From the NCBI RefSeq assembly GCF_000372065.1, contig NZ_AQVB01000014.1, forward strand, positions 1 through 64,000: a stretch of DNA of 64,000 nt, given 5' to 3'. The position numbers and the translations under genes are program-made. This document shows positions 1-64,000 of the stretch, piece after piece (position 1 is the stretch's first letter; every line of letters starts with the position of its first letter). Under the pieces are notes generated by a model, which was given only the letters and a program-made list of their open reading frames with translations, did not search any database and was not told where the DNA came from. The stretch is from Oligella urethralis DSM 7531 (GTDB lineage: Bacteria > Pseudomonadota > Gammaproteobacteria > Burkholderiales > Burkholderiaceae_B).

Positions 1-186
1 CGATTTAATCGAACCTATCGCGAAGAAGTGTTGAATATGCACCTCTTCAGTACACTAGAGCAGGTTCGTTGGTATACCGAAGAGTGGATAACCATTTATA
101 ATACCGAAAGACCTCATGAGTCGTTGGAACGCTTAAGTCCTGTTAACTACAGGCTGAGAGCACATTCTACTTTCGGGCTGTGTTAA
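1..186 (+). mobile_element. IS3-family transposase (OrfB), C-terminal remnant or window-truncated
   Basis: The first 62 codons read in frame 1 without interruption to TAA. They give the C-terminal end of an IS3-family DDE transposase: FNRTYREEVL near the start, then a Trp/Tyr-rich helix, YNTERPHESL and LSPVNYRL. This is the usual end of OrfB in the IS2/IS407-like groups, just downstream of the catalytic Glu. The rest of the element lies left of the window, so whether it is complete is unknown. I could not define the right terminal inverted repeat in the 17 bases between the stop and the next gene. It is next to a low-G+C array of paralogues, which suggests a mobile or recombining locus. Confidence 0.85.
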
Positions 187-203
187 GAATGGGGTAGGTT
201 CAA

Positions 204-956
204 ATGGATTGTGTTGTTACTGCATTGATTTATCTATTCAACCGATGGTGGCTACTCGCTATCATTGCGATGCCATTGGCTTATTTTATTTTTTATAAAA
301 GATCGGGCAGTCCATCCCTTTTGGCACTCAGTGTGTTTTCTTTCTTAGGTCTTATCATTGTGTTGTCTTTTTTTCTCAGCGGGGTATTGTCGGCGCCAGT
401 GATTCATCATTTTGGGAAGTTGGGTATTGGCTACGTCACCGCTTCAGAGAAGACGATGTTTTTCTCAGCAACGTATAAGAATTACTCCTCTGTTAGTGCA
501 AGACTTGAGGCTTTGGATGGTGAGACCCAGCAAATTCGTTATTGGGATATGCGTTGGCGCGTGTATCCGGTCTTTGAGGGTTACGGCATACCGACGGGTA
601 AGGAGTCATTTTTTGTGGCGAAATACATGCCTATAAAGCCCAGTGAATTTGTGTTTATTGCTAAGTTTAGCGAAGGTGATAAAAAGCGCTATTGCCCTCA
701 AATAAAGGACGAACTAGCTAAGATACTGCAAGAAAGAAAGCTTGTAGATCAGGAGGTTCAGCACCTGCAGCAGAGTTTATTTGGGAGTTTATCGGAAGAA
801 GAGACAGACGCTAGGCTGCGTAAAATTCGTCGCGCCAAGGATTTGGATGAGGCTGAGCAACGCTTTAAAGCCTTATCGGAAAAACGAGATTATCTGTGGT
901 TAAAGCGTGATTATTTAGAAAGGCTACTGTATGGCGATAATTTTTGTGAAGAATGA
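204..956 (+). CDS. DUF3592-like membrane protein, copy 1 of 4, with C-terminal coiled coil
   Basis: A 250-residue protein of unknown function. Two hydrophobic segments (about residues 5-30 and 38-62) are followed by a soluble domain with the VYP...IPTG...KYMP...FVFI pattern. That pattern is shared with the next three genes and resembles DUF3592. Residues about 165-245 are strongly charged and helical, probably a coiled coil, ending in a Cys-containing tip. The start at 204 is preceded by GGGGTAGG at a suitable distance. Only copies 1 and 4 have the C-terminal helical tail. It is the first gene after the transposase end and lies in the same direction as the other three. DUF3592 assignment is by pattern only. 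Confidence 0.7.
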   Translation: MDCVVTALIYLFNRWWLLAIIAMPLAYFIFYKRSGSPSLLALSVFSFLGLIIVLSFFLSGVLSAPVIHHFGKLGIGYVTASEKTMFFSATYKNYSSVSARLEALDGETQQIRYWDMRWRVYPVFEGYGIPTGKESFFVAKYMPIKPSEFVFIAKFSEGDKKRYCPQIKDELAKILQERKLVDQEVQHLQQSLFGSLSEEETDARLRKIRRAKDLDEAEQRFKALSEKRDYLWLKRDYLERLLYGDNFCEE

Positions 957-1021
957 GGTAGTGTGGTAACCATCCTCTAGATAAAACAGCTTTTACATTG
1001 TCCCTAGCATAGGAGCGTGAT

Positions 1022-1522
1022 TTGTCTTTTGTAGCATCGCTCATTGTTTTTTTAATTAAACAGATTTGGCCATTTGTTATTATTGGCTTGCTTGTGGGTT
1101 TTTGGGCGACGATGCGTTTTCAACCATCGATCCAGCAGCCGCCAGCTGAACAAAAGAGGCTGAAAAGACTGCGAGCATTTTTTCAGTCATGGGTAGTCGT
1201 GTTGCCAAGCGTAGTTTATTTGCTAGGCTCATATATTAGTAATCCTTTGATTTATTACACGGGCATAGAGGCAAGCGCTAAAGTGATCTCTCAAGAGCAA
1301 ACAAGGACATTGCGTAATTACGAGCGAGTCCTGCAAATGAACGTGGTGTTTGTGAGGGCGGATGGCGAATTGCAAAGGAGCTCTTTTAGAACTGATGAGT
1401 TTAACCTCTACCCTAAAGATGGTCCTGCCGTTTATCCTAGGCCAGGTGAAGAATTTAAGGTGAGGTACCTGCCTAAGATACCGCGTTATTTTGTTATTCT
1501 AAATACGCTACCGATTCGGTGA
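1022..1522 (+). CDS. DUF3592-like membrane protein, copy 2 of 4
   Basis: A 166-residue paralogue of its neighbours. It begins with a hydrophobic segment containing IKQIWPF, the counterpart of KVWP in copies 3 and 4. A second membrane span follows near residues 58-78, then the soluble domain FNLYP...VYPRPGEEF.VRYLP.IPRYFVIL. It has no C-terminal tail. The start is TTG: AGGAG at 1011-1015 lies six bases upstream of the TTG at 1022, and no better in-frame ATG is present before the first membrane span. Function unknown. The domain most resembles DUF3592. Confidence 0.7.
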   Translation: MSFVASLIVFLIKQIWPFVIIGLLVGFWATMRFQPSIQQPPAEQKRLKRLRAFFQSWVVVLPSVVYLLGSYISNPLIYYTGIEASAKVISQEQTRTLRNYERVLQMNVVFVRADGELQRSSFRTDEFNLYPKDGPAVYPRPGEEFKVRYLPKIPRYFVILNTLPIR

Positions 1523-1537
1523 TCATACAATCGCAAC

Positions 1538-2086
1538 ATGTTCCAATCTATTTTACAATCGTTGATCTGGGCTATTGATAAAGTATGGCCAGTGCCGATC
1601 CTGGTTCTTATTAGCTATTTATTATGGCATGTCATACGTGTCGCCTTATATTCCACCTTGCCCATCCTGAATAAAAATCGTGGGCGCTTGTTGAGGCCAG
1701 AGTTAAGTGATATTTGCTCTGTTTTTTGGTGGATCATACCCCTATGCCTTTGTTTTGTCTGCGTATTATGCTCCCTTTTATTGGTAGAAAACACGGTGGT
1801 ACGTGCGGTTAGTCGCTTGGGCCAAGCGACTAAAGCAACGGTGATTAAGCGTGAAGTGGCAGATGTTGAGGTCAATTATCAACCCACTGACAGGCTCACA
1901 TTGAGTTATACCACCGCCGATCAGCAAGTGGTTGAGAGTAGTTATTTGTCCTCGTCTTATCGCTATTATCCAATTCGAGAAGTCTATCGTTTACCCGTTG
2001 AAGGGAGTGTGATCGATATTAAGTATTTGCCATATAGACTGTCTGTGTTTATTATTTTGCAAGCCAATGAGTTCAATCAAGAGTAG
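1538..2086 (+). CDS. DUF3592-like membrane protein, copy 3 of 4
   Basis: A 182-residue paralogue. The N-terminus carries IWAIDKVWP inside the first membrane span. A second span lies around residues 62-85 (Cys/Leu-rich). The soluble domain ends with RYYPIREVYRLPVEG, then IKYLP and FIIL, matching the same positions in copies 2 and 4. It starts 15 bases after copy 2 stops, so the two are probably co-transcribed, although no strong ribosome binding site is visible before the ATG. Function unknown. Confidence 0.7.
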   Translation: MFQSILQSLIWAIDKVWPVPILVLISYLLWHVIRVALYSTLPILNKNRGRLLRPELSDICSVFWWIIPLCLCFVCVLCSLLLVENTVVRAVSRLGQATKATVIKREVADVEVNYQPTDRLTLSYTTADQQVVESSYLSSSYRYYPIREVYRLPVEGSVIDIKYLPYRLSVFIILQANEFNQE

Positions 2087-2161
2087 GGAGCAAGAAGCCC
2101 GGTGATGCCCCAAGCAATTCATAACAAGTAGCAGTAGCGTATTTTAGGACCTTAAGTCATC

Positions 2162-2761
2162 ATGAAAATTCTATCCATAGCGATTATTTGGGCGCTTTAT
2201 AAAGTCTGGCCTTTATTTATAGTTATTGTGCTGGCATTAGTTATTGTGAATCGGCTAGCACCGCCTCCTAAGCGCCACGCCATGACCGTAGTTGTTGGCT
2301 TTTTGTTGCTTGTGCTGTGTGTAGTGTCAGCATTTTTTTTGCGACCAATGATTGTGGGCTTTTTAACCAATTATTATGGTGAGGTGGCGCAGGGCAAGGT
2401 GGTTTCAAGTGCTGGGCTTAGTCGTATCCATAATGAGCAACGCGTTTTTAGAAGTCATATTATTTATAAAACGGTGGATGGTCAATTGATTGAGACCTTT
2501 TTTGATAGTGATGATTTTAATTTCTATCCTTTCCGCAATTCGGTGCGCTACCCGGCGGTGGGCCAAGAATTTAGCTTAAAGTATATTCCGGAGCTACCAC
2601 AATATGTGATTATTTTGAGGGATGATAAGAAGGAGCAATGCGAGAAATTGCGTCTTAAACTGTATGAGCTACAAAATAAATTGGAGTTTGCGCCGGGTAA
2701 TGCCGACTTTTTACGTGAGATTCAGGAGCTGCTTGCGCAAATTGAGGTTCAAGGCTGTTAA
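2162..2761 (+). CDS. DUF3592-like membrane protein, copy 4 of 4, with helical tail
   Basis: A 199-residue paralogue. IWALYKVWPL lies in the first span and a second span is near residues 41-62. The DUF3592-like part has FNFYPFRNSVRYPAVGQEF, then LKYIP and YVIIL. After it comes an amphipathic helical tail of about 45 residues starting with a Cys (EQCEKLRLKL) and ending in GC. This recalls the longer tail of copy 1 (RYCPQIKDEL), so the outer two copies share an architecture that the inner two lack. A terminator follows at 2850-2874. Function unknown. Confidence 0.7.
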   Translation: MKILSIAIIWALYKVWPLFIVIVLALVIVNRLAPPPKRHAMTVVVGFLLLVLCVVSAFFLRPMIVGFLTNYYGEVAQGKVVSSAGLSRIHNEQRVFRSHIIYKTVDGQLIETFFDSDDFNFYPFRNSVRYPAVGQEFSLKYIPELPQYVIILRDDKKEQCEKLRLKLYELQNKLEFAPGNADFLREIQELLAQIEVQGC

Positions 2762-2849
2762 CGGCGGTTTTGAGACTCAACTTAGGTCGTTTAGATTTCT
2801 TTGCTTTGCCTAAAAAATCCCCGCTTGCTGAGTTGCCAAGCATTACAAT

Positions 2850-2874
2850 AGGAGCTTTTATTAGCTCCTTTTTT
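2850..2874 (+). terminator. Rho-independent terminator after the DUF3592 array
   Basis: AGGAGCT and AGCTCCT form a perfect 7-bp stem around a TTTATT loop, followed by a run of T residues. It separates the array from the TauE/SafE gene, which starts 15 bases later. Confidence 0.85.
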
Positions 2875-2888
2875 CGTGAGTCATCGCA

Positions 2889-3650
2889 ATGGATTTTGTC
2901 TTGTCGTGGGAAGTGCTATTGCTGTTGTTTGCATTAGCAATGCTTGCTGGTTTTGTGGATACTTTGGCCGGTGGGGGTGGCTTAATTACCGTGCCGGTAT
3001 TATTGTTAAGCGGCTTGCCACCAATTCATGCCTTAGCGACGAATAAAATTCAAAGTGCTTTCGGGACCATGGTGGCCACTGGCAATATGCTGCGCAGTCG
3101 TTTAATCCAGTTTGAGACGATTCGATTCCCTTTTATGATGTCCTTAATCGGCTCCGCATTGGGCACCTTATTGGTGCAACAGCTGAATGTGGCGGTGCTG
3201 GATATTGTGATTCCTATCGTGCTGGTATTGATTGGATTGTATTTTTTATTAGCCAAAGGGGCGGGTGCAGTTGAGCGTAAACCACGCATGGCAGAAAGGT
3301 CTTTTAATCTGTCGGTGGTGCCTATCATCGGCTTTTATGATGGTTTATTTGGTCCTGGCACTGGTTCGTTTTTCTCCTTGGCAAATGTCGCCCTGCGCGG
3401 TGAAAAAATTATTCAGGCTACTGCCCGCGCTAAGGCCTTTAACTTTGCCAGCAATATTGCTTCGGCGGTGGTGTTTATTGTTGGCGGTAAGGTGGTGTGG
3501 TCGGTCGGTATTGCGATGATGATAGGTCAAGTGATTGGAGCAACCTTAGGCTCCAAGGTGATGATTAGTCATGGCGCCAAAATCATTCGCCCCATTATTG
3601 TGAGCGTCTGCTTTTTGATGGTGCTACGCTATTTATGGGACAAATTCTGA
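2889..3650 (+). CDS. TauE/SafE (TSUP) family membrane transporter
   Basis: A 253-residue, very hydrophobic protein of the TSUP (former DUF81) family, whose members export sulfite, sulfoacetate or other organosulfur anions. The signature is near the N-terminus: a Gly-rich GGGGLITVPVLL turn followed by ALATNKIQS. A second, similar half follows (FGPGTGSF), as expected for the internal duplication of about eight helices. The substrate cannot be told from sequence. It lies directly after a terminator and just before rnr, so it is probably transcribed on its own. Confidence 0.85.
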   Translation: MDFVLSWEVLLLLFALAMLAGFVDTLAGGGGLITVPVLLLSGLPPIHALATNKIQSAFGTMVATGNMLRSRLIQFETIRFPFMMSLIGSALGTLLVQQLNVAVLDIVIPIVLVLIGLYFLLAKGAGAVERKPRMAERSFNLSVVPIIGFYDGLFGPGTGSFFSLANVALRGEKIIQATARAKAFNFASNIASAVVFIVGGKVVWSVGIAMMIGQVIGATLGSKVMISHGAKIIRPIIVSVCFLMVLRYLWDKF

Positions 3651-3733
3651 TTTTCTCAGTTTTACAATGGCTTAGCACGCTACTGCGGTCGCTTTTCCCT
3701 TATGATAGATAGTATCTTTAAATTAGCACAAGG

Positions 3734-6214
3734 ATGATTGTGAGTAATCGCAAAGCAGATTTAGACGCCGAAATCCCTTTATTACTGATACCGGGCGATC
3801 AGGCCTCTGCCTATGATCCGGATGTACCAAGCCGTGAGGATATTCTGGCGTATTTTAGAGCGCATACTGATGGCCTTGCCTTAGATGATTTGATAGCGCA
3901 CTTTAGGGTCGAGCGCGAAGCCACTTTGATTGGTCTGAAGCGTCGCTTGACGGCAATGGCACGTGACGGTCAGTTAATCACCCGTGCTGGTGTTTGGCAT
4001 ATGGTCAAATCCAATCCGGCCATTTTAGAAGGTAGGATTCAAGGTCACCGTGACGGTTTCGGCTTTTTTATCCCGGACAACCCAGAGTTGCCGGATATTT
4101 TTTTACCACCCATTGAAATGCGCAAGGTATTGCACGGTGATCGGGTGCGTGTTAATCCCACGGGCAACTATAAGGGTAAGTTAGAGGGCAGTATTGTTGA
4201 GGTGTTGGAGCGTGGCACCACTGCCTTAGTGGGACGATTATTGCACGAGGACGGTGGTTATGTGGTGGTGCCTGAGGATCGTCGCATTAAGCATGATGTG
4301 TATATTGCACCTGGTGATTTAGGCGGTGCGGTGCATGGTCAGGTCGTGAGCTGTGAAATTATCCGTCAACCGAGTCGCCACTTGCCACCGCAGGGCAAAA
4401 TCACTGAGATACTCGGAGAGATAGATGACCCCGGTATGGAGATTGAGATTGCGGTGCGTAAATTTGATGTGCCGCATCAATTTAGTGAAGCGACTTTAGC
4501 CGAAGCAGCTAAACTACCGACGCGGGTGATGGCGGCCGATCTGCAGGGGCGGGTAGACCTGCGTGAGGTGCCATTTTTTACCATTGACGGTGAGGATGCA
4601 CGTGATTTTGACGATGCTGTGTATGGTGAGCTAACGGAGATTCCTAGCGGTCGTGGCAGCAAGCAGGCATGGCGTTTATTAGTCGCCATTGCCGACGTGT
4701 CGCATTATGTTAAACCAGATCATCCTATTGATGAGGATGCCTTGGAGCGGGGTACTAGTGTGTATTTTCCGCGCCGAGTGATACCAATGCTCCCCGAAAG
4801 TTTGTCTAACGGCATCTGCTCTTTAAATCCGCATGAGGATCGTTTGGTCTTAGTGTGTGACATGATCGTGCATGCTAGCGGTGCGCATGCTGGCACGGTG
4901 CAGGGGTATCAGTTTTATCCGGCGGTGATTTGCTCACACGCTCGTACCACCTATACCCAGGTCTGGAATATGATTCAGCAGCCAGATGGACCGACGGCTA
5001 GGGAGTTTGCCGAGATCAAAGAACAGGTGCTACAGCTGTATGAGTTATATCAGCTGTTTGCGCAGCAACGAGTGAATCGTGGCGCCATGGATTTTGATAC
5101 GGTGGAGACGCAAATTATCTGCAATGAGATGGGTAAGATTGAGCAGATTGTACCCTTACATCGCAATCATGCGCACCGGATGATTGAGGAGTTTATGTTG
5201 GCGGCCAACACTTGCGCTGCTGATTTTCTGACGCGTCATAAGCGCTTGGGTCTTTATCGCGTGCATGAGAGCTCAACGCCTGAAAAACTAGGTCAATTAC
5301 GTGAGTATCTGCGTGCTTTGGGATTGCATTTGGGCGGTGGTGATGAGCCAAGTAGCTTGGATTTTTCAGCCCTCTTGGCTAAAGCCAAGGAGCGTGAGGA
5401 TTATGAAGTGATCCAAACCATGATTATGCGCTCCATGTCGCAGGCGATTTATACCCCAGAAAACTCTGGTCATTTTGGCTTAGCTTATAGCGATTATGCG
5501 CATTTTACTTCGCCGATCCGACGCTATCCGGATTTGTTGAATCATCGGGTGATTAAGGCGACCTTAAATCGTCGCAAATACACTCCCAAGGCAGACGGCG
5601 TTGTGCGCGCTAAGGGTGAACCGCTCAAAGAGTATGAGTTCAGTGTGTGGGATCGTTTAGGGGTGGTGCTGTCGGCGCATGAGCGTCGTGCAGATGAGGC
5701 TTCCTATGATGTGCAGGCCTGGTTAAAGTGCTGGTATGTGCGTGAGCATATCGGTGGCGTCTTTAGCGGCAAGGTAACCGGTGTCACCAGTTTTGGATTA
5801 TTTGTGACTTTGGATAGTTTGTATGTTGAAGGCTTAGTGCATATTTCTGAATTGGGTTCTGAGTACTTTCAATATAATGAGGCGATGCATGAGTTACGGG
5901 GTGAGCGTACGGGTAAGCGTTATCGCTTAACGGATGAAGTACATGTGCAAATTAGTCGGGTTGATTTGGAGGCTAGACGCATTGATTTTAGCTTGGTTAA
6001 AAACCCCCTAAGCTACGAGGCGGTGCAGCGCGAGATTCAACGAGGCGGTGAGGAACCGAGTCGACGCTATAAAAAACCCGCCAAGCCTAAACCCGAAGCA
6101 TTGCGTGGCACAACGGCTAAGCAACGGCGTGAGGCACAACGCCAAGCGGCTAAGAAAAAAGCCGCCGCTGCTCGTAGTAAAAGTAGTAAGAAGTCCGGCC
6201 GAAAATCACGTTAA
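3734..6214 (+). CDS. rnr: Ribonuclease R, 3'-5' exoribonuclease
   Basis: 826 residues, the usual RNase R size. The order is an N-terminal winged-helix-like segment (about 20-90), two cold-shock/OB domains, the RNB catalytic domain, an S1 domain (about 670-760) and a Lys/Arg/Ala-rich basic tail. The RNB active site reads DGEDARDFDDA, with the metal-binding aspartates at 285, 291, 293 and 294. It degrades structured RNA processively and takes part in rRNA and mRNA quality control. rlmB follows after 21 bases, an old proteobacterial pairing (rnr-rlmB). GTG at 3740 is an alternative start. Confidence 0.97.
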   Translation: MIVSNRKADLDAEIPLLLIPGDQASAYDPDVPSREDILAYFRAHTDGLALDDLIAHFRVEREATLIGLKRRLTAMARDGQLITRAGVWHMVKSNPAILEGRIQGHRDGFGFFIPDNPELPDIFLPPIEMRKVLHGDRVRVNPTGNYKGKLEGSIVEVLERGTTALVGRLLHEDGGYVVVPEDRRIKHDVYIAPGDLGGAVHGQVVSCEIIRQPSRHLPPQGKITEILGEIDDPGMEIEIAVRKFDVPHQFSEATLAEAAKLPTRVMAADLQGRVDLREVPFFTIDGEDARDFDDAVYGELTEIPSGRGSKQAWRLLVAIADVSHYVKPDHPIDEDALERGTSVYFPRRVIPMLPESLSNGICSLNPHEDRLVLVCDMIVHASGAHAGTVQGYQFYPAVICSHARTTYTQVWNMIQQPDGPTAREFAEIKEQVLQLYELYQLFAQQRVNRGAMDFDTVETQIICNEMGKIEQIVPLHRNHAHRMIEEFMLAANTCAADFLTRHKRLGLYRVHESSTPEKLGQLREYLRALGLHLGGGDEPSSLDFSALLAKAKEREDYEVIQTMIMRSMSQAIYTPENSGHFGLAYSDYAHFTSPIRRYPDLLNHRVIKATLNRRKYTPKADGVVRAKGEPLKEYEFSVWDRLGVVLSAHERRADEASYDVQAWLKCWYVREHIGGVFSGKVTGVTSFGLFVTLDSLYVEGLVHISELGSEYFQYNEAMHELRGERTGKRYRLTDEVHVQISRVDLEARRIDFSLVKNPLSYEAVQREIQRGGEEPSRRYKKPAKPKPEALRGTTAKQRREAQRQAAKKKAAAARSKSSKKSGRKSR

Positions 6215-6235
6215 CTTTGATATCAATTAATCTAC

Positions 6236-6973
6236 ATGAGTGAAACACATATTTTGGCGGGCTTCCATGCGGTACAAGCCCGCTTACGTCATCATCCAGA
6301 ATCCATTAAGGAAGTGTATTTTGATCAAAAGCGTCGCGATAAGCGCATGCAACAATTAGTGGATCGGGCGCAGTCAGCTGGTGCAGAATTAGTACCACTA
6401 AGCGCTGATGCGCTCAATGACTTAGCCAAGGGGATGCGTCATCAGGGCGTCGTCGCTTTGGCAACGCCTAGTCCCTTAGCGGTGACGGTGGATGAAGTAC
6501 TGGACGTGCTAGATGAGCCGGCCTTGTTATTAATTTTAGATGGTGTCACCGATCCGCACAATTTAGGCGCCTGCTTACGAACGGCGGATGCGGCTGGTGT
6601 GCATGCGGTGATTGCTCCCAAAGACCGTGCCGTTGGCTTAAATGCCACGGTGAGACGGGTTGCTTGCGGTGCTGCGGAGACCGTACCCTACATCACGGTG
6701 ACTAATTTAGTGCGTACCATGCGTGCTTTAAAGGAGCGCGATGTGTGGTTAGTCGGCACCTCTGATCAGGCTGAGGGTGATTTGCACTCAATCGATGCTA
6801 GGCGTGCTATGGCGTGGGTGATGGGCGCTGAAGGTGAGGGTATGCGTCGTTTAACTCAAGAAACTTGTGATGAGCTGGTGAGTATCCCGATGGCGGGCAC
6901 GGTAGAAAGTTTAAATGTCAGTGTTGCCAGTGCGGTTTGTCTTTATGAGACCGTGCGTCAGCGCAAGCCATAG
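6236..6973 (+). CDS. rlmB: 23S rRNA (guanosine-2'-O-)-methyltransferase RlmB
   Basis: 245 residues, a SpoU/TrmH-type SPOUT methyltransferase. A short N-terminal substrate-binding domain (about 1-75) precedes the knotted domain, which carries all three motifs: [22 protein letters not shown] and [16 protein letters not shown]. coli RlmB 2'-O-methylates G2251 in the peptidyl-transferase P loop of 23S rRNA. It lies 21 bases downstream of rnr in the same direction, so the two are probably one transcript. Confidence 0.95.
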
Positions 6974-7068
6974 TCTATATAAACTGCGGTTATAAGTTTA
7001 TTAGCCCTAAATAAAAAAAATATTGAATAATACTAGGATTTAGCAGTCGATTAAATCCCGAGATAGTG

Positions 7069-8310
7069 ATGGAAAAATACGGATTAAGCACGGAAATCGT
7101 GCATGCAGAGCGTCGTCAACAGATTGAAAACGGTGCTGTTCACAAAGCCATTTATACCTCCAGTCAATACGCCTATGACGATGCCAATGATTTGGTAGCG
7201 GTATTCCAAGGTCAACCAGGTTTTTCCTATGCGCGTCAGGGTACACCCACCACGGCCAGCTTAGAAAAAGTGATTAATCAGATGGAAGCTGGTGCAGGTA
7301 CTTGCACCTTTGCTACGGGGATGGCCGCACTAAGCGCGGTATTTTTTACCTTGTTAAAGGCTGGCGACCATCTGATCAGCAGTCAGTTCATTTTTGGTAA
7401 TACCAATAGTCTATTAATCAGTCTGGCTCGCTTAGGGGTTGAGGTAACGCATGTGGACGGCCGTGATGTGGCGCAGGTTAGAGCCGCTATCCGTCCTAAT
7501 ACTCGCATGGTGTTTATGGAGACGATCGCTAACCCCGGTACGCAGTTGGTTGATTTGGCGGCGATCGGTGATTTATGCGAAGAGCATAAGCTCTTGTATT
7601 TAATTGATAACACCATGACCACACCGTATTTGCTTAAGGGCAGGGAGGTGAAAGCTGGTCTGGTGGTGAATTCGCTCTCTAAAATGATTTGTGGTCATGC
7701 GAATGCGCTCGGCGGCGCTGTGACCAGCACCGGTCTTTTTGATTGGAGCGAGTATGACAATATCTATGAAGACTATAAAAAGGATGATCCAAGGACTTGG
7801 GGCTTGCTACAGGTACGTAAAAAGGGGCTCCGTGATATGGGAGCGACCCTCAGTGCTGATGCGGCACATCGTATCGCGGTGGGGGCGGAGACCTTTGAGC
7901 TAAGAATGCAAAAAAGCTGTGCCAATGCCTTGGCTTTAGCGCATTTCTTAGAGCAACATCCGGGCGTGGTGTCCGTCAGCTATCCAGGTTTAGCCTCACA
8001 TCCGCAACATGCACGCGCTAAGGCCTTATTTGGTGATAAAGGCTATGGTACCTTATTAGCTTTTGAATTAGCAGAGGGTATTGATTGTATTGATTTTCTG
8101 AATCGATTAGATATCGTGTTGTTGGCAACACATTTGGGTGATACCCGTACATTAAGTTTACCCGTGGCCAAAACGATTTATCACGAAATGGGGCCTCAAA
8201 AACGTAAAGCGATGGGAATTGCCGACGGTTTACTTAGGGTTTCAGTGGGTATTGAAAATGAAAGTGATTTAATTGGTGATTTTGCGCAAGCTTTGGACTA
8301 TTATAGCTAG
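7069..8310 (+). CDS. Cystathionine gamma-synthase / O-acyl-homoserine sulfhydrylase-type PLP enzyme
   Basis: 413 residues, Cys/Met-metabolism PLP-dependent family. The PLP lysine is K205 in SLSKMICGH. Other family marks are YARQGTPT, the ATGMAAL substrate/PLP loop, and DNTMTTPYLL around the PLP-ring aspartate. Family members join cysteine or sulfide to activated homoserine, or cleave such thioethers. The exact reaction is not decided by sequence. ATG at 7069 is preferred over the GTG immediately before it. The gene stands alone, with no other methionine genes nearby. Confidence 0.85.
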   Translation: MEKYGLSTEIVHAERRQQIENGAVHKAIYTSSQYAYDDANDLVAVFQGQPGFSYARQGTPTTASLEKVINQMEAGAGTCTFATGMAALSAVFFTLLKAGDHLISSQFIFGNTNSLLISLARLGVEVTHVDGRDVAQVRAAIRPNTRMVFMETIANPGTQLVDLAAIGDLCEEHKLLYLIDNTMTTPYLLKGREVKAGLVVNSLSKMICGHANALGGAVTSTGLFDWSEYDNIYEDYKKDDPRTWGLLQVRKKGLRDMGATLSADAAHRIAVGAETFELRMQKSCANALALAHFLEQHPGVVSVSYPGLASHPQHARAKALFGDKGYGTLLAFELAEGIDCIDFLNRLDIVLLATHLGDTRTLSLPVAKTIYHEMGPQKRKAMGIADGLLRVSVGIENESDLIGDFAQALDYYS

Positions 8311-8432
8311 TAGAGCAATCAATAATCGCTTAATATAGGGGTGAGGATATGGCGATGATGAGCGTTTTTGAATGATCTGACTCAGATTTACCATATTCTG
8401 CGGTTGTTAGGGAAGTTTAGATGTTATTTTTC

Positions 8433-8462
8433 TTGACAACTCCCTGAATTCTAGCGATTATA
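8433..8462 (+). promoter_or_regulatory. Probable sigma-70 promoter of the HU gene
   Basis: A perfect -35 TTGACA (8433-8438) is followed after 17-18 bases by GATTAT/ATTATA (8456-8462) as the -10. It sits about 87 bases upstream of the HU start in a 238-bp gap, leaving an untranslated leader of roughly 80 bases. No other feature was recognised in this gap. Confidence 0.6.
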
Positions 8463-8548
8463 GTGCTAGTGGCGCGGTAGGCATTAGTATTGCTGTCGCA
8501 TCTTTTTACTACTTTTTTATAATATTAATGATATAAGGGGTTACCTGA

Positions 8549-8839
8549 ATGAATAAGACAGAGTTAATCGAAGCAATCGCTAACGAAGCTGAAATTTCTA
8601 AAGCAGCTGCAGGCCGTGCATTAGATGCCATGATCAACCAAGTTAAAGCGTCATTACAAGCGGGTGAGGCTGTTACTTTAATTGGTTTCGGTACATTTGA
8701 TACTTCTGTTCGTGCAGCACGTACTGGTCGTAATCCACAAACCGGCGCTGAGATTAAAATCGCTGAGGCCGTTGTGCCTAAATTCCGTCCGGGTAAAGCA
8801 CTTAAGGATGCGGTTAACAGCAAGAAGAAGAAAAAGTAA
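8549..8839 (+). CDS. hupB: DNA-binding protein HU (beta-type)
   Basis: 96 residues, the full HU fold. It starts [11 protein letters not shown], has the GFGTF turn, the arm region R.GRNPQTG and the core [14 protein letters not shown], and ends in a Lys run. HU dimers bend and coat DNA and help DnaA-dependent replication start. It is monocistronic, with its own strong promoter upstream and a hairpin terminator directly after it. A typical IHF (longer, different arm) is less likely because the R.GRNPQTG arm and K-rich end are HU-like. Confidence 0.95.
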
Positions 8840-8860
8840 TTTTTAAGAATTACTTTACTA

Positions 8861-8890
8861 AAAGCTCGATAGGTTTATCGGGCTTTTTTA
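8861..8890 (+). terminator. Rho-independent terminator of the HU gene
   Basis: AAGCTCGATA pairs with TATCGGGCTT (one G-T wobble) around a short GGTT loop, followed by six T residues, 22 bases after the HU stop. Confidence 0.85.
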
Positions 8891-8986
8891 ATGTCAATTT
8901 ATGGTAAATAGCGTTGTAAATAGTTAACTATATTGTCGCTTTTTTGCCATTTAATCCATAGAAAATCATTTTTTAGAAAAAAGGGC

Positions 8987-9015
8987 TTGCGTTAAATAAA
9001 AAACCTACCTATAAT
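8987..9015 (+). promoter_or_regulatory. Promoter of tRNA-Val
   Basis: -35 TTGCGT (8987-8992), a 17-base spacer and a perfect -10 TATAAT (9010-9015). The mature tRNA begins 24 bases after the -10 box. Confidence 0.75.
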
Positions 9016-9038
9016 TATATCTTTAGTTCAGCACTGAT

Positions 9039-9114
9039 GGGTGCTTAGCTCAGTTGGTAGAGCGGCGCCCTTACAAGGCGTAGGTCACAGGTTCGACCCC
9101 TGTAGCACCCACCA
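9039..9114 (+). tRNA. tRNA-Val (anticodon TAC)
   Basis: A 76-base cloverleaf. The acceptor GGGTGCT pairs with AGCACCC and the 3' ACCA is encoded. The D arm is GCTC..GAGC. The anticodon stem GCGCC/GGCGT holds the loop CTTACAA, with anticodon TAC. The T arm is ACAGG-TTCGACC-CCTGT. It has its own promoter upstream and a hairpin with a T-run downstream (9141-9163), so it is transcribed alone. Confidence 0.97.
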
Positions 9115-9140
9115 TCAATTCCATCAAGTGCCCCGTCATT

Positions 9141-9163
9141 GCAGCCATAGCGCTGCTTTTTTT
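9141..9163 (+). terminator. Terminator after tRNA-Val
   Basis: GCAGC and GCTGC form a short stem with a six-base loop, followed by seven T residues, 26 bases after the tRNA 3' end. Confidence 0.75.
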
Positions 9164-9330
9164 ATGTCTATTTAATTTGTCCCTTGAGCATTGCGTGGCC
9201 TATTTTGTGGCAAGTGTCAAGTGATGCAATCGCTCGCCTTATAAGGTGACACCGTACAAATTCAGTCCTCCTTCGGAATTTTTTCCTGTCATAAGCGTAT
9301 AATCAACTAAGCAATCAATAAGGAAAGATT

Positions 9331-9996
9331 ATGCGATTATTACTGGTCGAAGATGATGTTTTCTTAGGTAGTTCCCTAAGTGAATTTCTTGCGCGTGAGG
9401 GCTATGAGGTGGATTGGGCTCAACGTGGTAGTGAGGCATTGGAGCGGGTGCGGCAAGCGACTTATCCGTTGGTTATCTTGGATTTGAATTTGCCCGACAT
9501 GAGTGGCTTAGAGGTGCTGCGCATGATTCGTCGCGACAAAATGCAGATGTTCGTGATGAGTTTGACTGCGCGTGATACCTTGCATGACCGAGTCGAGGGT
9601 TTAGATGCGGGGGCGGATGATTACCTCACCAAACCATTTGAGTTACAGGAGCTAGCGGCACGGCTGCGCGCCCTAAGTCGTCGTGCCGAAGGGCAGCTGA
9701 CGGATGTGTTGAGCGTCGGTGAGTTGACACTGGATTTAAAGCATCGTGAGGTGTTGTATAAAGGTGCGCATTTAACACTTTCGGCACGTGAATTTGCACT
9801 ATTAGAGCGTTTGATGGCCAGAGCTGGGCATGTGGTGACGAAGCAGCAAATGGTGCAGTCTTTATCGGCGGCTGACGGTGAAATCAGTGATAATGCCATT
9901 GAGGTTTATGTATATCGCTTGCGTAAGCGTCTAGAAGATGTCAATGTCGAGATTCATACGATTCGTGGTTTTGGTTATTTGCTTGATGTCCAGTGA
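9331..9996 (+). CDS. OmpR/PhoB-type response regulator (QseB/TctD-like)
   Basis: 221 residues. A receiver domain (about 1-115) has the acidic pocket EDD at 7-9, the phospho-accepting D51 and the conserved Lys in YLTKPFE. A winged-helix DNA-binding domain follows (about 125-220), ending in the VYRLRKRL...IRTIRGFGY-type signature (here IHTIRGFGYLL). The ATG is preceded by AAGGAA, and a -10-like TATAAT lies at 9298-9303. It is directly followed by its sensor kinase. The nearest known types are QseB, PmrA and TctD. The regulated genes cannot be told from here, and nothing links it to the tor genes. Confidence 0.9.
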   Translation: MRLLLVEDDVFLGSSLSEFLAREGYEVDWAQRGSEALERVRQATYPLVILDLNLPDMSGLEVLRMIRRDKMQMFVMSLTARDTLHDRVEGLDAGADDYLTKPFELQELAARLRALSRRAEGQLTDVLSVGELTLDLKHREVLYKGAHLTLSAREFALLERLMARAGHVVTKQQMVQSLSAADGEISDNAIEVYVYRLRKRLEDVNVEIHTIRGFGYLLDVQ

Positions 9997-10002
9997 TGAT
10001 TG

Positions 10003-11109
10003 ATGATGTCTAAACCCATCAAAAAAAGTTTTGCCGACCAAGCCAAGCGGCTGTGGTTTTTATACCGACATGATAGCCTTTTTAGTCGTTTAATTAAAAC
10101 CCTCGCCAAAAGTCTAGTGGTGGTGGTTGTGCTGGATTGGTTTTTGACCTGGTCCTTTGTGCGTGCGATTTCTGTGCGTACGATGGATGATAATAATTTA
10201 CTCTTATTAGTACTGAGTGGTCAGTTATTTTTATTCATTATCGGTGCAGCAGCGGTCACTTTTTTTGTGCGACAAGCCCTAGCCATCATTGACGATTTGG
10301 GGGTGCAGTTATCGCAACGTAGTCAGGATGATTTATCACCTATTGAGGTGGCGGATTTGCCCTATGAGCTAAAGCCCTTAGCCACTCGTACTAATTTACT
10401 GCTGGCGGATCTGCAGGAGGTGCTACAAGCGCAACGGCGTTTTGTCTATCAGGCTTCGCATCAATTTCGTACGCCCTTAACTGCCTTGCGGATGGAGTCG
10501 GAGCTGATGCTTAGTCAGGATTACGACGAGGAGGTGCGAGAGCGTGCCGAGCGTATCCATCAAATTTCCGATCGTTTAATCCATTTAGGTCAGCAGCTCT
10601 TAGTGCTTGCCAAGGCCGACTCTGGTCAGCATATTAAGGACAGCTTTATTGAGGTCGACTTAAGTCAATGGGCCTTAGACGTGGGTTCTAGTTGGGTGCC
10701 TAAAATGCGTAAAGCGGGCATGGCATTGCAATTTGAGGGGCCTAGTGATGGTCTGCCGGTTATGGTCAAAGTGGATCCCATGTTGTTAGAGGAGCTGCTG
10801 AGTAATTTACTGGATAATGCTTTAAAGTATGCCAGCAATGCCAAGTTGGTGACGATAAGCGTTATGTCTCAGCCGCCACGTTTAGTGCTTGAGGATGATG
10901 GTATTGGCATCAAAGCGGGTGATGAGCATGTGGCCTTTGAATTGTTTTATCGGGGTAATGATAACGATGCCTCCGGTTCAGGCTTAGGGCTTGCGATAGT
11001 GCAGGAAATTGCGCGCGCCCATGGGGCTGAACTACGTTTGGAAACGCGTCCGCAGTTTGAGGGTACTCGCTTTACGATTGAGTTTGCAAATAGCAAAAAG
11101 CCTCATTAA
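10003..11109 (+). CDS. Sensor histidine kinase, partner of the preceding response regulator
   Basis: About 368 residues. Two membrane spans (about 30-52 and 62-90) flank a very short loop, so there is almost no periplasmic sensor domain. A HAMP-like linker follows, then HisKA with the phospho-accepting H153 in ASHQFRTPL. The ATPase domain has NLLDNALKYA (N box), DDGIGI (G1) and GSGLGLAIV (G2). It starts within a few bases of the regulator stop (TTG 10000, ATG 10003 and ATG 10006 are all possible), so the pair is translationally linked. The small extracytoplasmic loop resembles the intramembrane-sensing or TctE/QseC-like classes. Confidence 0.9.
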   Translation: MMSKPIKKSFADQAKRLWFLYRHDSLFSRLIKTLAKSLVVVVVLDWFLTWSFVRAISVRTMDDNNLLLLVLSGQLFLFIIGAAAVTFFVRQALAIIDDLGVQLSQRSQDDLSPIEVADLPYELKPLATRTNLLLADLQEVLQAQRRFVYQASHQFRTPLTALRMESELMLSQDYDEEVRERAERIHQISDRLIHLGQQLLVLAKADSGQHIKDSFIEVDLSQWALDVGSSWVPKMRKAGMALQFEGPSDGLPVMVKVDPMLLEELLSNLLDNALKYASNAKLVTISVMSQPPRLVLEDDGIGIKAGDEHVAFELFYRGNDNDASGSGLGLAIVQEIARAHGAELRLETRPQFEGTRFTIEFANSKKPH

Positions 11110-11126
11110 ATCGCTTAATGAGGCTT
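11098..11126 (-). terminator. Terminator of argF, overlapping the kinase stop codon
   Basis: A perfect 12-bp stem (AAGCCTCATTAA / TTAATGAGGCTT) with a five-base loop. Read on the - strand it is followed by a T-run (GGCTTTTTG), as expected for the end of argF. On the + strand its left arm contains the last codons and stop of the histidine kinase. Confidence 0.85.
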
Positions 11127-11162
11127 AGCAGTGAGGCGCCTTGAGTGGCTTATCTGAGGGAT

Positions 11163-12128
11163 TTAAGAAGCTTGGGTAGCCTCTTCCTCCTCATCTAAAC
11201 GACCGAGTAATAAAAACTCCATCAAGGCTTTCTGTGCGTGCATACGATTTTCAGCCTCATCCCACACCACGCTTTGTGGACCATCGATCACGGTAGCAGT
11301 AACTTCCTCTCCGCGATGTGCTGGTAAGCAGTGCATAAAGAGTGCGTCAGGTTTGGCACGTGACATCATTTGACGGTTTACCTGCCAATCGGCAAAGGCA
11401 CGACGACGAATCTCATTTTCCTCCTCATAGCCCATACTAGTCCAAACGTCTGTGGTGACTAAATCCGCATCCTTACATGCATCGAGTGGATTATCAAACT
11501 CCTGATAATACTCTTGTGGAATGTTTTGAATACGTGCAGGGTCTAATTGATAACCGCGTGGGGCAGAGATATGCAGTTTAAAGTTAAGCATATGCGCGGC
11601 TTGTAACCAGGTGTAGGCCATGTTGTTGGCATCACCAATCCAAGTGACAATCTTGCCCTCAATATCGCCGCGCTTTTCAATGTAAGTCAGCACATCGGCC
11701 AGAATCTGGCAAGGGTGATATTCATTGGTCAGGCCGTTAATGACGGGGACGCGTGAGTGATGGGCAAAACGCTCTAAACGCTCTTGGCCAAAGGTACGAA
11801 TCATCACTAAATCGACCATGCGTGAAACCACTCTGGCAGTATCCTCAATCGGCTCTGAGCGACCAAGTTGTGAGTCGGAAGAGGTTAGATTAATCACCAT
11901 ACCGCCTAGCTGGTACATGCCCGCCTCAAAAGAAACGCGAGTGCGGGTACTGGCCTTTTCAAAGACCATCGCCAAGGTACGGTCATACAATGGCATATGC
12001 GGCTCATAGCGCTTAAACTTATTCTTAATAATTTGTGCACGCTTGAGAACATATTTAAGCTCGTCCAAGCTGAGGTCGGTTAATTGTAGAAAATGGCGAA
12101 TCGTACTTTTACTTTGATTTGAGCTCAT
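11163..12128 (-). CDS. argF: Ornithine carbamoyltransferase
   Basis: 321 residues. It has the carbamoyl-phosphate motif STRTRVSFE and the ornithine/catalytic HCLPAHRGEE loop. It makes citrulline from ornithine and carbamoyl phosphate in cytosolic arginine synthesis. Length and motifs are those of the anabolic enzyme. No arc genes are nearby to suggest the catabolic form. It is monocistronic, with the terminator at 11098-11126 shortly after its stop. Confidence 0.95.
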   Translation of the reverse strand: MSSNQSKSTIRHFLQLTDLSLDELKYVLKRAQIIKNKFKRYEPHMPLYDRTLAMVFEKASTRTRVSFEAGMYQLGGMVINLTSSDSQLGRSEPIEDTARVVSRMVDLVMIRTFGQERLERFAHHSRVPVINGLTNEYHPCQILADVLTYIEKRGDIEGKIVTWIGDANNMAYTWLQAAHMLNFKLHISAPRGYQLDPARIQNIPQEYYQEFDNPLDACKDADLVTTDVWTSMGYEEENEIRRRAFADWQVNRQMMSRAKPDALFMHCLPAHRGEEVTATVIDGPQSVVWDEAENRMHAQKALMEFLLLGRLDEEEEATQAS

Positions 12129-12260
12129 GATTTACATATCTCTCAATAGTCATAATCGTAAAGCTTAACATAAAGAGCACAGCTTTTTCTACGAAAAATG
12201 CAGGCGCTTAAACTAAATTTTGGAGGCGATTTAAAGCAACTTAATATGGGTTGAAAAAGA

Positions 12261-12285
12261 AAAAGGCGCATCGGTCTGATGCGCC
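12261..12285 (-). terminator. Terminator of rpsT
   Basis: GGCGCATC and GATGCGCC form a perfect 8-bp stem with a five-base loop. On the - strand it is followed by five T residues. It lies 29 bases downstream of the rpsT stop. Confidence 0.85.
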
Positions 12286-12313
12286 ACTGGAAGAAGAGAA
12301 GGCTTAGAATCTC

Positions 12314-12580
12314 TTAGGCAGAGATAGCCTTAATTGCTGCTGATAAGCGGCTTTTCTGACGAGCTGCTTTGTTTTTGTGAATGATGTTTTTATCAGCAAC
12401 GCGGTCGATAATGCTAGTGGCCTTAACAAAGGCTTCATTTGCCTTGGCCTGATCGCCGCTTTCGATAGCTTGACGTACGCGCTTGATAGCAGTGCGCATC
12501 ATAGAGCGTAAGCTAGAGTTATGTTTGTTGCGCGCATCAGCTTGGCGTGCGCGCTTACGAGCTTGATTAGTATTTGCCAT
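12314..12580 (-). CDS. rpsT: 30S ribosomal protein S20
   Basis: 88 residues, Lys/Arg/Ala-rich and wholly helical. It starts [13 protein letters not shown] and contains NKHNSSLRS and [10 protein letters not shown], the standard S20 pattern. S20 binds the 5' domain of 16S rRNA during early 30S assembly. It is transcribed alone, with a strong terminator close behind. The 227-bp gap upstream of its start separates it from murJ, which lies in the same direction. Confidence 0.97.
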
Positions 12581-12807
12581 AGTAGTAAAACTTTCCTAGA
12601 AATCTTCTCTTCGTGAGTAAATAAAATGCTTGCGTGGCAAAAGGACGTACCACTGCCAAAGATAATTATTGTTGTGCTAACGGTAAGCTATAAATTTTAG
12701 CATAGCACAGGATAATTTCAATTAAATGGAGCCATTTCTGCTAATTAATTGCTTTTTTTAGCTTTTTTGTAGGGATAAGGGCACAAAAACTCCTGCTTTG
12801 CTTTAGA

Positions 12808-14409
12808 TTATCGCTTCAGAAAATCTCGCACTCTGAATCCACTCAGCAATAAGGTCGCAAAGTAAATCGCTACGCAGCATAGTAATACTAGCGCTAATAT
12901 CACTAAGCGCCACAGCACAAAGCTATTTTGAGCGGCTAACGGCCATTGCTGACTAAGATAGTAAATCAGACCGTGACTGCTGTCTTGCTCCCAACTAATC
13001 ACATGGCCACAGGCTACGAGCCAGAGCGCCATGAGTAGTAGCGCAGGTAGTAAGCGCAAAAAGAAGCTGAGCCAAGCGCCACTTGGTTGATAAATATTGC
13101 GTTTACGTAAGCCACGATAGAGCAAAAAAGCATTAAGTGTCGCACCCAAACCGATAGAAAGTGCTAAGCCACTATGCTGTAACAAAGGCACTAACACTAA
13201 ATTCATTGCTTGCGTCATAACTAACACCAACACGGCGATTTTAACGGGCGTGCGAATATCTTGCTTAGCGTAAAAGCCAGGGGCTAGGATTTTGACCGCT
13301 AAAATCCCTAAAATACCAAAGCCGTAGGCGATGACAGCCTTTTGCGTTTGAGCCACATCGGTACTGCTAAAAGCGCCATAGTTAAATAAGGCGGCCACTA
13401 AACCGTCACTCAGTAAGGCAAGGCCCAGCATGCAGGGTAAACCAAGTAAACAAATTAAACGTAAGCCCCAGTCCATCAATTGACTGTAGCGTTGATGGTC
13501 TTCATTAGCATGGGCAGCCGCCAGATTAGGCAGTAGCACAGTGCCTAAGGCAATGCCTAGGAGGGCTGTGGGAAATTCCATCAGGCGATCGGCAAAGGAA
13601 AGCCAGCTGACACTGCCACCCGGTAACCAGGTGGCGATATTGGTATTAATCAGAAGGGAAAGCTGCGCTACCGAAACGCCGATGGTGGCTGGCCCCATCA
13701 GCTTGATAATGCGGCGCACCGTGCTATTTTGCCAAGCCGCTTTAAAGTTTAAACTGGGGCGTGGTAGCATGCCGATTCTTGCGAGTGCTAGCCACTGTGT
13801 GCCAAGCTGCAGCACGCCACCAATCATCACCCCTACGGCGAGGGCATAAATTGGTAAGGCAACGTGCTCGACCAGTAAAAGCGCAGCACCGATCATGGAG
13901 AGATTTAATAAAATCGGTGTAAAGGCCGGTATTGCAAATTTGCGCCAAGTATTTAGTACCCCAGAAGCCAAGGCCACCAGGGACATACAAAAGATGTAAG
14001 GGAACATCACCCGTGTCATCCAAATGGCCGCCGCATAAGGCTCGCCACCATCACGTGCAATACCGCTTGCCATCAAGGTAACAATCAACGGCGCAAAAAT
14101 TGCCCCTAAGATGCTAATCAGGAGAAGCGTAGCGCCTAGAATTAAGCTCACGTGATTAAGTAAACCTTTGACTTCAGCCTCACTGTACTGCTCCTTATAA
14201 GCCCCTAAAATCGGCACAAAGGCCTGTGAAAAAGCCCCTTCGGCAAAGAGGCGACGGAGCAGATTGGGGATTCTAAAAGCGACCCAGAAAGCATCGGTTA
14301 AGGCACTGGCACCGAAAGCACGCGCAATAATAATGTCGCGTGCCAGCCCGGTAATGCGTGATAAAAAGGTTAAGCCACTAATGGTGGCGGCAGATTTGAA
14401 AAGACTCAT
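12808..14409 (-). CDS. murJ: Lipid II flippase MurJ
   Basis: 533 residues of the MOP-superfamily MviN/MurJ group, with about 14 membrane helices. The N-terminus FKSAATISGLTFLSRITGLARD is typical, as is the early cytoplasmic loop with LLRRLFAEGAFSQAF. It flips lipid-linked peptidoglycan precursor across the inner membrane. The start overlaps the stop of the upstream SDR gene by one base (TAATG), so they are co-translated. In many betaproteobacteria murJ lies near rpsT, as here. Confidence 0.95.
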   Translation of the reverse strand: MSLFKSAATISGLTFLSRITGLARDIIIARAFGASALTDAFWVAFRIPNLLRRLFAEGAFSQAFVPILGAYKEQYSEAEVKGLLNHVSLILGATLLLISILGAIFAPLIVTLMASGIARDGGEPYAAAIWMTRVMFPYIFCMSLVALASGVLNTWRKFAIPAFTPILLNLSMIGAALLLVEHVALPIYALAVGVMIGGVLQLGTQWLALARIGMLPRPSLNFKAAWQNSTVRRIIKLMGPATIGVSVAQLSLLINTNIATWLPGGSVSWLSFADRLMEFPTALLGIALGTVLLPNLAAAHANEDHQRYSQLMDWGLRLICLLGLPCMLGLALLSDGLVAALFNYGAFSSTDVAQTQKAVIAYGFGILGILAVKILAPGFYAKQDIRTPVKIAVLVLVMTQAMNLVLVPLLQHSGLALSIGLGATLNAFLLYRGLRKRNIYQPSGAWLSFFLRLLPALLLMALWLVACGHVISWEQDSSHGLIYYLSQQWPLAAQNSFVLWRLVILALVLLCCVAIYFATLLLSGFRVRDFLKR

Positions 14410-15167
14410 TATTTAGGTTGTAAGCGTATCGCACCGTCAAGACGAATGGTCTCACCGTTAATCATCTCATTCGTAATGATGGCTTGCACTAATTTGGCAA
14501 AGTCCTCTGGTTGACCGAGGCGAGATGGAAAGGGGATATCCGCAGCCAGTGCATCCTGCACCTCTTGCGGCATACCGTAAAGCATCGGTGTGCCCATAAT
14601 GCCGGGGGCAATGGTCACGCAGCGGACGCCATGACGTGCCATATCGCGAGCAATGGGTAGGGTCATGGCTACCACCGCACCTTTAGAGGCAGCATAAGCC
14701 GCTTGGCCAATTTGTCCTTCATAGGCGGCCACTGAGGCAGTATTAATCAAGACACCGCGTTCGCCAGTGTCCAGTGGCTCATTATCCACCATACTAGCAG
14801 CTACTAAACGGATCATATTAAAGCTGCCGATAAGATTGATGTTAATGACTTTTTGGAAGGTTGCCAGATCATGCGGGCCGTTACGACCGACCACACGCGC
14901 TGCTGGAGCAATGCCTGCGCAATTAATTAAACCGTAGAGTGGACCTAATTCGAGCGCAGCATCAACGGCGGCCTGCGCATCGTCTGCCTGAGTAACATCG
15001 CAGTGAAAATAGCGCTGGCCGAGTTCCTGGGCCAAGGCTTCGCCAGCGGCGTCATTCAGATCGGCGATCAGCACCTTGGCGCCCTGTTGGCTTAGCATCT
15101 TGACTGTACCTGCACCTAGACCTGAGGCGCCACCAGTGACGATAAAGACTTTATCCTTAATTTCCAT
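14409..15167 (-). CDS. SDR-family 3-hydroxyacyl-CoA dehydrogenase, type II-like
   Basis: 252 residues, classical short-chain dehydrogenase. The NAD(H)-binding TGGASGLGAG is near the N-terminus, with NCAGIAPAAR, the catalytic Ser in INTASVAAYEGQ and YAASKGAV (Tyr-x3-Lys). The overall pattern is that of type II 3-hydroxyacyl-CoA dehydrogenases (HSD17B10-like), which oxidise 3-hydroxyacyl-CoA in fatty-acid or branched-chain breakdown. An Asp follows the second strand (IADLND), which favours NAD over NADP. It sits between adk and murJ in one transcriptional run and overlaps murJ by one base. Confidence 0.85.
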   Translation of the reverse strand: MEIKDKVFIVTGGASGLGAGTVKMLSQQGAKVLIADLNDAAGEALAQELGQRYFHCDVTQADDAQAAVDAALELGPLYGLINCAGIAPAARVVGRNGPHDLATFQKVININLIGSFNMIRLVAASMVDNEPLDTGERGVLINTASVAAYEGQIGQAAYAASKGAVVAMTLPIARDMARHGVRCVTIAPGIMGTPMLYGMPQEVQDALAADIPFPSRLGQPEDFAKLVQAIITNEMINGETIRLDGAIRLQPK

Positions 15168-15266
15168 GAGTTGTCTCCATTGTTTTACAAAAAATAATAG
15201 CGGTAAAAGGCAACAAATGCTGTTTGCCTAATCCGCTATCATCTCTTTCTTATGAAAAATGAATAA

Positions 15267-15962
<696 letters not shown>

Positions 15963-16031
15963 TCAAAAGCATATGCTTCAACCTAAGTTTAATTGAAGTC
16001 CTTAATCAAGGTTGCTATCTGTCTCAAGATA

Positions 16032-16805
16032 TTAAAAAAATTTACGAACGATTTCAAGATCCTCTGCGCTATCCACGCCCGGTGCGGGTGCGGAATCGGT
16101 GAGCATGACTTGGATTTTATAGCCGTGCTCTAGGGCTCTTAATTGCTCCAAGGACTCAAGTTGTTCTAAAGGGCCTTGGCTTAAGCTAGGAAACGCACTC
16201 AGAAAATGGGCACGATAGGCATATAAACCGATGTGATGATAGGCTTGCATCTGCTCAGGCAAGCGCTTAGGTTCTGCGTTAAAGCTATCGCGTGCCCAAG
16301 GAATCGGCGCACGAGAAAAGTATAAGGCCTCAGCAGTTTGCGTTAATACCACCTTAACCACGTTGGGATTAAATAGCTTCTCAAGTTGTTGGATTGGATA
16401 GGCGGCAGTGGCAATGGCTGCCGCTGGAGAGGCAGCTAGCGTGGTCGCTACTTGATTAATCAGCCTTGGTTCAATTAAGGGCTCATCGCCTTGTACATTC
16501 ACCACTATCGTGTCGGGGCTAAGCTTTAATTGCTGTACTACCTCGGCCAGCCGATCGGTGCCAGAGGGGTGCGCTGCACTGGTCATCAAGGCTTGAAAGC
16601 CATGGGCAGTGACGACCTCAAAAATGGCCTCATCATCGGTTGCTACATAGACGGCTTTGGCCGCTGAGGCTTCAGCACGGCGTGCCGTATGGACCACCAT
16701 CGGGGTGCCGGCAATATCGGCCAACATCTTACCAGGTAGACGACTTGAGGCGGCACGTGCGGGCACGACGGCAATAAAATCGGGCTGTTGCTTGGCTAAG
16801 CTCAT
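16032..16805 (-). CDS. kdsB: 3-deoxy-manno-octulosonate cytidylyltransferase (CMP-KDO synthetase)
   Basis: 257 residues. The nucleotide-binding start is VPARAASSRLPGKML, followed by ATDDEAI, NVQGDEPLI and the C-terminal GVDSAEDLEIV. It activates KDO as CMP-KDO for the inner core of lipopolysaccharide, in the cytosol. It lies 21 bases downstream of the Trm112-type gene and follows lpxK, so one transcript carries two steps of lipid A/core synthesis. Confidence 0.95.
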   Translation of the reverse strand: MSLAKQQPDFIAVVPARAASSRLPGKMLADIAGTPMVVHTARRAEASAAKAVYVATDDEAIFEVVTAHGFQALMTSAAHPSGTDRLAEVVQQLKLSPDTIVVNVQGDEPLIEPRLINQVATTLAASPAAAIATAAYPIQQLEKLFNPNVVKVVLTQTAEALYFSRAPIPWARDSFNAEPKRLPEQMQAYHHIGLYAYRAHFLSAFPSLSQGPLEQLESLEQLRALEHGYKIQVMLTDSAPAPGVDSAEDLEIVRKFF

Positions 16806-16826
16806 GGCGCTATGGTCTAACTACAA

Positions 16827-17006
16827 CTACTTCGATTTCAGTGTAGCGCTATCAATCGCACGCTCGGGTAGCAAAATAGGCAGCCCATTTTCGATAGGGT
16901 AGGCCTTGCCATTTTTATCACAAATTAGGTAGTTGCGATCCTCGCTTAGGCGTAGCGGTGCTTTGGCAATAGGGCAAAGCAATTTTTTAGTAATTAGTTC
17001 GTGCAT
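16827..17006 (-). CDS. Trm112-family small protein (YcaR-like)
   Basis: A 59-residue gene, shorter than most ORF cut-offs. It starts MHELITKKLLCP and has a zinc-ribbon-like skeleton with two cysteines (C11 in LLCPIAK and C29 in LICDKNG). AYPIENGLPILLPERA then closes it, the usual end of bacterial Trm112/YcaR proteins. The second Cys of each normal CxxC pair is absent (CPIA, CDKN), as is common for bacterial members. Its place between lpxK and kdsB is conserved in proteobacteria. Its biochemical role in bacteria is unclear. The eukaryotic homologue activates methyltransferases. Confidence 0.9.
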   Translation of the reverse strand: MHELITKKLLCPIAKAPLRLSEDRNYLICDKNGKAYPIENGLPILLPERAIDSATLKSK

Positions 17007-17045
17007 TTTTTTAATTGATTCAACAAATAGAGGCTTAAGTATAAG

Positions 17046-18113
17046 TCAATTCTGAATCAGTTGCTCAACCCTATCGAAGAATTTGCTATCTGAAAATTCT
17101 GCGCGCACTTTTAAAAACCAAAAACGGGCATCGGCAAAGTCGCGACATTTGATGGCATCCTTTTCCGTCATTAGAATAATTTCTTCTTGTATTCCACTAA
17201 AATCCGCCGCGCTAAAGGCATGATGGTCAGGAAAAGCGAGTTGCTTTTGCATAGGGATTTGCAGTTCTTTTAAGCTGTTAAAAAAACGTTGTGGATTACC
17301 AATACCGGCTAAGGCAGCGATAGGGCGGTGTTGGAACTGCGCTTGCCACGCTGCGACGGCGATGGATTCACCGCTTTGCAGATTGATCATGTCGGTCGGA
17401 CTTAAGTGCATCGCTAGCTGATAAGGCTTAGTCGTTGAGCTTGAGCTGGCACTGGGTGCGAGTTTGTGGTTGCGATTGGTGATAATAAAATCGACTTCAG
17501 CAAGCTTGTCGGCAGATTCTCTTAATGGACCCGCAGGTAAAAGACGACCATTGCCAATGCCACGCTCATCCTGCAGCAGGATTTCTACGTCACGATGCAA
17601 GGCGAGATGTTGTAAGCCATCGTCAGCAATAATCACATCAGTCTGGGGGTAGTGGGCGAGCAGGGCTTCAATTGCCAGAGCGCGTTTAGGGTGCACGGCA
17701 ATGGGTGCGTATTGCGCAAGCAGCGCTGGCTCATCACCAATAAGCTCGGCTTTAGCATGAGGGCCAGCGGCGAGCCTAGCCTCCTTGCCAATGCTTACCC
17801 CATACCCTCGGGAAATAATGCCAGGTACTCGACCTTTGCTTTTTAGGGCTTCTGTCAGCGCTGCCACGACTGGCGTTTTACCCGTGCCGCCAACGTAGAT
17901 GTTGCCCACGACAATCACGGGGCAGGGCGCCTGATAAACACGCAAACAGCCTGTTTGATAGAGTCGCTTTCTAAGCTTTTGAAGCGCGCCGTTGAGCGCT
18001 GCCAGGGGAAGTAGGGCTGTACTCAATGCACCACCACTTTGCCACTGCGCCTGCAAGCGCGTGCTGAGCGTGTTGTTCGATTGACTTGTGGTGGTGTAAG
18101 AATGCGTTTTCAT
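17046..18113 (-). CDS. lpxK: Tetraacyldisaccharide 4'-kinase
   Basis: 355 residues. A membrane-anchoring N-terminal part (about 28-60, ALLPLAALNGAL) is followed by the Walker A variant GNIYVGGTGKTPVV, DDGLQH (Walker-B-like/catalytic) and the C-terminal TEKDAIKC. It phosphorylates the 4'-position of the lipid A disaccharide at the inner face of the cytoplasmic membrane. It is the first gene of the lpxK-trm112-kdsB-adk run. In many proteobacteria exbB/exbD precede lpxK. Here that slot is the 731-bp non-coding DnaA-box region. Confidence 0.95.
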   Translation of the reverse strand: MKTHSYTTTSQSNNTLSTRLQAQWQSGGALSTALLPLAALNGALQKLRKRLYQTGCLRVYQAPCPVIVVGNIYVGGTGKTPVVAALTEALKSKGRVPGIISRGYGVSIGKEARLAAGPHAKAELIGDEPALLAQYAPIAVHPKRALAIEALLAHYPQTDVIIADDGLQHLALHRDVEILLQDERGIGNGRLLPAGPLRESADKLAEVDFIITNRNHKLAPSASSSSTTKPYQLAMHLSPTDMINLQSGESIAVAAWQAQFQHRPIAALAGIGNPQRFFNSLKELQIPMQKQLAFPDHHAFSAADFSGIQEEIILMTEKDAIKCRDFADARFWFLKVRAEFSDSKFFDRVEQLIQN

Positions 18114-18137
18114 TGGACAATCAATTAGCTAGGGAAC

Positions 18138-18172
18138 TTACCCACAAAAGCTGTGGATAACTTTGTGAATAA
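18138..18172 (+). repeat. DnaA-box cluster 1 (repeat unit A)
   Basis: TTACCCACA (18138-18146, one mismatch, inverted), TGTGGATAA (18152-18160) and TGTGAATAA (18164-18172) in 35 bases. The 20-base core TGTGGATAACTTTGTGAATA recurs exactly at 18587. The 13-base element TTATACGTANCCT lies 19 bases further on in both copies (18191 and 18626). Confidence 0.85.
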
Positions 18173-18258
18173 ATCACAAGATGTCTGTTATTATACGTAG
18201 CCTAGCGATGATTGTTCAATTACTGGGCAAAATCTCAAAAATGGAATTTACTATTTAA

Positions 18259-18271
18259 AATCAATAGCTTG
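18259..18271 (+). promoter_or_regulatory. IHF-consensus site between the two DnaA-box clusters
   Basis: AATCAATAGCTTG matches the IHF consensus WATCAANNNNTTR at every fixed position. IHF or HU bending between DnaA sites is a known part of origin unwinding in proteobacteria. Here the position is seen but the function is inferred. Confidence 0.45.
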
Positions 18272-18572
18272 TGATGGTTTTATTAAGCGAAGCTTGAGGA
18301 GGTTGCTGTAAACTAGCTGTTTCTTGATAAAAAACAGACATTCTCTTAGCTTGTGGACAACTTCAAATAATTTTTAGAAAAAAGCGTTGATACTACCGAA
18401 TAAAATCGCATCAAGCAATCGCTATAATTAATTTTCAAAAAAATCCTCCATCTCATCATTTTTTAAGAATTCTTGTAAGATAGTAGAAGCCAAATAGGGG
18501 TGAAGTTTGAGGATGTACGTGTAAGTGCTTAGTTTCATGAGCGCTTTTGGGATTTGATTTTGTAAAAATCAT

Positions 18573-18607
18573 TAATCCACAAAAAATGTGGATAACTTTG
18601 TGAATAA
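18573..18607 (+). repeat. DnaA-box cluster 2 (repeat unit B)
   Basis: TAATCCACA (one mismatch, inverted), TGTGGATAA (18587-18595) and TGTGAATAA (18599-18607), with the same order and spacing as cluster 1. The AT-rich segment after 18655 lies just downstream, where an unwinding element would be expected. Confidence 0.85.
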
Positions 18608-18844
18608 CTTAGCGAGTATCCGTAGTTATACGTATCCTCAGGGCAGTTGCTTAAAAAGGGCGCAATATTTTTGAAATATTAATATACCTTATTTTTCAAT
18701 AGTTTATGGGGATTTATTAAGGTATTAAATTAGAATTGAGCGCTAAGGAATCAATTTTTTCTGTGTTAAACCACTATTTTCGCAGTTGTGGAAAAGTAAT
18801 TGTCTTTTTTAATAAATGAGTGGATTTTTGCGTAATTATTTGCT

Positions 18845-20242
18845 ATGGACTTGGAAAAAGTACTTTCTGTTACAGAATTAAGTCATCTGATTAGTCAAAC
18901 CTTGGAGTATCAACTACCCCTATTCCGGGTGGAAGGCGAAATCTCTCAAATCACCAAAGCCTCTTCAGGGCATTATTACTTTTCGATAAAAGATGAGTTT
19001 AGTGCTATGAATGCAGTGATGTTTCGCGGGCGTGCGATGGCCTTGGATTTTCAGCCGAAACAGGGGGATATGGTTGAGCTCAAAGGCAAGTTGTCTTTAT
19101 TTGCGGCCAGAGGTTCTTTGCAAATTCAGGTCGACGAGATGCGGCGCGCGGGTCTAGGCACGCTCTTTGAGCGCTATTTGCAGATACTGGATAAGCTTAA
19201 AAAAGAGGGCTTATTTGATGAAGATCGTAAACTCGCCATTCCCGCCTATCCTCGGCGCGTGGGCATTATTACATCCTTACAGGCCGCTGCCTTACACGAT
19301 GTGCTAACAGCGTTAAGGCGTCGAGCGCCGCAATTTCAAGTGACGATTTATTCTAGTTTGGTGCAGGGGGCAGAAGCGGTTGATGCATTGATGCGAGCCT
19401 TAGCGCAGGCTGAATTACGTCAGGAAGTGGATGTGATTTTACTGGTGCGGGGTGGTGGTAGTTTAGAAGATCTATGGTGCTTTAATGATGAGCGCCTTGC
19501 GCGTATGATAGCCGCTTGTACGATACCGATTGTGAGCGGGGTAGGGCATGAGACGGATGTGACTATTGCGGACTATGTGGCCGACTTACGTGCGGCAACG
19601 CCCACGGCGGCGGCTGAGCTTATTAGTAAAGCGGCCTATACCTTACCAGCGATCTTAAAGGATTATCATCAGCGGATTGGTCGGGTGATGCTGCAGCTGC
19701 TAGCTGAGCGACAAGCTCGTTTTGATGAATTGCAGCCACGTTTAAATCGTCATATGGAACGTATTTTGCTAGATAAAAGCTTGCGTTATGATGAGTTACA
19801 GCAGCGTTTAGTGGCACCGCAACGTTTATTGACGCAATATGATGCACAACGCCTACAAATGCAACAAGCGTTGCAACGTCAATGGCTTAATTTATTTACA
19901 AATAAACACAAGCTATTGGAGGGGTTATGTTTGCGTTTAGCATCTAGAAAGCCTAATATAGAAGTAGAGTGCGATCGCTTAAGCCAGTGGCAGGAGCGAC
20001 TCCATCGAGCCGTTGCGCAGCAATTAAAAACTCATCAACAAGTATTTGAGCAACAACGTCAGCTGTTGCATAATATGAATCCGAAGCAGGTTTTGCAGCG
20101 CGGATTTTCCATTGTGTATGATGCTGAGGGACAGGTAGTCCGAGATGCGGATCAATTGCGCGTTGATGATGAGCTTCAGTTAGAGTTTGCCAGCGGTCGT
20201 GCTGCAGTACATGTCAAATCATTAAATTTTAAGGAGCAATGA
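18845..20242 (+). CDS. xseA: Exodeoxyribonuclease VII large subunit
   Basis: 465 residues. An N-terminal OB-fold DNA-binding domain (about 5-105, beginning SVTELSHLISQTLE) is followed by the catalytic domain with RVGIITS, RGGGSLEDLW and GVGHETDVTIADYVAD-type motifs. A long coiled coil (about 270-430) comes next, and the C-terminal RGFSIVYD segment. With XseB it degrades single-stranded DNA to oligonucleotides in repair. It is the first gene right of the DnaA-box region. sodB follows after 3 bases. Confidence 0.96.
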   Translation: MDLEKVLSVTELSHLISQTLEYQLPLFRVEGEISQITKASSGHYYFSIKDEFSAMNAVMFRGRAMALDFQPKQGDMVELKGKLSLFAARGSLQIQVDEMRRAGLGTLFERYLQILDKLKKEGLFDEDRKLAIPAYPRRVGIITSLQAAALHDVLTALRRRAPQFQVTIYSSLVQGAEAVDALMRALAQAELRQEVDVILLVRGGGSLEDLWCFNDERLARMIAACTIPIVSGVGHETDVTIADYVADLRAATPTAAAELISKAAYTLPAILKDYHQRIGRVMLQLLAERQARFDELQPRLNRHMERILLDKSLRYDELQQRLVAPQRLLTQYDAQRLQMQQALQRQWLNLFTNKHKLLEGLCLRLASRKPNIEVECDRLSQWQERLHRAVAQQLKTHQQVFEQQRQLLHNMNPKQVLQRGFSIVYDAEGQVVRDADQLRVDDELQLEFASGRAAVHVKSLNFKEQ

Positions 20243-20245
20243 TTT

Positions 20246-20827
20246 ATGAGTAACTTTACTTTACCTCCATTACCCTATGAGATGAACGCTTTAGAGCCCC
20301 ACATTTCTAAGGAGACACTTGAGTACCATTACGGTAAGCACCACCAAACCTATGTGACTAACTTAAATAATCAGGTACCTGGTACTGAGTTTGAGGGTAA
20401 ATCGCTAGAGGAGATCGTTAAGTCTTCAAGTGGTGGTATTTTTAATAACGCAGCTCAGGTATGGAATCACACCTTCTACTGGAACTGCTTATCGCCTAAT
20501 GGCGGTGGTCAGCCTAGCGGTGCTTTATTAGATGCGATTAATGCTAAGTGGGGCAGTTACGATGCCTTCGTTGAGAAGTTTAACGCTTCTGCTGCGGGTA
20601 ACTTTGGTTCAGGTTGGACCTGGTTAGTGAAAAAGTCTGACGGTACAGTTGATATTGTGAATACTAGCAATGCCGGTACGCCTTTAACCACGGACGATAA
20701 GCCCTTACTTACCTGTGATGTGTGGGAGCACGCTTACTACATCGATACGCGTAACTCTCGTCCTGAGTACTTAAAGAACTTCTGGGCACTTGTTAACTGG
20801 AAATTTGCTGAGGAAAACTTCGCTTAA
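20246..20827 (+). CDS. sodB: Iron superoxide dismutase
   Basis: 193 residues, SodB fold. The N-terminal metal histidine is in [11 protein letters not shown], the second in QVWNHTFYW, and the last pair in [10 protein letters not shown]. The Gln before the second metal helix (AAQVWNH) is typical of the Fe rather than Mn form. It removes superoxide in the cytosol. AAGGAG at 20231-20236, inside the end of xseA, serves its ATG. The start lies 3 bases after the xseA stop, so they are co-transcribed. A strong terminator follows. Confidence 0.96.
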
Positions 20828-20856
20828 TTGCTAGCTTAGTTTAAGTCTTTCGCAAG

Positions 20857-20890
20857 GCGCCTTAACTGTCTACCAGTTGGGGCGCTTTTT
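20857..20890 (+). terminator. Terminator of xseA-sodB
   Basis: GCGCCTTAACTG pairs with CAGTTGGGGCGC (two G-T pairs) around TCTAC, followed by five T residues, 29 bases after the sodB stop. Confidence 0.88.
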
Positions 20891-20950
20891 GCTGTGCTTA
20901 TCTTGCGGCGCTTATATCGCGACTTTTTATGCCGCCAATCATTCAACATC

Positions 20951-21904
20951 ATGAGTACAAATAAAGCGACTTTAATCGGTCTTGTGGCTATTTTTCTCTG
21001 GAGCTCAATCGTCGGCCTAATTCGTAGCGTCAGTGAGTATATGGGTGCTACCGGTGGGGCCGCTATGATTTACACGGTCGCTTCGGTGTTATTGCTGTGC
21101 TCTGTGGGTTTTGTGCGGCTTAAGGACTTTCCTAAGCGCTATTTAGTTTGGGGAAGTGTGTTATTTGTGGCCTATGAGCTGTGCCTGGCTTTGTCCATTG
21201 GCTATGCCTCAAATGCCATACAAGCGATTGAGGTGGGGATGGTGAATTATTTATGGCCCACCTTTACCATTGTGGCAGCGATCCTATTTAATCGTCAGCG
21301 AGCCAATCTCTTAATTATCCCCGGTTTTTTAATTTCAATCTTAGGCATCTTCTGGGTTTTGGGGGCTGAGCATGGCGTCGATTTTTACCGCATGCTGAGT
21401 AATATTCAGACGAATCCCTTAAGCTACGGTTTAGCTTTTTTAGGCACATTGATTTGGTCGGCTTATTGTGTGGTGACGGCAAGAATGGCGCAGGGGCATA
21501 ATGGTATTACGCTCTTTTTTATGCTGGTGGCGCTCAGTTTGTGGCTTAAATACGGGCTAGAGGCGAACCAAACCATTCACTTTAGCACTGAGGCATTGAT
21601 TTATTTGATATTGGCTGCCATTGCCATGGGTTTTGGTTATGCTGCATGGAATGTGGGTATTTTATACGGTAATGTCACTATTCTTGCGGGCGCTTCCTAC
21701 TTTATCCCTGTGTTATCGGCTGCCTTGTCGATGGTGCTATTACGTACACCGCTCTCATGGACCTTTTGGCAAGGGGCGATCATGGTCTGCGTCGGGGCGA
21801 TTTTATGCTGGTTAGCTACCGGTGCAGGCAAAAAATTATCGCATGGTCGCGCTGAGGCGCCGGATGAGGGCGAGGCCTCATCCGGATCAAGTCGCTGTTT
21901 ATAA
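20951..21904 (+). CDS. yddG: Aromatic amino acid exporter YddG (DMT superfamily)
   Basis: 317 residues from the ATG at 20951. Ten membrane helices form two EamA halves. The match to E. coli YddG is strong along the chain: KATLIGLVAIFLWSS, AIEVGMVNYLWP, NGITLFF, YAAWNVGILYGNVTI and FWQGAIMVC. YddG exports Phe, Tyr, Trp and some xenobiotics from the cytoplasm. A GTG at 20894 would add 19 residues that do not fit the family, so ATG is chosen. The 3' end overlaps the convergent lipoprotein gene by six bases. Confidence 0.92.
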   Translation: MSTNKATLIGLVAIFLWSSIVGLIRSVSEYMGATGGAAMIYTVASVLLLCSVGFVRLKDFPKRYLVWGSVLFVAYELCLALSIGYASNAIQAIEVGMVNYLWPTFTIVAAILFNRQRANLLIIPGFLISILGIFWVLGAEHGVDFYRMLSNIQTNPLSYGLAFLGTLIWSAYCVVTARMAQGHNGITLFFMLVALSLWLKYGLEANQTIHFSTEALIYLILAAIAMGFGYAAWNVGILYGNVTILAGASYFIPVLSAALSMVLLRTPLSWTFWQGAIMVCVGAILCWLATGAGKKLSHGRAEAPDEGEASSGSSRCL

Positions 21905-22276
21905 ACACGCTCGAATGACATCATTAATTGCAGGCACCACAGGCTCACGCTGAAATACCTTGAGGTGCGCATGAATGGCGCCTTGACCATGGGTGGGGAG
22001 GGCAATTTCAATGATGGCTTGTGGTTGATTGCTGTCTGGGCTAGGTACCGCACCGCTCCAAATATCGGTTGTGCGAGGACGTACATAAGCGCTTTGCTGA
22101 TAGGCTTTGAGCTTGTCATTTAAGCACATGGCTAGGACTTCAGGTACTTTGTCGGTGCCTTGATCGAAGGTACGTACATACGTTTCATTGCCCACAGTCT
22201 GGGTACCGAATGAGCCACACGCCGTGAGTAATAAGCCGCTAGCTAAGGCAACTGCCGGTAATAATCGTTTTTTCAT
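21899..22276 (-). CDS. Small predicted lipoprotein, function unknown
   Basis: 125 residues from the ATG at 22276 (GGAG ten bases upstream); an ATG at 22285 adds three residues. It has a lipoprotein signal: KKR, a hydrophobic core and the lipobox LLTAC, with the acylated Cys at residue 20. The mature part is mainly polar, with two further cysteines (AMCLND and the C-terminal RACL) that could form a disulfide. No family was recognised. It shares direction with the DUF192 gene 36 bases upstream and overlaps yddG convergently by six bases. Confidence 0.75.
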   Translation of the reverse strand: MKKRLLPAVALASGLLLTACGSFGTQTVGNETYVRTFDQGTDKVPEVLAMCLNDKLKAYQQSAYVRPRTTDIWSGAVPSPDSNQPQAIIEIALPTHGQGAIHAHLKVFQREPVVPAINDVIRACL

Positions 22277-22312
22277 AAATATCATGCTCCAAATCGTAAA
22301 AATACAGTGCCC

Positions 22313-22774
22313 CTAAGGCACAATGCCTTCCACGCGCTGCCCCACCTGAATATGATGACGCTCAAACCAGCCCTGATTTACCTCTAAGGCAAATTGTGCC
22401 GGTGCAGTGGAGCAAACACTACGCTCATCAAGCGCTTGCATATCGAAAATCTCAATAATAGTGGCATCTTTATCCAGATAAGCAATGCTAAGCGGGATGT
22501 AGGTATTACGCATCCAAAAGCAGAGGCGCTCTGCTTGCTCAAACACAAAGAGCATACCGCGCTCCTCCGCCATAACATGGCGATGCATTAAACCACGTTG
22601 ACGGCTTTGATTGGTAGCGGCAATCTCCACTTCTAAGGTACTGTTGCCAAGCCGTAGCAGTTGCGTTGGTAGTTGAGGCGCTGACTCAGTAGTGGCAGCT
22701 TGGCTTGTGGCTGGCATCAGCACGCTAGCCAGCATTAGACTAAGACTAAAGAAGAGGGGTTTAATATATCGCAT
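22313..22774 (-). CDS. DUF192 family exported protein
   Basis: 153 residues from the ATG at 22774. A signal peptide (MRYIKP, Leu-rich core, TSQA cleavage region) precedes a DUF192 domain. The marks are RQRGLMHRH, MLFVFEQAER, CFWMRNTYIPLSIAYLD and LEVNQGWFERH near the end, all standard for this small beta-barrel family. The function of the family is unknown. Upstream in-frame extension to 22822 is less likely because it would bury the signal peptide. It probably forms an operon with the lipoprotein gene. Confidence 0.85.
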   Translation of the reverse strand: MRYIKPLFFSLSLMLASVLMPATSQAATTESAPQLPTQLLRLGNSTLEVEIAATNQSRQRGLMHRHVMAEERGMLFVFEQAERLCFWMRNTYIPLSIAYLDKDATIIEIFDMQALDERSVCSTAPAQFALEVNQGWFERHHIQVGQRVEGIVP

Positions 22775-22936
22775 TGACCGCCGACCTATTCCTTTGTAAA
22801 TTAATCCTAAGTTCAACCACATAACTTGAATTATTCGTGTTTAGACTTCATTTTAAACATCGTATTAAGATAATAGACTACTCTAGTATTTATCGCTTGT
22901 TAATTATCGGTGCCGATTTGATTTTTAATTTAGAAA

Positions 22937-23245
22937 ATGTCGACCAATACAGAAATTTACCACGCAGCTAAAAAGCAAAAAGCCAAGCTTAAGCCACCAT
23001 CTTTTTATCAGGTTTTGATGCATAACGATGATTACACCACCACGGATTTTGTGGTGGAGGTGTTACAGCGGTTTTTTGCCTTAGATATTGAGCGTGCGGT
23101 GGCCATTATGCTTAAAGTACATCATGAGGGTAAGGCAGTGTGTGGCGTCTTTAGCCGTGATATTGCCATGACCAAGGTTGAATTGGTTAGGGATTATGCT
23201 AGGCAGCATGAGTATCCCTTGCGTTGCAGCTGTGAACCGGTTTAA
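22937..23245 (+). CDS. clpS: ATP-dependent Clp protease adaptor ClpS
   Basis: 102 residues. The substrate pocket motif is FYQVLMHNDDYTT, followed by the helix FVVEVLQRFF and then VHHEGKAVCGVFSRDIA. ClpS recognises N-degron residues and hands proteins to ClpA. It sits 61 bases upstream of clpA in the conserved clpS-clpA order, with the two presumably co-transcribed. Confidence 0.96.
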   Translation: MSTNTEIYHAAKKQKAKLKPPSFYQVLMHNDDYTTTDFVVEVLQRFFALDIERAVAIMLKVHHEGKAVCGVFSRDIAMTKVELVRDYARQHEYPLRCSCEPV

Positions 23246-23306
23246 ATAAACGAGTAGCATAGTCAGTAGGTAGCCCTACGTCGACTCAATTTACAGAGGT
23301 ATATAT

Positions 23307-25616
23307 ATGATTTCCCAAGAACTCGAAGTGACGATTCACCTAGCCTTTGTCTCGGCTCGTACGCAACGTCATGAGTTCGTGACAGTTGAGCATTTGCTAC
23401 TGGCCTTATTGGATAATAATGAGGCGCTTGAGGCTTTGCACGCTTGCCACGCCAATATCCCTTTATTGCAAAAGCAATTACGCAGCTTTATTGAGGATAA
23501 TACACCCACGCTACCCGAGGGGGATAGCACGGATGCGCAGCCTACGCTTGGCTTTCAGCGGGTGATTCAACGAGCGGTGATGCATGTCAATGCGGTCCAG
23601 GGCTCTGCCGCCGATAAAGCCAGACGTCAGGTCACCGGAGCGCATATTTTGGTGTCTTTGTTTTCTGAAAAGGATGCGCATGCGGTTTATTTCTTGCAAG
23701 AGCAGGAGATTAATCGCATTGATATTATCGAGTTCCTATCGCACGGCCAAAGCAAGGATAAAGCGAGCAAGGATCCAGCATCGCAGGCCAATGCGCAGGA
23801 GGGAGCGGGGGCAGCTGAGGAGGAACAAAGCACGCCCTTGCAGCAGTGGGCGGTTGATTTAAACGAGCTGGCCGAGCAGGGTAAGCTGGATCCGGTATTG
23901 GGGCGTGAGCATGAACTCGATAGAGTGGTGCAGGTGCTATGTCGTCGTCGCAAGAATAATCCGCTACTCGTGGGTGAGGCTGGCGTCGGTAAAACGGCCA
24001 TTGCCGAGGGCTTGGCACAGCGTATTGTCGCTGCCAAGGTACCCGAGATTTTAAAAAGCGCCAAAATTTACTCGCTTGATATGGGTTCCTTGCTTGCTGG
24101 CACTAAGTACCGCGGTGATTTTGAGCAACGTATTAAGTCTTTGCTCAAGCAATTAGAGACGATTGATAATTCTATACTCTTTATTGACGAGATTCACACC
24201 ATGATTGGTGCCGGTTCGACCTCTGGCAGCACCATGGATGCCAGTAATTTACTTAAACCCGCCTTGTCTTCAGGTAAGTTGCGCTGCATGGGTGCGACTA
24301 CGTACAAGGAGTATCGCGGTATCTTTGCAAAGGATCACGCCTTATCACGCCGCTTCCAAAAAGTTGACGTGGTTGAGCCTACACCTGAGGAAACCATTGA
24401 TATTCTCAAGGGCTTAAAAACACGCTTTGAGGATTATCACGAAATTCGTTATAGCCAAGCAGCGATTGAAGCGGCGGTGGAGTTATCCGTGCGCTATTTA
24501 AATGATCGCTATTTACCGGATAAAGCCATTGATGTGTTGGATGAAGCCGGTGCCGCTCAGCGCCTATTGCCTAAATCACGCCAGAAAAAGCTCTTAGGTA
24601 AGGCCGAGGTGGAAGCCACGATCGCTAGCATGGCACGAATTCCGGTGGCTGCTGTTTCTAATGATGAGCGAGCGAAGTTGCAGGGCTTGGAGTCTGAGCT
24701 TAAATCGACGATTTTTGGTCAGGACGATGCAATTGTGGCCCTGGTTTCAGCAATGAAGATGGCGCACTCGGGTTTAGGTAGAGAGGATAAACCAATTGGT
24801 TCATTTCTATTTAGCGGTCCAACCGGTGTGGGTAAGACTGAGGTGACTAAGCAACTCGCTCAGAGTTTAGGCATTGAGCTGATACGTTTCGATATGTCTG
24901 AGTATATGGAAGCACATGCGGTATCACGCTTAATCGGTGCGCCTCCGGGCTATGTGGGCTACGATGATGGGGGTTTATTAACCGAGCAGATTAATAAGCA
25001 TCCACACAGCGTGCTGCTACTTGATGAGATAGAAAAAGCCCATCCAGCCATTTACAACATCCTATTGCAAGTGATGGATCACGGTACCTTGACTGACACC
25101 AATGGTCGCAAGGCCGATTTCCGTAATGTGGTGATTGTGATGACGACTAACGCCGGTGCGCAGCATCTTAGTAAACGCAGTATCGGTTTTGCTGAGAGCT
25201 CGCAGCAGGGTGATGAGATGCAGGAGATTAATCGCACCTTTACACCGGAGTTCCGTAATCGTTTAGATGCCATTATTTCCTTTGCACCGCTAGACCGCGA
25301 CATTATTCTGCGGGTGGTTGATAAGTTCTTAATTGAGCTTGAGCAGCAGTTACGCTTAAAGCAGGTTGAGGTGGTGTTTAGTGATCGATTGCGAGAGTAT
25401 TTGGCGCAGCATGGCTTTGACCCGCAAATGGGGGCTCGTCCAATGCACCGCCTGATTCAGGATAAGATCCGCCGCGCCTTGGCTGATGAGTTGCTTTTTG
25501 GTCATTTGGAAAATGGCGGTTATGTCAGCGTGGATATTGATGAGGAGGCCAAGGTATTGCTTGATTTTGAGCAGCCAAAAGTCAAACGACGCAAAAAGGC
25601 CGAAGTCGTCGATTAG
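23307..25616 (+). CDS. clpA: ATP-dependent Clp protease ATP-binding subunit ClpA
   Basis: 769 residues, usual ClpA size. An N-terminal Clp-N double repeat (about 1-145) and a short Ala/Glu linker precede AAA module 1 with [13 protein letters not shown] and [11 protein letters not shown] module 2 has [22 protein letters not shown] and a C-terminal ClpB-D2-small domain. There is no ClpB middle coiled coil, and the IGL-type loop that docks to ClpP is present (RSIGFAE). It unfolds substrates for ClpP. AGAGG precedes the ATG. Confidence 0.97.
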
Positions 25617-25633
25617 TAGAGGCGTTTAGAAGC

Positions 25634-25675
25634 TACCCGGTTATTTGTTTTAGGGCATCTAACCGGGTATTTTTG
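25634..25675 (+). terminator. Terminator of clpS-clpA
   Basis: TACCCGGTTA and TAACCGGGTA form a perfect 10-bp stem with a 16-base loop, followed by a T-run, 18 bases after the clpA stop. Confidence 0.88.
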
Positions 25676-25730
25676 TTTTTAAAGGCTTATAATTTCTATC
25701 TATTCAATTATTTTAATTTTGTCTTATACC

Positions 25731-26876
25731 ATGAAAAAACAATTCCTTAGCACGCTCTTAGCATTCAGCCTAGCTGGCGCCGTCAATGCAGAGGTGGTCG
25801 TTGGGGTGACTGTCTCTAGCACGGGTCCAGCGGCTGCCATCGGTATTCAATCGCATAATGCGATTAAATTATGGCCTGACACCCTAGGGGGTGAAGCGGC
25901 GCGTTATATTGTGTTGGATGATGCGACGGACGTGAGTAAGGCGGTGCGCAATGTACGCAAACTGACGTCTGAAGATGGTATTGACTTACTGGTAGGGCCT
26001 AATATTACCGCTGGTGCCTTGGCCATTTTAGATGTGCTGGTGGAAACTAAAACCCCGATGATTTCTTTGGTTGGCTCTGGTTCCGTGGTGCAGCCGGTGA
26101 ATGAAGGCGGGCGTGAGTGGGCCTACAAAATGTCGCAAAATGATAACCTCATGGCCCAAGCCTTGGTAGAGGATATGCAAAAGCGCGGCTTTAAAACCAT
26201 TGGCTATATTGGCTACGCTGATGCCTATGGCGATAGTTGGTGGCGTGAGTTTTCCGCAGCAGCCGACGGCAAGCTTGAAATCGTTGCTCGAGAAACTTAT
26301 CAGCGTACTGATAGCAGTACCATGGGACAGGTGTTAAAGTTGCTCAGCGCTAAGCCAGATGCGATTTTGATTGCCGGTGCTGGTACGCCCACAGTGTTGC
26401 CGCAAAAGACCTTAAAAGAGCGTGGTTATGAGGGTCAAATTTATCAAACACATGGTATTGCCACACCTGAATTTTTGCAGGTAGGTGGTGCCGTGGTTGA
26501 GGGTACCTTATTCCCTACTGGCCCCAGTGTGGTGGCCCGTACGCTACCGGACGAGCATCCAGCAAAGCAAAAGGCCTTAGACTTTGCTGAAACTTACGAG
26601 GCAAGCTATGGTGAGGGTACCGCTACGCAGTTTTCCAGCGACGCGTGGGGCGCGTGGGTGCTAGCGGATTCCGCTGTGGCGCGCACCTTGGCCGAGGGCT
26701 TAAAGCCTGGTACCACAGCTTTCCGTGAGGCCTTACGTCAACAATTAGAGCAGACTAAGGATTTAATTGTACCCACTGGTGTGTTAAATGTGACGCCACA
26801 GGACCATCAGGGTTTTGATGCACGTGCAGTGGTGATGGGCCAGGTCAAAGACGGTCAATTTGTGTACGCCGAATAG
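25731..26876 (+). CDS. Branched-chain amino acid-type ABC transporter substrate-binding protein, orphan
   Basis: 381 residues. A Sec signal peptide (MKKQFLST, Leu/Ala core, cut after VNA) is followed by a LivK/AmiC-like two-lobe periplasmic binding fold: VVGVTVSSTGPAAAIG, LDDATDVSKAVRNVRKL, then GYIGYADAYGDSW and TQFSSDAWGAW. The family binds Leu/Ile/Val or a range of acids and amides. The ligand here is unknown. The ATG at 25731 is chosen because the upstream TTG (25719) would lengthen the signal. No permease or ATPase gene is adjacent. Confidence 0.85.
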   Translation: MKKQFLSTLLAFSLAGAVNAEVVVGVTVSSTGPAAAIGIQSHNAIKLWPDTLGGEAARYIVLDDATDVSKAVRNVRKLTSEDGIDLLVGPNITAGALAILDVLVETKTPMISLVGSGSVVQPVNEGGREWAYKMSQNDNLMAQALVEDMQKRGFKTIGYIGYADAYGDSWWREFSAAADGKLEIVARETYQRTDSSTMGQVLKLLSAKPDAILIAGAGTPTVLPQKTLKERGYEGQIYQTHGIATPEFLQVGGAVVEGTLFPTGPSVVARTLPDEHPAKQKALDFAETYEASYGEGTATQFSSDAWGAWVLADSAVARTLAEGLKPGTTAFREALRQQLEQTKDLIVPTGVLNVTPQDHQGFDARAVVMGQVKDGQFVYAE

Positions 26877-26903
26877 CTCATTCGACACCACGGTATTGTT
26901 GCG

Positions 26904-28079
26904 TTACTTAGTAGAGGCAGAGGGTTGTTGACTTTCTGCCTTTGCTTTTTTGGAACGTAGGGTGATGGAGACGATTTCTGATTCTACCCCAATACGCACG
27001 GGTAAGCCGCCCCATAAGCCTGCCCCTCGACTAAGGTAGAGGTACATATCGCCAATGTGATAAAGCCCCATCAAATAGCCTTGATTCGCCATTTTAGTGA
27101 CTAGATTCAGCCCCAGTAGTTGGCCGCCATGGGTATGCCCTGAGAGCTGTAGACTCACGCCTTTAGCGGCATGGCGCTTGGCGTCAGCGGGGCGATGACT
27201 CATGAGAATAATCATATCCTCAGCACTAGTCCCCTTAAGGGCTTTATCAATATCCGGCATCTCTTTGCCAAAGCGCTTGGCCACCGGATCCGTAATGGCG
27301 GCAAGCACTATTTCATCACTGCCACGGACAATGCGCACATTTTCATTGATTAATACCGGTAAAAACAGCTCTTCTTTAAAGGTTGTTAGCCATTCGTCTA
27401 GGCCTGAATAATACTCATGATTGCCTAAGGAGATCCACACCCCATCTTTGGCAGTGATGCTCTTAAAGGGGCGAATATCGCGGTGACGGTGTTGCGGGGT
27501 ACCGTCAATTAAATCACCAGTGATTAGGATTAAGTCAGGATTCTCACGCATGGCGATTCTCAGTGTTTCCTCAAGCCATGATTCCGGCAGTAAGCGACTG
27601 GCATGGAGATCGGTGAGATGCACCACCTGATAACCATCAAAGGCGGGGGGCAGTTTATCAAACTCTAATTCCAGATGGGTGACATTGGGAAAACTCACCG
27701 CACGCCACACACCGACAGCACACACAAAGGTTGAAAACATCAACATAAAGCTGCTGTTGAGCGGTGATAAGAGTGCACGTCGCACTCGCTCACCTTTATC
27801 GAGGGTATAGCTTAAAGCCAGCAGGGTGTCGCGCAACAGTAAGGCAATGGCCAACACCATCATGGAAGCATAGGTCCAACCCATGGTCATGACGATCCAA
27901 GCGGGTAACTCTGGCGCCGCTAAGCCGCCGGGGAGCAGTTTTTGGATAAGGTGAATCTGAGACGCAAGCAGTACGATGCCCGCATAGCTCAGCTTAAACC
28001 ACCAACGTAGCGGCAGTGGGCGTATCAGACGTATATAAATATAAATAAAAAGCAGTAGACCAACGAGGTGAATTAACAT
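26904..28079 (-). CDS. Membrane-anchored metallophosphoesterase (YkuE-like)
   Basis: 391 residues. Three to four N-terminal membrane helices (about 1-120) carry a calcineurin-like phosphoesterase domain with all metal motifs: HLTDLHAS, ITGDLIDG, GNHEYY and SGHTHGGQ. The best-known relatives are YkuE/YaeI-type enzymes, thought to act on phosphatidyl or cyclic substrates near the membrane. The substrate here is not known. It starts one base from the nth stop, both on the - strand, so it is likely the last gene of a phaZ-rsxB-nth-phosphoesterase run. Confidence 0.85.
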   Translation of the reverse strand: MLIHLVGLLLFIYIYIRLIRPLPLRWWFKLSYAGIVLLASQIHLIQKLLPGGLAAPELPAWIVMTMGWTYASMMVLAIALLLRDTLLALSYTLDKGERVRRALLSPLNSSFMLMFSTFVCAVGVWRAVSFPNVTHLELEFDKLPPAFDGYQVVHLTDLHASRLLPESWLEETLRIAMRENPDLILITGDLIDGTPQHRHRDIRPFKSITAKDGVWISLGNHEYYSGLDEWLTTFKEELFLPVLINENVRIVRGSDEIVLAAITDPVAKRFGKEMPDIDKALKGTSAEDMIILMSHRPADAKRHAAKGVSLQLSGHTHGGQLLGLNLVTKMANQGYLMGLYHIGDMYLYLSRGAGLWGGLPVRIGVESEIVSITLRSKKAKAESQQPSASTK

Positions 28080-28784
28080 TTACATCCTTTTGATAGATTG
28101 CTTTGCTGCTTTGCTAATTGCTTTTTTAGCGGCGCTTTTGCGGACAGCGGGGTGTGGTAGCTTGTCTTTGAACTCGCACAGATCACTAATCCCACATTGC
28201 CAACATTTGGGTGAGCGTGCCGTACAAACGTAGCGGCCATGTAAAATTAACCAATGATGCGCATCCAATAAAAACTCCTTAGGTACCAGGCGCAGTAAGC
28301 GTTGCTCCACTTCCAATACGTTTTTGCCTTTGGCAATGCCTGTACGGTTGGAAACTCTGAAAATATGCGTGTCCACCGCCATTGCAATCTCGGAAAAGGC
28401 CGTATTAAGCACCACATTGGCGGTTTTACGACCTACGCCCGGCAAGGACTCAAGGGCAGCACGATCATTAGGTACTTCACTGCCATATTGCTCAACTAGA
28501 ATCTTGGCGGTGGCTAGGGCATTTTTCGCTTTAGTTTTGTAGAGTCCAATGCTTTTAATGGCTTCAGTAAAGCGCTCTAGGCCCATATCCAATAGGTCTT
28601 GTGGGGTTTTGACGGTAAGGAATACTGGTTCCATCGCCTTATTAACCGAGACGTCGGTGGCTTGTGCTGATAGTAATACCGCAATTAATAATTGAAAATT
28701 ATTGTGGAATACCAACTCAGTGGTGGGTTTAGGATTGGCAGCACGAAAACGCTCAAAAATTGCTTGACGTTTTTGTTTATTCAT
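28080..28784 (-). CDS. nth: Endonuclease III (DNA glycosylase/AP lyase)
   Basis: 234 residues. The helix-hairpin-helix is LPGVGRKTANVVL with the catalytic Lys, followed by the catalytic Asp in AVDTHIFRVSNR. A [4Fe-4S] loop C-x6-C-x2-C-x5-C is present as CTARSPKCWQCGISDLC. It excises oxidised pyrimidines in base excision repair. A basic C-terminal tail of about 25 residues (Lys/Ala/Ser) is longer than in E. coli. Its start overlaps the stop of rsxB at 28784, the usual betaproteobacterial rsxB-nth pairing. Confidence 0.96.
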   Translation of the reverse strand: MNKQKRQAIFERFRAANPKPTTELVFHNNFQLLIAVLLSAQATDVSVNKAMEPVFLTVKTPQDLLDMGLERFTEAIKSIGLYKTKAKNALATAKILVEQYGSEVPNDRAALESLPGVGRKTANVVLNTAFSEIAMAVDTHIFRVSNRTGIAKGKNVLEVEQRLLRLVPKEFLLDAHHWLILHGRYVCTARSPKCWQCGISDLCEFKDKLPHPAVRKSAAKKAISKAAKQSIKRM

Positions 28785-29455
28785 CAGTTCTTATCGTTTG
28801 AAGTAGCAATTGCGTTACGGCGTGCCCGTGCTTTAGCTAGGGCAGCGGCAATGGCAGCTTGCTTGGGGTCAGTACGCTCATCTGTCTTGCTGACGGTGTT
28901 AGCGAGTTGGGCAGGGCGACTTTGATTTAGACTGCGTGCAGCGGCGGTGGCTAAGCGCTGTTGCTCTGCAGCGGCTTCTTTTTCAAGGCGCGCCTCTCGT
29001 GCTTGGTAATGTTGCCAAGCGGCGCTTGCATCGTCCTGGGTCCATTGGCGCTGAGCCGGCACCATGCTAATACAGTCGACAGGACAGGGGGCAACACAGA
29101 GTTCACAGCCGGTACAGCGTGAAGCCATAATCGTATGCATGTATTTATTCGCACCAACAATGGCATCGACTGGACAGGCCTGGATACAGAGGGTACAGCC
29201 GATGCAATGACGTTCCTCAATCCGTGCTAGTTGCAATGGCACATGTTCGCCGCATTCCTCCGTATTTAGAGGTAGCGTAGGGCGAGACAAGAGTGCGGCT
29301 AGTGCAGCAATGCCGGCTTCACCCCCTGGCGGGCAGCGGTTAATTGCCTCGCCCTCTGCAATGGCTGTCGCATAGGGGAGGCAACCGTCATAACCGCACT
29401 TGGTGCATTGGGTTTGAGGTAAAACAGAATGAATTTGTGCGACTAATGGATTCAT
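28784..29455 (-). CDS. rsxB: RnfB/RsxB-type iron-sulfur electron transfer protein
   Basis: 223 residues from the ATG at 29455. An N-terminal [4Fe-4S] domain with [13 protein letters not shown] and CPPGGEAG is followed by two 4Fe-4S ferredoxin motifs ([16 protein letters not shown] and [15 protein letters not shown]) and a charged Ala/Arg/Gln-rich tail. It lacks the N-terminal membrane helix of true RnfB, and no rnfACDGE genes are present. So it acts as a stand-alone electron carrier, possibly for the iron-sulfur enzyme Nth encoded next. The longer frame upstream runs into phaZ and is rejected as start. Confidence 0.88.
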
Positions 29456-29474
29456 TGCTTTAGCTTGTTTTGCC

Positions 29475-31319
29475 TCATGATTGTGCGTTTTTAGGGGCGG
29501 CTTTATTAGCAGCTGCTGGACTTGTCTTTGTTGCTGCCTTGGTGGCCGTAGTAGACGCTTGGGTGGAGCGTTGAGCTTCAGCCGGAGGCGTGACCGCCGT
29601 GCTTGGCGCAGCTTGTGCTGGGGCAGGCGCTTTGGCACTTTGCTCTACACCCTCGAGACTGCCTTGTTTAGCGGTCGGGGTGTTGGAGCTGCTTGCTTTC
29701 GTTGCCGCCTCGGCCGTTGCTTTCGCTGTGGCAGTGGCTTTCTTCGCAGCGTCAGCACGGGCGCGCGCCTCAGCCGCTTGGCGTGCTTTTGCTTCGGCAG
29801 CAGCCTTTGCTTCAGCCTCAGCTTTCGCCGCAGCCTCTGCCTCTGCTTTTTTCTTGACCTCGGCGGCTGCTAATAACTTAGCTTCGGCCTCGGCTGCTTC
29901 AAGCGCCTCTTGCTTGGCTTTTTCAATGGCCTCTTCGCGCTCTCGCACTTTAGCTTGCTCTGCTTCTTTGGCAGCCTTGCTTGCTGCCCGAGCCGCTTGG
30001 CGGGCAGCTGCACGCGCTTTGGCCTCATTTTCTCGGCGAATGGCGATTTCTACTTCAGCTCTGAGGCGTGCCAACAGCTGCTCCTCTTCATCAATTTGAG
30101 CCTCATGAATAAAGTCTGCAACCACAGGGAAAATATGATTACGCCAACGGCTACCGGAGAAAATACCGTAATGACCGCTGCCCTCAGCCACAAAGGCCTT
30201 TTTCTTATCTGCTGGGATATTAGGCGTCAGTTCAAGGGCCGCACTGGTTTGACCGATGCCAGTAATATCATCCAGCTCACCTTCAACCGTCAATAAGGCG
30301 GTTGCTTTGATGCTGCTAGGATCGATTAAATGATGACCTACATACCAAGTGCCGTTAGGTAAGGCATGATCTTGGAACACGACTTTGACCGTTTGTAAGT
30401 AGAACTCTGCCGGTAAATCACACACGGCATTGTACTCATCATAGAAGGTACGGTGCTTTTCTGCTTCGGGTTCATTACCACGCATTAGATCAAGGTAGTA
30501 CTCGTGGTAGGACTTCAAATGTAAGCGTGGGTTCATGGCAATAAAGCCCATCAGCTGCATAAAGCCTGGATAGACTAAACGACCATTACCGGGGTAGCGG
30601 GGCGGTACGCGCTGAATCATTTGCGTCTCAAACCAAGCGAGCGAATGGCGGTCGGCCAGGTTATTGACAACCGTCGGTGACTCGCGGGTATCAATCGGTC
30701 CACCCATTAAGATCATGCTGAGTGGCACGAGTGGGTCATCTTGTTGAGACATGAGGGAAACCGCACCCATCACTGGCACGGCTGGCTGACACACCGCCAT
30801 CACGTGTACACGCTTATTGATGGAGTGTAAGAAAGAGATTAAATAGTACACATACTCGTCAAGGTCAAAGGCCCCTTGGTTGACTGGTACCGTACGTGCA
30901 TCCAACCAATCAGTCACATACACATCAAAATCAGTCAACATACGGCGTACGGTGTCGCGCAACAAGGTCGCATGATGGCCTGAGTAAGGCGCCACAATTA
31001 GCACAGAAGGATCGCCGCCAGGGTCTTTGGAGGCACTGCGCTTAAAATGCAATAAATTACAGAAGGGCTTATTAACCAAGGTTTCAATGCTTACCTTAGC
31101 CATTTCACCGTTAATTTCAACCTCATCAATCCCCCATTCTGGCTTGGCATACTCCTTGCCAAGCCGGTTAAAGAGATCAAAACGTGCAGCAAAGCGACGT
31201 GAACCCGGCACATAGGAATAGGGGCTGAAAGGGTTGGTAAAGGTTTCTGCTACTAGTGACGATGCATAGCTCAAAGGCGACAGCATCAGACGATTCATTT
31301 CATAGATGTTGTATAGCAT
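29475..31319 (-). CDS. phaZ: Intracellular poly-3-hydroxybutyrate depolymerase with Ala/Lys/Glu-rich C-terminal extension
   Basis: 614 residues. The first about 405 form an intracellular PHB depolymerase: the start [10 protein letters not shown] is typical, the nucleophile is C177 in AVCQPAVP, and the acid and base are near D350 (ELDDITG) and H383 (SGHYGIFSG). The family depolymerises amorphous PHB granules in the cytosol. The last about 200 residues are unusual: a long [13 protein letters not shown]-type charged helix, TolA-like, then a Thr/Pro/Ala/Lys-rich end. Family members usually stop near residue 410-430. No phaC, phaA/B or phasin gene is in the window. Confidence 0.9.
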
Positions 31320-31389
31320 GATTGCTCTCTCCAGCGTGTGCCATAAAAGCCGTCAGCACGAGCGCAAGTTGAAGGTGATGATGATAGAA

Positions 31390-32184
31390 CTACCAGTATT
31401 TTTCTACAGCTAAGTTGCCTAAATTACCACGGCGACCGGATTTAAATCCTAACTCGCCCAAGCGCTTACGCGCTTCAGTGGTCATGCCTGGATTGCCGCA
31501 CAGCATAATGCGTGCGACCTCCGGATCCATCGCATGTCCGGCAAGCTCCGCTAACTCACCACTAACAATTAAGTCAGTGAGACGCTTTTGCGGATAGTCT
31601 TGATGTGCTTCGCGCGTCGAAATGGCTAAGTAAACAAAACGATCGCCATATCGCTCCTTGACATCTTGTATCAAGTCAGTATAAGCAAATTCATTAATAA
31701 AACGAGTACCATGGCATAAAATCACACGATCGAAGCTTTGCCATGTTTTTTCATCGCTCAGCATGGGTAAAAAGGCGGATAAGCCGGTGCCTGTTGACAG
31801 TAACCATAAATCGCCGCCTTGAGGGAATTGATCAATGGTTAAAAAGCCAAAGACCGATTTGTCTATATAAATCGTATCACCGGCTTCTAATTCATAAAGA
31901 CTGGGACTGAACAGACCGTCGGATACCAAGGTGGCAAAGAATTCAAGCTGTTCATCGTCCGGCTGATTTACCATAGAAAACGCACGCCACGTCATATCCG
32001 CAGCGGGCGGTGTTTTTTCATCCTCGTCTAAACCCAGGGCTAGACCTAAGCGTGCGTACTGCCCCGGCTTAAAACTGAACTCAGGACTACGTGTGGTTTT
32101 AATTGAGAAAAGTTTGCCTGGAACCCAGATCTTTTTATCTACAACAGTCTGGACGGTATAAGGTAAATCAGAAACTTCAGTCAT
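31390..32184 (-). CDS. fpr: Ferredoxin--NADP+ reductase
   Basis: 264 residues, bacterial FPR (subclass II-like). The FAD motif is WRAFSMVNQP, the NADP motif LLSTGTGLSAFLPML, with CGNPGMTTEAR and a C-terminus ending in VEKYW. It passes electrons between NADPH and ferredoxin or flavodoxin, often in oxidative stress defence or for iron-sulfur enzymes. It begins 10 bases after the ferredoxin gene stop and is on the same strand, a natural redox pair. Confidence 0.93.
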   Translation of the reverse strand: MTEVSDLPYTVQTVVDKKIWVPGKLFSIKTTRSPEFSFKPGQYARLGLALGLDEDEKTPPAADMTWRAFSMVNQPDDEQLEFFATLVSDGLFSPSLYELEAGDTIYIDKSVFGFLTIDQFPQGGDLWLLSTGTGLSAFLPMLSDEKTWQSFDRVILCHGTRFINEFAYTDLIQDVKERYGDRFVYLAISTREAHQDYPQKRLTDLIVSGELAELAGHAMDPEVARIMLCGNPGMTTEARKRLGELGFKSGRRGNLGNLAVEKYW

Positions 32185-32194
32185 TGCGATGTCA

Positions 32195-32518
32195 TTATCT
32201 TTCTAAATATTGTAGTTTATTCTCAACCCCGTTCCACTCGTCCGCATCAGGCAAGGGCTCACGGGTACGGGTAATGGAGGTAAATAAGGGCGTCAACTCA
32301 GCGTTTAACTGGATAAAGTGGACTTGATCCTCAGGCACATCCTCCTCCGCAAAAATTGCATTTGCCGGACACTCGGGGACACAGACGGCACAGTCAATGC
32401 ACTCATCAGGATCAATCACTAAGAAGTTAGGACCCTCTAAGAAACAGTCCACAGGACAGACGTCCACACAGTCGGTGTATTTACACTTAATACAGTTTTC
32501 AGTTACTACATGTGTCAT
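32195..32518 (-). CDS. fdxA: 7Fe ferredoxin (FdxA-type)
   Basis: 107 residues from the ATG at 32518. A 3Fe-4S/4Fe-4S pair is formed by [18 protein letters not shown] and [16 protein letters not shown]. The C-terminal extension with [14 protein letters not shown] is standard for the [3Fe-4S][4Fe-4S] FdxA family (Azotobacter FdI-like). It is the likely partner of the reductase encoded next. The upstream in-frame codons to 32560 encode no family residues, so the shorter start is chosen. Confidence 0.94.
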
Positions 32519-32662
32519 GATGAAGACAACTCCAAATAAAATCGGGCGATAAAAGTGCACCCTTTAGAATTACGTTATTTTAACCAATCCTAAGCACTGA
32601 AGTGTTGAAAACCCTTTACTGTGATAATGTATTGAATAATTGCGCTTTTTATCGGATATGAA

Positions 32663-33874
32663 ATGATTATTAATTCATTATTGGACACGGATTTATATAA
32701 ATTCAGCATGATGCAGGTGGTGTTACATCAGTTCCCTGCTGCTCATGCAGAGTATCGTTTCAAGTGTCGTAACGACAATGTGAATTTACGTCCCTACATT
32801 GATGAGATCCGAGAGGAGGTCAGGCATTTATGCAGCCTGCGTTTTAAGCAAGATGAGCTAGATTATTTGCGCAGTTTACGCTTTATTAAGTCGGATTTTG
32901 TGGATTTTCTCGGCTTGTTCCAACTCTCCGAGCGTCATTTCTTTATCGGCGAGGGCGACTCACCTAATGAAATTTCAATTGAGGCAAAGGGACCTTGGTT
33001 ACATACCATCCTTTTTGAGATCCCCGTTCTTGCCATTGTAAACGAGGTTTATTTTCGTAATCACTACCCAAGCATGGATTTGGCGGAGGGGCGGCGGCGT
33101 CTACAAAGTAAAATTGAGCAGGTGCATGCCTTTGACCCAGAAGCGGCGTTTTTCCGAGTCGCGGAGTACGGTACACGGCGTCGTTTTTCTCGTGAATGGC
33201 ATTATGAAGTGGTCAGAACCCTGCGTGAGCAGATGGGTCAATGCTTTGTGGGTACCAGCAATGTGCTATTGGCGCGTGAATATGATACCTTGCCCTTAGG
33301 TACTATGGGGCATGAGTATTTGCAGGCGTGTCAGGCATTGGGACCGCGCTTACGTGATTCGCAGATATTTGCTTTTGAGCGTTGGGCTCGAGAGTATCGT
33401 GGTGACCTAGGGATTGCCTTATCCGACGTTTATGGTTTAGATGCGTTTTTACGTGATTTTGATCTCTATTTTTGTAAGCTCTTTGACGGAGCGCGGCATG
33501 ATTCAGGCGACCCCTTTGAATGGGGTGAGCGCATGCTGGCTCACTATCAATCGCATCGTGTAGACCCTAAAAATAAGTCCTTAATTTTTTCCGATGGTTT
33601 GGATATCCCTTTAGCCATGAAAATTGCCGAGCGCTTTAAGGATCGCTGCAAAACCTCCTTTGGTATTGGCACGAATTTGACGAATGATATGGGCGTGCCG
33701 GCCTTACAGATTGTGATGAAGATGGTGCGTTGCAATGGTCAACCGGTGGCTAAAATTTCCGATGAGCCTAGCAAAACCATGTGTGATGATCCAGCCTATT
33801 TGGCCTATTTACGGCATGTATTTAATATGCCGACACCCGATGAGGCTGCCACCATCGCAAGAGATCCAGGTTAA
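32663..33874 (+). CDS. pncB: Nicotinate phosphoribosyltransferase
   Basis: 403 residues. It begins [14 protein letters not shown], has the catalytic/autophosphorylated His region in GTMGHEYLQ, and [11 protein letters not shown] and IFSDGLD near the PRPP site. It converts nicotinate and PRPP to nicotinate mononucleotide in NAD salvage. It is divergent from fdxA, with a 144-bp shared promoter region, and convergent with the following flavodoxin-like gene, leaving only four bases between stops. Confidence 0.95.
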
Positions 33875-33878
33875 GTGC

Positions 33879-34400
33879 CTAGTTTGAGATAAGTGCCATC
33901 AGGGTGGCGCCGATTTCCTCAGCCTGAGCGACTTGCGCTACACCGAGTTGCTTGGGCGCTAGGATTTGCGCTTGGCTTGCTGCCGCTGTGTTTAGGATAA
34001 TGGCAGGCACCGCCTCATTTAAGCGCCATCCTCTGCAGATACGTTGTAGTTGCTTCAGCGCAGCCGTGCCATCCGTACCCGCAGCGATAATGGCACTATA
34101 GTAGCGCCCCTCGATCTGCCCCAGTAGTGGATAGTAGTAATGGTCAAAAAACTCTTTCATTTGACCGCTTAAGCTAGCGAGATTTTCTGGTGCACAAAAT
34201 AAATAGGCGTGCGCACTGAGTAGCTCCGCCAAGCTCACCTCAGCCGCCTTTTTTACGAGCACTTGGTACGGCGTATCATCCATACTCGCTAACTCATCAA
34301 TCAATGCCTCAGCGGCTGCCGCTGCCGCCTTTGCCGCCTGTTCGGAGGCGCCCGTGCGGCTGTGCCAAATAATGAGTAGCGTTTTATGTTTAGTTTGCAT
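33879..34400 (-). CDS. Flavodoxin-like NAD(P)H-dependent oxidoreductase
   Basis: 173 residues from the ATG at 34400, which has GGAG six bases upstream; the ATG at 34412 adds four residues without a binding site. The FMN phosphate loop is WHSRTGASEQAA, followed by LFCAPENLASLSGQMKEF and IIAAGTDG, the usual flavodoxin/WrbA-like fold. The function is probably quinone or flavin-dependent reduction; the substrate is unknown. It stops four bases from pncB, on the other strand. Confidence 0.8.
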   Translation of the reverse strand: MQTKHKTLLIIWHSRTGASEQAAKAAAAAAEALIDELASMDDTPYQVLVKKAAEVSLAELLSAHAYLFCAPENLASLSGQMKEFFDHYYYPLLGQIEGRYYSAIIAAGTDGTAALKQLQRICRGWRLNEAVPAIILNTAAASQAQILAPKQLGVAQVAQAEEIGATLMALISN

Positions 34401-34625
34401 CGGCAACTCCATGCTAAGGGGCAGTGTGATGAAATATCAAAGCCTTTTCAATAATCTCGGTTGCAACGAGTGTAAGCGGTACAATAGTTATCATGGTAAT
34501 GCACTACCGCCATGGTTAATGACCCTGGTGCATAAGTATATAGCCTAAGTTTATCAATCCTTATTGTAGACTGATGGCTTGCAGTAGCAAACTACATTCA
34601 TTGATCCATTTTTTAAGTAATCTAC

Positions 34626-37007
34626 ATGATTAAAAAAGTGCTTGCAGGTGAGGATGACCACCATTTTAGTGAGTCTTGGTTAAGCCCTATTTATGAAGAC
34701 TTGACTGAGGAAGACGCAGCGAAACTACGGCTGGCGATTGAGTGGGCTGAAAAGCATCTCACTGGCAAGTCCATGTTTACGACTGAGCCTTGTGTGCGTC
34801 ATGCCAAAGGCGTATTGCACTCCTTATCCTTGTTGCAAATGGATGTGACCTCAATGATTGCCGGTATCTTGGCTTCATTGCCGAGCGAGCCGGATCCAAA
34901 GCAAGCACACGAGATTCGCCAAGAAATTTTGGCGCTTTTTGGGCTAGAGGTGCTGAATTTAGTCCAAGGCACTCGTACCTTAATTCGTATTGGGGCTCAA
35001 GCCACGCTAGCTGAAAAAAAAGACAGTGAGCAAGTGCAGGATCAGCAGGAGATGTTGCGTAAGATGCTGCTGGCTCTGGCTAGTGATTTGCGCATTGTCA
35101 TCTTGCGTTTGGCTTCACGCCTACAGACCTTACGTTGGTATAGTGATTCCAAGCGGCCATGTCCACTGATATTGGCTCAACAAACGCGTGATATTTATGC
35201 TCCCTTAGCTAATCGCTTGGGGATCTGGCAGATTAAATGGGAGCTAGAAGATCTTTCCTTCCGTTTTTTAGAGCCGGCAATTTATCGTGATATTGCCAAT
35301 AAATTAGAGGTGCGCCGGACTGAGCGTGAGGAATTGGTGCAGCGCTTTATTGATAAGCTCAATACCAATCTGCAGCAGCTTAATATTCATTCTGAAGTGA
35401 CGGGGCGAGCGAAGCACATCTACAGTATTTACAATAAAATGCGCAATAAAAATCTCTCGTTCGAGGAGATTTATGATTTACAGGCGATACGTATTATCAC
35501 CGAGACCGAGCGTGATTGTTATACCGTATTATCATTGACGCATTCATTGTGGACCCCGGTGATGGATGAGTTTGATGACTATATCGCCCGTCCTAAACCC
35601 AATGGTTATCGCTCTCTGCATACGGTGGTGCAGGACGAAAGCGGACGTAATTTTGAAGTGCAAATTCGCACCCACGAAATGCATCAGTTTGCCGAATACG
35701 GTATGGCAGCACATTGGCGCTACAAGGAATCCGGCGCCAAAGGGGGCGAAACCACGGCATCTAGTCTTTACGATCGGCAGATTTCTTGGATGCGGCAGTT
35801 ATTGTCGTGGCGTCGTGAAGAGGGTATTTCTGAACAAGAGGCCACGCAGTTACAAGAGCAGGTCTTGGCGGCAGGTGATACGGACGAGGTGCTGTCGCTT
35901 GAGCCTGCGGCAAGCACTAGCTGTACGGCAAAGGCAGCCACCACCGATACCCCTAAAAGTAAAGAGGCCAAGCCAGTTAAGGCAACGCTTGACAAAGACA
36001 GCGAAGCGCCTGAGGCGGCGCCGGCACGGATTTATGTACTAACTCCGCAAGCACGAGTGATTGAGTTGCCTGAGGGAAGTACGCCGGTTGACTTTGCCTA
36101 TCGCTTGCATACTGATTTAGGGCACCGTTGCCGGGGCGCCAGGGTCGACGGCCAGCTAGTGTCTCTTAATACGCCTTTACAAACCGGGCAAACGGTGGAG
36201 ATTATAGCGGCTAAATCAGGTGGTCCTTCACGCGATTGGTTAAATCCGCAATTGGCTTATCTGGCCAGTCCGAGAGCCCGTGCCAAAGTGCGTCTTTGGT
36301 TTAATGCCATTGAATTGCAAAAACGCATTGTGAGCGGTCAGGAATTGGTTGAAAAGGAATTGCAGCGTCTCGGCAAGACCGCCACCAATCTTGAGCACTT
36401 AGCTGAAAAGCTGGGCTTTAGCCAAGCTGAGGATCTCTTTGTGGCGGTGGCAAAGGATGAGTATAGCCTTAGAAATATCGGCTTAGCCTTTACCGAGCCT
36501 GAAGCGGTGGGACCAGATGATGAGGTGCTAGCGCGACTCCAATATAGCCACAGTCAGAGTGATAGTAAAAACGGGGTCTTAGTGGTTGGGGTGGATTCAT
36601 TGCTGACGCAATTAGCACGTTGTTGCCATCCTGTGCCGCCGGATAAAATTCATGGTTTTATTACCCGTGGTCGTGGTGTGACCATTCACCGTGAGGGCTG
36701 CCCAAGTCTTAAGGCTTTGCAACTAAAGTATCCAGAGCGAATTATTGAGGTAGATTGGGGTAATACGGCGGACCGTATTTACCCGGTCAATATCGCCGTG
36801 AGCGCCTCCGATCGTCCTGGTTTGATTCGAGATATTACCGAGCTTTTTGCTAAGCACAAAATGAATGTTGCCGCTTTAAATACACAAAGCCGTCAAGGGG
36901 TGGTGAATTTATTATTTACCGTTGAGATTAAAGACGGTGAGCAAGTGCCTAAGGTTGTGAATGCCATTGCGGAAATGCCTGAAGTGCATTCTGTGAATCG
37001 TTCTTAG
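34626..37007 (+). CDS. relA: (p)ppGpp synthetase RelA
   Basis: 793 residues. The N-terminal HD-like domain (about 40-190) lacks the HD metal motif (HAKGVLHSL in its place), so hydrolysis is not expected. The synthetase domain has RIITETERDCY and the acidic EFDDYIARPKPNGYRSLH, the E-x-D-D signature of RelA, not the R-x-K-D of SpoT. A low-complexity linker (about 420-465) precedes the TGS domain, then a helical part with the CC motif LARCCHP and a C-terminal ACT domain. It makes ppGpp on ribosomes stalled by uncharged tRNA. Confidence 0.95.
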   Translation: MIKKVLAGEDDHHFSESWLSPIYEDLTEEDAAKLRLAIEWAEKHLTGKSMFTTEPCVRHAKGVLHSLSLLQMDVTSMIAGILASLPSEPDPKQAHEIRQEILALFGLEVLNLVQGTRTLIRIGAQATLAEKKDSEQVQDQQEMLRKMLLALASDLRIVILRLASRLQTLRWYSDSKRPCPLILAQQTRDIYAPLANRLGIWQIKWELEDLSFRFLEPAIYRDIANKLEVRRTEREELVQRFIDKLNTNLQQLNIHSEVTGRAKHIYSIYNKMRNKNLSFEEIYDLQAIRIITETERDCYTVLSLTHSLWTPVMDEFDDYIARPKPNGYRSLHTVVQDESGRNFEVQIRTHEMHQFAEYGMAAHWRYKESGAKGGETTASSLYDRQISWMRQLLSWRREEGISEQEATQLQEQVLAAGDTDEVLSLEPAASTSCTAKAATTDTPKSKEAKPVKATLDKDSEAPEAAPARIYVLTPQARVIELPEGSTPVDFAYRLHTDLGHRCRGARVDGQLVSLNTPLQTGQTVEIIAAKSGGPSRDWLNPQLAYLASPRARAKVRLWFNAIELQKRIVSGQELVEKELQRLGKTATNLEHLAEKLGFSQAEDLFVAVAKDEYSLRNIGLAFTEPEAVGPDDEVLARLQYSHSQSDSKNGVLVVGVDSLLTQLARCCHPVPPDKIHGFITRGRGVTIHREGCPSLKALQLKYPERIIEVDWGNTADRIYPVNIAVSASDRPGLIRDITELFAKHKMNVAALNTQSRQGVVNLLFTVEIKDGEQVPKVVNAIAEMPEVHSVNRS

Positions 37008-37079
37008 TCTGAAATATCTTCGGGCAATTTAGGTTAAAATCAAGAGTTTATATGAATACGATGAATCTGCGGAGGTCTC

Positions 37080-38279
37080 TTGAGAGAGTATAACTATCCT
37101 GATGAATCAGGACATTTCGGGCGGTTTGGCGGTCGTTTTGTGGCCGAGACCTTAGTGCACGCCTTGGATGAACTAAAGGAAGCCTATGCTAAATACAAGG
37201 ATGATCCCGATTTTCTAGCTGAATTTCATTATGAATTAAAGCATTTTGTCGGTCGTCCTAGCCCCGTGTACCACGCTAAGCGCTGGTCAGAGATCTTGGG
37301 TGGTGCGCAAATCTGGTTCAAACGTGAGGATTTAAATCACACCGGAGCGCATAAGATTAATAATTGTATCGGTCAGATTTTACTCGCCCGTCGTATGGGC
37401 AAGACGCGCATTATCGCTGAGACTGGTGCTGGTCAGCACGGCGTCGCTACCGCTACCGTTGCCGCTCGTTATGGCTTAGAATGCGTGGTCTATATGGGCG
37501 CCGAGGATGTACGTCGGCAAGCGCTTAACGTCTACCGCATGAAGCTGTTAGGCGCTACTGTGGTGCCTGTCGATAGCGGTTCCAAGACGCTTAAGGATGC
37601 CTTAAACGAAGCCATGCGTGACTGGGTGACCAATGTCGATAATACTTTCTATATTATCGGTACGGTTGCTGGCCCCATGCCTTATCCAGAGATGGTGCGT
37701 GATTTCCAATGCGTGATTGGGCGTGAAGCGATTGAGCAGATGCAGGAAGCGGCTGGTCGTCAGCCCGACGTGGTGACAGCGGCTGTGGGTGGCGGTTCGA
37801 ATGCGATCGGTATTTTCCATCCCTACCTGAGTAATGAGCATGTGCGCTTAGTCGGGGTTGAGGCAGGCGGTAAGGGGGTCGATACCAAGCTCCATTCAGC
37901 CTCGATTAATGCGGGGCAAGTTGGTGTGCTGCATGGTAATCGCACCATGGTGATTCAGGATGAGAATGGTCAGGTACAAGGCACCCATTCTATTTCGGCG
38001 GGTTTAGACTATCCCGGCGTGGGCCCTGAACATGCCTTATTAAAAGAGCTTGGTTTGGCGAGTTATGAAATCGTTAATGACGACGAAGCCATTCAGGCTT
38101 TCCACGATTGTTGTGCGATTGAGGGCATTATTCCGGCTTTAGAGTCTTCGCACGCATTAGCGTATGCGGTGCGTATCGCACCGCAAATGGCGCAGAATCA
38201 GATCATTTTGGTGAATTTATCTGGTCGTGGCGACAAGGATATTCACACCGTTGCCGACTATGGCAATATCCAGTTGTAG
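37080..38279 (+). CDS. trpB: Tryptophan synthase beta chain
   Basis: 399 residues, TrpB1 type. The PLP lysine is in [10 protein letters not shown], with [10 protein letters not shown] and the phosphate loop GGGSNAIG. It condenses indole with serine. The start is TTG at 37080, with GGAGG at 37071-37075 four bases upstream. [14 protein letters not shown] fits the family N-terminus. It leads the trpB-trpA-accD operon typical of betaproteobacteria. trpF and truA, which often precede it, are absent; relA lies upstream instead. Confidence 0.96.
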
Positions 38280-38291
38280 TAGGGGCAATAC

Positions 38292-39125
38292 ATGTCTATT
38301 AAACGAATTGATGAGGCTTTTGCACGTTGTGGTGAGCGCACGGCATTAATCCCTTTTATTACTTGCGGTGACCCGAGTGCTGAAGCCACGCTAGCGATGA
38401 TGCATGCGATGGTTAAAAGTGGCGTGGATGTGATTGAATTGGGTGTGCCTTTTTCCGATCCAATGGCTGACGGTAAGGTGATTCAATTAGCCACCGAGCG
38501 GGCGATTGCTAATGGCATGACGCTTAAGGGAGTGATTGAGGTGGTGCGCCGGTTCCGTGAGGATAATCAGCATACGCCTATTGTGTTTATGGGTTACGCT
38601 AATCCGATTGAAGCGATGGGCTGGGAGCAATTTACGCAAGCGGCAGCAGAGGCTGGTGTGGATGGTGTGCTAATCGTGGATTATCCACCTGAGGAGTTCG
38701 CTGAGGTAGCGCCTTATTTTGAAGCAGCTGAGTTGGCACCAATTTTCTTGATCGCACCGACCTCTACGGATGAGCGTATTAAAAAGGTCGGTGAAATTGC
38801 CAAGGGTTATGTATACTATGTGTCACTTAAGGGGGTGACAGGCTCCGGCGCTTTAGATACGGATGATGTTAAAATCAAGGTTCAAAATATCAAGCGCTTT
38901 GTTAATATTCCCGTCGGTGTGGGCTTCGGGATACAGGACGTTGACAGTGCTCGCGCCATTGCTGCCGTGGCAGATGCGGTGGTGATTGGTAGTAAGTTAA
39001 TTACGACCGTACAGGATGCACTAGCGGGACAAGCTGAGGAGCGTCATGCCGAGTTGGCAGCTGCCGCTGCCGGCGCTTGGTTAGCCGATATTCGCCAAGG
39101 CCTTGATACATTTGAAAAAGAGTAA
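38292..39125 (+). CDS. trpA: Tryptophan synthase alpha chain
   Basis: 277 residues, TIM barrel. The catalytic Glu is in [16 protein letters not shown] (Asp in the same segment), followed by [13 protein letters not shown] and [12 protein letters not shown]. It cleaves indole-3-glycerol phosphate and channels indole to TrpB. It begins 12 bases after trpB, and accD follows after 5 bases, so all three are co-transcribed. Confidence 0.97.
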
Positions 39126-39130
39126 TATTC

Positions 39131-40003
39131 ATGAGTTGGTTAGATAAGATTTTACCCCCGCGAATTAATCGCGAAGATAAAAATACTAAACGCGTCCCCG
39201 AGGGTGTTTGGGTTAAGTGTCCAAGCTGTGACTCGGCACTTTATAGTGATGAGCTAAAAAAGGCCCTGAATGTGTGCCCTAATTGTGGTCACCATATGCG
39301 TCTTAATGCCCGTGCCCGGATTGATTCTTTATTGGATCCCGAGGGCAGGGTAAAGATTGGTGAGCATTTACGCTCCGCCGATCCGCTGAAGTTTAAGGAC
39401 TCTCGCCGCTATACCGAGCGTCTTAGTGAAGCGGTTAAAGACACCAAGGAAAGTGATGCGCTGGTGGTAGTGGGTGGCACCATTATGCGGATGCCGGCAA
39501 CCCTTGCTTGTTTTGAATTCGGCTTTATGGGCGGTTCAATGGGCTCGGTGGTGGGTGAGCTATTTGTGCGCGGGGTCCAGCATGCGATTGAAAATCGCAC
39601 TGCCTTTGTCTGTGTCAGTGCCTCCGGTGGGGCGCGTATGCAGGAGAGCTTGTTTTCGCTCATGCAAATGGCCAAGACTAATGCGATGCTAACTCGTTTG
39701 TCTGAGGCTGGTTTACCTTTTATCAGCATTCTGACCGATCCGACCATGGGTGGTGTGTCCGCTAGCTTTGCGTTTATGGGTGATGTGGTGCTGGCTGAGC
39801 CTAATGCTTTGGTGGGTTTTGCTGGTCCACGGGTGATTGAGCAGACAGTGCGTGAGCAATTGCCTGAGGGCTTCCAGCGTGCCGAGTTCCTGCTGCAAAA
39901 GGGTGCCTTAGATATGGTGGTGCATCGTAAGGAGATGCGCGAAACAGTTGCCCATCTGATTGCTTTATTAACCCAAAAGTCTGAACAGGCAGTGGGCGAA
40001 TAG
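39131..40003 (+). CDS. accD: Acetyl-CoA carboxylase carboxyltransferase subunit beta
   Basis: 290 residues. An N-terminal zinc ribbon with two CxxC pairs (VKCPSCDS and NVCPNCGHH) is followed by the crotonase-like carboxyltransferase core with [11 protein letters not shown] and [11 protein letters not shown]. With AccA it transfers the carboxyl group from biotin to acetyl-CoA, starting fatty-acid synthesis. It is the third gene of trpB-trpA-accD. folC, which often follows in this group, is absent; a terminator follows instead. Confidence 0.97.
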
Positions 40004-40029
40004 CCCGTCATTTTTTGTACGGATAGTGT

Positions 40030-40063
40030 AAAGGCCGGGATGCTTGTGTATCTCGGCCTTTTT
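40030..40063 (+). terminator. Terminator of trpB-trpA-accD
   Basis: AAAGGCCGGGAT pairs with ATCTCGGCCTTT (one G-T pair) around an eight-base loop, followed by T residues, 27 bases after the accD stop. Confidence 0.88.
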
Positions 40064-40135
40064 AGTTTGTTCAGGGAGATTGGTAAAGCGTTTGGCTTGG
40101 AAGAGACTTATCAGCAGCCGCAGCCTCCATAGCCC

Positions 40136-40450
40136 CTAAATTTGCAGAATAATAATTCCCATCACAATGATCGCCACGCCAGTGATGCCTTGTCTGCCTA
40201 AGCGCGACTTAAAGAGGATGCGATCAATGGCGACGGTACCTAAAATACCCAAGCTGCCCCAAACAGCATAGGCGATGCCCAGAGGAATATAACGTACGAC
40301 AAAACTCAGTAAAACAAAGGCCAAGATAATAAAGATAATACTGCCTGCGGCCCAGACTTTTTTCTTAAAGCCTTTGGAGCGTTTAACGCAATAATTGGCG
40401 AGGAGATCGAGCGTCACGGATCCTAATAATAAAGAGGCGGGAATAATCAT
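40136..40450 (-). CDS. mdtI: Small multidrug resistance family protein, MdtI-like subunit
   Basis: 104 residues, four membrane helices, SMR fold. It resembles MdtI: LDLLANYCVKRSKGFKKK in the first loop, and AYAVWGSLGILGTVA in helix 3. The membrane Glu of most SMR pumps is replaced in helix 1 (TLDLLAN has Asp). MdtJI is a hetero-oligomeric spermidine exporter in E. coli. Its start overlaps the end of the MdtJ-like gene by four bases, as usual for paired SMR genes. Confidence 0.82.
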   Translation of the reverse strand: MIIPASLLLGSVTLDLLANYCVKRSKGFKKKVWAAGSIIFIILAFVLLSFVVRYIPLGIAYAVWGSLGILGTVAIDRILFKSRLGRQGITGVAIIVMGIIILQI

Positions 40451-40833
40451 AGCGCCACCTCCGTGCTTGTGGATTGTTCTGCTGATGGTTTTGCTTTACT
40501 AGCGCTTTCATCCGCTGTGCTATCAAAGGTGATAAGCATGAGTCCTAGCATCATTAAGCCAATGGCAATAATCTCTTTGAGATTAAGGTACTCGCCAAAG
40601 AGCATTATACCCGCCATGGTCGTTAAGCTTAAGCCCAAGCCCTCCCAAATGGCGTAAGAAACGGCCAGTGGAATGCGCACGACGGCACGGGAAAAGGCAT
40701 AAAAGGAAAATGAAATCATGGCCACCATCAAGGGGTAACCAAGGAGCGGCGAACTTAGGGATGCATACTTCATGCCAATAGTACTAATTACCTCTGCCAC
40801 GATTGCCAGAAATAACATGAGCCAATAATACAT
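40447..40833 (-). CDS. mdtJ: Small multidrug resistance family protein, MdtJ-like subunit
   Basis: 128 residues from the ATG at 40833, which has GAGG upstream. Four membrane helices; the essential Glu is in AIVAEVISTIGMKYAS, and helix 3 has AYAIWEGLGL as in MdtJ. A polar tail of about 25 residues (Ser/Lys/Glu/Thr) follows. It pairs with the MdtI-like product and probably exports polyamines or small cations. A 22-residue in-frame extension upstream (to 40899) is rejected because it would precede helix 1 with charged residues and has no binding site. Confidence 0.82.
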   Translation of the reverse strand: MYYWLMLFLAIVAEVISTIGMKYASLSSPLLGYPLMVAMISFSFYAFSRAVVRIPLAVSYAIWEGLGLSLTTMAGIMLFGEYLNLKEIIAIGLMMLGLMLITFDSTADESASKAKPSAEQSTSTEVAL

Positions 40834-40923
40834 GTGAACCTCGTTTAGACGTCGCTTTTTGCTGTGATGGTACACGCCATAAGCGTCTTGTAATTGCAAT
40901 ACGTCTGAATTGTTAACTAGATG

Positions 40924-41005
40924 GTGTGTTAATGACGATTAAACACACAAAGGGAAGACAACTAAGAGGAAGGAATTGACGCTATCGGCCGCCGCGCCAG
41001 CCGAT
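40924..41005 (-). promoter_or_regulatory. Two inverted repeats in the mdtJI leader
   Basis: GTGTGTTAAT (40924-40933) pairs with ATTAAACACAC (40938-40948) with one bulged base and a four-base loop. ATCGGC (40984-40989) pairs with GCCGAT (41000-41005). They lie 90-170 bases upstream of the mdtJ start. Operator or leader hairpins are possible; neither has a T-run. Confidence 0.4.
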
Positions 41006-41253
41006 TTCGTAGAAATGGTGATGTTGAAGAAAGGGTGTAGAGAATTGAGGAACGATGCTTAAAAAAGACATAAAAAAGTTTCAGGAACCATTCGTGGTGG
41101 CAATTATAGCATGGATTCTATTCAAAGAAGGATGTCGCTGCTACATCGATGATTTCTGAAAACAATAAGCACTCCCTTAACTTAACACTAGCGCACATAC
41201 GGCCTCTCTAAACTGGTGTATTCATTGATTTTGCTCAACGTTTGACAGTGAGT

Positions 41254-41290
41254 CTAGGGTTTAGAATACAATTGTTAGGGTTAGCCCTAG
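41254..41290 (+). promoter_or_regulatory. TAGGG-type repeat array upstream of torE
   Basis: TAGGGTTTAG (41255-41264) and TAGGGTTAG (41276-41284) are direct repeats 21 bases apart, two helical turns. CCCTAG (41285-41290) is an inverted third copy, pairing with CTAGGG at 41254. It looks like a binding-site array for a regulator of the tor operon. The protein is unknown; no torR/torS is in the window. Confidence 0.4.
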
Positions 41291-41423
41291 TCTTTTAATT
41301 GTCACGCAGTATTTCTCTTTACAAAAATCTGCCATTGTGATGTATTAGAACGATTAGCGATGGTTTTCGACACAAAATTATGTAGCGCCAATCTTAAGTC
41401 CATTGTTGTATTTATTGACTTCA

Positions 41424-41453
41424 TTGCGTCATTTGATTTGCTTACACTATAAA
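41424..41453 (+). promoter_or_regulatory. Candidate torE-torC-torA promoter
   Basis: TTGCGT (41424-41429) and TATAAA (41448-41453), 18 bases apart, lie 72 bases upstream of the torE ATG. No clear FNR box (TTGAT-N4-ATCAA) was found near it. Confidence 0.4.
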
Positions 41454-41524
41454 CACCTTTGTGTTATTGTGATTTTTCTGTTAGCCTACTTTTCGTTGTT
41501 GTTTGAAGTTTTTTGGAGTCCGCT

Positions 41525-41719
41525 ATGAGTCAAACTCAATCTACCAATATCCAGGATCAAAAGACGCTTCAATCAGACGGCAAAAAAGTGTCAGAGTGGA
41601 AGCGCTTCTTATTAATGGGCTTTATCGTATTGCCTATTTTTACCTTGCTCCTCATCTGTGCTTATGGTTTTGCGGTTTGGTTCGGGCAAATGCTGTTTTG
41701 GGGGCCGCCTGGACCATAA
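41525..41719 (+). CDS. torE: TorE/NapE-like small membrane protein
   Basis: 64 residues. A polar N-terminus (residues 1-28, Gln/Ser/Lys-rich) is followed by one membrane helix (WKRFLLMGFIVLPIFTLLLI) and an aromatic end GFAVWFGQMLFWGPPGP, the mark of the NapE/TorE family. Its role in TMAO or nitrate respiration is not established. GGAG lies upstream of the ATG at 41525; the earlier in-frame start at 41513 is less likely. It precedes torC by about 140 bases, and torE-torC-torA is a known order. Confidence 0.88.
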   Translation: MSQTQSTNIQDQKTLQSDGKKVSEWKRFLLMGFIVLPIFTLLLICAYGFAVWFGQMLFWGPPGP

Positions 41720-41858
41720 GCAGGAGTTTTTATCGCCGTGTTAATGACGCTTGTGGAGAGCATAGGCGGCGGTTTTCTATTGAGAGTAGATGGGCTCAAA
41801 GTTAAGGGGTTGACTCGTCTGCTTTGTCTTTGCACACATAATTAAGGGTAATTTAGCG

Positions 41859-43109
41859 ATGAAAATTATCAAAGCTATATTTCGTGCGATCGCGAATCTA
41901 TTTCGCTGGATTTACGACTGGTTTACGCGTCCAGCGCGTCGCATTGGTTTAGGATTGTTGGTCACCGGCGGTTTTATTGCTGGGATTGGATTTTGGGCCA
42001 GTTTTAATGCCGGCATGAATTACACCAACACCGAGGAATTCTGTATTTCCTGTCATACGATGGGTGATAACTTATTACCAGAGCTTCAAAAGACGGTGCA
42101 CTGGAAGAATCGTACAGGGGTTCGTGCCTACTGTATGGATTGTCACGTACCACATAGCTTCACGGATAAAGTTGCACGTAAAATGCAAGCCTCACGTGAG
42201 GTCTTGAGCCACGTGGTGGGAACTATCGGTACCCGTGAAAAGTTTTTAGAGCACCGTCTCGTCTTGGCGCAACGTGAATGGGCACGTTTCAAGGCAAATA
42301 ATTCCAAGGAATGTCGTAACTGCCATGACTACGACAGTATGGACTTTGACAAGATGAAGGTTACTTCGCAAATGATGATGCGTAGTGCAGCAGAGCGTAA
42401 TGCCAGCTGCGTTGATTGTCACCGTGGTATTGCGCACGAATTGCCTGAGATCAAGGGTGCAGGTAACCCCGCCTTTGACTCCTTGTTATCTGAAGCCAGC
42501 CATGTGTCGGTCAAAGCGGGCGGTCATTATGTTTCCGTGGTACCACAAAAAATCTACGCAGATCAGACCTTAACTAAGGAAATCGGTTCTATTGAAGTCA
42601 GTACGCCTGTCAAAATCTTACAGAACGTTGATGGTGCTTTAGAAGTTGAATTGGATTTGTGGCGTAAAAACAAGGGGCTAGCGCGTGTTTGGTATAACAG
42701 CTTCGGTATGAACGTGACCAATGCCATTTTAAATCGTGATGTTCTCAAGGATTCAGATTTTATTGAGGTACTTGAGTCACGCATGGATGAAATGACTGGC
42801 TTGGAATGGCAAAAAGTCAGTGCGAGTGTTTGGATTGAGCCCGGTACCTTGTTAAACAGTGTGGAGCCAATTTGGGATATCGCACGTCATAGTTATGACA
42901 GCGCATGTAGTGTGTGTCACCGCCAGCCTCAACCTGCGTCGCATGATGCGAACCAATGGCCGGGCCTATTTGCCGGTATGGTGGGTTTCACCAATATGGA
43001 TAGTGAGACAGCCGACGTGGTGCTTAAGTACTTACAGCTGAATTCTTCTGACTTTGCTACCGCGAGTCAATCAGCGCTTGAGGGTACGATTCAATCTGCG
43101 CGTCCATAG
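41859..43109 (+). CDS. torC: Pentahaem c-type cytochrome TorC (NapC/NirT family)
   Basis: 416 residues. An N-terminal membrane anchor (about 28-50) is followed by four haem sites of the NapC/NirT part: CISCH, CMDCH, CRNCH and CVDCH. A fifth, CSVCH, lies in the C-terminal domain, giving the five-haem TorC pattern. It takes electrons from menaquinol in the inner membrane and gives them to TorA in the periplasm. The haems need the Ccm system encoded directly downstream. torA starts 17 bases later, with GGAGG before its ATG. Confidence 0.95.
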
Positions 43110-43126
43110 GGTTTAGGAGGATTTTT

Positions 43127-45667
43127 ATGTTTACACGTCGTCAATTTATTAAGGGGTTGGCAGCCACTGCGGGTGTGGCTTCAGTGCCTAGTTTTTTACT
43201 CGGTTCTTCCATTGTTAAGGCACAAGAAAGCACGACCATGCCTGATGCCAAGTTGGGTCGTTGGCGCTTTTCTGGTGCTCACTGGGGGGCTTTCCGCGCC
43301 CGTGTGGTAGCTGACCGTGTGGTTGAAATTAAGCCTTTTGAGTTTGATAAGCACCCGACGCCTATTTTAGATGGCACCATGGATGTGATTTATAGTGCCT
43401 CGCGTGTGCGTTATCCTATGGTGCGCTTGGATTGGTATCGTAAGCGTCAACATAGCGATCGTAGTCAACGTGGTGATAATCGTTTTATTCGCGTCAGTTG
43501 GGATGAGGCGCTGGATCTGTTGTACGAAGAGCTAGAGCGCATTCAAACCCAATACGGTCCGTGGGCTTTACACATTGCTAACGTCGGTTGGCGTTCGGTA
43601 GGTCAGGTACATAGCTGTGGTAACCACATGTTGCGTGCGGTGGGTATGCATGGTCATGGTGTTGGTACCGCAGGTGACTATTCTACTGGGGCTGGGCAGA
43701 TGATTATGCCCTATATTTTAGGTTCGACCGAGGTTTATTCTCAGGGTACCTCCTGGGATATTATCTTAGAAGAAACGGAGACCTTGATTTTCTGGGCTAG
43801 TGACCCGGTGAAGAATTTGCAAGTCGGTTGGAATACCGAAACACACGAGGCCTTTGCCTATCTTGAAAGGCTCAAAGCACGTATTGCCGAGGGCAAGATC
43901 AAGGTGATCACGGTTGATCCGGTCAAGAGTAAAACGCAAAATTACCTTGAGTGTGAGCAGCTCTATGTTAATCCAATGACAGATGTGGCCTTGATGTTGG
44001 CGATTGCGCATACCCTCTATACCGAAGAGCTGTATGACCGTCAGTTTATTGATGATTACGCTATGGGCTTTGACGACTTTACACCGTATCTGATGGGTAA
44101 AACCATTGATATGGTTGAAAAGACGCCAGAGTGGGCTGAAGCGATTTGTGGTGTGCCGGCTGAACGCATCCGTGAATTAGCACGTTTAATGGCCGGTAGT
44201 CGCACGCAATTGATGTTTGGTTGGGCTATTCAGCGTCAACAGCATGGTGAGCAACCATATTGGATGGGGGCGATTATTGCCACCATGCTGGGTCAGTTTG
44301 GTTTGCCGGGTGGCGGTATTAGTTACTCACACCACTATAGCTCGGTGGGGGTTAACTCCTCCGGTGCCTCAATGCCGGGTAGCTTCCCCTTAAACTTGGA
44401 TACCGGACGTACGCCAAAGCATAATAGCACCGACTATAAGGGTTATAGTTCAGTGATTCCAGTTGCTCGAGTAGTTGATGCCTTGTTGGAGCCTGGTAAA
44501 AAGATCAACTTTAATGGCAATGAGGTGACCTTACCACCTTATAAAATGGCCGTTTTCTCCGGTAGTAACCAGTGGCACCGTCACCAGGATCGTAACCGCA
44601 TGAAGCGGGCGTATTTAGAGCTGGAGACAGTACTATCAGTAGACTATAACTGGACCGCTACATGTCGTTTTGCCGATATTGTGTTGCCGGCGTGTACCCC
44701 CTATGAGCGCAATGACTTAGATGCTTATGGTTCCTACTCGAACCGTGGGATTATTGCGATGCATAAATTAGTCGATCCTTTGTATCACTCCCGTTCCGAC
44801 TTTGATATTTGGCGTGATTTTGCCCGTCGTATGAATCGCGATATCGAATACAGTCGCAATATGGACGAGATGCAATGGGTGCGTTTCTTGTACGATGAGT
44901 GTCGTGCAGAAAATATGCGCAAAGATATCCCGATGCCGCCGTTTGAGGAGTTTTGGGAAACCGGCTATGTGCTGTTTCCAGAAGGGCCGAATTGGGTACG
45001 TCATGCCGCCTTCCGCGAGGATCCAGAGGTGAATGCCTTAGGGACACCGTCTGGCTACATTGAAATTTTTAGTCGTCGTATTGCGAGCTACGGTTACGAG
45101 GATTGCCCGGGCCATCCGATTTGGATGGAGAAGATCGAGCGTTCGCATGGGGGACCTGGTTCTGACAAGTATCCTTTATGGTTACAGTCGGTGCACCCGG
45201 ATACGCGCTTGCACTCGCAAACGAATGAATCCGAAACTCGTCGTGCCGTCTATACGGTGCAAGGTCGAGAGCCAATCTATATGGGACCCGAAGATGCGAT
45301 GGCGCGCGGTCTTAAGTCTGGTGATTTAGTACGGGTATTTAATGACCGCGGCCAATTGCTCGCCGGTTTGGTGGTGTCGCCTAACTTCCCTAAGGGTATT
45401 GTACGCATTCAAGAGGGGGCATGGTATGGTCCGACAGGGCCAGAAATCGGCGCCTTGGATACCTACGGTGACCCGAATACCTTGACCCTGGATATTGGTA
45501 CCTCGCAGTTAGCGCAGGGACCAAGTGCCAATACTTGCTTGGTGGAAGTGGAGTTTTTCCGTGGCGAAGCGCCGCCAGTCACTTCTTTCGGTGGTCCGAT
45601 TGAGGTCGATATCCATGGTAACCCAGTGGAGCGACAGCCGGAGCCGGAAGAGGAGAAAGCGCTTTAA
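43127..45667 (+). CDS. torA: Trimethylamine-N-oxide reductase TorA
   Basis: 846 residues. A twin-arginine signal (TRRQFIKG, hydrophobic core, SIVKAQ end) is followed by a molybdopterin oxidoreductase of the DMSO/TMAO reductase type. The Mo-ligating Ser is S186 in [10 protein letters not shown], and the C-terminal dinucleotide-binding domain has [15 protein letters not shown]. It reduces TMAO to trimethylamine in the periplasm as terminal electron acceptor. TorD is encoded downstream after two hairpins. The last residues are Pro/Glu-rich. Confidence 0.95.
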
Positions 45668-45683
45668 GCCTTGTCTTAGGGCG

Positions 45684-45716
45684 TGTAATGGCTCCTGCGT
45701 CGTCAGGAGCCTTACA
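45684..45716 (+). terminator. Strong hairpin after torA
   Basis: TGGCTCCTG and CAGGAGCC form an 8-bp G+C-rich stem with a six-base loop, extended by TGTAA/TTACA. There is no T-run. It may slow or process the transcript and protect the torECA mRNA 3' end, not end transcription. Confidence 0.6.
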
Positions 45717-45749
45717 GGTCAAGCCTTTCGCTATTAGTACTTAATTACT

Positions 45750-45778
45750 AAAAGGCTGCACAAGTGGCGCAGCCTTTT
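45750..45778 (+). terminator. Rho-independent terminator between torA and torD
   Basis: AAAAGGCTGC pairs with GCAGCCTTTT around a nine-base loop, ending in TTTT. It lies 69 bases upstream of torD, so torD-ccm is partly or wholly separated from torECA in expression. Confidence 0.75.
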
Positions 45779-45846
45779 GTGACTGAAGCATTCAATTACA
45801 TTATCCGCTAACAACAGGCTGGATTTTCTATTTTTACGCTAAGCAA

Positions 45847-46590
45847 ATGATGGATTTAGAGCTAGAACAACACTGGAAACAAATCAACCAACAACGCGCC
45901 GCTTTTTATGGCTGGTTTGCTGGCGCTTTTGCGAGCGAGTTATCAAAACAGGCCTTTGCCTTTTATAGCAGCGCACAGCTAGATAGCTTATTGGCAGTGC
46001 TTGAGCATATTGGTTTCGAGCAGGAAGTGGCACGCTTGCAAGCTTTTACCTCAACACTTGAGGGAACAGAGGATGAGCGCATTGAGCTAATGGCGGATTT
46101 TGCCTCCTGCTTTTTGTTGGATAGTCGTCAATCCGCCTTACCCTATGCCTCCTATTATTTGAGTGAAGAAAAGTTGCTTTACGGCGAAGCCAATCAGCGC
46201 ATGAGTGATTTTTTACAAGGGAATCAGTTGCAGTTGCACGAGGATTTCAGAGAACCGGCTGATCATTTGGTGGTTTATTTGGCGGTGATGGCGGATTGGT
46301 GTAGCGAGGTGGCCGAGTTAAACGATCCGCACGAGATTGAACGTCAGGTCAATGAGCAGTATGAATTCCTCAGCGAGGCCTTGCTTTCTTGGTTGCCGCA
46401 GTGGGCAGAACGGCTCGAACAAATTCCACATTTGCGTTATACCTTTTATCCTGCCATGGGTCAGTTACTCTTAAGCTATGTGCGTGCTGATGCCCAAGCC
46501 ATGCGTTATGAGCCTGCGAATGAGCAAGCGCTGACTGAAGACGATACAGCAGTTTCAGCCTCCCCGAGTCACAAGCAGACCCTCCACTAA
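45847..46590 (+). CDS. torD: TorD-family chaperone of TorA
   Basis: 247 residues, all-helical TorD/DmsD family. The marks are RAAFYGWFAGAFASEL near the N-terminus, FASCFL, PYASYYLSEEKLLYG and EPADHLVVYLAVMADWC. It binds the TorA Tat signal and helps cofactor loading before export. A polar tail of about 35 residues follows the domain. It stops two bases before ccmA, so it may be transcribed with the ccm genes. Confidence 0.9.
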   Translation: MMDLELEQHWKQINQQRAAFYGWFAGAFASELSKQAFAFYSSAQLDSLLAVLEHIGFEQEVARLQAFTSTLEGTEDERIELMADFASCFLLDSRQSALPYASYYLSEEKLLYGEANQRMSDFLQGNQLQLHEDFREPADHLVVYLAVMADWCSEVAELNDPHEIERQVNEQYEFLSEALLSWLPQWAERLEQIPHLRYTFYPAMGQLLLSYVRADAQAMRYEPANEQALTEDDTAVSASPSHKQTLH

Positions 46591-46592
46591 TC

Positions 46593-47252
46593 GTGGCAAA
46601 GGCATTATTAAAGGCACAAGACCTGAGTCTTAGGCGCCGAGACCGATTGCTTTTTGAGCAGCTATGCTTTGAGATTTACCCGTCGCAGCTGTGGCATCTA
46701 CGTGGCCCGAACGGTAGTGGTAAAAGCTCCTTATTGGATGTTTTAGTCGGTTTAACGAGCGCTGATAGCGGTGAGGTGCTTTGGTATGAAGCAGGCGCTC
46801 AAGCGTCCCGGGACGGTGTTTTTGCTCCGGCTCTCGCAAGGCGCCGTGCGTGCTTTCACTATTGCCGTCAACAAACGGCGGTGAATCTGAGGTTGAGCGT
46901 GCGTGAGAATATCGAGCGACAAGCCCTGTGGGCTAATAGTCGCTTCTCGACAGCACAACTTTTGACGTGGGCTGAGGAAGTGGAGCTGTTAGCACTGTTA
47001 GATGAGCCGGCTGCCTTCTTATCCCAAGGTCAAAAAAAGCAAATCGCCTTAGCGCGACTGCGTTTATTTGGACAACGGGCTTTGTGGCTTCTGGATGAGC
47101 CGTTTAATTCCCTGGATCAGCTAGCGGTTGAGCGTCTTGAACATTGGATAGCTGAGCATATCGCTACCGGTGGGGCGGCCATTTTGGTGAGTCACACCGA
47201 GCAATGTCAGACCTTGCCGGTGCATACATTGCGGTTATCGGGCACGGTATGA
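46593..47252 (+). CDS. ccmA: Cytochrome c biogenesis ABC transporter ATP-binding protein CcmA
   Basis: 219 residues. Walker A is GPNGSGKSSLLD, the signature FLSQGQKKQIALARL, and Walker B LWLLDEPFNSLD. With CcmB and CcmC it frees haem-loaded CcmE for cytochrome c maturation. The start is GTG two bases after the torD stop. It is smaller than general ABC ATPases, as usual for CcmA. Confidence 0.95.
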   Translation: MAKALLKAQDLSLRRRDRLLFEQLCFEIYPSQLWHLRGPNGSGKSSLLDVLVGLTSADSGEVLWYEAGAQASRDGVFAPALARRRACFHYCRQQTAVNLRLSVRENIERQALWANSRFSTAQLLTWAEEVELLALLDEPAAFLSQGQKKQIALARLRLFGQRALWLLDEPFNSLDQLAVERLEHWIAEHIATGGAAILVSHTEQCQTLPVHTLRLSGTV

Positions 47253-47271
47253 GAGAGGGAGTAGCGGCGTG

Positions 47272-47919
47272 ATGTTGTTTTTATCATTGACTGCGCATGA
47301 AGTGCGATTGATGCTCAAAAATCGTTCAGCGATATACCGAAGCGTTTTCTTTTTGTTATTGGTAGCAGCCTTATTTCCTTTAGCCATCAGTGGCGAGCCG
47401 GCGTTTTTGCGACAAATCGGCTTAGGCGTGATGATGATTGCAGCTTTATTAGCTAATTTATTATCACTTTCACTGATCTTTGAGGACGATTTTCAAGATG
47501 GTAATTTAGCGCAAATGTTGTTGTCGCCGATTGATGCGGTTTACTTTATTTATAGTAAGATGCTTGCGCACTGGTTGTGCATTTGCGTGCCTTTATTACT
47601 CGGGGCCTTGTTATTAGCGCTACAGTATCATTTTGAGTTTGAACAATTTGTTCTGGTTTTGCCCTTATTGTGCTTTTTTAGCTTGATTCTCACAGCGATC
47701 GGTACCTTAGCGGCGGCGTTGACGGTGGGTTTATCGCAAAGTTTATTGCCCGCCTTGTTGTATATTCCGCTGTGTGTTCCTGCGCTGATTTTTGCGGCAG
47801 GGGCCTTAGATGAGCAGAATTATTTAGCCCACTTGCAATTATTAATCGCTTGCGCTTTATTTTCTTGGTTATTTTTTCCATGGGCATCGCGTTTTGCGCT
47901 TAAAACTACCTATGAATAA
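47272..47919 (+). CDS. ccmB: Haem exporter protein CcmB
   Basis: 215 residues from the ATG at 47272 (a GTG at 47269 adds one). About six membrane helices; typical parts are EVRLMLKNRSAIY, SLIFEDDFQDGNLAQMLLSP and YFIYSKMLAHWLCI. It forms the membrane part of the CcmAB ABC complex. It overlaps ccmC by eight bases. Confidence 0.94.
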   Translation: MLFLSLTAHEVRLMLKNRSAIYRSVFFLLLVAALFPLAISGEPAFLRQIGLGVMMIAALLANLLSLSLIFEDDFQDGNLAQMLLSPIDAVYFIYSKMLAHWLCICVPLLLGALLLALQYHFEFEQFVLVLPLLCFFSLILTAIGTLAAALTVGLSQSLLPALLYIPLCVPALIFAAGALDEQNYLAHLQLLIACALFSWLFFPWASRFALKTTYE

Positions 47920-48697
47920 ACACATGAGCTCTTTCAATCAATCCTCAGCTCAACCGAGCACTTGGCGTCGTTTTGCCAGTCCTCTGTACTTTGAGCGCTT
48001 TGCTAAACGTGGCGCAGTCGTGGCTTGGAGCATTGCCATCGTGCTTGGTATCATTGGTTGTGTTTACGGCTTTTTATTTGCGCCCTTAGATGCAGTACAG
48101 GGTAATAGCTATCGAATCATGTTTCTGCATGTGCCCAGCAGTTGGATGGCAATGATTATTTATGTGGCGATGGCTTTTTGGTCCATTATTTATTTGGTTT
48201 GGCGCACCCATACTTCCATTTTATTGGTGCGCGCTATGGCACCTACAGGGGCCTTGATGTGCTTATTGTCGTTGCTGAGTGGGGCCATTTGGGGTAAACC
48301 AACGTGGGGTACTTATTGGGTCTGGGATGCGCGCTTAACCGCCATGTTATTGTTATTGTTTCTGTATTTGGGTTTAATTGCTTTGTTGCAAAGTATTCGT
48401 AGCGAGCAAAGAGCGAACTTAGTGGCTGCGCTGTGGTCTATTGTTGGGGTCGTGAATGTGCCGATTATTTATTTCTCCGTCATTTGGTGGAATACCTTAC
48501 ATCAAGGCGCCAGTATCACCATGAGCCGTGGCATTTCGATTCATCCCGATATGTTATATGCCTTGCTTTTTATGAGCTTTGCGGCGTGGGCCTATGCGAT
48601 TGGTATGATTTTGGCGCGTGCGCGTTGGCTGCTCTTAAATAAATATGCCCATAGCGATTGGGCACAGCAAATCATCTTGGCGAAGGAGGGTCATTAA
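47912..48697 (+). CDS. ccmC: Haem handling protein CcmC
   Basis: 261 residues from the ATG at 47912. Six membrane helices with the tryptophan-rich WWD-type motif WGTYWVWDARLTA and the flanking haem histidines (FLHVPSSW and WWNTLHQGAS). It loads haem onto CcmE at the periplasmic face. A 23-residue polar N-terminal extension precedes the family start SPLYFERFAKR. It overlaps both ccmB and ccmD. Confidence 0.95.
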   Translation: MNKHMSSFNQSSAQPSTWRRFASPLYFERFAKRGAVVAWSIAIVLGIIGCVYGFLFAPLDAVQGNSYRIMFLHVPSSWMAMIIYVAMAFWSIIYLVWRTHTSILLVRAMAPTGALMCLLSLLSGAIWGKPTWGTYWVWDARLTAMLLLLFLYLGLIALLQSIRSEQRANLVAALWSIVGVVNVPIIYFSVIWWNTLHQGASITMSRGISIHPDMLYALLFMSFAAWAYAIGMILARARWLLLNKYAHSDWAQQIILAKEGH

Positions 48698-48885
48698 TGC
48701 ACTGGCAATCCGTCAATGAGTTTTTAACCATGGGTGGTCATGGGGTATATGTCTGGTCTGTTGTTTTATTGTGCGTGTTGATGCTAGTCGTCGAGGGGCT
48801 GTCCCTGAGGCAATTAAAGCAGAAAACACGGAAGCGTGTTCGTAGAATTCAGCGCTTAGCTTCAAAAAAGGTGTTCAATGAATAA
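48697..48885 (+). CDS. ccmD: Small membrane protein CcmD
   Basis: 62 residues. One membrane helix begins at SVNEFLTMGGHGVYVWSV, the conserved CcmD start, and a basic cytoplasmic tail follows (KQKTRKRVRRIQR). It stabilises the CcmABC-CcmE complex. The start overlaps the ccmC stop by one base, and its end overlaps ccmE by eight bases. Confidence 0.92.
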   Translation: MHWQSVNEFLTMGGHGVYVWSVVLLCVLMLVVEGLSLRQLKQKTRKRVRRIQRLASKKVFNE

Positions 48886-49354
48886 GCGACAAAAGCGATT
48901 GCTTTGGGTGTTGGTATTTGTGCTTGGTTTAATTGCTTGTACTGTTTTAGTGGTTAATGCCTTACGCAATAATATGGTGTTCTTTCACACGCCTAGCGAG
49001 GTGCGGGCGCACAAAGTCGCCCCCCATCAGTACGTGCGTGTCGGTGGTTTAGTAAGACCAGGCAGTTTAGTCAAGCACAAGGACTCGGTACAAATTGACT
49101 TCGAGTTGGTTGATGATGGCGATGCGATTCCAGTCAGCTATGAGGGTTTATTGCCAGATCTCTTTGGTGAGGGGCAGGGGGCAGTGCTTGAAGGAGAGTG
49201 GAATGGTGAGCGATTTATCGCTCAACGGGTGTTTGCTAAGCACGATGAAAACTACATGCCTCCTGAGGTAGAAAAAGCTGCCTCCACGATGCATCAGCAA
49301 TATACTGGTGGTGCGCTCCCGCTTGAGGGATCTAAGGCAGGGGAGACGCAATGA
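48878..49354 (+). CDS. ccmE: Haem chaperone CcmE
   Basis: 158 residues. An N-terminal membrane anchor (about 8-28) is followed by an OB-fold periplasmic domain with the covalent haem-binding H122 in VFAKHDENYMPPEV. It carries haem from CcmC to the CcmFH ligase. The motif is the HxxxY class of proteobacterial CcmE. The end overlaps ccmF by four bases (ATGA type). Confidence 0.96.
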   Translation: MNKRQKRLLWVLVFVLGLIACTVLVVNALRNNMVFFHTPSEVRAHKVAPHQYVRVGGLVRPGSLVKHKDSVQIDFELVDDGDAIPVSYEGLLPDLFGEGQGAVLEGEWNGERFIAQRVFAKHDENYMPPEVEKAASTMHQQYTGGALPLEGSKAGETQ

Positions 49355-51306
49355 TTTGGGTGAATTTAGGTAGCTTTGCCTTATTGCTAGGATTCATGTT
49401 TTCATTGTTTGCCGCTGTTGCTGCCTTTTATGCGGCAGCGAAGCGACAGGTGCTGATGCCCTTGGTTAGACTAAGTGGCAGTCTCACTAATTTACTGGTT
49501 CTAATCGCCTTTATTGCCCTCATCGTTGTGCTGTTGAATGATCTGTTTTATGTGCGCTATGTGGCTCAGCATTCGAATAGTCAATTGCCTGTGTTTTATA
49601 AAATCTCAGCGGCTTGGGGTGGCCATGAGGGTTCGCTCTTATTCTGGGCGCTGCTCTTAGGTATCTGGAATCAAGTGTTTTTGCGTTGGGCCAGGGCTTT
49701 ATCAGCAAGCATGGCACTGAATGCATTGGGCGTGTTGAGCGCAGTGATGAGCGGTTTTTTGCTGTTTATTTTGGCCGGTTCCAGTCCCTTTGAGTTAATT
49801 GAACCCGCACCACCTGAGGGGGCTGATTTAAATCCTTTATTGCAAGATATCGGTTTGGTTATCCATCCGCCCTTTTTATATCTGGGCTATGTGGGTACAA
49901 CCCATGTCTTTGCCTTATCCTTAGCCGCTTTAATTAGCGGTGATGCGGGAAGAGCTTGGGCAGCCAGTTGTCGTCCGTGGGCATTGGCGGCTTGGGGCTT
50001 TTTATCGATTGGGATTTTAATCGGCAGTATGTGGGCCTATTATGAACTAGGCTGGGGTGGTTGGTGGTTCTGGGACCCAGTGGAAAATGCCTCCTTAATG
50101 CCCTGGTTTTGTTTGACCGCATTGATTCATTGCTTGTTGGTGGCAGAAAAACGGCAGGTATTCCGCCATTGGAGCATTTTATTAAGCATTGCCTCCTTTG
50201 CCTTGGCTTTATTGGGTACTTTTTTAGTGCGTTCAGGTGTGTTAACCTCGGTGCATGCCTTTGCTAGCGATGCGACTCGCGGGGTCGCTATTTTAATCTT
50301 CTTATGTGTGGTGATAGGTGCGGCTTTAACACTGTATGCTTGGCGTGCTCCGAAACTACAGGAAAATGCACAAGGTTTTGCCTTATTTTCGCGCGAGTCG
50401 TTATTGCTGCTGAATAATGTGTTGCTGGTGGTCTCCTGTGTCAGCGTGATGGTGGGCACTTTATTTCCACTTCTTACCGAAGCTTTTCAACTTGGTCAGT
50501 TCTCGGTAGGCGCACCGTATTTTGAGTCGGTGCTTGCACCCTTGTGGTTATTGTTGTTATTGCTGATACCGCTGGCTATTTTTGCCCGTTGGAAGTATGA
50601 CAGCGTTGCACGTATGTCTAAGGATTTAATTATTCCGCTAGTACCAGCCAGCTGCATTGGTATGAGCATGCCAATGTGGTGGGAGGATTTTTCTTGGTGG
50701 CTAGGTCTAGGTTTTACAACGGCCTGGTGGGTAGCTTTTGCCTCAATTTATTTGTTAATTGATCGGATGCGACGGAACCAGCAACCACTGTGGAAGTTGC
50801 CGTTACATTTTATAGGCATGAATTTAGGGCATTTGGGCTTGGCAATTTTTGTGATCGGCGCCTTAGCAGCTAAAAACTATGCCGTCGAATATAATCGGGT
50901 GATTTATCCGCGTCAAAGCCTACAGATCGAGCACTATGAGATTCGCTTTATGCACCTAGAGGGTAAGGTCGGCCCTAATTTTGATTCGCTTATCGGGCAT
51001 TTTGAGGTGTGGGAAGATGATAAGCTATTGGCACGCCTACGGCCAGAGAAGCGGCAGTATTTTTCCGGTGGCGAACCGACCACAGAAACGTCGATTAATC
51101 GGGGTGTATTCCGTGATTTATATATGAGTTTGGGCGAGATGCAAGGCACGGATTTTGAAACTAGTCCTTGGACCATTCGTTTTTATTATAAACCTTTAAT
51201 GAATTGGGTCTGGGCTGGGTTTATGATGATGGCCTTAGCCGCTTTACTGTCCTTTAAAGGGCTACGGCGTCCAAAGATGAACACGCAGCGACAGCAAACG
51301 GAGTAA
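49351..51306 (+). CDS. ccmF: Cytochrome c haem lyase subunit CcmF
   Basis: 651 residues, about 14-15 membrane helices. The WWD motif is WGGWWFWDPVENASLMPW, with haem-binding histidines nearby (WGGHEGSLLFW and IHPPFLYLGYVG). It ligates haem to apocytochromes together with CcmH. Length and motif order are standard for CcmF. ccmG follows after two bases. Confidence 0.96.
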   Translation: MIWVNLGSFALLLGFMFSLFAAVAAFYAAAKRQVLMPLVRLSGSLTNLLVLIAFIALIVVLLNDLFYVRYVAQHSNSQLPVFYKISAAWGGHEGSLLFWALLLGIWNQVFLRWARALSASMALNALGVLSAVMSGFLLFILAGSSPFELIEPAPPEGADLNPLLQDIGLVIHPPFLYLGYVGTTHVFALSLAALISGDAGRAWAASCRPWALAAWGFLSIGILIGSMWAYYELGWGGWWFWDPVENASLMPWFCLTALIHCLLVAEKRQVFRHWSILLSIASFALALLGTFLVRSGVLTSVHAFASDATRGVAILIFLCVVIGAALTLYAWRAPKLQENAQGFALFSRESLLLLNNVLLVVSCVSVMVGTLFPLLTEAFQLGQFSVGAPYFESVLAPLWLLLLLLIPLAIFARWKYDSVARMSKDLIIPLVPASCIGMSMPMWWEDFSWWLGLGFTTAWWVAFASIYLLIDRMRRNQQPLWKLPLHFIGMNLGHLGLAIFVIGALAAKNYAVEYNRVIYPRQSLQIEHYEIRFMHLEGKVGPNFDSLIGHFEVWEDDKLLARLRPEKRQYFSGGEPTTETSINRGVFRDLYMSLGEMQGTDFETSPWTIRFYYKPLMNWVWAGFMMMALAALLSFKGLRRPKMNTQRQQTE

Positions 51307-51308
51307 GT

Positions 51309-51851
51309 ATGTGGCTTAAACGTTTTTGGCCCTTATTGTTATTGGGCGCCCTAGTACTGTTATTGGCGATAGGCTTGGGTAGGGAGCAAAAGCCGCTGTC
51401 ATCGGCCTTGGTCGGTAAGGCGATGCCAGCATTTAATTTACCGTCGTTGAAAAATCAAAATCAACGCTATGATCAATCCTTATTTCGTGGACAGGTTTTT
51501 GTGTTGAATGTTTGGGCATCTTGGTGTGAGGCGTGTCAATACGAGCATAAAATTTTTGTTGAACAGCCATTACCCGAGAATGTGGCCTTGGTGGGTTTGA
51601 ATTATAAGGATCAAAGTGGCCCAGCCTTACGTTGGTTGCGTGACTGGGGTGATCCTTATCGTCTTAGCTTACAAGATGAACAGGGTCGTTTGGGCTTGGA
51701 TTTGGGTGTTTATGGTGTGCCTGAAACCTTTGTGATTAATGAGCGTGGCATCATTACACATCGTCATGTGGGTGCTTTGGATGAAGAGAGTTGGACGCAG
51801 GATTTGTTACCAGCGGTACGGCGTGCCTTAGCGCAACAGCAGGCAGATTAA
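51309..51851 (+). CDS. ccmG: Thiol:disulfide oxidoreductase CcmG (DsbE)
   Basis: 180 residues. A membrane anchor (about 5-25) precedes a thioredoxin fold with the active site WCEAC (C73 and C76) in NVWASWCEACQYE, then GVPETFVI with the cis-Pro. It reduces the apocytochrome CxxCH thiols in the periplasm. The active site is CEAC, not the commoner CPTC or CVPC. It lies between ccmF and ccmH. Confidence 0.95.
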   Translation: MWLKRFWPLLLLGALVLLLAIGLGREQKPLSSALVGKAMPAFNLPSLKNQNQRYDQSLFRGQVFVLNVWASWCEACQYEHKIFVEQPLPENVALVGLNYKDQSGPALRWLRDWGDPYRLSLQDEQGRLGLDLGVYGVPETFVINERGIITHRHVGALDEESWTQDLLPAVRRALAQQQAD

Positions 51852-51867
51852 TTGTTGTCATTTTGAT

Positions 51868-52317
51868 ATGAAAAAATTATTTAATCATACATTATTAAGC
51901 CTCCTTTTTGCGGCTGTTTTGAGTTTAATGACCCTAACTGCGCAGGCTCAGGAGGGCATGGCACCAATCACCTTAAGTCCGGAACTGGAGCAACGTGAGC
52001 ATCAGTTGGCGAAGAATTTACGTTGTTTAGTCTGTCAAAATCAATCCATCGCAGATTCGGGCGCGGGGCTGGCCGATGATCTGAAGGCAGAGATTCGCTT
52101 ACAGCTTAGCTTAGGCAAAAGTGATGAGGAGATCGTGCAGCATATGGTTGAGCGTTATGGTGAATTTATTAATTACAAACCCGCCTTTAATAGCACTACT
52201 TTTTTATTATGGGTGGGCCCTGCTCTGGTGTTAGGCCTTATGTTAGTGCTTTTAATCAGAACCATCCGTCAACAGGGTAAGGGTTTAAATATGCGAGATT
52301 CGGAGTCAGCAGAATAA
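51868..52317 (+). CDS. ccmH: Cytochrome c-type biogenesis protein CcmH
   Basis: 149 residues. A signal peptide ends AQAQ; the redox pair is C53 and C56 in LRCLVCQNQSIADS, followed by VQHMVERYGEFINYKPAFN and one C-terminal membrane helix. This is the short CcmH (CcmL-like) with the TPR part encoded separately as ccmI. It keeps apocytochromes reduced for haem ligation. Its stop overlaps the ccmI start by one base. Confidence 0.95.
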   Translation: MKKLFNHTLLSLLFAAVLSLMTLTAQAQEGMAPITLSPELEQREHQLAKNLRCLVCQNQSIADSGAGLADDLKAEIRLQLSLGKSDEEIVQHMVERYGEFINYKPAFNSTTFLLWVGPALVLGLMLVLLIRTIRQQGKGLNMRDSESAE

Positions 52318-53159
52318 TGAATAGTTCTTATTGGATTATTGTCGGCGTCATTTTAGCGCTGCTTATTTGTAGTGTATTGTTTTTGCGTTTACGACCTAAA
52401 GAAAGTGGTCGTAGTTGGTATTTGGGCTTTTTAGTGATCCCCTTGATAGCCGGTGGGGTATTTTACTTTCTTTATCTTAAGGATCAACGGGATCCGGCGG
52501 CCACTTTTGAGCGAACGGGTAATGTCGCGCAGTTTATTGATGCGGTGTCCTTGTTAGAACAGCGCGTGGAGGCCAATCCTGAAGACTACAAGGGGCAGTT
52601 GATGTTAGCGCATAGTTATCGGGCAATGGGTCGTTACGAGGAGTCTGTCGCTCGTTTTGGTAAGGCTTGGCCCTTAATCGAAAAGGATCCGAATAATTTG
52701 GCCCTTTTTGCCGGTGCCCTAGCTATTTACCGCGGTGGCTTTGAAGGTAAGCCATTGGAGTTGATCGGTCAGGCATTGGCGCTGGAGGCGGATAACCCTG
52801 ATGCCTTGATGCTCTTAGGTGGGGCCATGTTCCAGCAGGGTAATTACGCTGAAGCGATCAAAAGTTGGGAGCGATTATTAGCCGATAAAAGCATCCAAGA
52901 AGAAGATAAAATCTGGATTAAAGAGCAGCTTGAGGAAGCCAAATTAGCCGCTAGTGATCCGGAAGCCTATGCTGAATTAATCAAACAGCGTGAGGCGGAT
53001 ATATTTGGTGCGGGTGGGGGCCATCCGAGTGGTGCCATGGGCAGTATGATGTCGGAGTCCGTGATGGGTTCGCCTGCGACTGGGACTCGCCCCAGCTCAG
53101 GCTCAGGGCATCCTGATTTTATGTTAGGTGCCCCAGTGAGCGGGGCAAAGCCGCACTAA
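52317..53159 (+). CDS. ccmI: Cytochrome c biogenesis protein CcmI (TPR)
   Basis: 280 residues. Two N-terminal membrane helices (about 5-25 and 36-54) are followed by TPR-like repeats in the periplasm (NPEDYKGQLMLAHSYRAMGR, ALEADNPDALMLLGGAMFQ). It presents apocytochromes to the ligase. The C-terminal about 45 residues are Gly/Ser/Pro/Met-rich, of low complexity. It is the last gene of the ccm cluster; a terminator follows. Confidence 0.92.
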   Translation: MNSSYWIIVGVILALLICSVLFLRLRPKESGRSWYLGFLVIPLIAGGVFYFLYLKDQRDPAATFERTGNVAQFIDAVSLLEQRVEANPEDYKGQLMLAHSYRAMGRYEESVARFGKAWPLIEKDPNNLALFAGALAIYRGGFEGKPLELIGQALALEADNPDALMLLGGAMFQQGNYAEAIKSWERLLADKSIQEEDKIWIKEQLEEAKLAASDPEAYAELIKQREADIFGAGGGHPSGAMGSMMSESVMGSPATGTRPSSGSGHPDFMLGAPVSGAKPH

Positions 53160-53180
53160 TTGAGTCTTGAATCAGACGAT

Positions 53181-53216
53181 AAGCGCTGCCTCTGATGATT
53201 CAGGGCAGCGCTTTTG
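53181..53216 (+). terminator. Terminator of the ccm operon
   Basis: AAGCGCTGCC pairs with GGCAGCGCTT, with a further inner CTGA/TCAG stem and a short loop, followed by TTTT. It lies 22 bases after the ccmI stop. Confidence 0.85.
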
Positions 53217-53245
53217 AGATTGCCGAAGTCAGCTAAGCACTCCGC

Positions 53246-54598
53246 TTAATACACGCCTTGTTCAATCATGGCATCGGCCACTTTGCGGAAGCCGGCAATA
53301 TTAGCACCTAAAACCAAGTTATGTGGTTCACCGAACTCCTCAGCGGTATTAGCGCATTGGCGGTAAATATTTTCCATAATGATTCGGAGACGGTGATCAA
53401 CCTCTTCAAAAGTCCATTGTTGCATACTTGCGTTTTGTGCCATTTCCAGTTGGCTGGTGGCGACACCGCCGGCATTAGCCGCCTTACCTGGACCATAGAG
53501 GATTTTTGCCTGTAAGAATTTATGCACCGCTTCAGGCGTGCTTGGCATATTGGCGCCCTCTGAAACCAAGATACAGCCATTGGCTAAGAGTGTTTCTGCG
53601 TCATGCTCATTAAGCTCATTTTGCGTTGCGCAAGGAAAGGCTAATTCACAAGGCACCGACCACACTGGATTTCGACCCTCTGGATAGTCCTCAACAGGTG
53701 TATACACAGCATCTGGACGGTATTTAAGATAGCTTTCTAGGCTCTCATTGGCCCCTTCTTTGAGACGTTTAAGCGTATTTAGGTTGATGCCGTGCTTATC
53801 CCAAATAAAGCCTCTGGAATCACTACACGTCACTGGAATGGCGCCTAATTGTTGCAGCTTTTCAATGGTGTAAATGGCTACGTTACCGGCACCGGAAACG
53901 GTACAGATGCGACCTTCTAAGTCCTTATTATGGGCTTTGAGCATGTTTTGTGCAAAATAAACGCAGCCATAGCCCGTGGCCTCGGTGCGTGCTAAGGAAC
54001 CACCCCAAAGCGGGCGCTTACCAGTCAGTACACCCTCGTAGTGACCGGTGAGACGCTTATACTGACCAAACATATAGCCGATTTCGCGTGAGCCTACACC
54101 AATATCACCCGCAGGCACATCAATGGTCGCACCGATATGGCGATAAAGCTCTGTCATAAAGGCCTGGCAGAAACGCATAATTTCAGCAGGGGATTTATCT
54201 TTGGGGTCAAAGTCTGCACCCCCTTTGGCGCCACCAATGGCTAAACCAGTGAGTGCATTTTTGAAAATTTGTTCGAAGCCTAAAAACTTAATCACACTGG
54301 AGCACACGCTAGGGTGGAAGCGAAGACCGCCCTTGTACGGGCCTAAGGCTGAGTTGGACTGCACACGAAAGCCGCGGTTAACGCGAACCCGACCCCTATC
54401 ATCAGTCCAAGCAATACGGAAAACGATTTGTCGCTCCGGCTCAACAATGCGCTCTAAAATACCATTATCTTCGTATTTTGACTCACGAGCAAATAAAGGC
54501 TCTAAGGACTCCAGAACCTCGTGTACCGCTTGTGTGAACTCTGGTTCATGCGGGTTAATTTTGTGAAATCGAGTGAAAGTATTTTCTAAATAGCTCAT
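53246..54598 (-). CDS. gdhA: NADP-specific glutamate dehydrogenase
   Basis: 450 residues from the ATG at 54598. The substrate site has ALGPYKGGLRFHP, the catalytic Lys is in GGAKGGADFDPK, and VSGAGNVA is the dinucleotide turn. It makes glutamate from 2-oxoglutarate and ammonia. The long in-frame reading upstream (TTG at 54673) runs through nested inverted repeats and is rejected. No good ribosome binding site precedes the ATG; bases 8-17 upstream are one arm of the outer repeat, so translation may depend on the leader fold. Confidence 0.94.
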   Translation of the reverse strand: MSYLENTFTRFHKINPHEPEFTQAVHEVLESLEPLFARESKYEDNGILERIVEPERQIVFRIAWTDDRGRVRVNRGFRVQSNSALGPYKGGLRFHPSVCSSVIKFLGFEQIFKNALTGLAIGGAKGGADFDPKDKSPAEIMRFCQAFMTELYRHIGATIDVPAGDIGVGSREIGYMFGQYKRLTGHYEGVLTGKRPLWGGSLARTEATGYGCVYFAQNMLKAHNKDLEGRICTVSGAGNVAIYTIEKLQQLGAIPVTCSDSRGFIWDKHGINLNTLKRLKEGANESLESYLKYRPDAVYTPVEDYPEGRNPVWSVPCELAFPCATQNELNEHDAETLLANGCILVSEGANMPSTPEAVHKFLQAKILYGPGKAANAGGVATSQLEMAQNASMQQWTFEEVDHRLRIIMENIYRQCANTAEEFGEPHNLVLGANIAGFRKVADAMIEQGVY

Positions 54599-54605
54599 GA
54601 TAGTG

Positions 54606-54689
54606 ATAGGAAAATAGATTAAAAGGCCGTGGATAAAGATAGATAAAATGCATCTATATCTATCCTTATCCAACGATCCATTTTCCTAT
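54606..54689 (-). promoter_or_regulatory. Nested inverted repeats in the gdhA leader
   Basis: Outer arms ATAGGAAAAT (54606-54615) and ATTTTCCTAT (54680-54689) are perfectly complementary. Inner arms GGATAAAGATAGAT (54631-54644) and ATCTATCCTTATCC (54658-54671) have one mismatch and a 13-base spacer. The whole lies 8-91 bases upstream of the gdhA ATG. Confidence 0.6.
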
Positions 54690-54719
54690 TTTAAGCTACT
54701 TTTGTGCAAGTAAAATGGC

Positions 54720-57700
54720 TTATGCGGCTAAATTTCTCCCGGAAATTAATTGTTTTAGCAACGTCTCGCGTTTTTGCTCCATTGCCTTAACCGATTTCTC
54801 TTTGATGTGGCCATAACCGCGAATATCATCCGGATAATTGGCTAATTCCAAGGCTAGGTCATAGTTATTCTCATTGAGTGATAATTTGAGTTGATCTAGC
54901 ATGGTCAAATAATCCGTGATCAGTCGACGCTCTAAGACCCGGTCTGGATGTCTACCAAAGGGGTCAAAGGCGGTACCGCGGAGGAACTTCAGTTTGCTCA
55001 GCACCTTAAAGAGGGTAAAGATATAGGGGCCGAACTTTTTCTTGCGCGGCGCACCCTCACCATCTTTAAGCTTTAAGCTCGGGGGCGAGAGATGTACATA
55101 AAGCTGATAGTCTTTACCAGGCTCACCCTCAAACTGACGTCTTAAGCGCTCAAAGAACTCTGGTCTTAAGTAGAGCCTAGCCACCTCGTACTCATCCTTA
55201 TAAGCCATCAGCTTATGCAGATTACGCGCCACCGTTTGTGTCAGACGGCGGGCGTGCTTACCAGCAACACGCTGTTCTACCTCGCGCACGGCAGCCACCG
55301 CCTGCGTAAAGCGATCGGCATAGGCTTGGTTTTGATAGTCCACTAAACGCTTAGTTAAACGCTCAATTAAACCATCTAAGTTTTCCGCAAAGTGAATGGC
55401 TTGGGTCGAGCGGCCTTGCTCATCTGCAATGTTCAGCTGTGCCTCAGCTGCGGCCGGTACAACTGAATCGGTGCCGTGAACCGCTAGATGACGGCCCCAT
55501 TCAAAGGCCTCTTTATTTTTATCCACGGCGACATTATTCAGCTCAAAGGCACGCATAATGCTTTCGTAATGAAGCGGGATTTTGCCATGTTGCCAAGCAA
55601 AGCCCATCAAGAGTGGGTTGGCGTAGATGGTGTCGCCTAGTAGCTTTAAAGCCATACGATTGGCGTCAAAGAACAGCACATTATCTTCACCGAGGACATC
55701 TTGGATGTCATGCTCTGTGATTTTGCTTGGATAACGCCATTTGCGGTTGGCAATAATCTCTGCGGTTGGCGTTTTAGCCTGGTTAATTGCACCCCAGGTG
55801 CGGCCTTTTTGTGCTTTGGAGGTAATTTCCTTAGAGGCTGCAACCAAGGAATCGCAACCTAAAATCACATCTGCCTCACCAATACCAATCCGTGTGGCAT
55901 AGAGATCTGCGGGTTGTTCACCGATTTGTACGTGACTGATCACCGCCCCGCCTTTTTGGGCAAGACCGGTAATATCCAACACATGTACGCCTTTACACTC
56001 TAAATGCGCCGCCATGCCTAAAATCGCACCCACTGTTACTACGCCAGTACCACCCACGCCGGGTACTAGAATATTGAAAGCACGGTCAATGGCCGGTAGT
56101 TGTGGTGCGGGCAGGTTTTTATCAAGGCTAGGCAGACTGGTGCCGTCAACCTTGGGCTTGATCATTTGTGCACCTTCAGCGGTGACAAAGCTTGGGCAAA
56201 AACCCTTCAAACACGAGAAATCCTTATTACAGCTCGATTGATTAATCTGACGCTTGGTGCCGAGCGGTGTTTCATAGGGCTCAACCGATAAGCAATGCGA
56301 TTTTACACTGCAATCACCGCAGCCCTCACAAACCTCATCATTAATAAAGACACGGCGCGCCGGATCCGGGTAGGTGCCACGCTTACGGCGGCGACGCTTC
56401 TCGGTGGCACAGGTTTGGTCGTAGATGATAATGGTAGTACCAGGCGTGCTACGCATTTCCTCCATGACCGCATCGTAATCATCACGGTGACGAATTTCTG
56501 GGTTATTAACTAATGAAACGCCTTTGTATTTTTCAGGCTCGTCCGTGACAATCACCACCTTTTTTACCCCTTCGGCAACCAAGCTGGCATTAATCATGGG
56601 GACCGTCAGGGTGCCGTCGACTGGCTGTCCACCCGTCATGGCAACAGCGTCATTGTATAGAATCCGGTAGGTGATATTAGCCTTAGCGGCGATGGCGGCA
56701 CGAATGGCCAGAATGCCTGAGTGGAAGTAAGTACCATCGCCGAGATTGGCAAAAATGTGCTTGGTATTAGTAAAATGCTGTTGGCCAATCCACGTCACGC
56801 CCTCACCACCCATTTGGGTAAAGGTGTCGGTATTGCGATCCATCCAGATGGTCATATAGTGGCAACCAATGCCCGCAACGGCACGGGAGCCTTCAGGTAC
56901 CCGAGTTGAGGTGTTGTGCGGACAGCCAGAGCAGAACCAAGGCTTGCGCTCGCTCACCACAGAGATACGGGCCGCATCCTTTTCCTTGGCGCGGATAATG
57001 GCAATGCGTGCCTCAATGGTGGCACGGATTTCTGCCGGTATCTCACGCTTTAATAGACGTTGAGCAATGGCTTTGGCAATAATGGCTGGCGATAATTCGG
57101 CATTTGGCGGTAGTAACCAAGGCCCACGCGGTACCGACCATTCACCGCCACCACCGTCCTTGGCATCATACTTACCATAGACCTCAGGACGTACATCATC
57201 ACGCCAGTTATAGAGCTCCTCCTTAATGGCATACTCCATAATTTGACGTTTTTCTTCAACGACTAAAATCTCATCTAAACCCGTCGCAAACTCGCGCGCC
57301 CCTTGTGCCTCTAGGGGCCAGACACAGCCTACCTTATAGAGGCGAATACCAAGGGTAGTACAATTTTTTTCGTCTAAACCTAAGTCAATTAAGGCCTGAC
57401 GCACATCCAGGTAGGCCTTACCGGCGGTCATAATGCCGAATTTAGCATTAGGTGAATCAAACACAATACGGTCAATTTTATTGGCACGTACATAGGCAAG
57501 GGCAGCGTACCAACGGTAGTTATTAAGACGTTCTTCTTGTGCTAATGGTGTATCAGGCCAGCGGATATTTAAACCGTCTGCTGGTAATTCAAAATCCTCA
57601 GGATAAATTGGCTGTACTCGATTTACATCAATGTCAACGGAAGCACTGGACTCCACTACATCGGTGACGCACTTCATGCTCACCCATAGACCAGAATAAC

Positions 57701-58385
57701 GGCTCATGGCCCAGCCGTGGATGCCGTAGTCTAAATACTCTTGTACGCTAGAAGGGTAGAGGACCGGGATACCGGCAGCTTGTAAGATATGCTCTGACTG
57801 ATAAGCGACGGTGGAGGATTTTGCACCATGGTCATCACCGGCGATTAATAGCACGCCACCATGCTTGCCCGTACCGGCGTTATTCGCATGCTTAAACACA
57901 TCCATGGAACGGTCTAAGCCGGGTCCCTTACCGTACCACATCGCAAATACGCCTTCGCGTGTCGCCTCAGGGAATAAATTTAATTGCTGCGTGCCCCAAA
58001 CACTGGTGGCTGCTAAGTCTTCATTAAGCCCTGGCTGGAACACAATATCATGCGCTTCGAGGTGCTTTTTAGCAGACCATAGCGCTAAGTCAACATTGCC
58101 TAAGGGCGAACCGCGATAACCGGAAATAAAGCCGGCGGTGTTAAGACCGTCTTGCTCATCTCGCAGCTTTTGAATCAGGGGAAGTCTGACCAAGGCCTGG
58201 GTACCATTCATAAAGACACGCCCTGAACGTGCGGTGTACTTGGTGTCTAAGGTAATTTCCTCGTGGCCGGGTGCTAACTGGCAGCTCAAGGCAGCACTAT
58301 CTACCGTGTCTTGAGCTGTGTCTGTCTCTTGTATGTCTACCGTGGAGGTAGCATCATCAAACGGATTATGAATTGCTTTATTCAT
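54720..58385 (-). CDS. Indolepyruvate ferredoxin oxidoreductase, fused alpha-beta form
   Basis: 1221 residues. The N-terminal pyruvate-ferredoxin-oxidoreductase-like domain begins near residue 45. The thiamine-diphosphate domain has GIGCHYMTIW and ANLGDGTYFHSG, and a cysteine-rich iron-sulfur region follows (CEGCGDCSVKSHC and later CNKDFSCLKGFCP). The gamma (IorB-like) domain has GVGGTGVVTVG. A C-terminal DUF6537-like part ends it. Such large fused enzymes oxidise aryl- or branched-chain 2-oxoacids to acyl-CoA in amino acid breakdown. It is monocistronic; the first about 40 residues are acidic and variable. Confidence 0.9.
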   Translation of the reverse strand: MNKAIHNPFDDATSTVDIQETDTAQDTVDSAALSCQLAPGHEEITLDTKYTARSGRVFMNGTQALVRLPLIQKLRDEQDGLNTAGFISGYRGSPLGNVDLALWSAKKHLEAHDIVFQPGLNEDLAATSVWGTQQLNLFPEATREGVFAMWYGKGPGLDRSMDVFKHANNAGTGKHGGVLLIAGDDHGAKSSTVAYQSEHILQAAGIPVLYPSSVQEYLDYGIHGWAMSRYSGLWVSMKCVTDVVESSASVDIDVNRVQPIYPEDFELPADGLNIRWPDTPLAQEERLNNYRWYAALAYVRANKIDRIVFDSPNAKFGIMTAGKAYLDVRQALIDLGLDEKNCTTLGIRLYKVGCVWPLEAQGAREFATGLDEILVVEEKRQIMEYAIKEELYNWRDDVRPEVYGKYDAKDGGGGEWSVPRGPWLLPPNAELSPAIIAKAIAQRLLKREIPAEIRATIEARIAIIRAKEKDAARISVVSERKPWFCSGCPHNTSTRVPEGSRAVAGIGCHYMTIWMDRNTDTFTQMGGEGVTWIGQQHFTNTKHIFANLGDGTYFHSGILAIRAAIAAKANITYRILYNDAVAMTGGQPVDGTLTVPMINASLVAEGVKKVVIVTDEPEKYKGVSLVNNPEIRHRDDYDAVMEEMRSTPGTTIIIYDQTCATEKRRRRKRGTYPDPARRVFINDEVCEGCGDCSVKSHCLSVEPYETPLGTKRQINQSSCNKDFSCLKGFCPSFVTAEGAQMIKPKVDGTSLPSLDKNLPAPQLPAIDRAFNILVPGVGGTGVVTVGAILGMAAHLECKGVHVLDITGLAQKGGAVISHVQIGEQPADLYATRIGIGEADVILGCDSLVAASKEITSKAQKGRTWGAINQAKTPTAEIIANRKWRYPSKITEHDIQDVLGEDNVLFFDANRMALKLLGDTIYANPLLMGFAWQHGKIPLHYESIMRAFELNNVAVDKNKEAFEWGRHLAVHGTDSVVPAAAEAQLNIADEQGRSTQAIHFAENLDGLIERLTKRLVDYQNQAYADRFTQAVAAVREVEQRVAGKHARRLTQTVARNLHKLMAYKDEYEVARLYLRPEFFERLRRQFEGEPGKDYQLYVHLSPPSLKLKDGEGAPRKKKFGPYIFTLFKVLSKLKFLRGTAFDPFGRHPDRVLERRLITDYLTMLDQLKLSLNENNYDLALELANYPDDIRGYGHIKEKSVKAMEQKRETLLKQLISGRNLAA

Positions 58386-58572
58386 CCGTAGGGTCTCCTA
58401 AAACTGATCTACGCAAAATGGGTAAAATTGCGTTTATAATCTTTGCCATCTTGTGAATGGCCGTCCCATATTATGCGTGATTCAAAAGATTTTTTTTATT
58501 AGGGTTAAGCCGAAAACTTCTATATGAGTAACAATTTGTTGTTTGCTTGATTTAAAAAGAGATGGGTTAGGG

Positions 58573-58791
58573 ATGAGTAAGTTGAAGCGCCAAGTGGTGA
58601 GCTTTTTTGCTTGGGTTAGTCGTCGTTGGATGCTTTGTGTGCTGTTATTAACGGTGGTGTTTTGGATTCTCAGTCAAAACATTTTGATAGGCTTTATGAG
58701 CGCCTTTTTATTGGTATTGTTACTGCTAATGATTCATGCTTTGATTCAATTAAGCAAGTCAAATCACAAAGGTCCTGGAGAGTCATCATAA
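58573..58791 (+). CDS. Small two-span membrane protein, function unknown
   Basis: 72 residues from the ATG at 58573. A basic start (MSKLKRQ) is followed by two adjacent membrane segments (about 18-36 and 38-58) and a short polar end (SNHKGPGESS). The TTG at 58543 could add ten residues. No family was recognised. It lies alone between the divergent oxidoreductase and the convergent bamC, where its stop meets the bamC terminator. Confidence 0.55.
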   Translation: MSKLKRQVVSFFAWVSRRWMLCVLLLTVVFWILSQNILIGFMSAFLLVLLLLMIHALIQLSKSNHKGPGESS

Positions 58792-58796
58792 GCAGC

Positions 58797-58828
58797 AAAA
58801 AGCTCCGTCGCCTAAGCGAACGGAGCTT
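58797..58828 (-). terminator. Terminator of bamC
   Basis: AAGCTCCGT and ACGGAGCTT form a perfect 9-bp stem with an 11-base loop. Read on the - strand it is followed by a T-run, 29 bases after the bamC stop. It lies just beyond the convergent small gene. Confidence 0.85.
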
Positions 58829-58856
58829 GATAAAAACGCTGATTAGTATGTGGGCA

Positions 58857-59990
58857 CTAGAAGCGTTCGCTAATCACGCGTAGGATACGTTTACCCGTTT
58901 GTGAGTTTTCCGGCTGGCCTTGTTGGTTATACACGGAAATCATTGAACCACCAGCTTGTGGAGTCACTTTGACGGTGTAGGGTAGTGGCGTGATATTGCC
59001 GTGATCACCCCAGAGGCGACTGATAAAGTTACCAGCCTGACGCTTTTCACCCGTATCCGTATCTAGATAACGTACCACATAGCTACCCTCAGCCAGATCG
59101 GATTGATCAATGGTAAAACCGGCGCTATGCAGGGCGTTGCCGACACGACGCCAAGTATCATCTGCGGAAAGCGATGAGCTTAAGGCGCTTTGTCCATCGA
59201 CTGGGGTCAGTAACTGCTCTTGTGCTTGTGCTGTCGCACCGACGACCTGCGCTTCACGCACAGCGTTACGAGCGCGTTCCTCCTCAGCACCAAGATAGAC
59301 CATTAAACGTGATAGCATCACGGCGTTTAAGCCTGGGTCCTCTTCGGCAGGCAGCCATCTAAAGGTGGTGGCGTCGCGATCCATCGCTGTTTCAACCATG
59401 CGTTGGTGGTTGATGTAGATCTCGGTCTGATTGCCATTACGCTCAAGACGGGTAGTAAAACGCTCACGCTCACCACTGTCAGACACCATATCAATAATGG
59501 AGCCTAGGGCACGACGTAAGAAGTTGCCAGGGATCTTGGCACGGTTTTCAGCCCAGTCAGTTTCAATAATACCTGCTTGAGGATTATCACGATTAATGGT
59601 AAAGCCCTCGTTGTTCCAGAAAGAAACTAGACGTGGGTACACATCATTGGCATCGGCATTAATCTGTAACCAACGGGTATCGCCACTACGCATCACCTTC
59701 ATGCCGGCAACCTCTGGCAGTACATTGACCCCCTGATTGGCAGCGGCTTTTTGCTGTGCTTCATTATAAACTCGTGCAGACGCCGTGCCGCCAGTCAGGC
59801 TGTATTGGGGATTACTGATTTGGGCGTTAGATAGATCGGGCGGTAAGCTTAACGGATCGCCGCGCACCGTGCTCTTATAGTCAACTTGATCTTGAGTCAG
59901 TAAGTCTTGGACTGAACTACAACCAGTAATTGCCACAGTTGCACCGGTAGCTAAGACCAAGAAACGAAATTTTGTGTGCAGTTTTAGCAT
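58857..59990 (-). CDS. bamC: Outer membrane protein assembly factor BamC (NlpB)
   Basis: 377 residues, lipoprotein. The lipobox is AITGC with the acylated Cys near residue 24. The conserved unstructured lid follows (VDYKSTVRGDPLSLPPDLS), then two helix-grip domains: RWLQINADANDVYPRLVSFW, and near the end WRRVGNALHSAGFTI. BamC is an accessory subunit of the outer-membrane beta-barrel assembly machine. It lies 47 bases downstream of dapA on the same strand, the conserved dapA-bamC order. Confidence 0.93.
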   Translation of the reverse strand: MLKLHTKFRFLVLATGATVAITGCSSVQDLLTQDQVDYKSTVRGDPLSLPPDLSNAQISNPQYSLTGGTASARVYNEAQQKAAANQGVNVLPEVAGMKVMRSGDTRWLQINADANDVYPRLVSFWNNEGFTINRDNPQAGIIETDWAENRAKIPGNFLRRALGSIIDMVSDSGERERFTTRLERNGNQTEIYINHQRMVETAMDRDATTFRWLPAEEDPGLNAVMLSRLMVYLGAEEERARNAVREAQVVGATAQAQEQLLTPVDGQSALSSSLSADDTWRRVGNALHSAGFTIDQSDLAEGSYVVRYLDTDTGEKRQAGNFISRLWGDHGNITPLPYTVKVTPQAGGSMISVYNQQGQPENSQTGKRILRVISERF

Positions 59991-60037
59991 GTATGGTAAT
60001 TCCTTATGGAAAGGCTTTTTAGACCATTAAATAGATA

Positions 60038-60934
60038 TTAAATAAGACCGACTTCTTTGAGCGCCGCATCCACCAGTGTCTTAGTCGCCTCGCTAGGCTC
60101 AACCAAGGGCAAGCGATAGCCTAACTGCGTCTTGCCCATCTTGGCTAAAGCGTACTTAACCGGAATTGGGTTGGCTTCAGCAAAGAGCACTTTATTAAGT
60201 GTTGAAAGCTTAGCATTTAATTCGCGCACCTTGGGTAAATCACCCGCTAGTGCCGCACAACACAATTCATGCATAAGACGTGGTGCGACGTTTGCCGTAA
60301 CTGAGATATTGGCTTGACCGCCCAATAAAATCAAGGCGGCCGCCGTTGGATCATCACCACTCATAATTTGGAAATCGGCTGGCTTATACTTCATCAGCTG
60401 ACCGAGGCGTGAAATATCACCCGTCGCGTCCTTGATACCAATAATGCCGGGCACCTCGGCTAAGCGCAGAATCGTGTCATTTGACATGTCGGCGACGGTG
60501 CGGCCAGGCACATTATATAAAAGAATGGGTAGCTCGCTATGTTCAGCAATGTATTTAAAATGCTGATACAGACCCTCTTGGGTTGGCTTATTGTAATAGG
60601 GGACCACGGATAAGCCCGCTTGGGCACCGGCCTTTTGCGCGTCAATCGTTAACTGCAAGGCCTCTTTGGTGCTATTACCGCCCACGCCGGCAATAATCGG
60701 GATGCGACCGTCAGCAAACTCTACCGCAGTAGAAAGTAGGGCGGCATGCTCTTCAAAGTTAATCGTGGGCGACTCACCGGAAGTGCCAATCACTACCAGA
60801 CCATCACTTTTTTCCTCAACATGCCAATCAATCAGCTTTTTAAAAGCCTCATAGTCTACATCGCCATTAGGGAGCATCGGCGTCACTAGCGCCGGGATAC
60901 TGCCCCTAAAAACGGGGTAAGAGTTGCTTGACAT
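60038..60934 (-). CDS. dapA: 4-hydroxy-tetrahydrodipicolinate synthase
   Basis: 298 residues from the ATG at 60934, preceded by AAGGA. TIM barrel; the Schiff-base Lys is K168 in [11 protein letters not shown], the catalytic Tyr is Y140 in [10 protein letters not shown], and the substrate loop is GTSGESPT. It condenses pyruvate and aspartate semialdehyde in lysine and diaminopimelate synthesis. The TTG at 60955 is rejected as start. It is followed by bamC. Confidence 0.96.
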
Positions 60935-61045
60935 AATCACATCCTTAAATAACAAAACGTATGAAACTGAATAATAGTCTTAACCCCTTAGTTTACATGA
61001 AAAATTCATCTTAAAATAAAGAAAATCGGGGCACTAGCTAATAAG

Positions 61046-61669
61046 CTATAGACCAATGGCGGCTGGGTCGCCGGAGCCTCGACGCACAATCTCTGCCGGG
61101 TTTTGGGTTAAATCGATCACGGTAGTACCAACGCCACGACATGGACCAGCATCGATAATACCAGCAAGCTCGTGCTTGTACTCTGCAGCAAAGTCCTCGA
61201 TATTGGTAAAAGGTTCGTTCTCCTCAGGGGCGATAAAGGTGGTGGCTAACAGTGGCTCACCCAGGGTTTCCAAAAGCATCAGCGTGACTTTATGAGCGGG
61301 TACACGAATGCCAATGGTTTTACGAGAACGATGGTGTACCCGGCGCGGCACGTCCTTGGTCGCTTCTAAAATAAAGGTCCAAGGACCTGGGGTGGCTGAT
61401 TTTAATAGACGGTATTGTTGATTATCCACATGAGCAAATTTGGCAATCTCTGATAAATCGCGGCACATTAGCGTCAAGTGATGGCGATCGTCTAAACCGC
61501 GTAGAGAACGTAATTTGTCGGCGGCGTTTTTATCATCTAAGCGGGCAACAAGGGCATAACTGGAATCCGTCGGTATGGCTAAAATACCGCCATTCGCTAA
61601 TAGCCCGGCGGCTTGGTTGATGAGTCGTTGTTGCGGATCGTCGGGGTGTAGTTCATATACAATAGCCAT
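61046..61669 (-). CDS. YciO-type Sua5/YciO/YrdC family protein
   Basis: 207 residues from the ATG at 61669, with GAGGA upstream. The YrdC fold has AIPTDSSYALVARLDD (the KxxR-like nucleotide site region) and RKTIGIRVPAHKV, with GTTVIDLTQNPAEIVRRGSGD at the end. The length and the start AIVYELHPD match YciO more than TsaC/Sua5, so threonylcarbamoyl-adenylate synthesis is possible but not assured. It lies 111 bases upstream of dapA on the same strand. Confidence 0.85.
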   Translation of the reverse strand: MAIVYELHPDDPQQRLINQAAGLLANGGILAIPTDSSYALVARLDDKNAADKLRSLRGLDDRHHLTLMCRDLSEIAKFAHVDNQQYRLLKSATPGPWTFILEATKDVPRRVHHRSRKTIGIRVPAHKVTLMLLETLGEPLLATTFIAPEENEPFTNIEDFAAEYKHELAGIIDAGPCRGVGTTVIDLTQNPAEIVRRGSGDPAAIGL

Positions 61670-61913
61670 CGCATATCCTCTTGTGGTTGTTGTGAACAAT
61701 ACCATTCATCTTAAATTAATCAAATCAAGATTGCTAGACCTAAATTTGCTTCAATAGCGCTTACTGTTAGGGTGGACAAATAGCTCCGCCTACAGATGGC
61801 AACGCGCGCTCTTTGCTCTAAAGTGATAAATGAGGCATCAGCCTTGGCGCAGTCCATGAGCTAGCAACTCAGCGAGCCGCGCCTTTTTTAATCCGACAGT
61901 AGAGGAGATGGAT

Positions 61914-62366
61914 ATGACATCTTGCATTAATGAAGTTGTTTTGATGGGTAATTTAGGTCATCAGCCGGAGCTTAGATATTTTCAAGATGGTAAGCCGCAC
62001 TTACGGGTTTCATTGGCAACCACTGAGAAGTGGCGCGATCGTAGTAATGGCGCTTTATTGAGTGATACCCAATGGCATACGGTGTTGTTTAAGGGTGCCC
62101 TAGCAAAGCGCGTCAGTGACTATATGGATGTCGGCGATAAGCTATGGTTGCGTGGACGCATTAAAAATCGTCAATACACGGATGATGAGGGTGTGGTGAG
62201 GACGATTTGCGAGGTCCATGCGCGCGAGCTTAAGATGATTTGGTCAAAAAATCGCAGTCAGGCGATGGAGTCCGAAGCGATTGAATTTGAAGATGGGATA
62301 TCGGAGTTTTTTGAGAATGAGGAATCGTCGCCATTTGCGGAGGATGCGCAAGAGAGCGTAAATTAG
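61914..62366 (+). CDS. Stand-alone single-stranded DNA-binding protein paralogue
   Basis: 150 residues from the ATG at 61914, with AGAGGAG seven bases upstream; an ATG at 61908 is too close to it. The OB fold is complete: NEVVLMGNLGHQPELRYFQDG, SLATTEKWRDRSNG, WHTVLFKGALAKRVSDYM and LWLRGRIKNRQY. The tail is short and acidic but does not end in the DDDIPF-type tip that SSB uses to bind repair proteins. It ends EDAQESVN, with an internal SSPF. It is not next to uvrA, the usual ssb neighbour, so it is probably a second SSB with a special role. Confidence 0.85.
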   Translation: MTSCINEVVLMGNLGHQPELRYFQDGKPHLRVSLATTEKWRDRSNGALLSDTQWHTVLFKGALAKRVSDYMDVGDKLWLRGRIKNRQYTDDEGVVRTICEVHARELKMIWSKNRSQAMESEAIEFEDGISEFFENEESSPFAEDAQESVN

Positions 62367-62372
62367 TTGTGA

Positions 62373-62438
62373 GCTAGTGGTATTGGGGGCGACGATTGCT
62401 GATGCCTTCCCACTAGCGCAATGCTTAGCAATCGTCGC
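62373..62438. repeat. Interleaved inverted repeats after the SSB paralogue (pseudoknot-like order)
   Basis: GCTAGTGG (62373-62380) pairs with CCACTAGC (62410-62417). GCGACGATTGCT (62389-62400) pairs with AGCAATCGTCGC (62427-62438). Both are perfect and the order is A-B-A'-B', with spacers of eight, nine and nine bases. That is the topology of an H-type pseudoknot or of two exclusive hairpins. It begins 7 bases after the SSB stop. Confidence 0.75.
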
Positions 62439-62516
62439 ATGGCTTAAGCTTCTGTTGTATGGCGCAACGAGGCTCAGATGGTTGTACCCGTTGCTGTTTA
62501 TTTGAGCACTATAGGC

Positions 62517-63273
62517 TTAGTTAGGCTTAAGCGTGACCTTAATATCAGCAGGCTTAGCATAGTAGGGTGAGGAGGTGACTAGCACAGGTACTCCCGTGGC
62601 TGCATAGTCCTGGATGTTGCTGAGCTTAATACCGCCAGCGGCAATGAGTTGCCCCCGAAATCCTTGTTGTGCTGCTAGATTCAGTGCTTCAAGGATCTGC
62701 TGTGGGCTGAATTTATCAAGTTGGATGATGTCGGGCTTTGCTTTGATAGCTAGTTCCGCTTCGCTCATGTTGTCCGCTTCTACCATGATTTTTTTCTCGG
62801 GCGCGCTGTGACGTAATTGTTCAATATGCTGCTGCCAATCAAAGGGCTGCGGTAGCCAACAGCCGAGTGCCGGGGATGCTTTTGCGGGTGCAGGCGATTT
62901 GTAGCTGTGGGTTTTGCGTGCGTGCTTGTTGTACCAGTTCAGAGGCAGCATGGGCCACACCACAGCTCCATTCGAGGATGTTTTGTACCACTTTCCAGCC
63001 TTGATGCAGGGCGGCGATATCACCCTCTGCACACAAAAGTACTTGCGGCTCAGTGATATTCATGCCATCTGCAAGCGCTGCGGTGACCTTTAACCCGAGT
63101 TTGTTTAAAAGACGCTCGGACAGTTTAATGCCGCTTGTGGTTGTGGGCCGGCGATTAGTAAATGTCATCCGGCCTAGTTTTCCGTGTAGGCCAAGGCTGC
63201 GGGTCGTTAGGTCGCCCATACTGATATCTTCAAGTAAGTAATACTCAAGCAAACTATCTGGCATATAAATCAT
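62517..63273 (-). pseudogene. modD: modD pseudogene (deletion plus frameshift)
   Basis: Two overlapping frames together give a ModD-type (NadC-like) phosphoribosyltransferase. The first (63273 to 62839) begins YYLLEDISMGDLTTRSLG and runs to ACTRKSIPGTRLLAT. The second continues with LPQPFDWQQHIEQLR, MVEADNMSEAELAI, DIIQLDKFSP and IAAGGIKLSNIQDYAATGV to 62517. Between them, about 25-30 residues of the family (the AGG...HR.GLSET part) are missing and the frame changes, near 62851-62860. Such a loss removes active-site residues, so no active product is expected. It is divergent from modA. Confidence 0.88.
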
Positions 63274-63301
63274 CTATCTATCCTAAGGATTAATATCGAA
63301 C

Positions 63302-63327
63302 TCGATATATTTTTAAAAATATATTGA
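63302..63327. promoter_or_regulatory. ModE-like palindrome, modD-proximal
   Basis: TCGATATATTTTT and AAAAATATATTGA form a 26-base palindrome with one mismatch, 29 bases before the modD start. The CGATATAT/ATATATTG halves resemble ModE half-sites (TATAT-rich). Confidence 0.55.
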
Positions 63328-63389
63328 AATGATTGCGTTTTGAATGTCACATATCATAAAATACCATTATTGGTAGATAGTTTGATAGT

Positions 63390-63411
63390 GATATATTTTG
63401 ATTAATATATC
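63390..63411. promoter_or_regulatory. ModE-like palindrome upstream of modA
   Basis: GATATATT and AATATATC are perfectly complementary around a six-base spacer, the length ModE sites use. It lies 77 bases before the modA start and overlaps a likely promoter with TTGATA at 63382-63387. Confidence 0.6.
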
Positions 63412-63488
63412 GTATGCTGATGGTTTTTACCCGCCATCATCATTCCCCCTTAATTCGATTCCCCCTTAATTCGATTAGGAGCTTTTAG

Positions 63489-64000
63489 ATGAAGCGTACT
63501 TTACTTTCAATGGCAGCACTTGGTGCTGTTTTGATTTCTCCACTTGCGGTGGCGGATACGATTGCGGTTTCTGCTGCTGCTAGCCTGACAAATGCTTATA
63601 CCGAACTCGGTAAAGCCTTTGAAGCTAAAAATCCTGAGCACAAAGTAGAGTTCAACTTCGGTGCTTCAGGTACGTTATTGCAGCAGATTCTTCAGGGCGC
63701 ACCGGTGGATGTGTTTGCCTCAGCTGATCAGCAAACCATGGATAAGGCCGTGGAAGAGGGTATGGTCAAAAAGGATAGCCGTGTCGATTTTATCGGCAAT
63801 GGCTTGGTATTGATTGTGCCTAAAGATAGTAAGCTTAGCTTTGATTCATTAGAGCAATTAACAGCGGATAATGTTGAGCATATTGCGATGGGTAATCCGG
63901 ATACCACGCCTAATGCTCGTTATGCGCGTGCCGCCCTGCAAAAAGAGGGTCTATGGGAAAAGGTTGAGCCTAAATTAGTACTTGCATCTAACGTGCGTCA
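63489..64000 (+). CDS. modA: Molybdate ABC transporter substrate-binding protein ModA, 3' end beyond window
   Basis: The first 170 codons are present; the gene runs off the window. A signal peptide (MKRTLLSMAALG, cut near AVA) is followed by the ModA fold: VSAAASLTNAYTELG, FNFGASGTLLQQI, PVDVFASADQQTMDKA and ALQKEGLW. It binds molybdate or tungstate in the periplasm for the ModBC transporter, which is expected just outside the window. AGGAG at 63477-63481 serves the ATG. Molybdate is needed by TorA, encoded 20 kb to the left. Confidence 0.95.
   Translation, partial: MKRTLLSMAALGAVLISPLAVADTIAVSAAASLTNAYTELGKAFEAKNPEHKVEFNFGASGTLLQQILQGAPVDVFASADQQTMDKAVEEGMVKKDSRVDFIGNGLVLIVPKDSKLSFDSLEQLTADNVEHIAMGNPDTTPNARYARAALQKEGLWEKVEPKLVLASNVR

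Follow-up and report, generated by a model that had tools for sequence, protein, structure and literature searches.

What is understood of how active DnaA is regenerated ahead of each replication round comes mainly from Escherichia coli. According to the accessible parts of two papers, the core of a DnaA-reactivating sequence (DARS) consists of three uniquely arranged DnaA boxes, of which I and II are oppositely oriented and thereby let ADP-DnaA molecules meet head-to-head (PMC8682772; PMC10380432). In the available sections of Kasho 2014 conservation of the DARS2 core is stated to be specific to E. coli-related gammaproteobacteria (PMC4245941), those of one review mention conservation in E. 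coli-proximal beta- or gammaproteobacteria (PMC5742627), and those of another, citing Fujimitsu 2009, describe DARS1- and DARS2-like sequences as conserved in many proteobacteria (PMC10380432). The occurrence of DARS-like sequences in many proteobacteria is already in print; loci at xseA or priA were not found described in open-access listings, whose titles and abstract openings yielded no paper on DARS at either gene or in any betaproteobacterium. Here, we describe a gap before xseA that, judged from its sequence, is probably a tandemly duplicated DARS-type locus.

The window, by which we mean the whole analysed stretch of 64,000 nucleotides (C14:1-64000), belongs to a 2.31-Mb genome in 46 contigs. 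Its 731-bp intergenic gap at 18114-18844 separates the divergent genes lpxK (minus strand) and xseA (plus strand), both over their TIGR cut-offs, and carries the following features, with offsets counted from the core starts:

17046-18113, minus strand: lpxK, flanking gene (TIGR00682, 252 bits against a cut-off of 92)
18138-18172, plus strand: DARS-type core, copy 1 (box scan; one mismatch to the core pattern)
18138-18146, plus strand: copy 1 box I, TTACCCACA (box scan)
18152-18160, minus strand: copy 1 box II, TTATCCACA (box scan)
18164-18172, minus strand: copy 1 box III, TTATTCACA (box scan)
18191-18203, plus strand: TACGTA-centred motif of copy 1, TTATACGTAGCCT (sequence position)
18214-18228, no strand assigned: low-confidence Fis-consensus match GTTCAATTACTGGGC, at +76 of core 1 (consensus scan)
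18259-18271, plus strand: IHF site 1, AATCAATAGCTTG, exact consensus, at +121 from core 1 (consensus scan)
18573-18607, plus strand: DARS-type core, copy 2, at -272 from the xseA start (box scan)
18573-18581, plus strand: copy 2 box I, TAATCCACA (box scan)
18587-18595, minus strand: copy 2 box II, TTATCCACA (box scan)
18599-18607, minus strand: copy 2 box III, TTATTCACA (box scan)
18626-18638, plus strand: TACGTA-centred motif, copy 2 counterpart, TTATACGTATCCT (sequence position)
18694-18706, plus strand: IHF-like site 2, TTTCAATAGTTTA, one mismatch, at +121 from core 2 (consensus scan)
18845-20242, plus strand: xseA, flanking gene and conserved neighbour of the core in relatives (TIGR00237, 449 bits against a cut-off of 180)

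Both copies place their boxes at offsets of 0, +14 and +26 on the plus, minus and minus strands, with boxes I and II opposed. The sequence bears out the two identically arranged three-box clusters, 435 bp apart, that the first-pass annotation had reported, together with the divergent flanking genes, the full IHF consensus between the clusters, the motif that begins 19 bases after each (18 bases separate it from box III in both copies), and the AT-rich stretch behind the second (18660-18844, 74% AT, in a gap of 68% AT). The one-mismatch IHF site of copy 2, which had gone unmentioned, shares the +121 offset of the exact site in copy 1. The sequence TGTGGATAANNNNGTGNATAA occurs three times in the genome, two of these in the gap, and its reversed form nowhere. 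The motif about 53 bp into both copies, TTATACGTANCCT, is centred on TACGTA; a similar sequence is kept in most of the own-genus copies printed, is absent in L170/G004, and is not kept in the other families printed.

DARS1 in the bioD-uvrB gap, DARS2 in the ygdT-mutH gap, and datA, all from E. coli MG1655, served as references. The boxes of DARS1 and DARS2 lie at 0 (plus), +14 (minus) and +26 (minus), identical to both window copies. DARS2 further resembles the window copies in having a plus-strand IHF-consensus match downstream and a core that points to the next gene. However, its IHF matches are at +93 (minus strand) and +109 (plus strand), the latter shifted by 9-12 bp relative to the +118 to +121 of xseA-type sites; from their position, the two would correspond to the published IBS1-2. 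The published Fis sites of DARS2 lie beyond IHF and are not evident in the window, whose single, low-confidence Fis-consensus match falls in copy 1 between core and IHF; copy 2 has none from +35 to +149 of its core. DARS2 has a single core with a mutH-side neighbour, whereas the window has two cores and xseA. DARS1 shares the core geometry, with two mismatches to the core pattern, and like the window core lies upstream of a DNA repair gene, but it is present in single copy and shows no IHF-consensus match (at most one mismatch) from -150 to +480 of its core. At datA, DnaA boxes likewise share a non-coding gap with IHF, whose role there is taken from excerpts of the literature; the datA region nevertheless lacks the 0/+14/+26 layout, its best match to the core pattern having six mismatches, and an identity with datA was rejected on box layout. 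Among the roles the first-pass annotation had offered, oriC or a DARS- or datA-like site, the DARS-like one thus gains from the box geometry, the datA-like one becomes less likely on layout, and oriC falls on skew, a better candidate elsewhere and distance from dnaA, as set out below.

If the E. coli scheme applies, ADP-DnaA on the opposed boxes I and II would meet head-to-head, an encounter that box III would assist, and IHF would bend the DNA downstream of the core; ADP would then leave, and the apo-DnaA set free could take up ATP and initiate the following round at oriC. By this analogy, we infer that the DNA of the gap supports ADP-ATP exchange on DnaA. The genome encodes DnaA, IhfA and IhfB over cut-off, and homologues of Hda and Fis below their curated cut-offs.

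Could such an arrangement arise by chance? Single elements are not rare: the window holds five exact DnaA boxes against 2.76 expected, four of them in the gap, and four IHF-consensus matches against 3.22 expected. The ordered three-box pattern with up to three mismatches, in contrast, has two matches in the window; 100 shuffles produced none. Across 80 named loci fetched by XseA alone, our least biased sample, the pattern (up to four mismatches) gives 70 core matches and none when reversed. Altering the spacing between boxes I and II to 4 or 6 leaves no match, altering that between II and III to 2 or 4 leaves three and one, respectively, and the combined I-II/II-III spacings 4/4 and 6/2 give none. 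A chance origin of the core arrangement was rejected on the shuffles and on these altered-spacing controls.

Conservation of the boxes in relatives, a check that the first-pass annotation had proposed, holds in that the core is kept in its own genus, family and order. Both copies are present in five of seven other genomes of the genus (G001, G003, G005, G006, G007); G004 has one xseA core, and in G002 cores were seen only beside malate synthase. Mean column conservation across 13 own-genus copies is 0.99 for box II, 0.97 for box III and 0.87 for box I, against 0.53 for the upstream flank. At family level the core occurs in 168 of 200 genomes (38 of 43 genera), with XseA adjoining it in 26 of 30 loci fetched among the matches listed; a looser pattern finds it in 250 of 300 genomes of the order (122 of 140 genera), and 103 of 140 class genomes carry it. 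The reversed core pattern was found in no family, order or class genome searched, nor did the order-level pattern with one extra base between boxes I and II match in reverse. Core and IHF site together, without any mismatch, occur in 22 of 299 genomes of the phylum, of which three, from a single genus, lie outside the class, and never in reverse. A blastn search of the gap against 5426 E. coli genomes gave weak short matches in only 13, the best at E of about 2.

The least biased sample also places the core. Assigned by record title, the 80 XseA-fetched loci comprise 49 usable beta- and 21 usable gammaproteobacterial loci, seven of unclear or other title, and three with too little upstream DNA. 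Among the beta loci, 38 of 49 have a core, which in 37 lies 150-360 bp before xseA; 28 of these 37 have an IHF match (at most one mismatch) at +118 to +121. The gamma loci have a core in one of 21 and IHF at that offset in none, and those of unclear or other title a core in three of seven, two of these with IHF at +118 to +121. The 11 coreless beta loci (L077, L084, L094, L095, L098, L099, L100, L105, L118, L131, L132) include Burkholderia and Paraburkholderia.

Core frequency is meaningless for L039-L068, L149-L205 and the second-site loci, because these were fetched for carrying a core. Pooling core-selected and unbiased loci, we began from 135 XseA-matching loci, of which 132 had enough sequence and 124 remained after near-identical ones were removed. 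In this mixed set a plus-strand core is found in 89 of the 124 regions, and five regions have in addition a minus-strand match, each with three mismatches. All 89 core-bearing loci have a plus-strand core, in 88 within 150-350 bp of xseA, the median position being -266. Six or seven tandem cores stand in the xseA upstream gap in eight loci (L069-L074, L076, L083), by title Undibacterium, Janthinobacterium, Herbaspirillum, Pseudoduganella and Duganella. IHF at +118 to +121 is confined there to the core closest to xseA, and seven of the eight loci have it. At one further site, L021 (G021:C1:644767), the core adjoins lpxK and the 3 kb examined contain no XseA match; apparently the site persisted there though xseA is not adjacent.

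The placement of IHF is similarly narrow. Of the 140 cores in the 89 xseA loci, 84 have their best IHF match between +85 and +160 at one mismatch or none; in 75 of the 84 this match falls at +118 to +121. In the two 15-bp bins from +105 to +134, IHF occurs in 40 and 37 of the 88 loci whose core is near xseA, against at most six in any bin of 30 shuffles, which preserved base composition only. The +75 bin likewise shows an excess of Fis-consensus matches, in 21 of 88 loci against a maximum of five in shuffles of the same kind, a count uncorrected for kinship, as are all these enrichment figures. Cores not chosen for IHF show the same offset, with 16 matches among 26 class cores (a usable core being present in 25 of 29 class loci) and 17 among 33 order cores, over a background of 0.12-0.18 per other 4-bp window and a highest count elsewhere of three.

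The reading of the gap as a duplicated DARS-type locus draws on the E. coli box geometry in both copies with IHF at +121, on the recurrence of the core-plus-IHF composite upstream of xseA in many betaproteobacteria, and on the sensitivity of the pattern to spacing, since only ten of the 300 order genomes match when one base is added between boxes I and II. Because similar signals adjoin xseA in many related bacteria, the gap seems to be a switch of replication timing, common to these bacteria and little described, and not an origin of replication. Set against the DARS reading are the mismatch in the IHF site of copy 2, the DARS2 matches at +93 and +109 instead of +121, the 11 of 49 beta xseA loci without a core, the cores beside malate synthase without IHF at +118 to +121, and the constant distance to xseA, which would equally fit control of that gene. 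Titration or xseA control is possible and would be compatible with a DARS role.

A DnaA-controlled operator, at which DnaA and IHF would tune exonuclease VII transcription with the cell cycle, would account for a core orientation constant in 89 of 89 loci and a distance within 150-350 bp in 88, and E. coli DARS1 and DARS2 themselves lie in the uvrB and mutH promoter regions, according to the available part of one paper (PMC5835720). We nonetheless consider such an operator quite unlikely as the explanation, as the same composite stands beside other genes, for example between hemE and priA, cores are also found between convergent genes, and a promoter scan of the gap gave three hits against 3.1 expected, which is chance level. 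Moreover, UvrB, MutH, XseA, DnaA and MnmG were found beside none of 29 class-wide cores in other gammaproteobacterial families; the neighbour of the core therefore differs by lineage.

Cores between convergent genes occur in the genome of the window itself. At C5:54831-55450 (L030), three cores about 292 bp apart lie between malate synthase and phoU, the third with one extra base; none has IHF near +121, and the convergent genes make a promoter role unlikely there. Cores adjoin malate synthase also in G002, G003 and G007 (L019, L034, L035). Such core-only arrays, the three at malate synthase-phoU and the six to seven at eight beta xseA loci, resemble dosage or sink devices, and this suits a datA-like function in which the boxes would sequester DnaA or, with IHF, promote DnaA-ATP hydrolysis and so delay re-initiation. 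High-affinity boxes together with IHF fit it as well, and DARS1, DARS2 and datA are reported to account for much of E. coli titration in the accessible text of one study (PMC12371093). Plain titration would not need an exact spacing, though, yet with one base added only 10 of 300 genomes match, down from 250, and the E. coli datA region does not have the 0/+14/+26 layout. We regard titration or hydrolysis as an unlikely main function of the gap.

A second site emerged from ten genomes that carry two or more cores, in which 20 core-bearing stretches were fetched. Eleven of these stretches, with 13 cores, lack XseA, and all 13 cores have IHF (at most one mismatch) at +118 to +121. Neighbouring genes were listed for ten of these eleven and identified by eye, with Pfam applied to the L216 pair alone. 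A uroporphyrinogen-decarboxylase ORF flanks one side in eight, five of which have a PriA ORF on the opposite side. We note L209, L212, L213, L216, L217, L224, L226 and L227 as hemE-side loci with core plus IHF. A PriA ORF also adjoins the core in two of seven class loci printed (L178, L186). Upstream of priA in the genus of the window, neither a core (up to five mismatches) nor an exact box was found in four of four genomes (G000, the genome of the window, G001, G004, G007). Among seven other genomes of the family, three retain what is left of boxes II and III, accompanied by an IHF-like site at +119, and no core was found in four. The priA-side site has probably eroded in the family, while the xseA site doubled in most of the genus. 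This doubling could keep up the dose of reactivating DNA where the hemE-priA site is missing.

These data lead us to a broader proposal, to which we give about even weight: DNA-encoded reactivation of DnaA may be ancestral to beta- and gammaproteobacteria and may have rested on one composite, an opposed three-box core with IHF at +118 to +121. E. coli DARS2 would derive from it, its IHF lying closer to the core by about one helical turn; many betaproteobacteria would keep two sites, before xseA and beside priA, and lineages would tune the dose by losing or multiplying cores, with the priA-side site gone and the xseA site doubled here and six to seven cores in some Janthinobacterium relatives. 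That a fixed composite recurs at equivalent positions across many betaproteobacteria suggests an old control on which selection acts. Does the amount of reactivating DNA set the timing of initiation? Loci with one, two or six to seven cores are natural dose variants for this question, and the coordinates given here are exact enough to test DnaA reactivation control in many genera.

The gap also has features that would be expected of a chromosomal origin: clustered boxes, IHF and AT-rich DNA. GC skew, to which the first-pass annotation had looked for a decision, is mostly positive on either side of the gap, with shallow dips over minus-strand genes and no switch in the window. On C32, by contrast, skew values of -0.19 to -0.03 give way near 6 kb to values of +0.09 to +0.20. 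This comes close to what that annotation had named as evidence against its reading, a switch at another locus with its own box cluster, together with peak coverage there and no DnaA binding at the gap. This region (G000:C32:5900-8100, L008) has an exact parS at 5943, two imperfect parS and seven exact DnaA boxes upstream of mnmG near its start, with rsmG, parA and parB following mnmG (genes named by eye). It shares the TGTGGATAACTTTGTGGATAA box pair with the window cores, but its box I position is not a box, leaving six mismatches to the core pattern, and unlike them it has parS and a skew change. The stretch upstream of mnmG on C32, on a different contig from dnaA (C16), is probably the better oriC candidate, and no more than a candidate: genes change direction where the skew does, and three boxes also lie in the rpmH-dnaA gap of C16. 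In the single-contig relatives G012, G027 and G030, the xseA-linked cores lie 39, 36 and 27% of the chromosome from dnaA. An oriC at the gap was rejected on the skew, the C32 candidate and these distances, and we hold it to be extremely improbable. Cores of G008, G014, G021 and G038, whose neighbour is not established as xseA, are 31-45% from dnaA; the second-site core of G030 is only 1.8% away, which speaks against a general distance rule. The dnaA search also took in G009 and G015, whose cores are not among the positions listed.

Other contents of the gap were considered as well. A structured RNA was rejected, an Rfam scan of 17000-19500 giving no family at gathering score, and so was a hidden gene, no ORF wholly within the gap exceeding 38 aa. 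Elsewhere in the window, an HU-family gene lies at 8549-8818, with HU-beta as best match at 131 bits, under the curated cut-off of 157.

Finally, the first-pass annotation had suggested that the region may have taken the place of exbB-exbD or arisen once these were lost. This does not agree with the family, in which the core coexists with ExbB- and ExbD-like ORFs at three of the four loci read: in L045, L060 and L022 these ORFs, called with Pfam for the L060 pair only, stand between lpxK and the core-bearing gap, and the replacement was rejected. In the fourth, L052, LpxK directly adjoins the gap.
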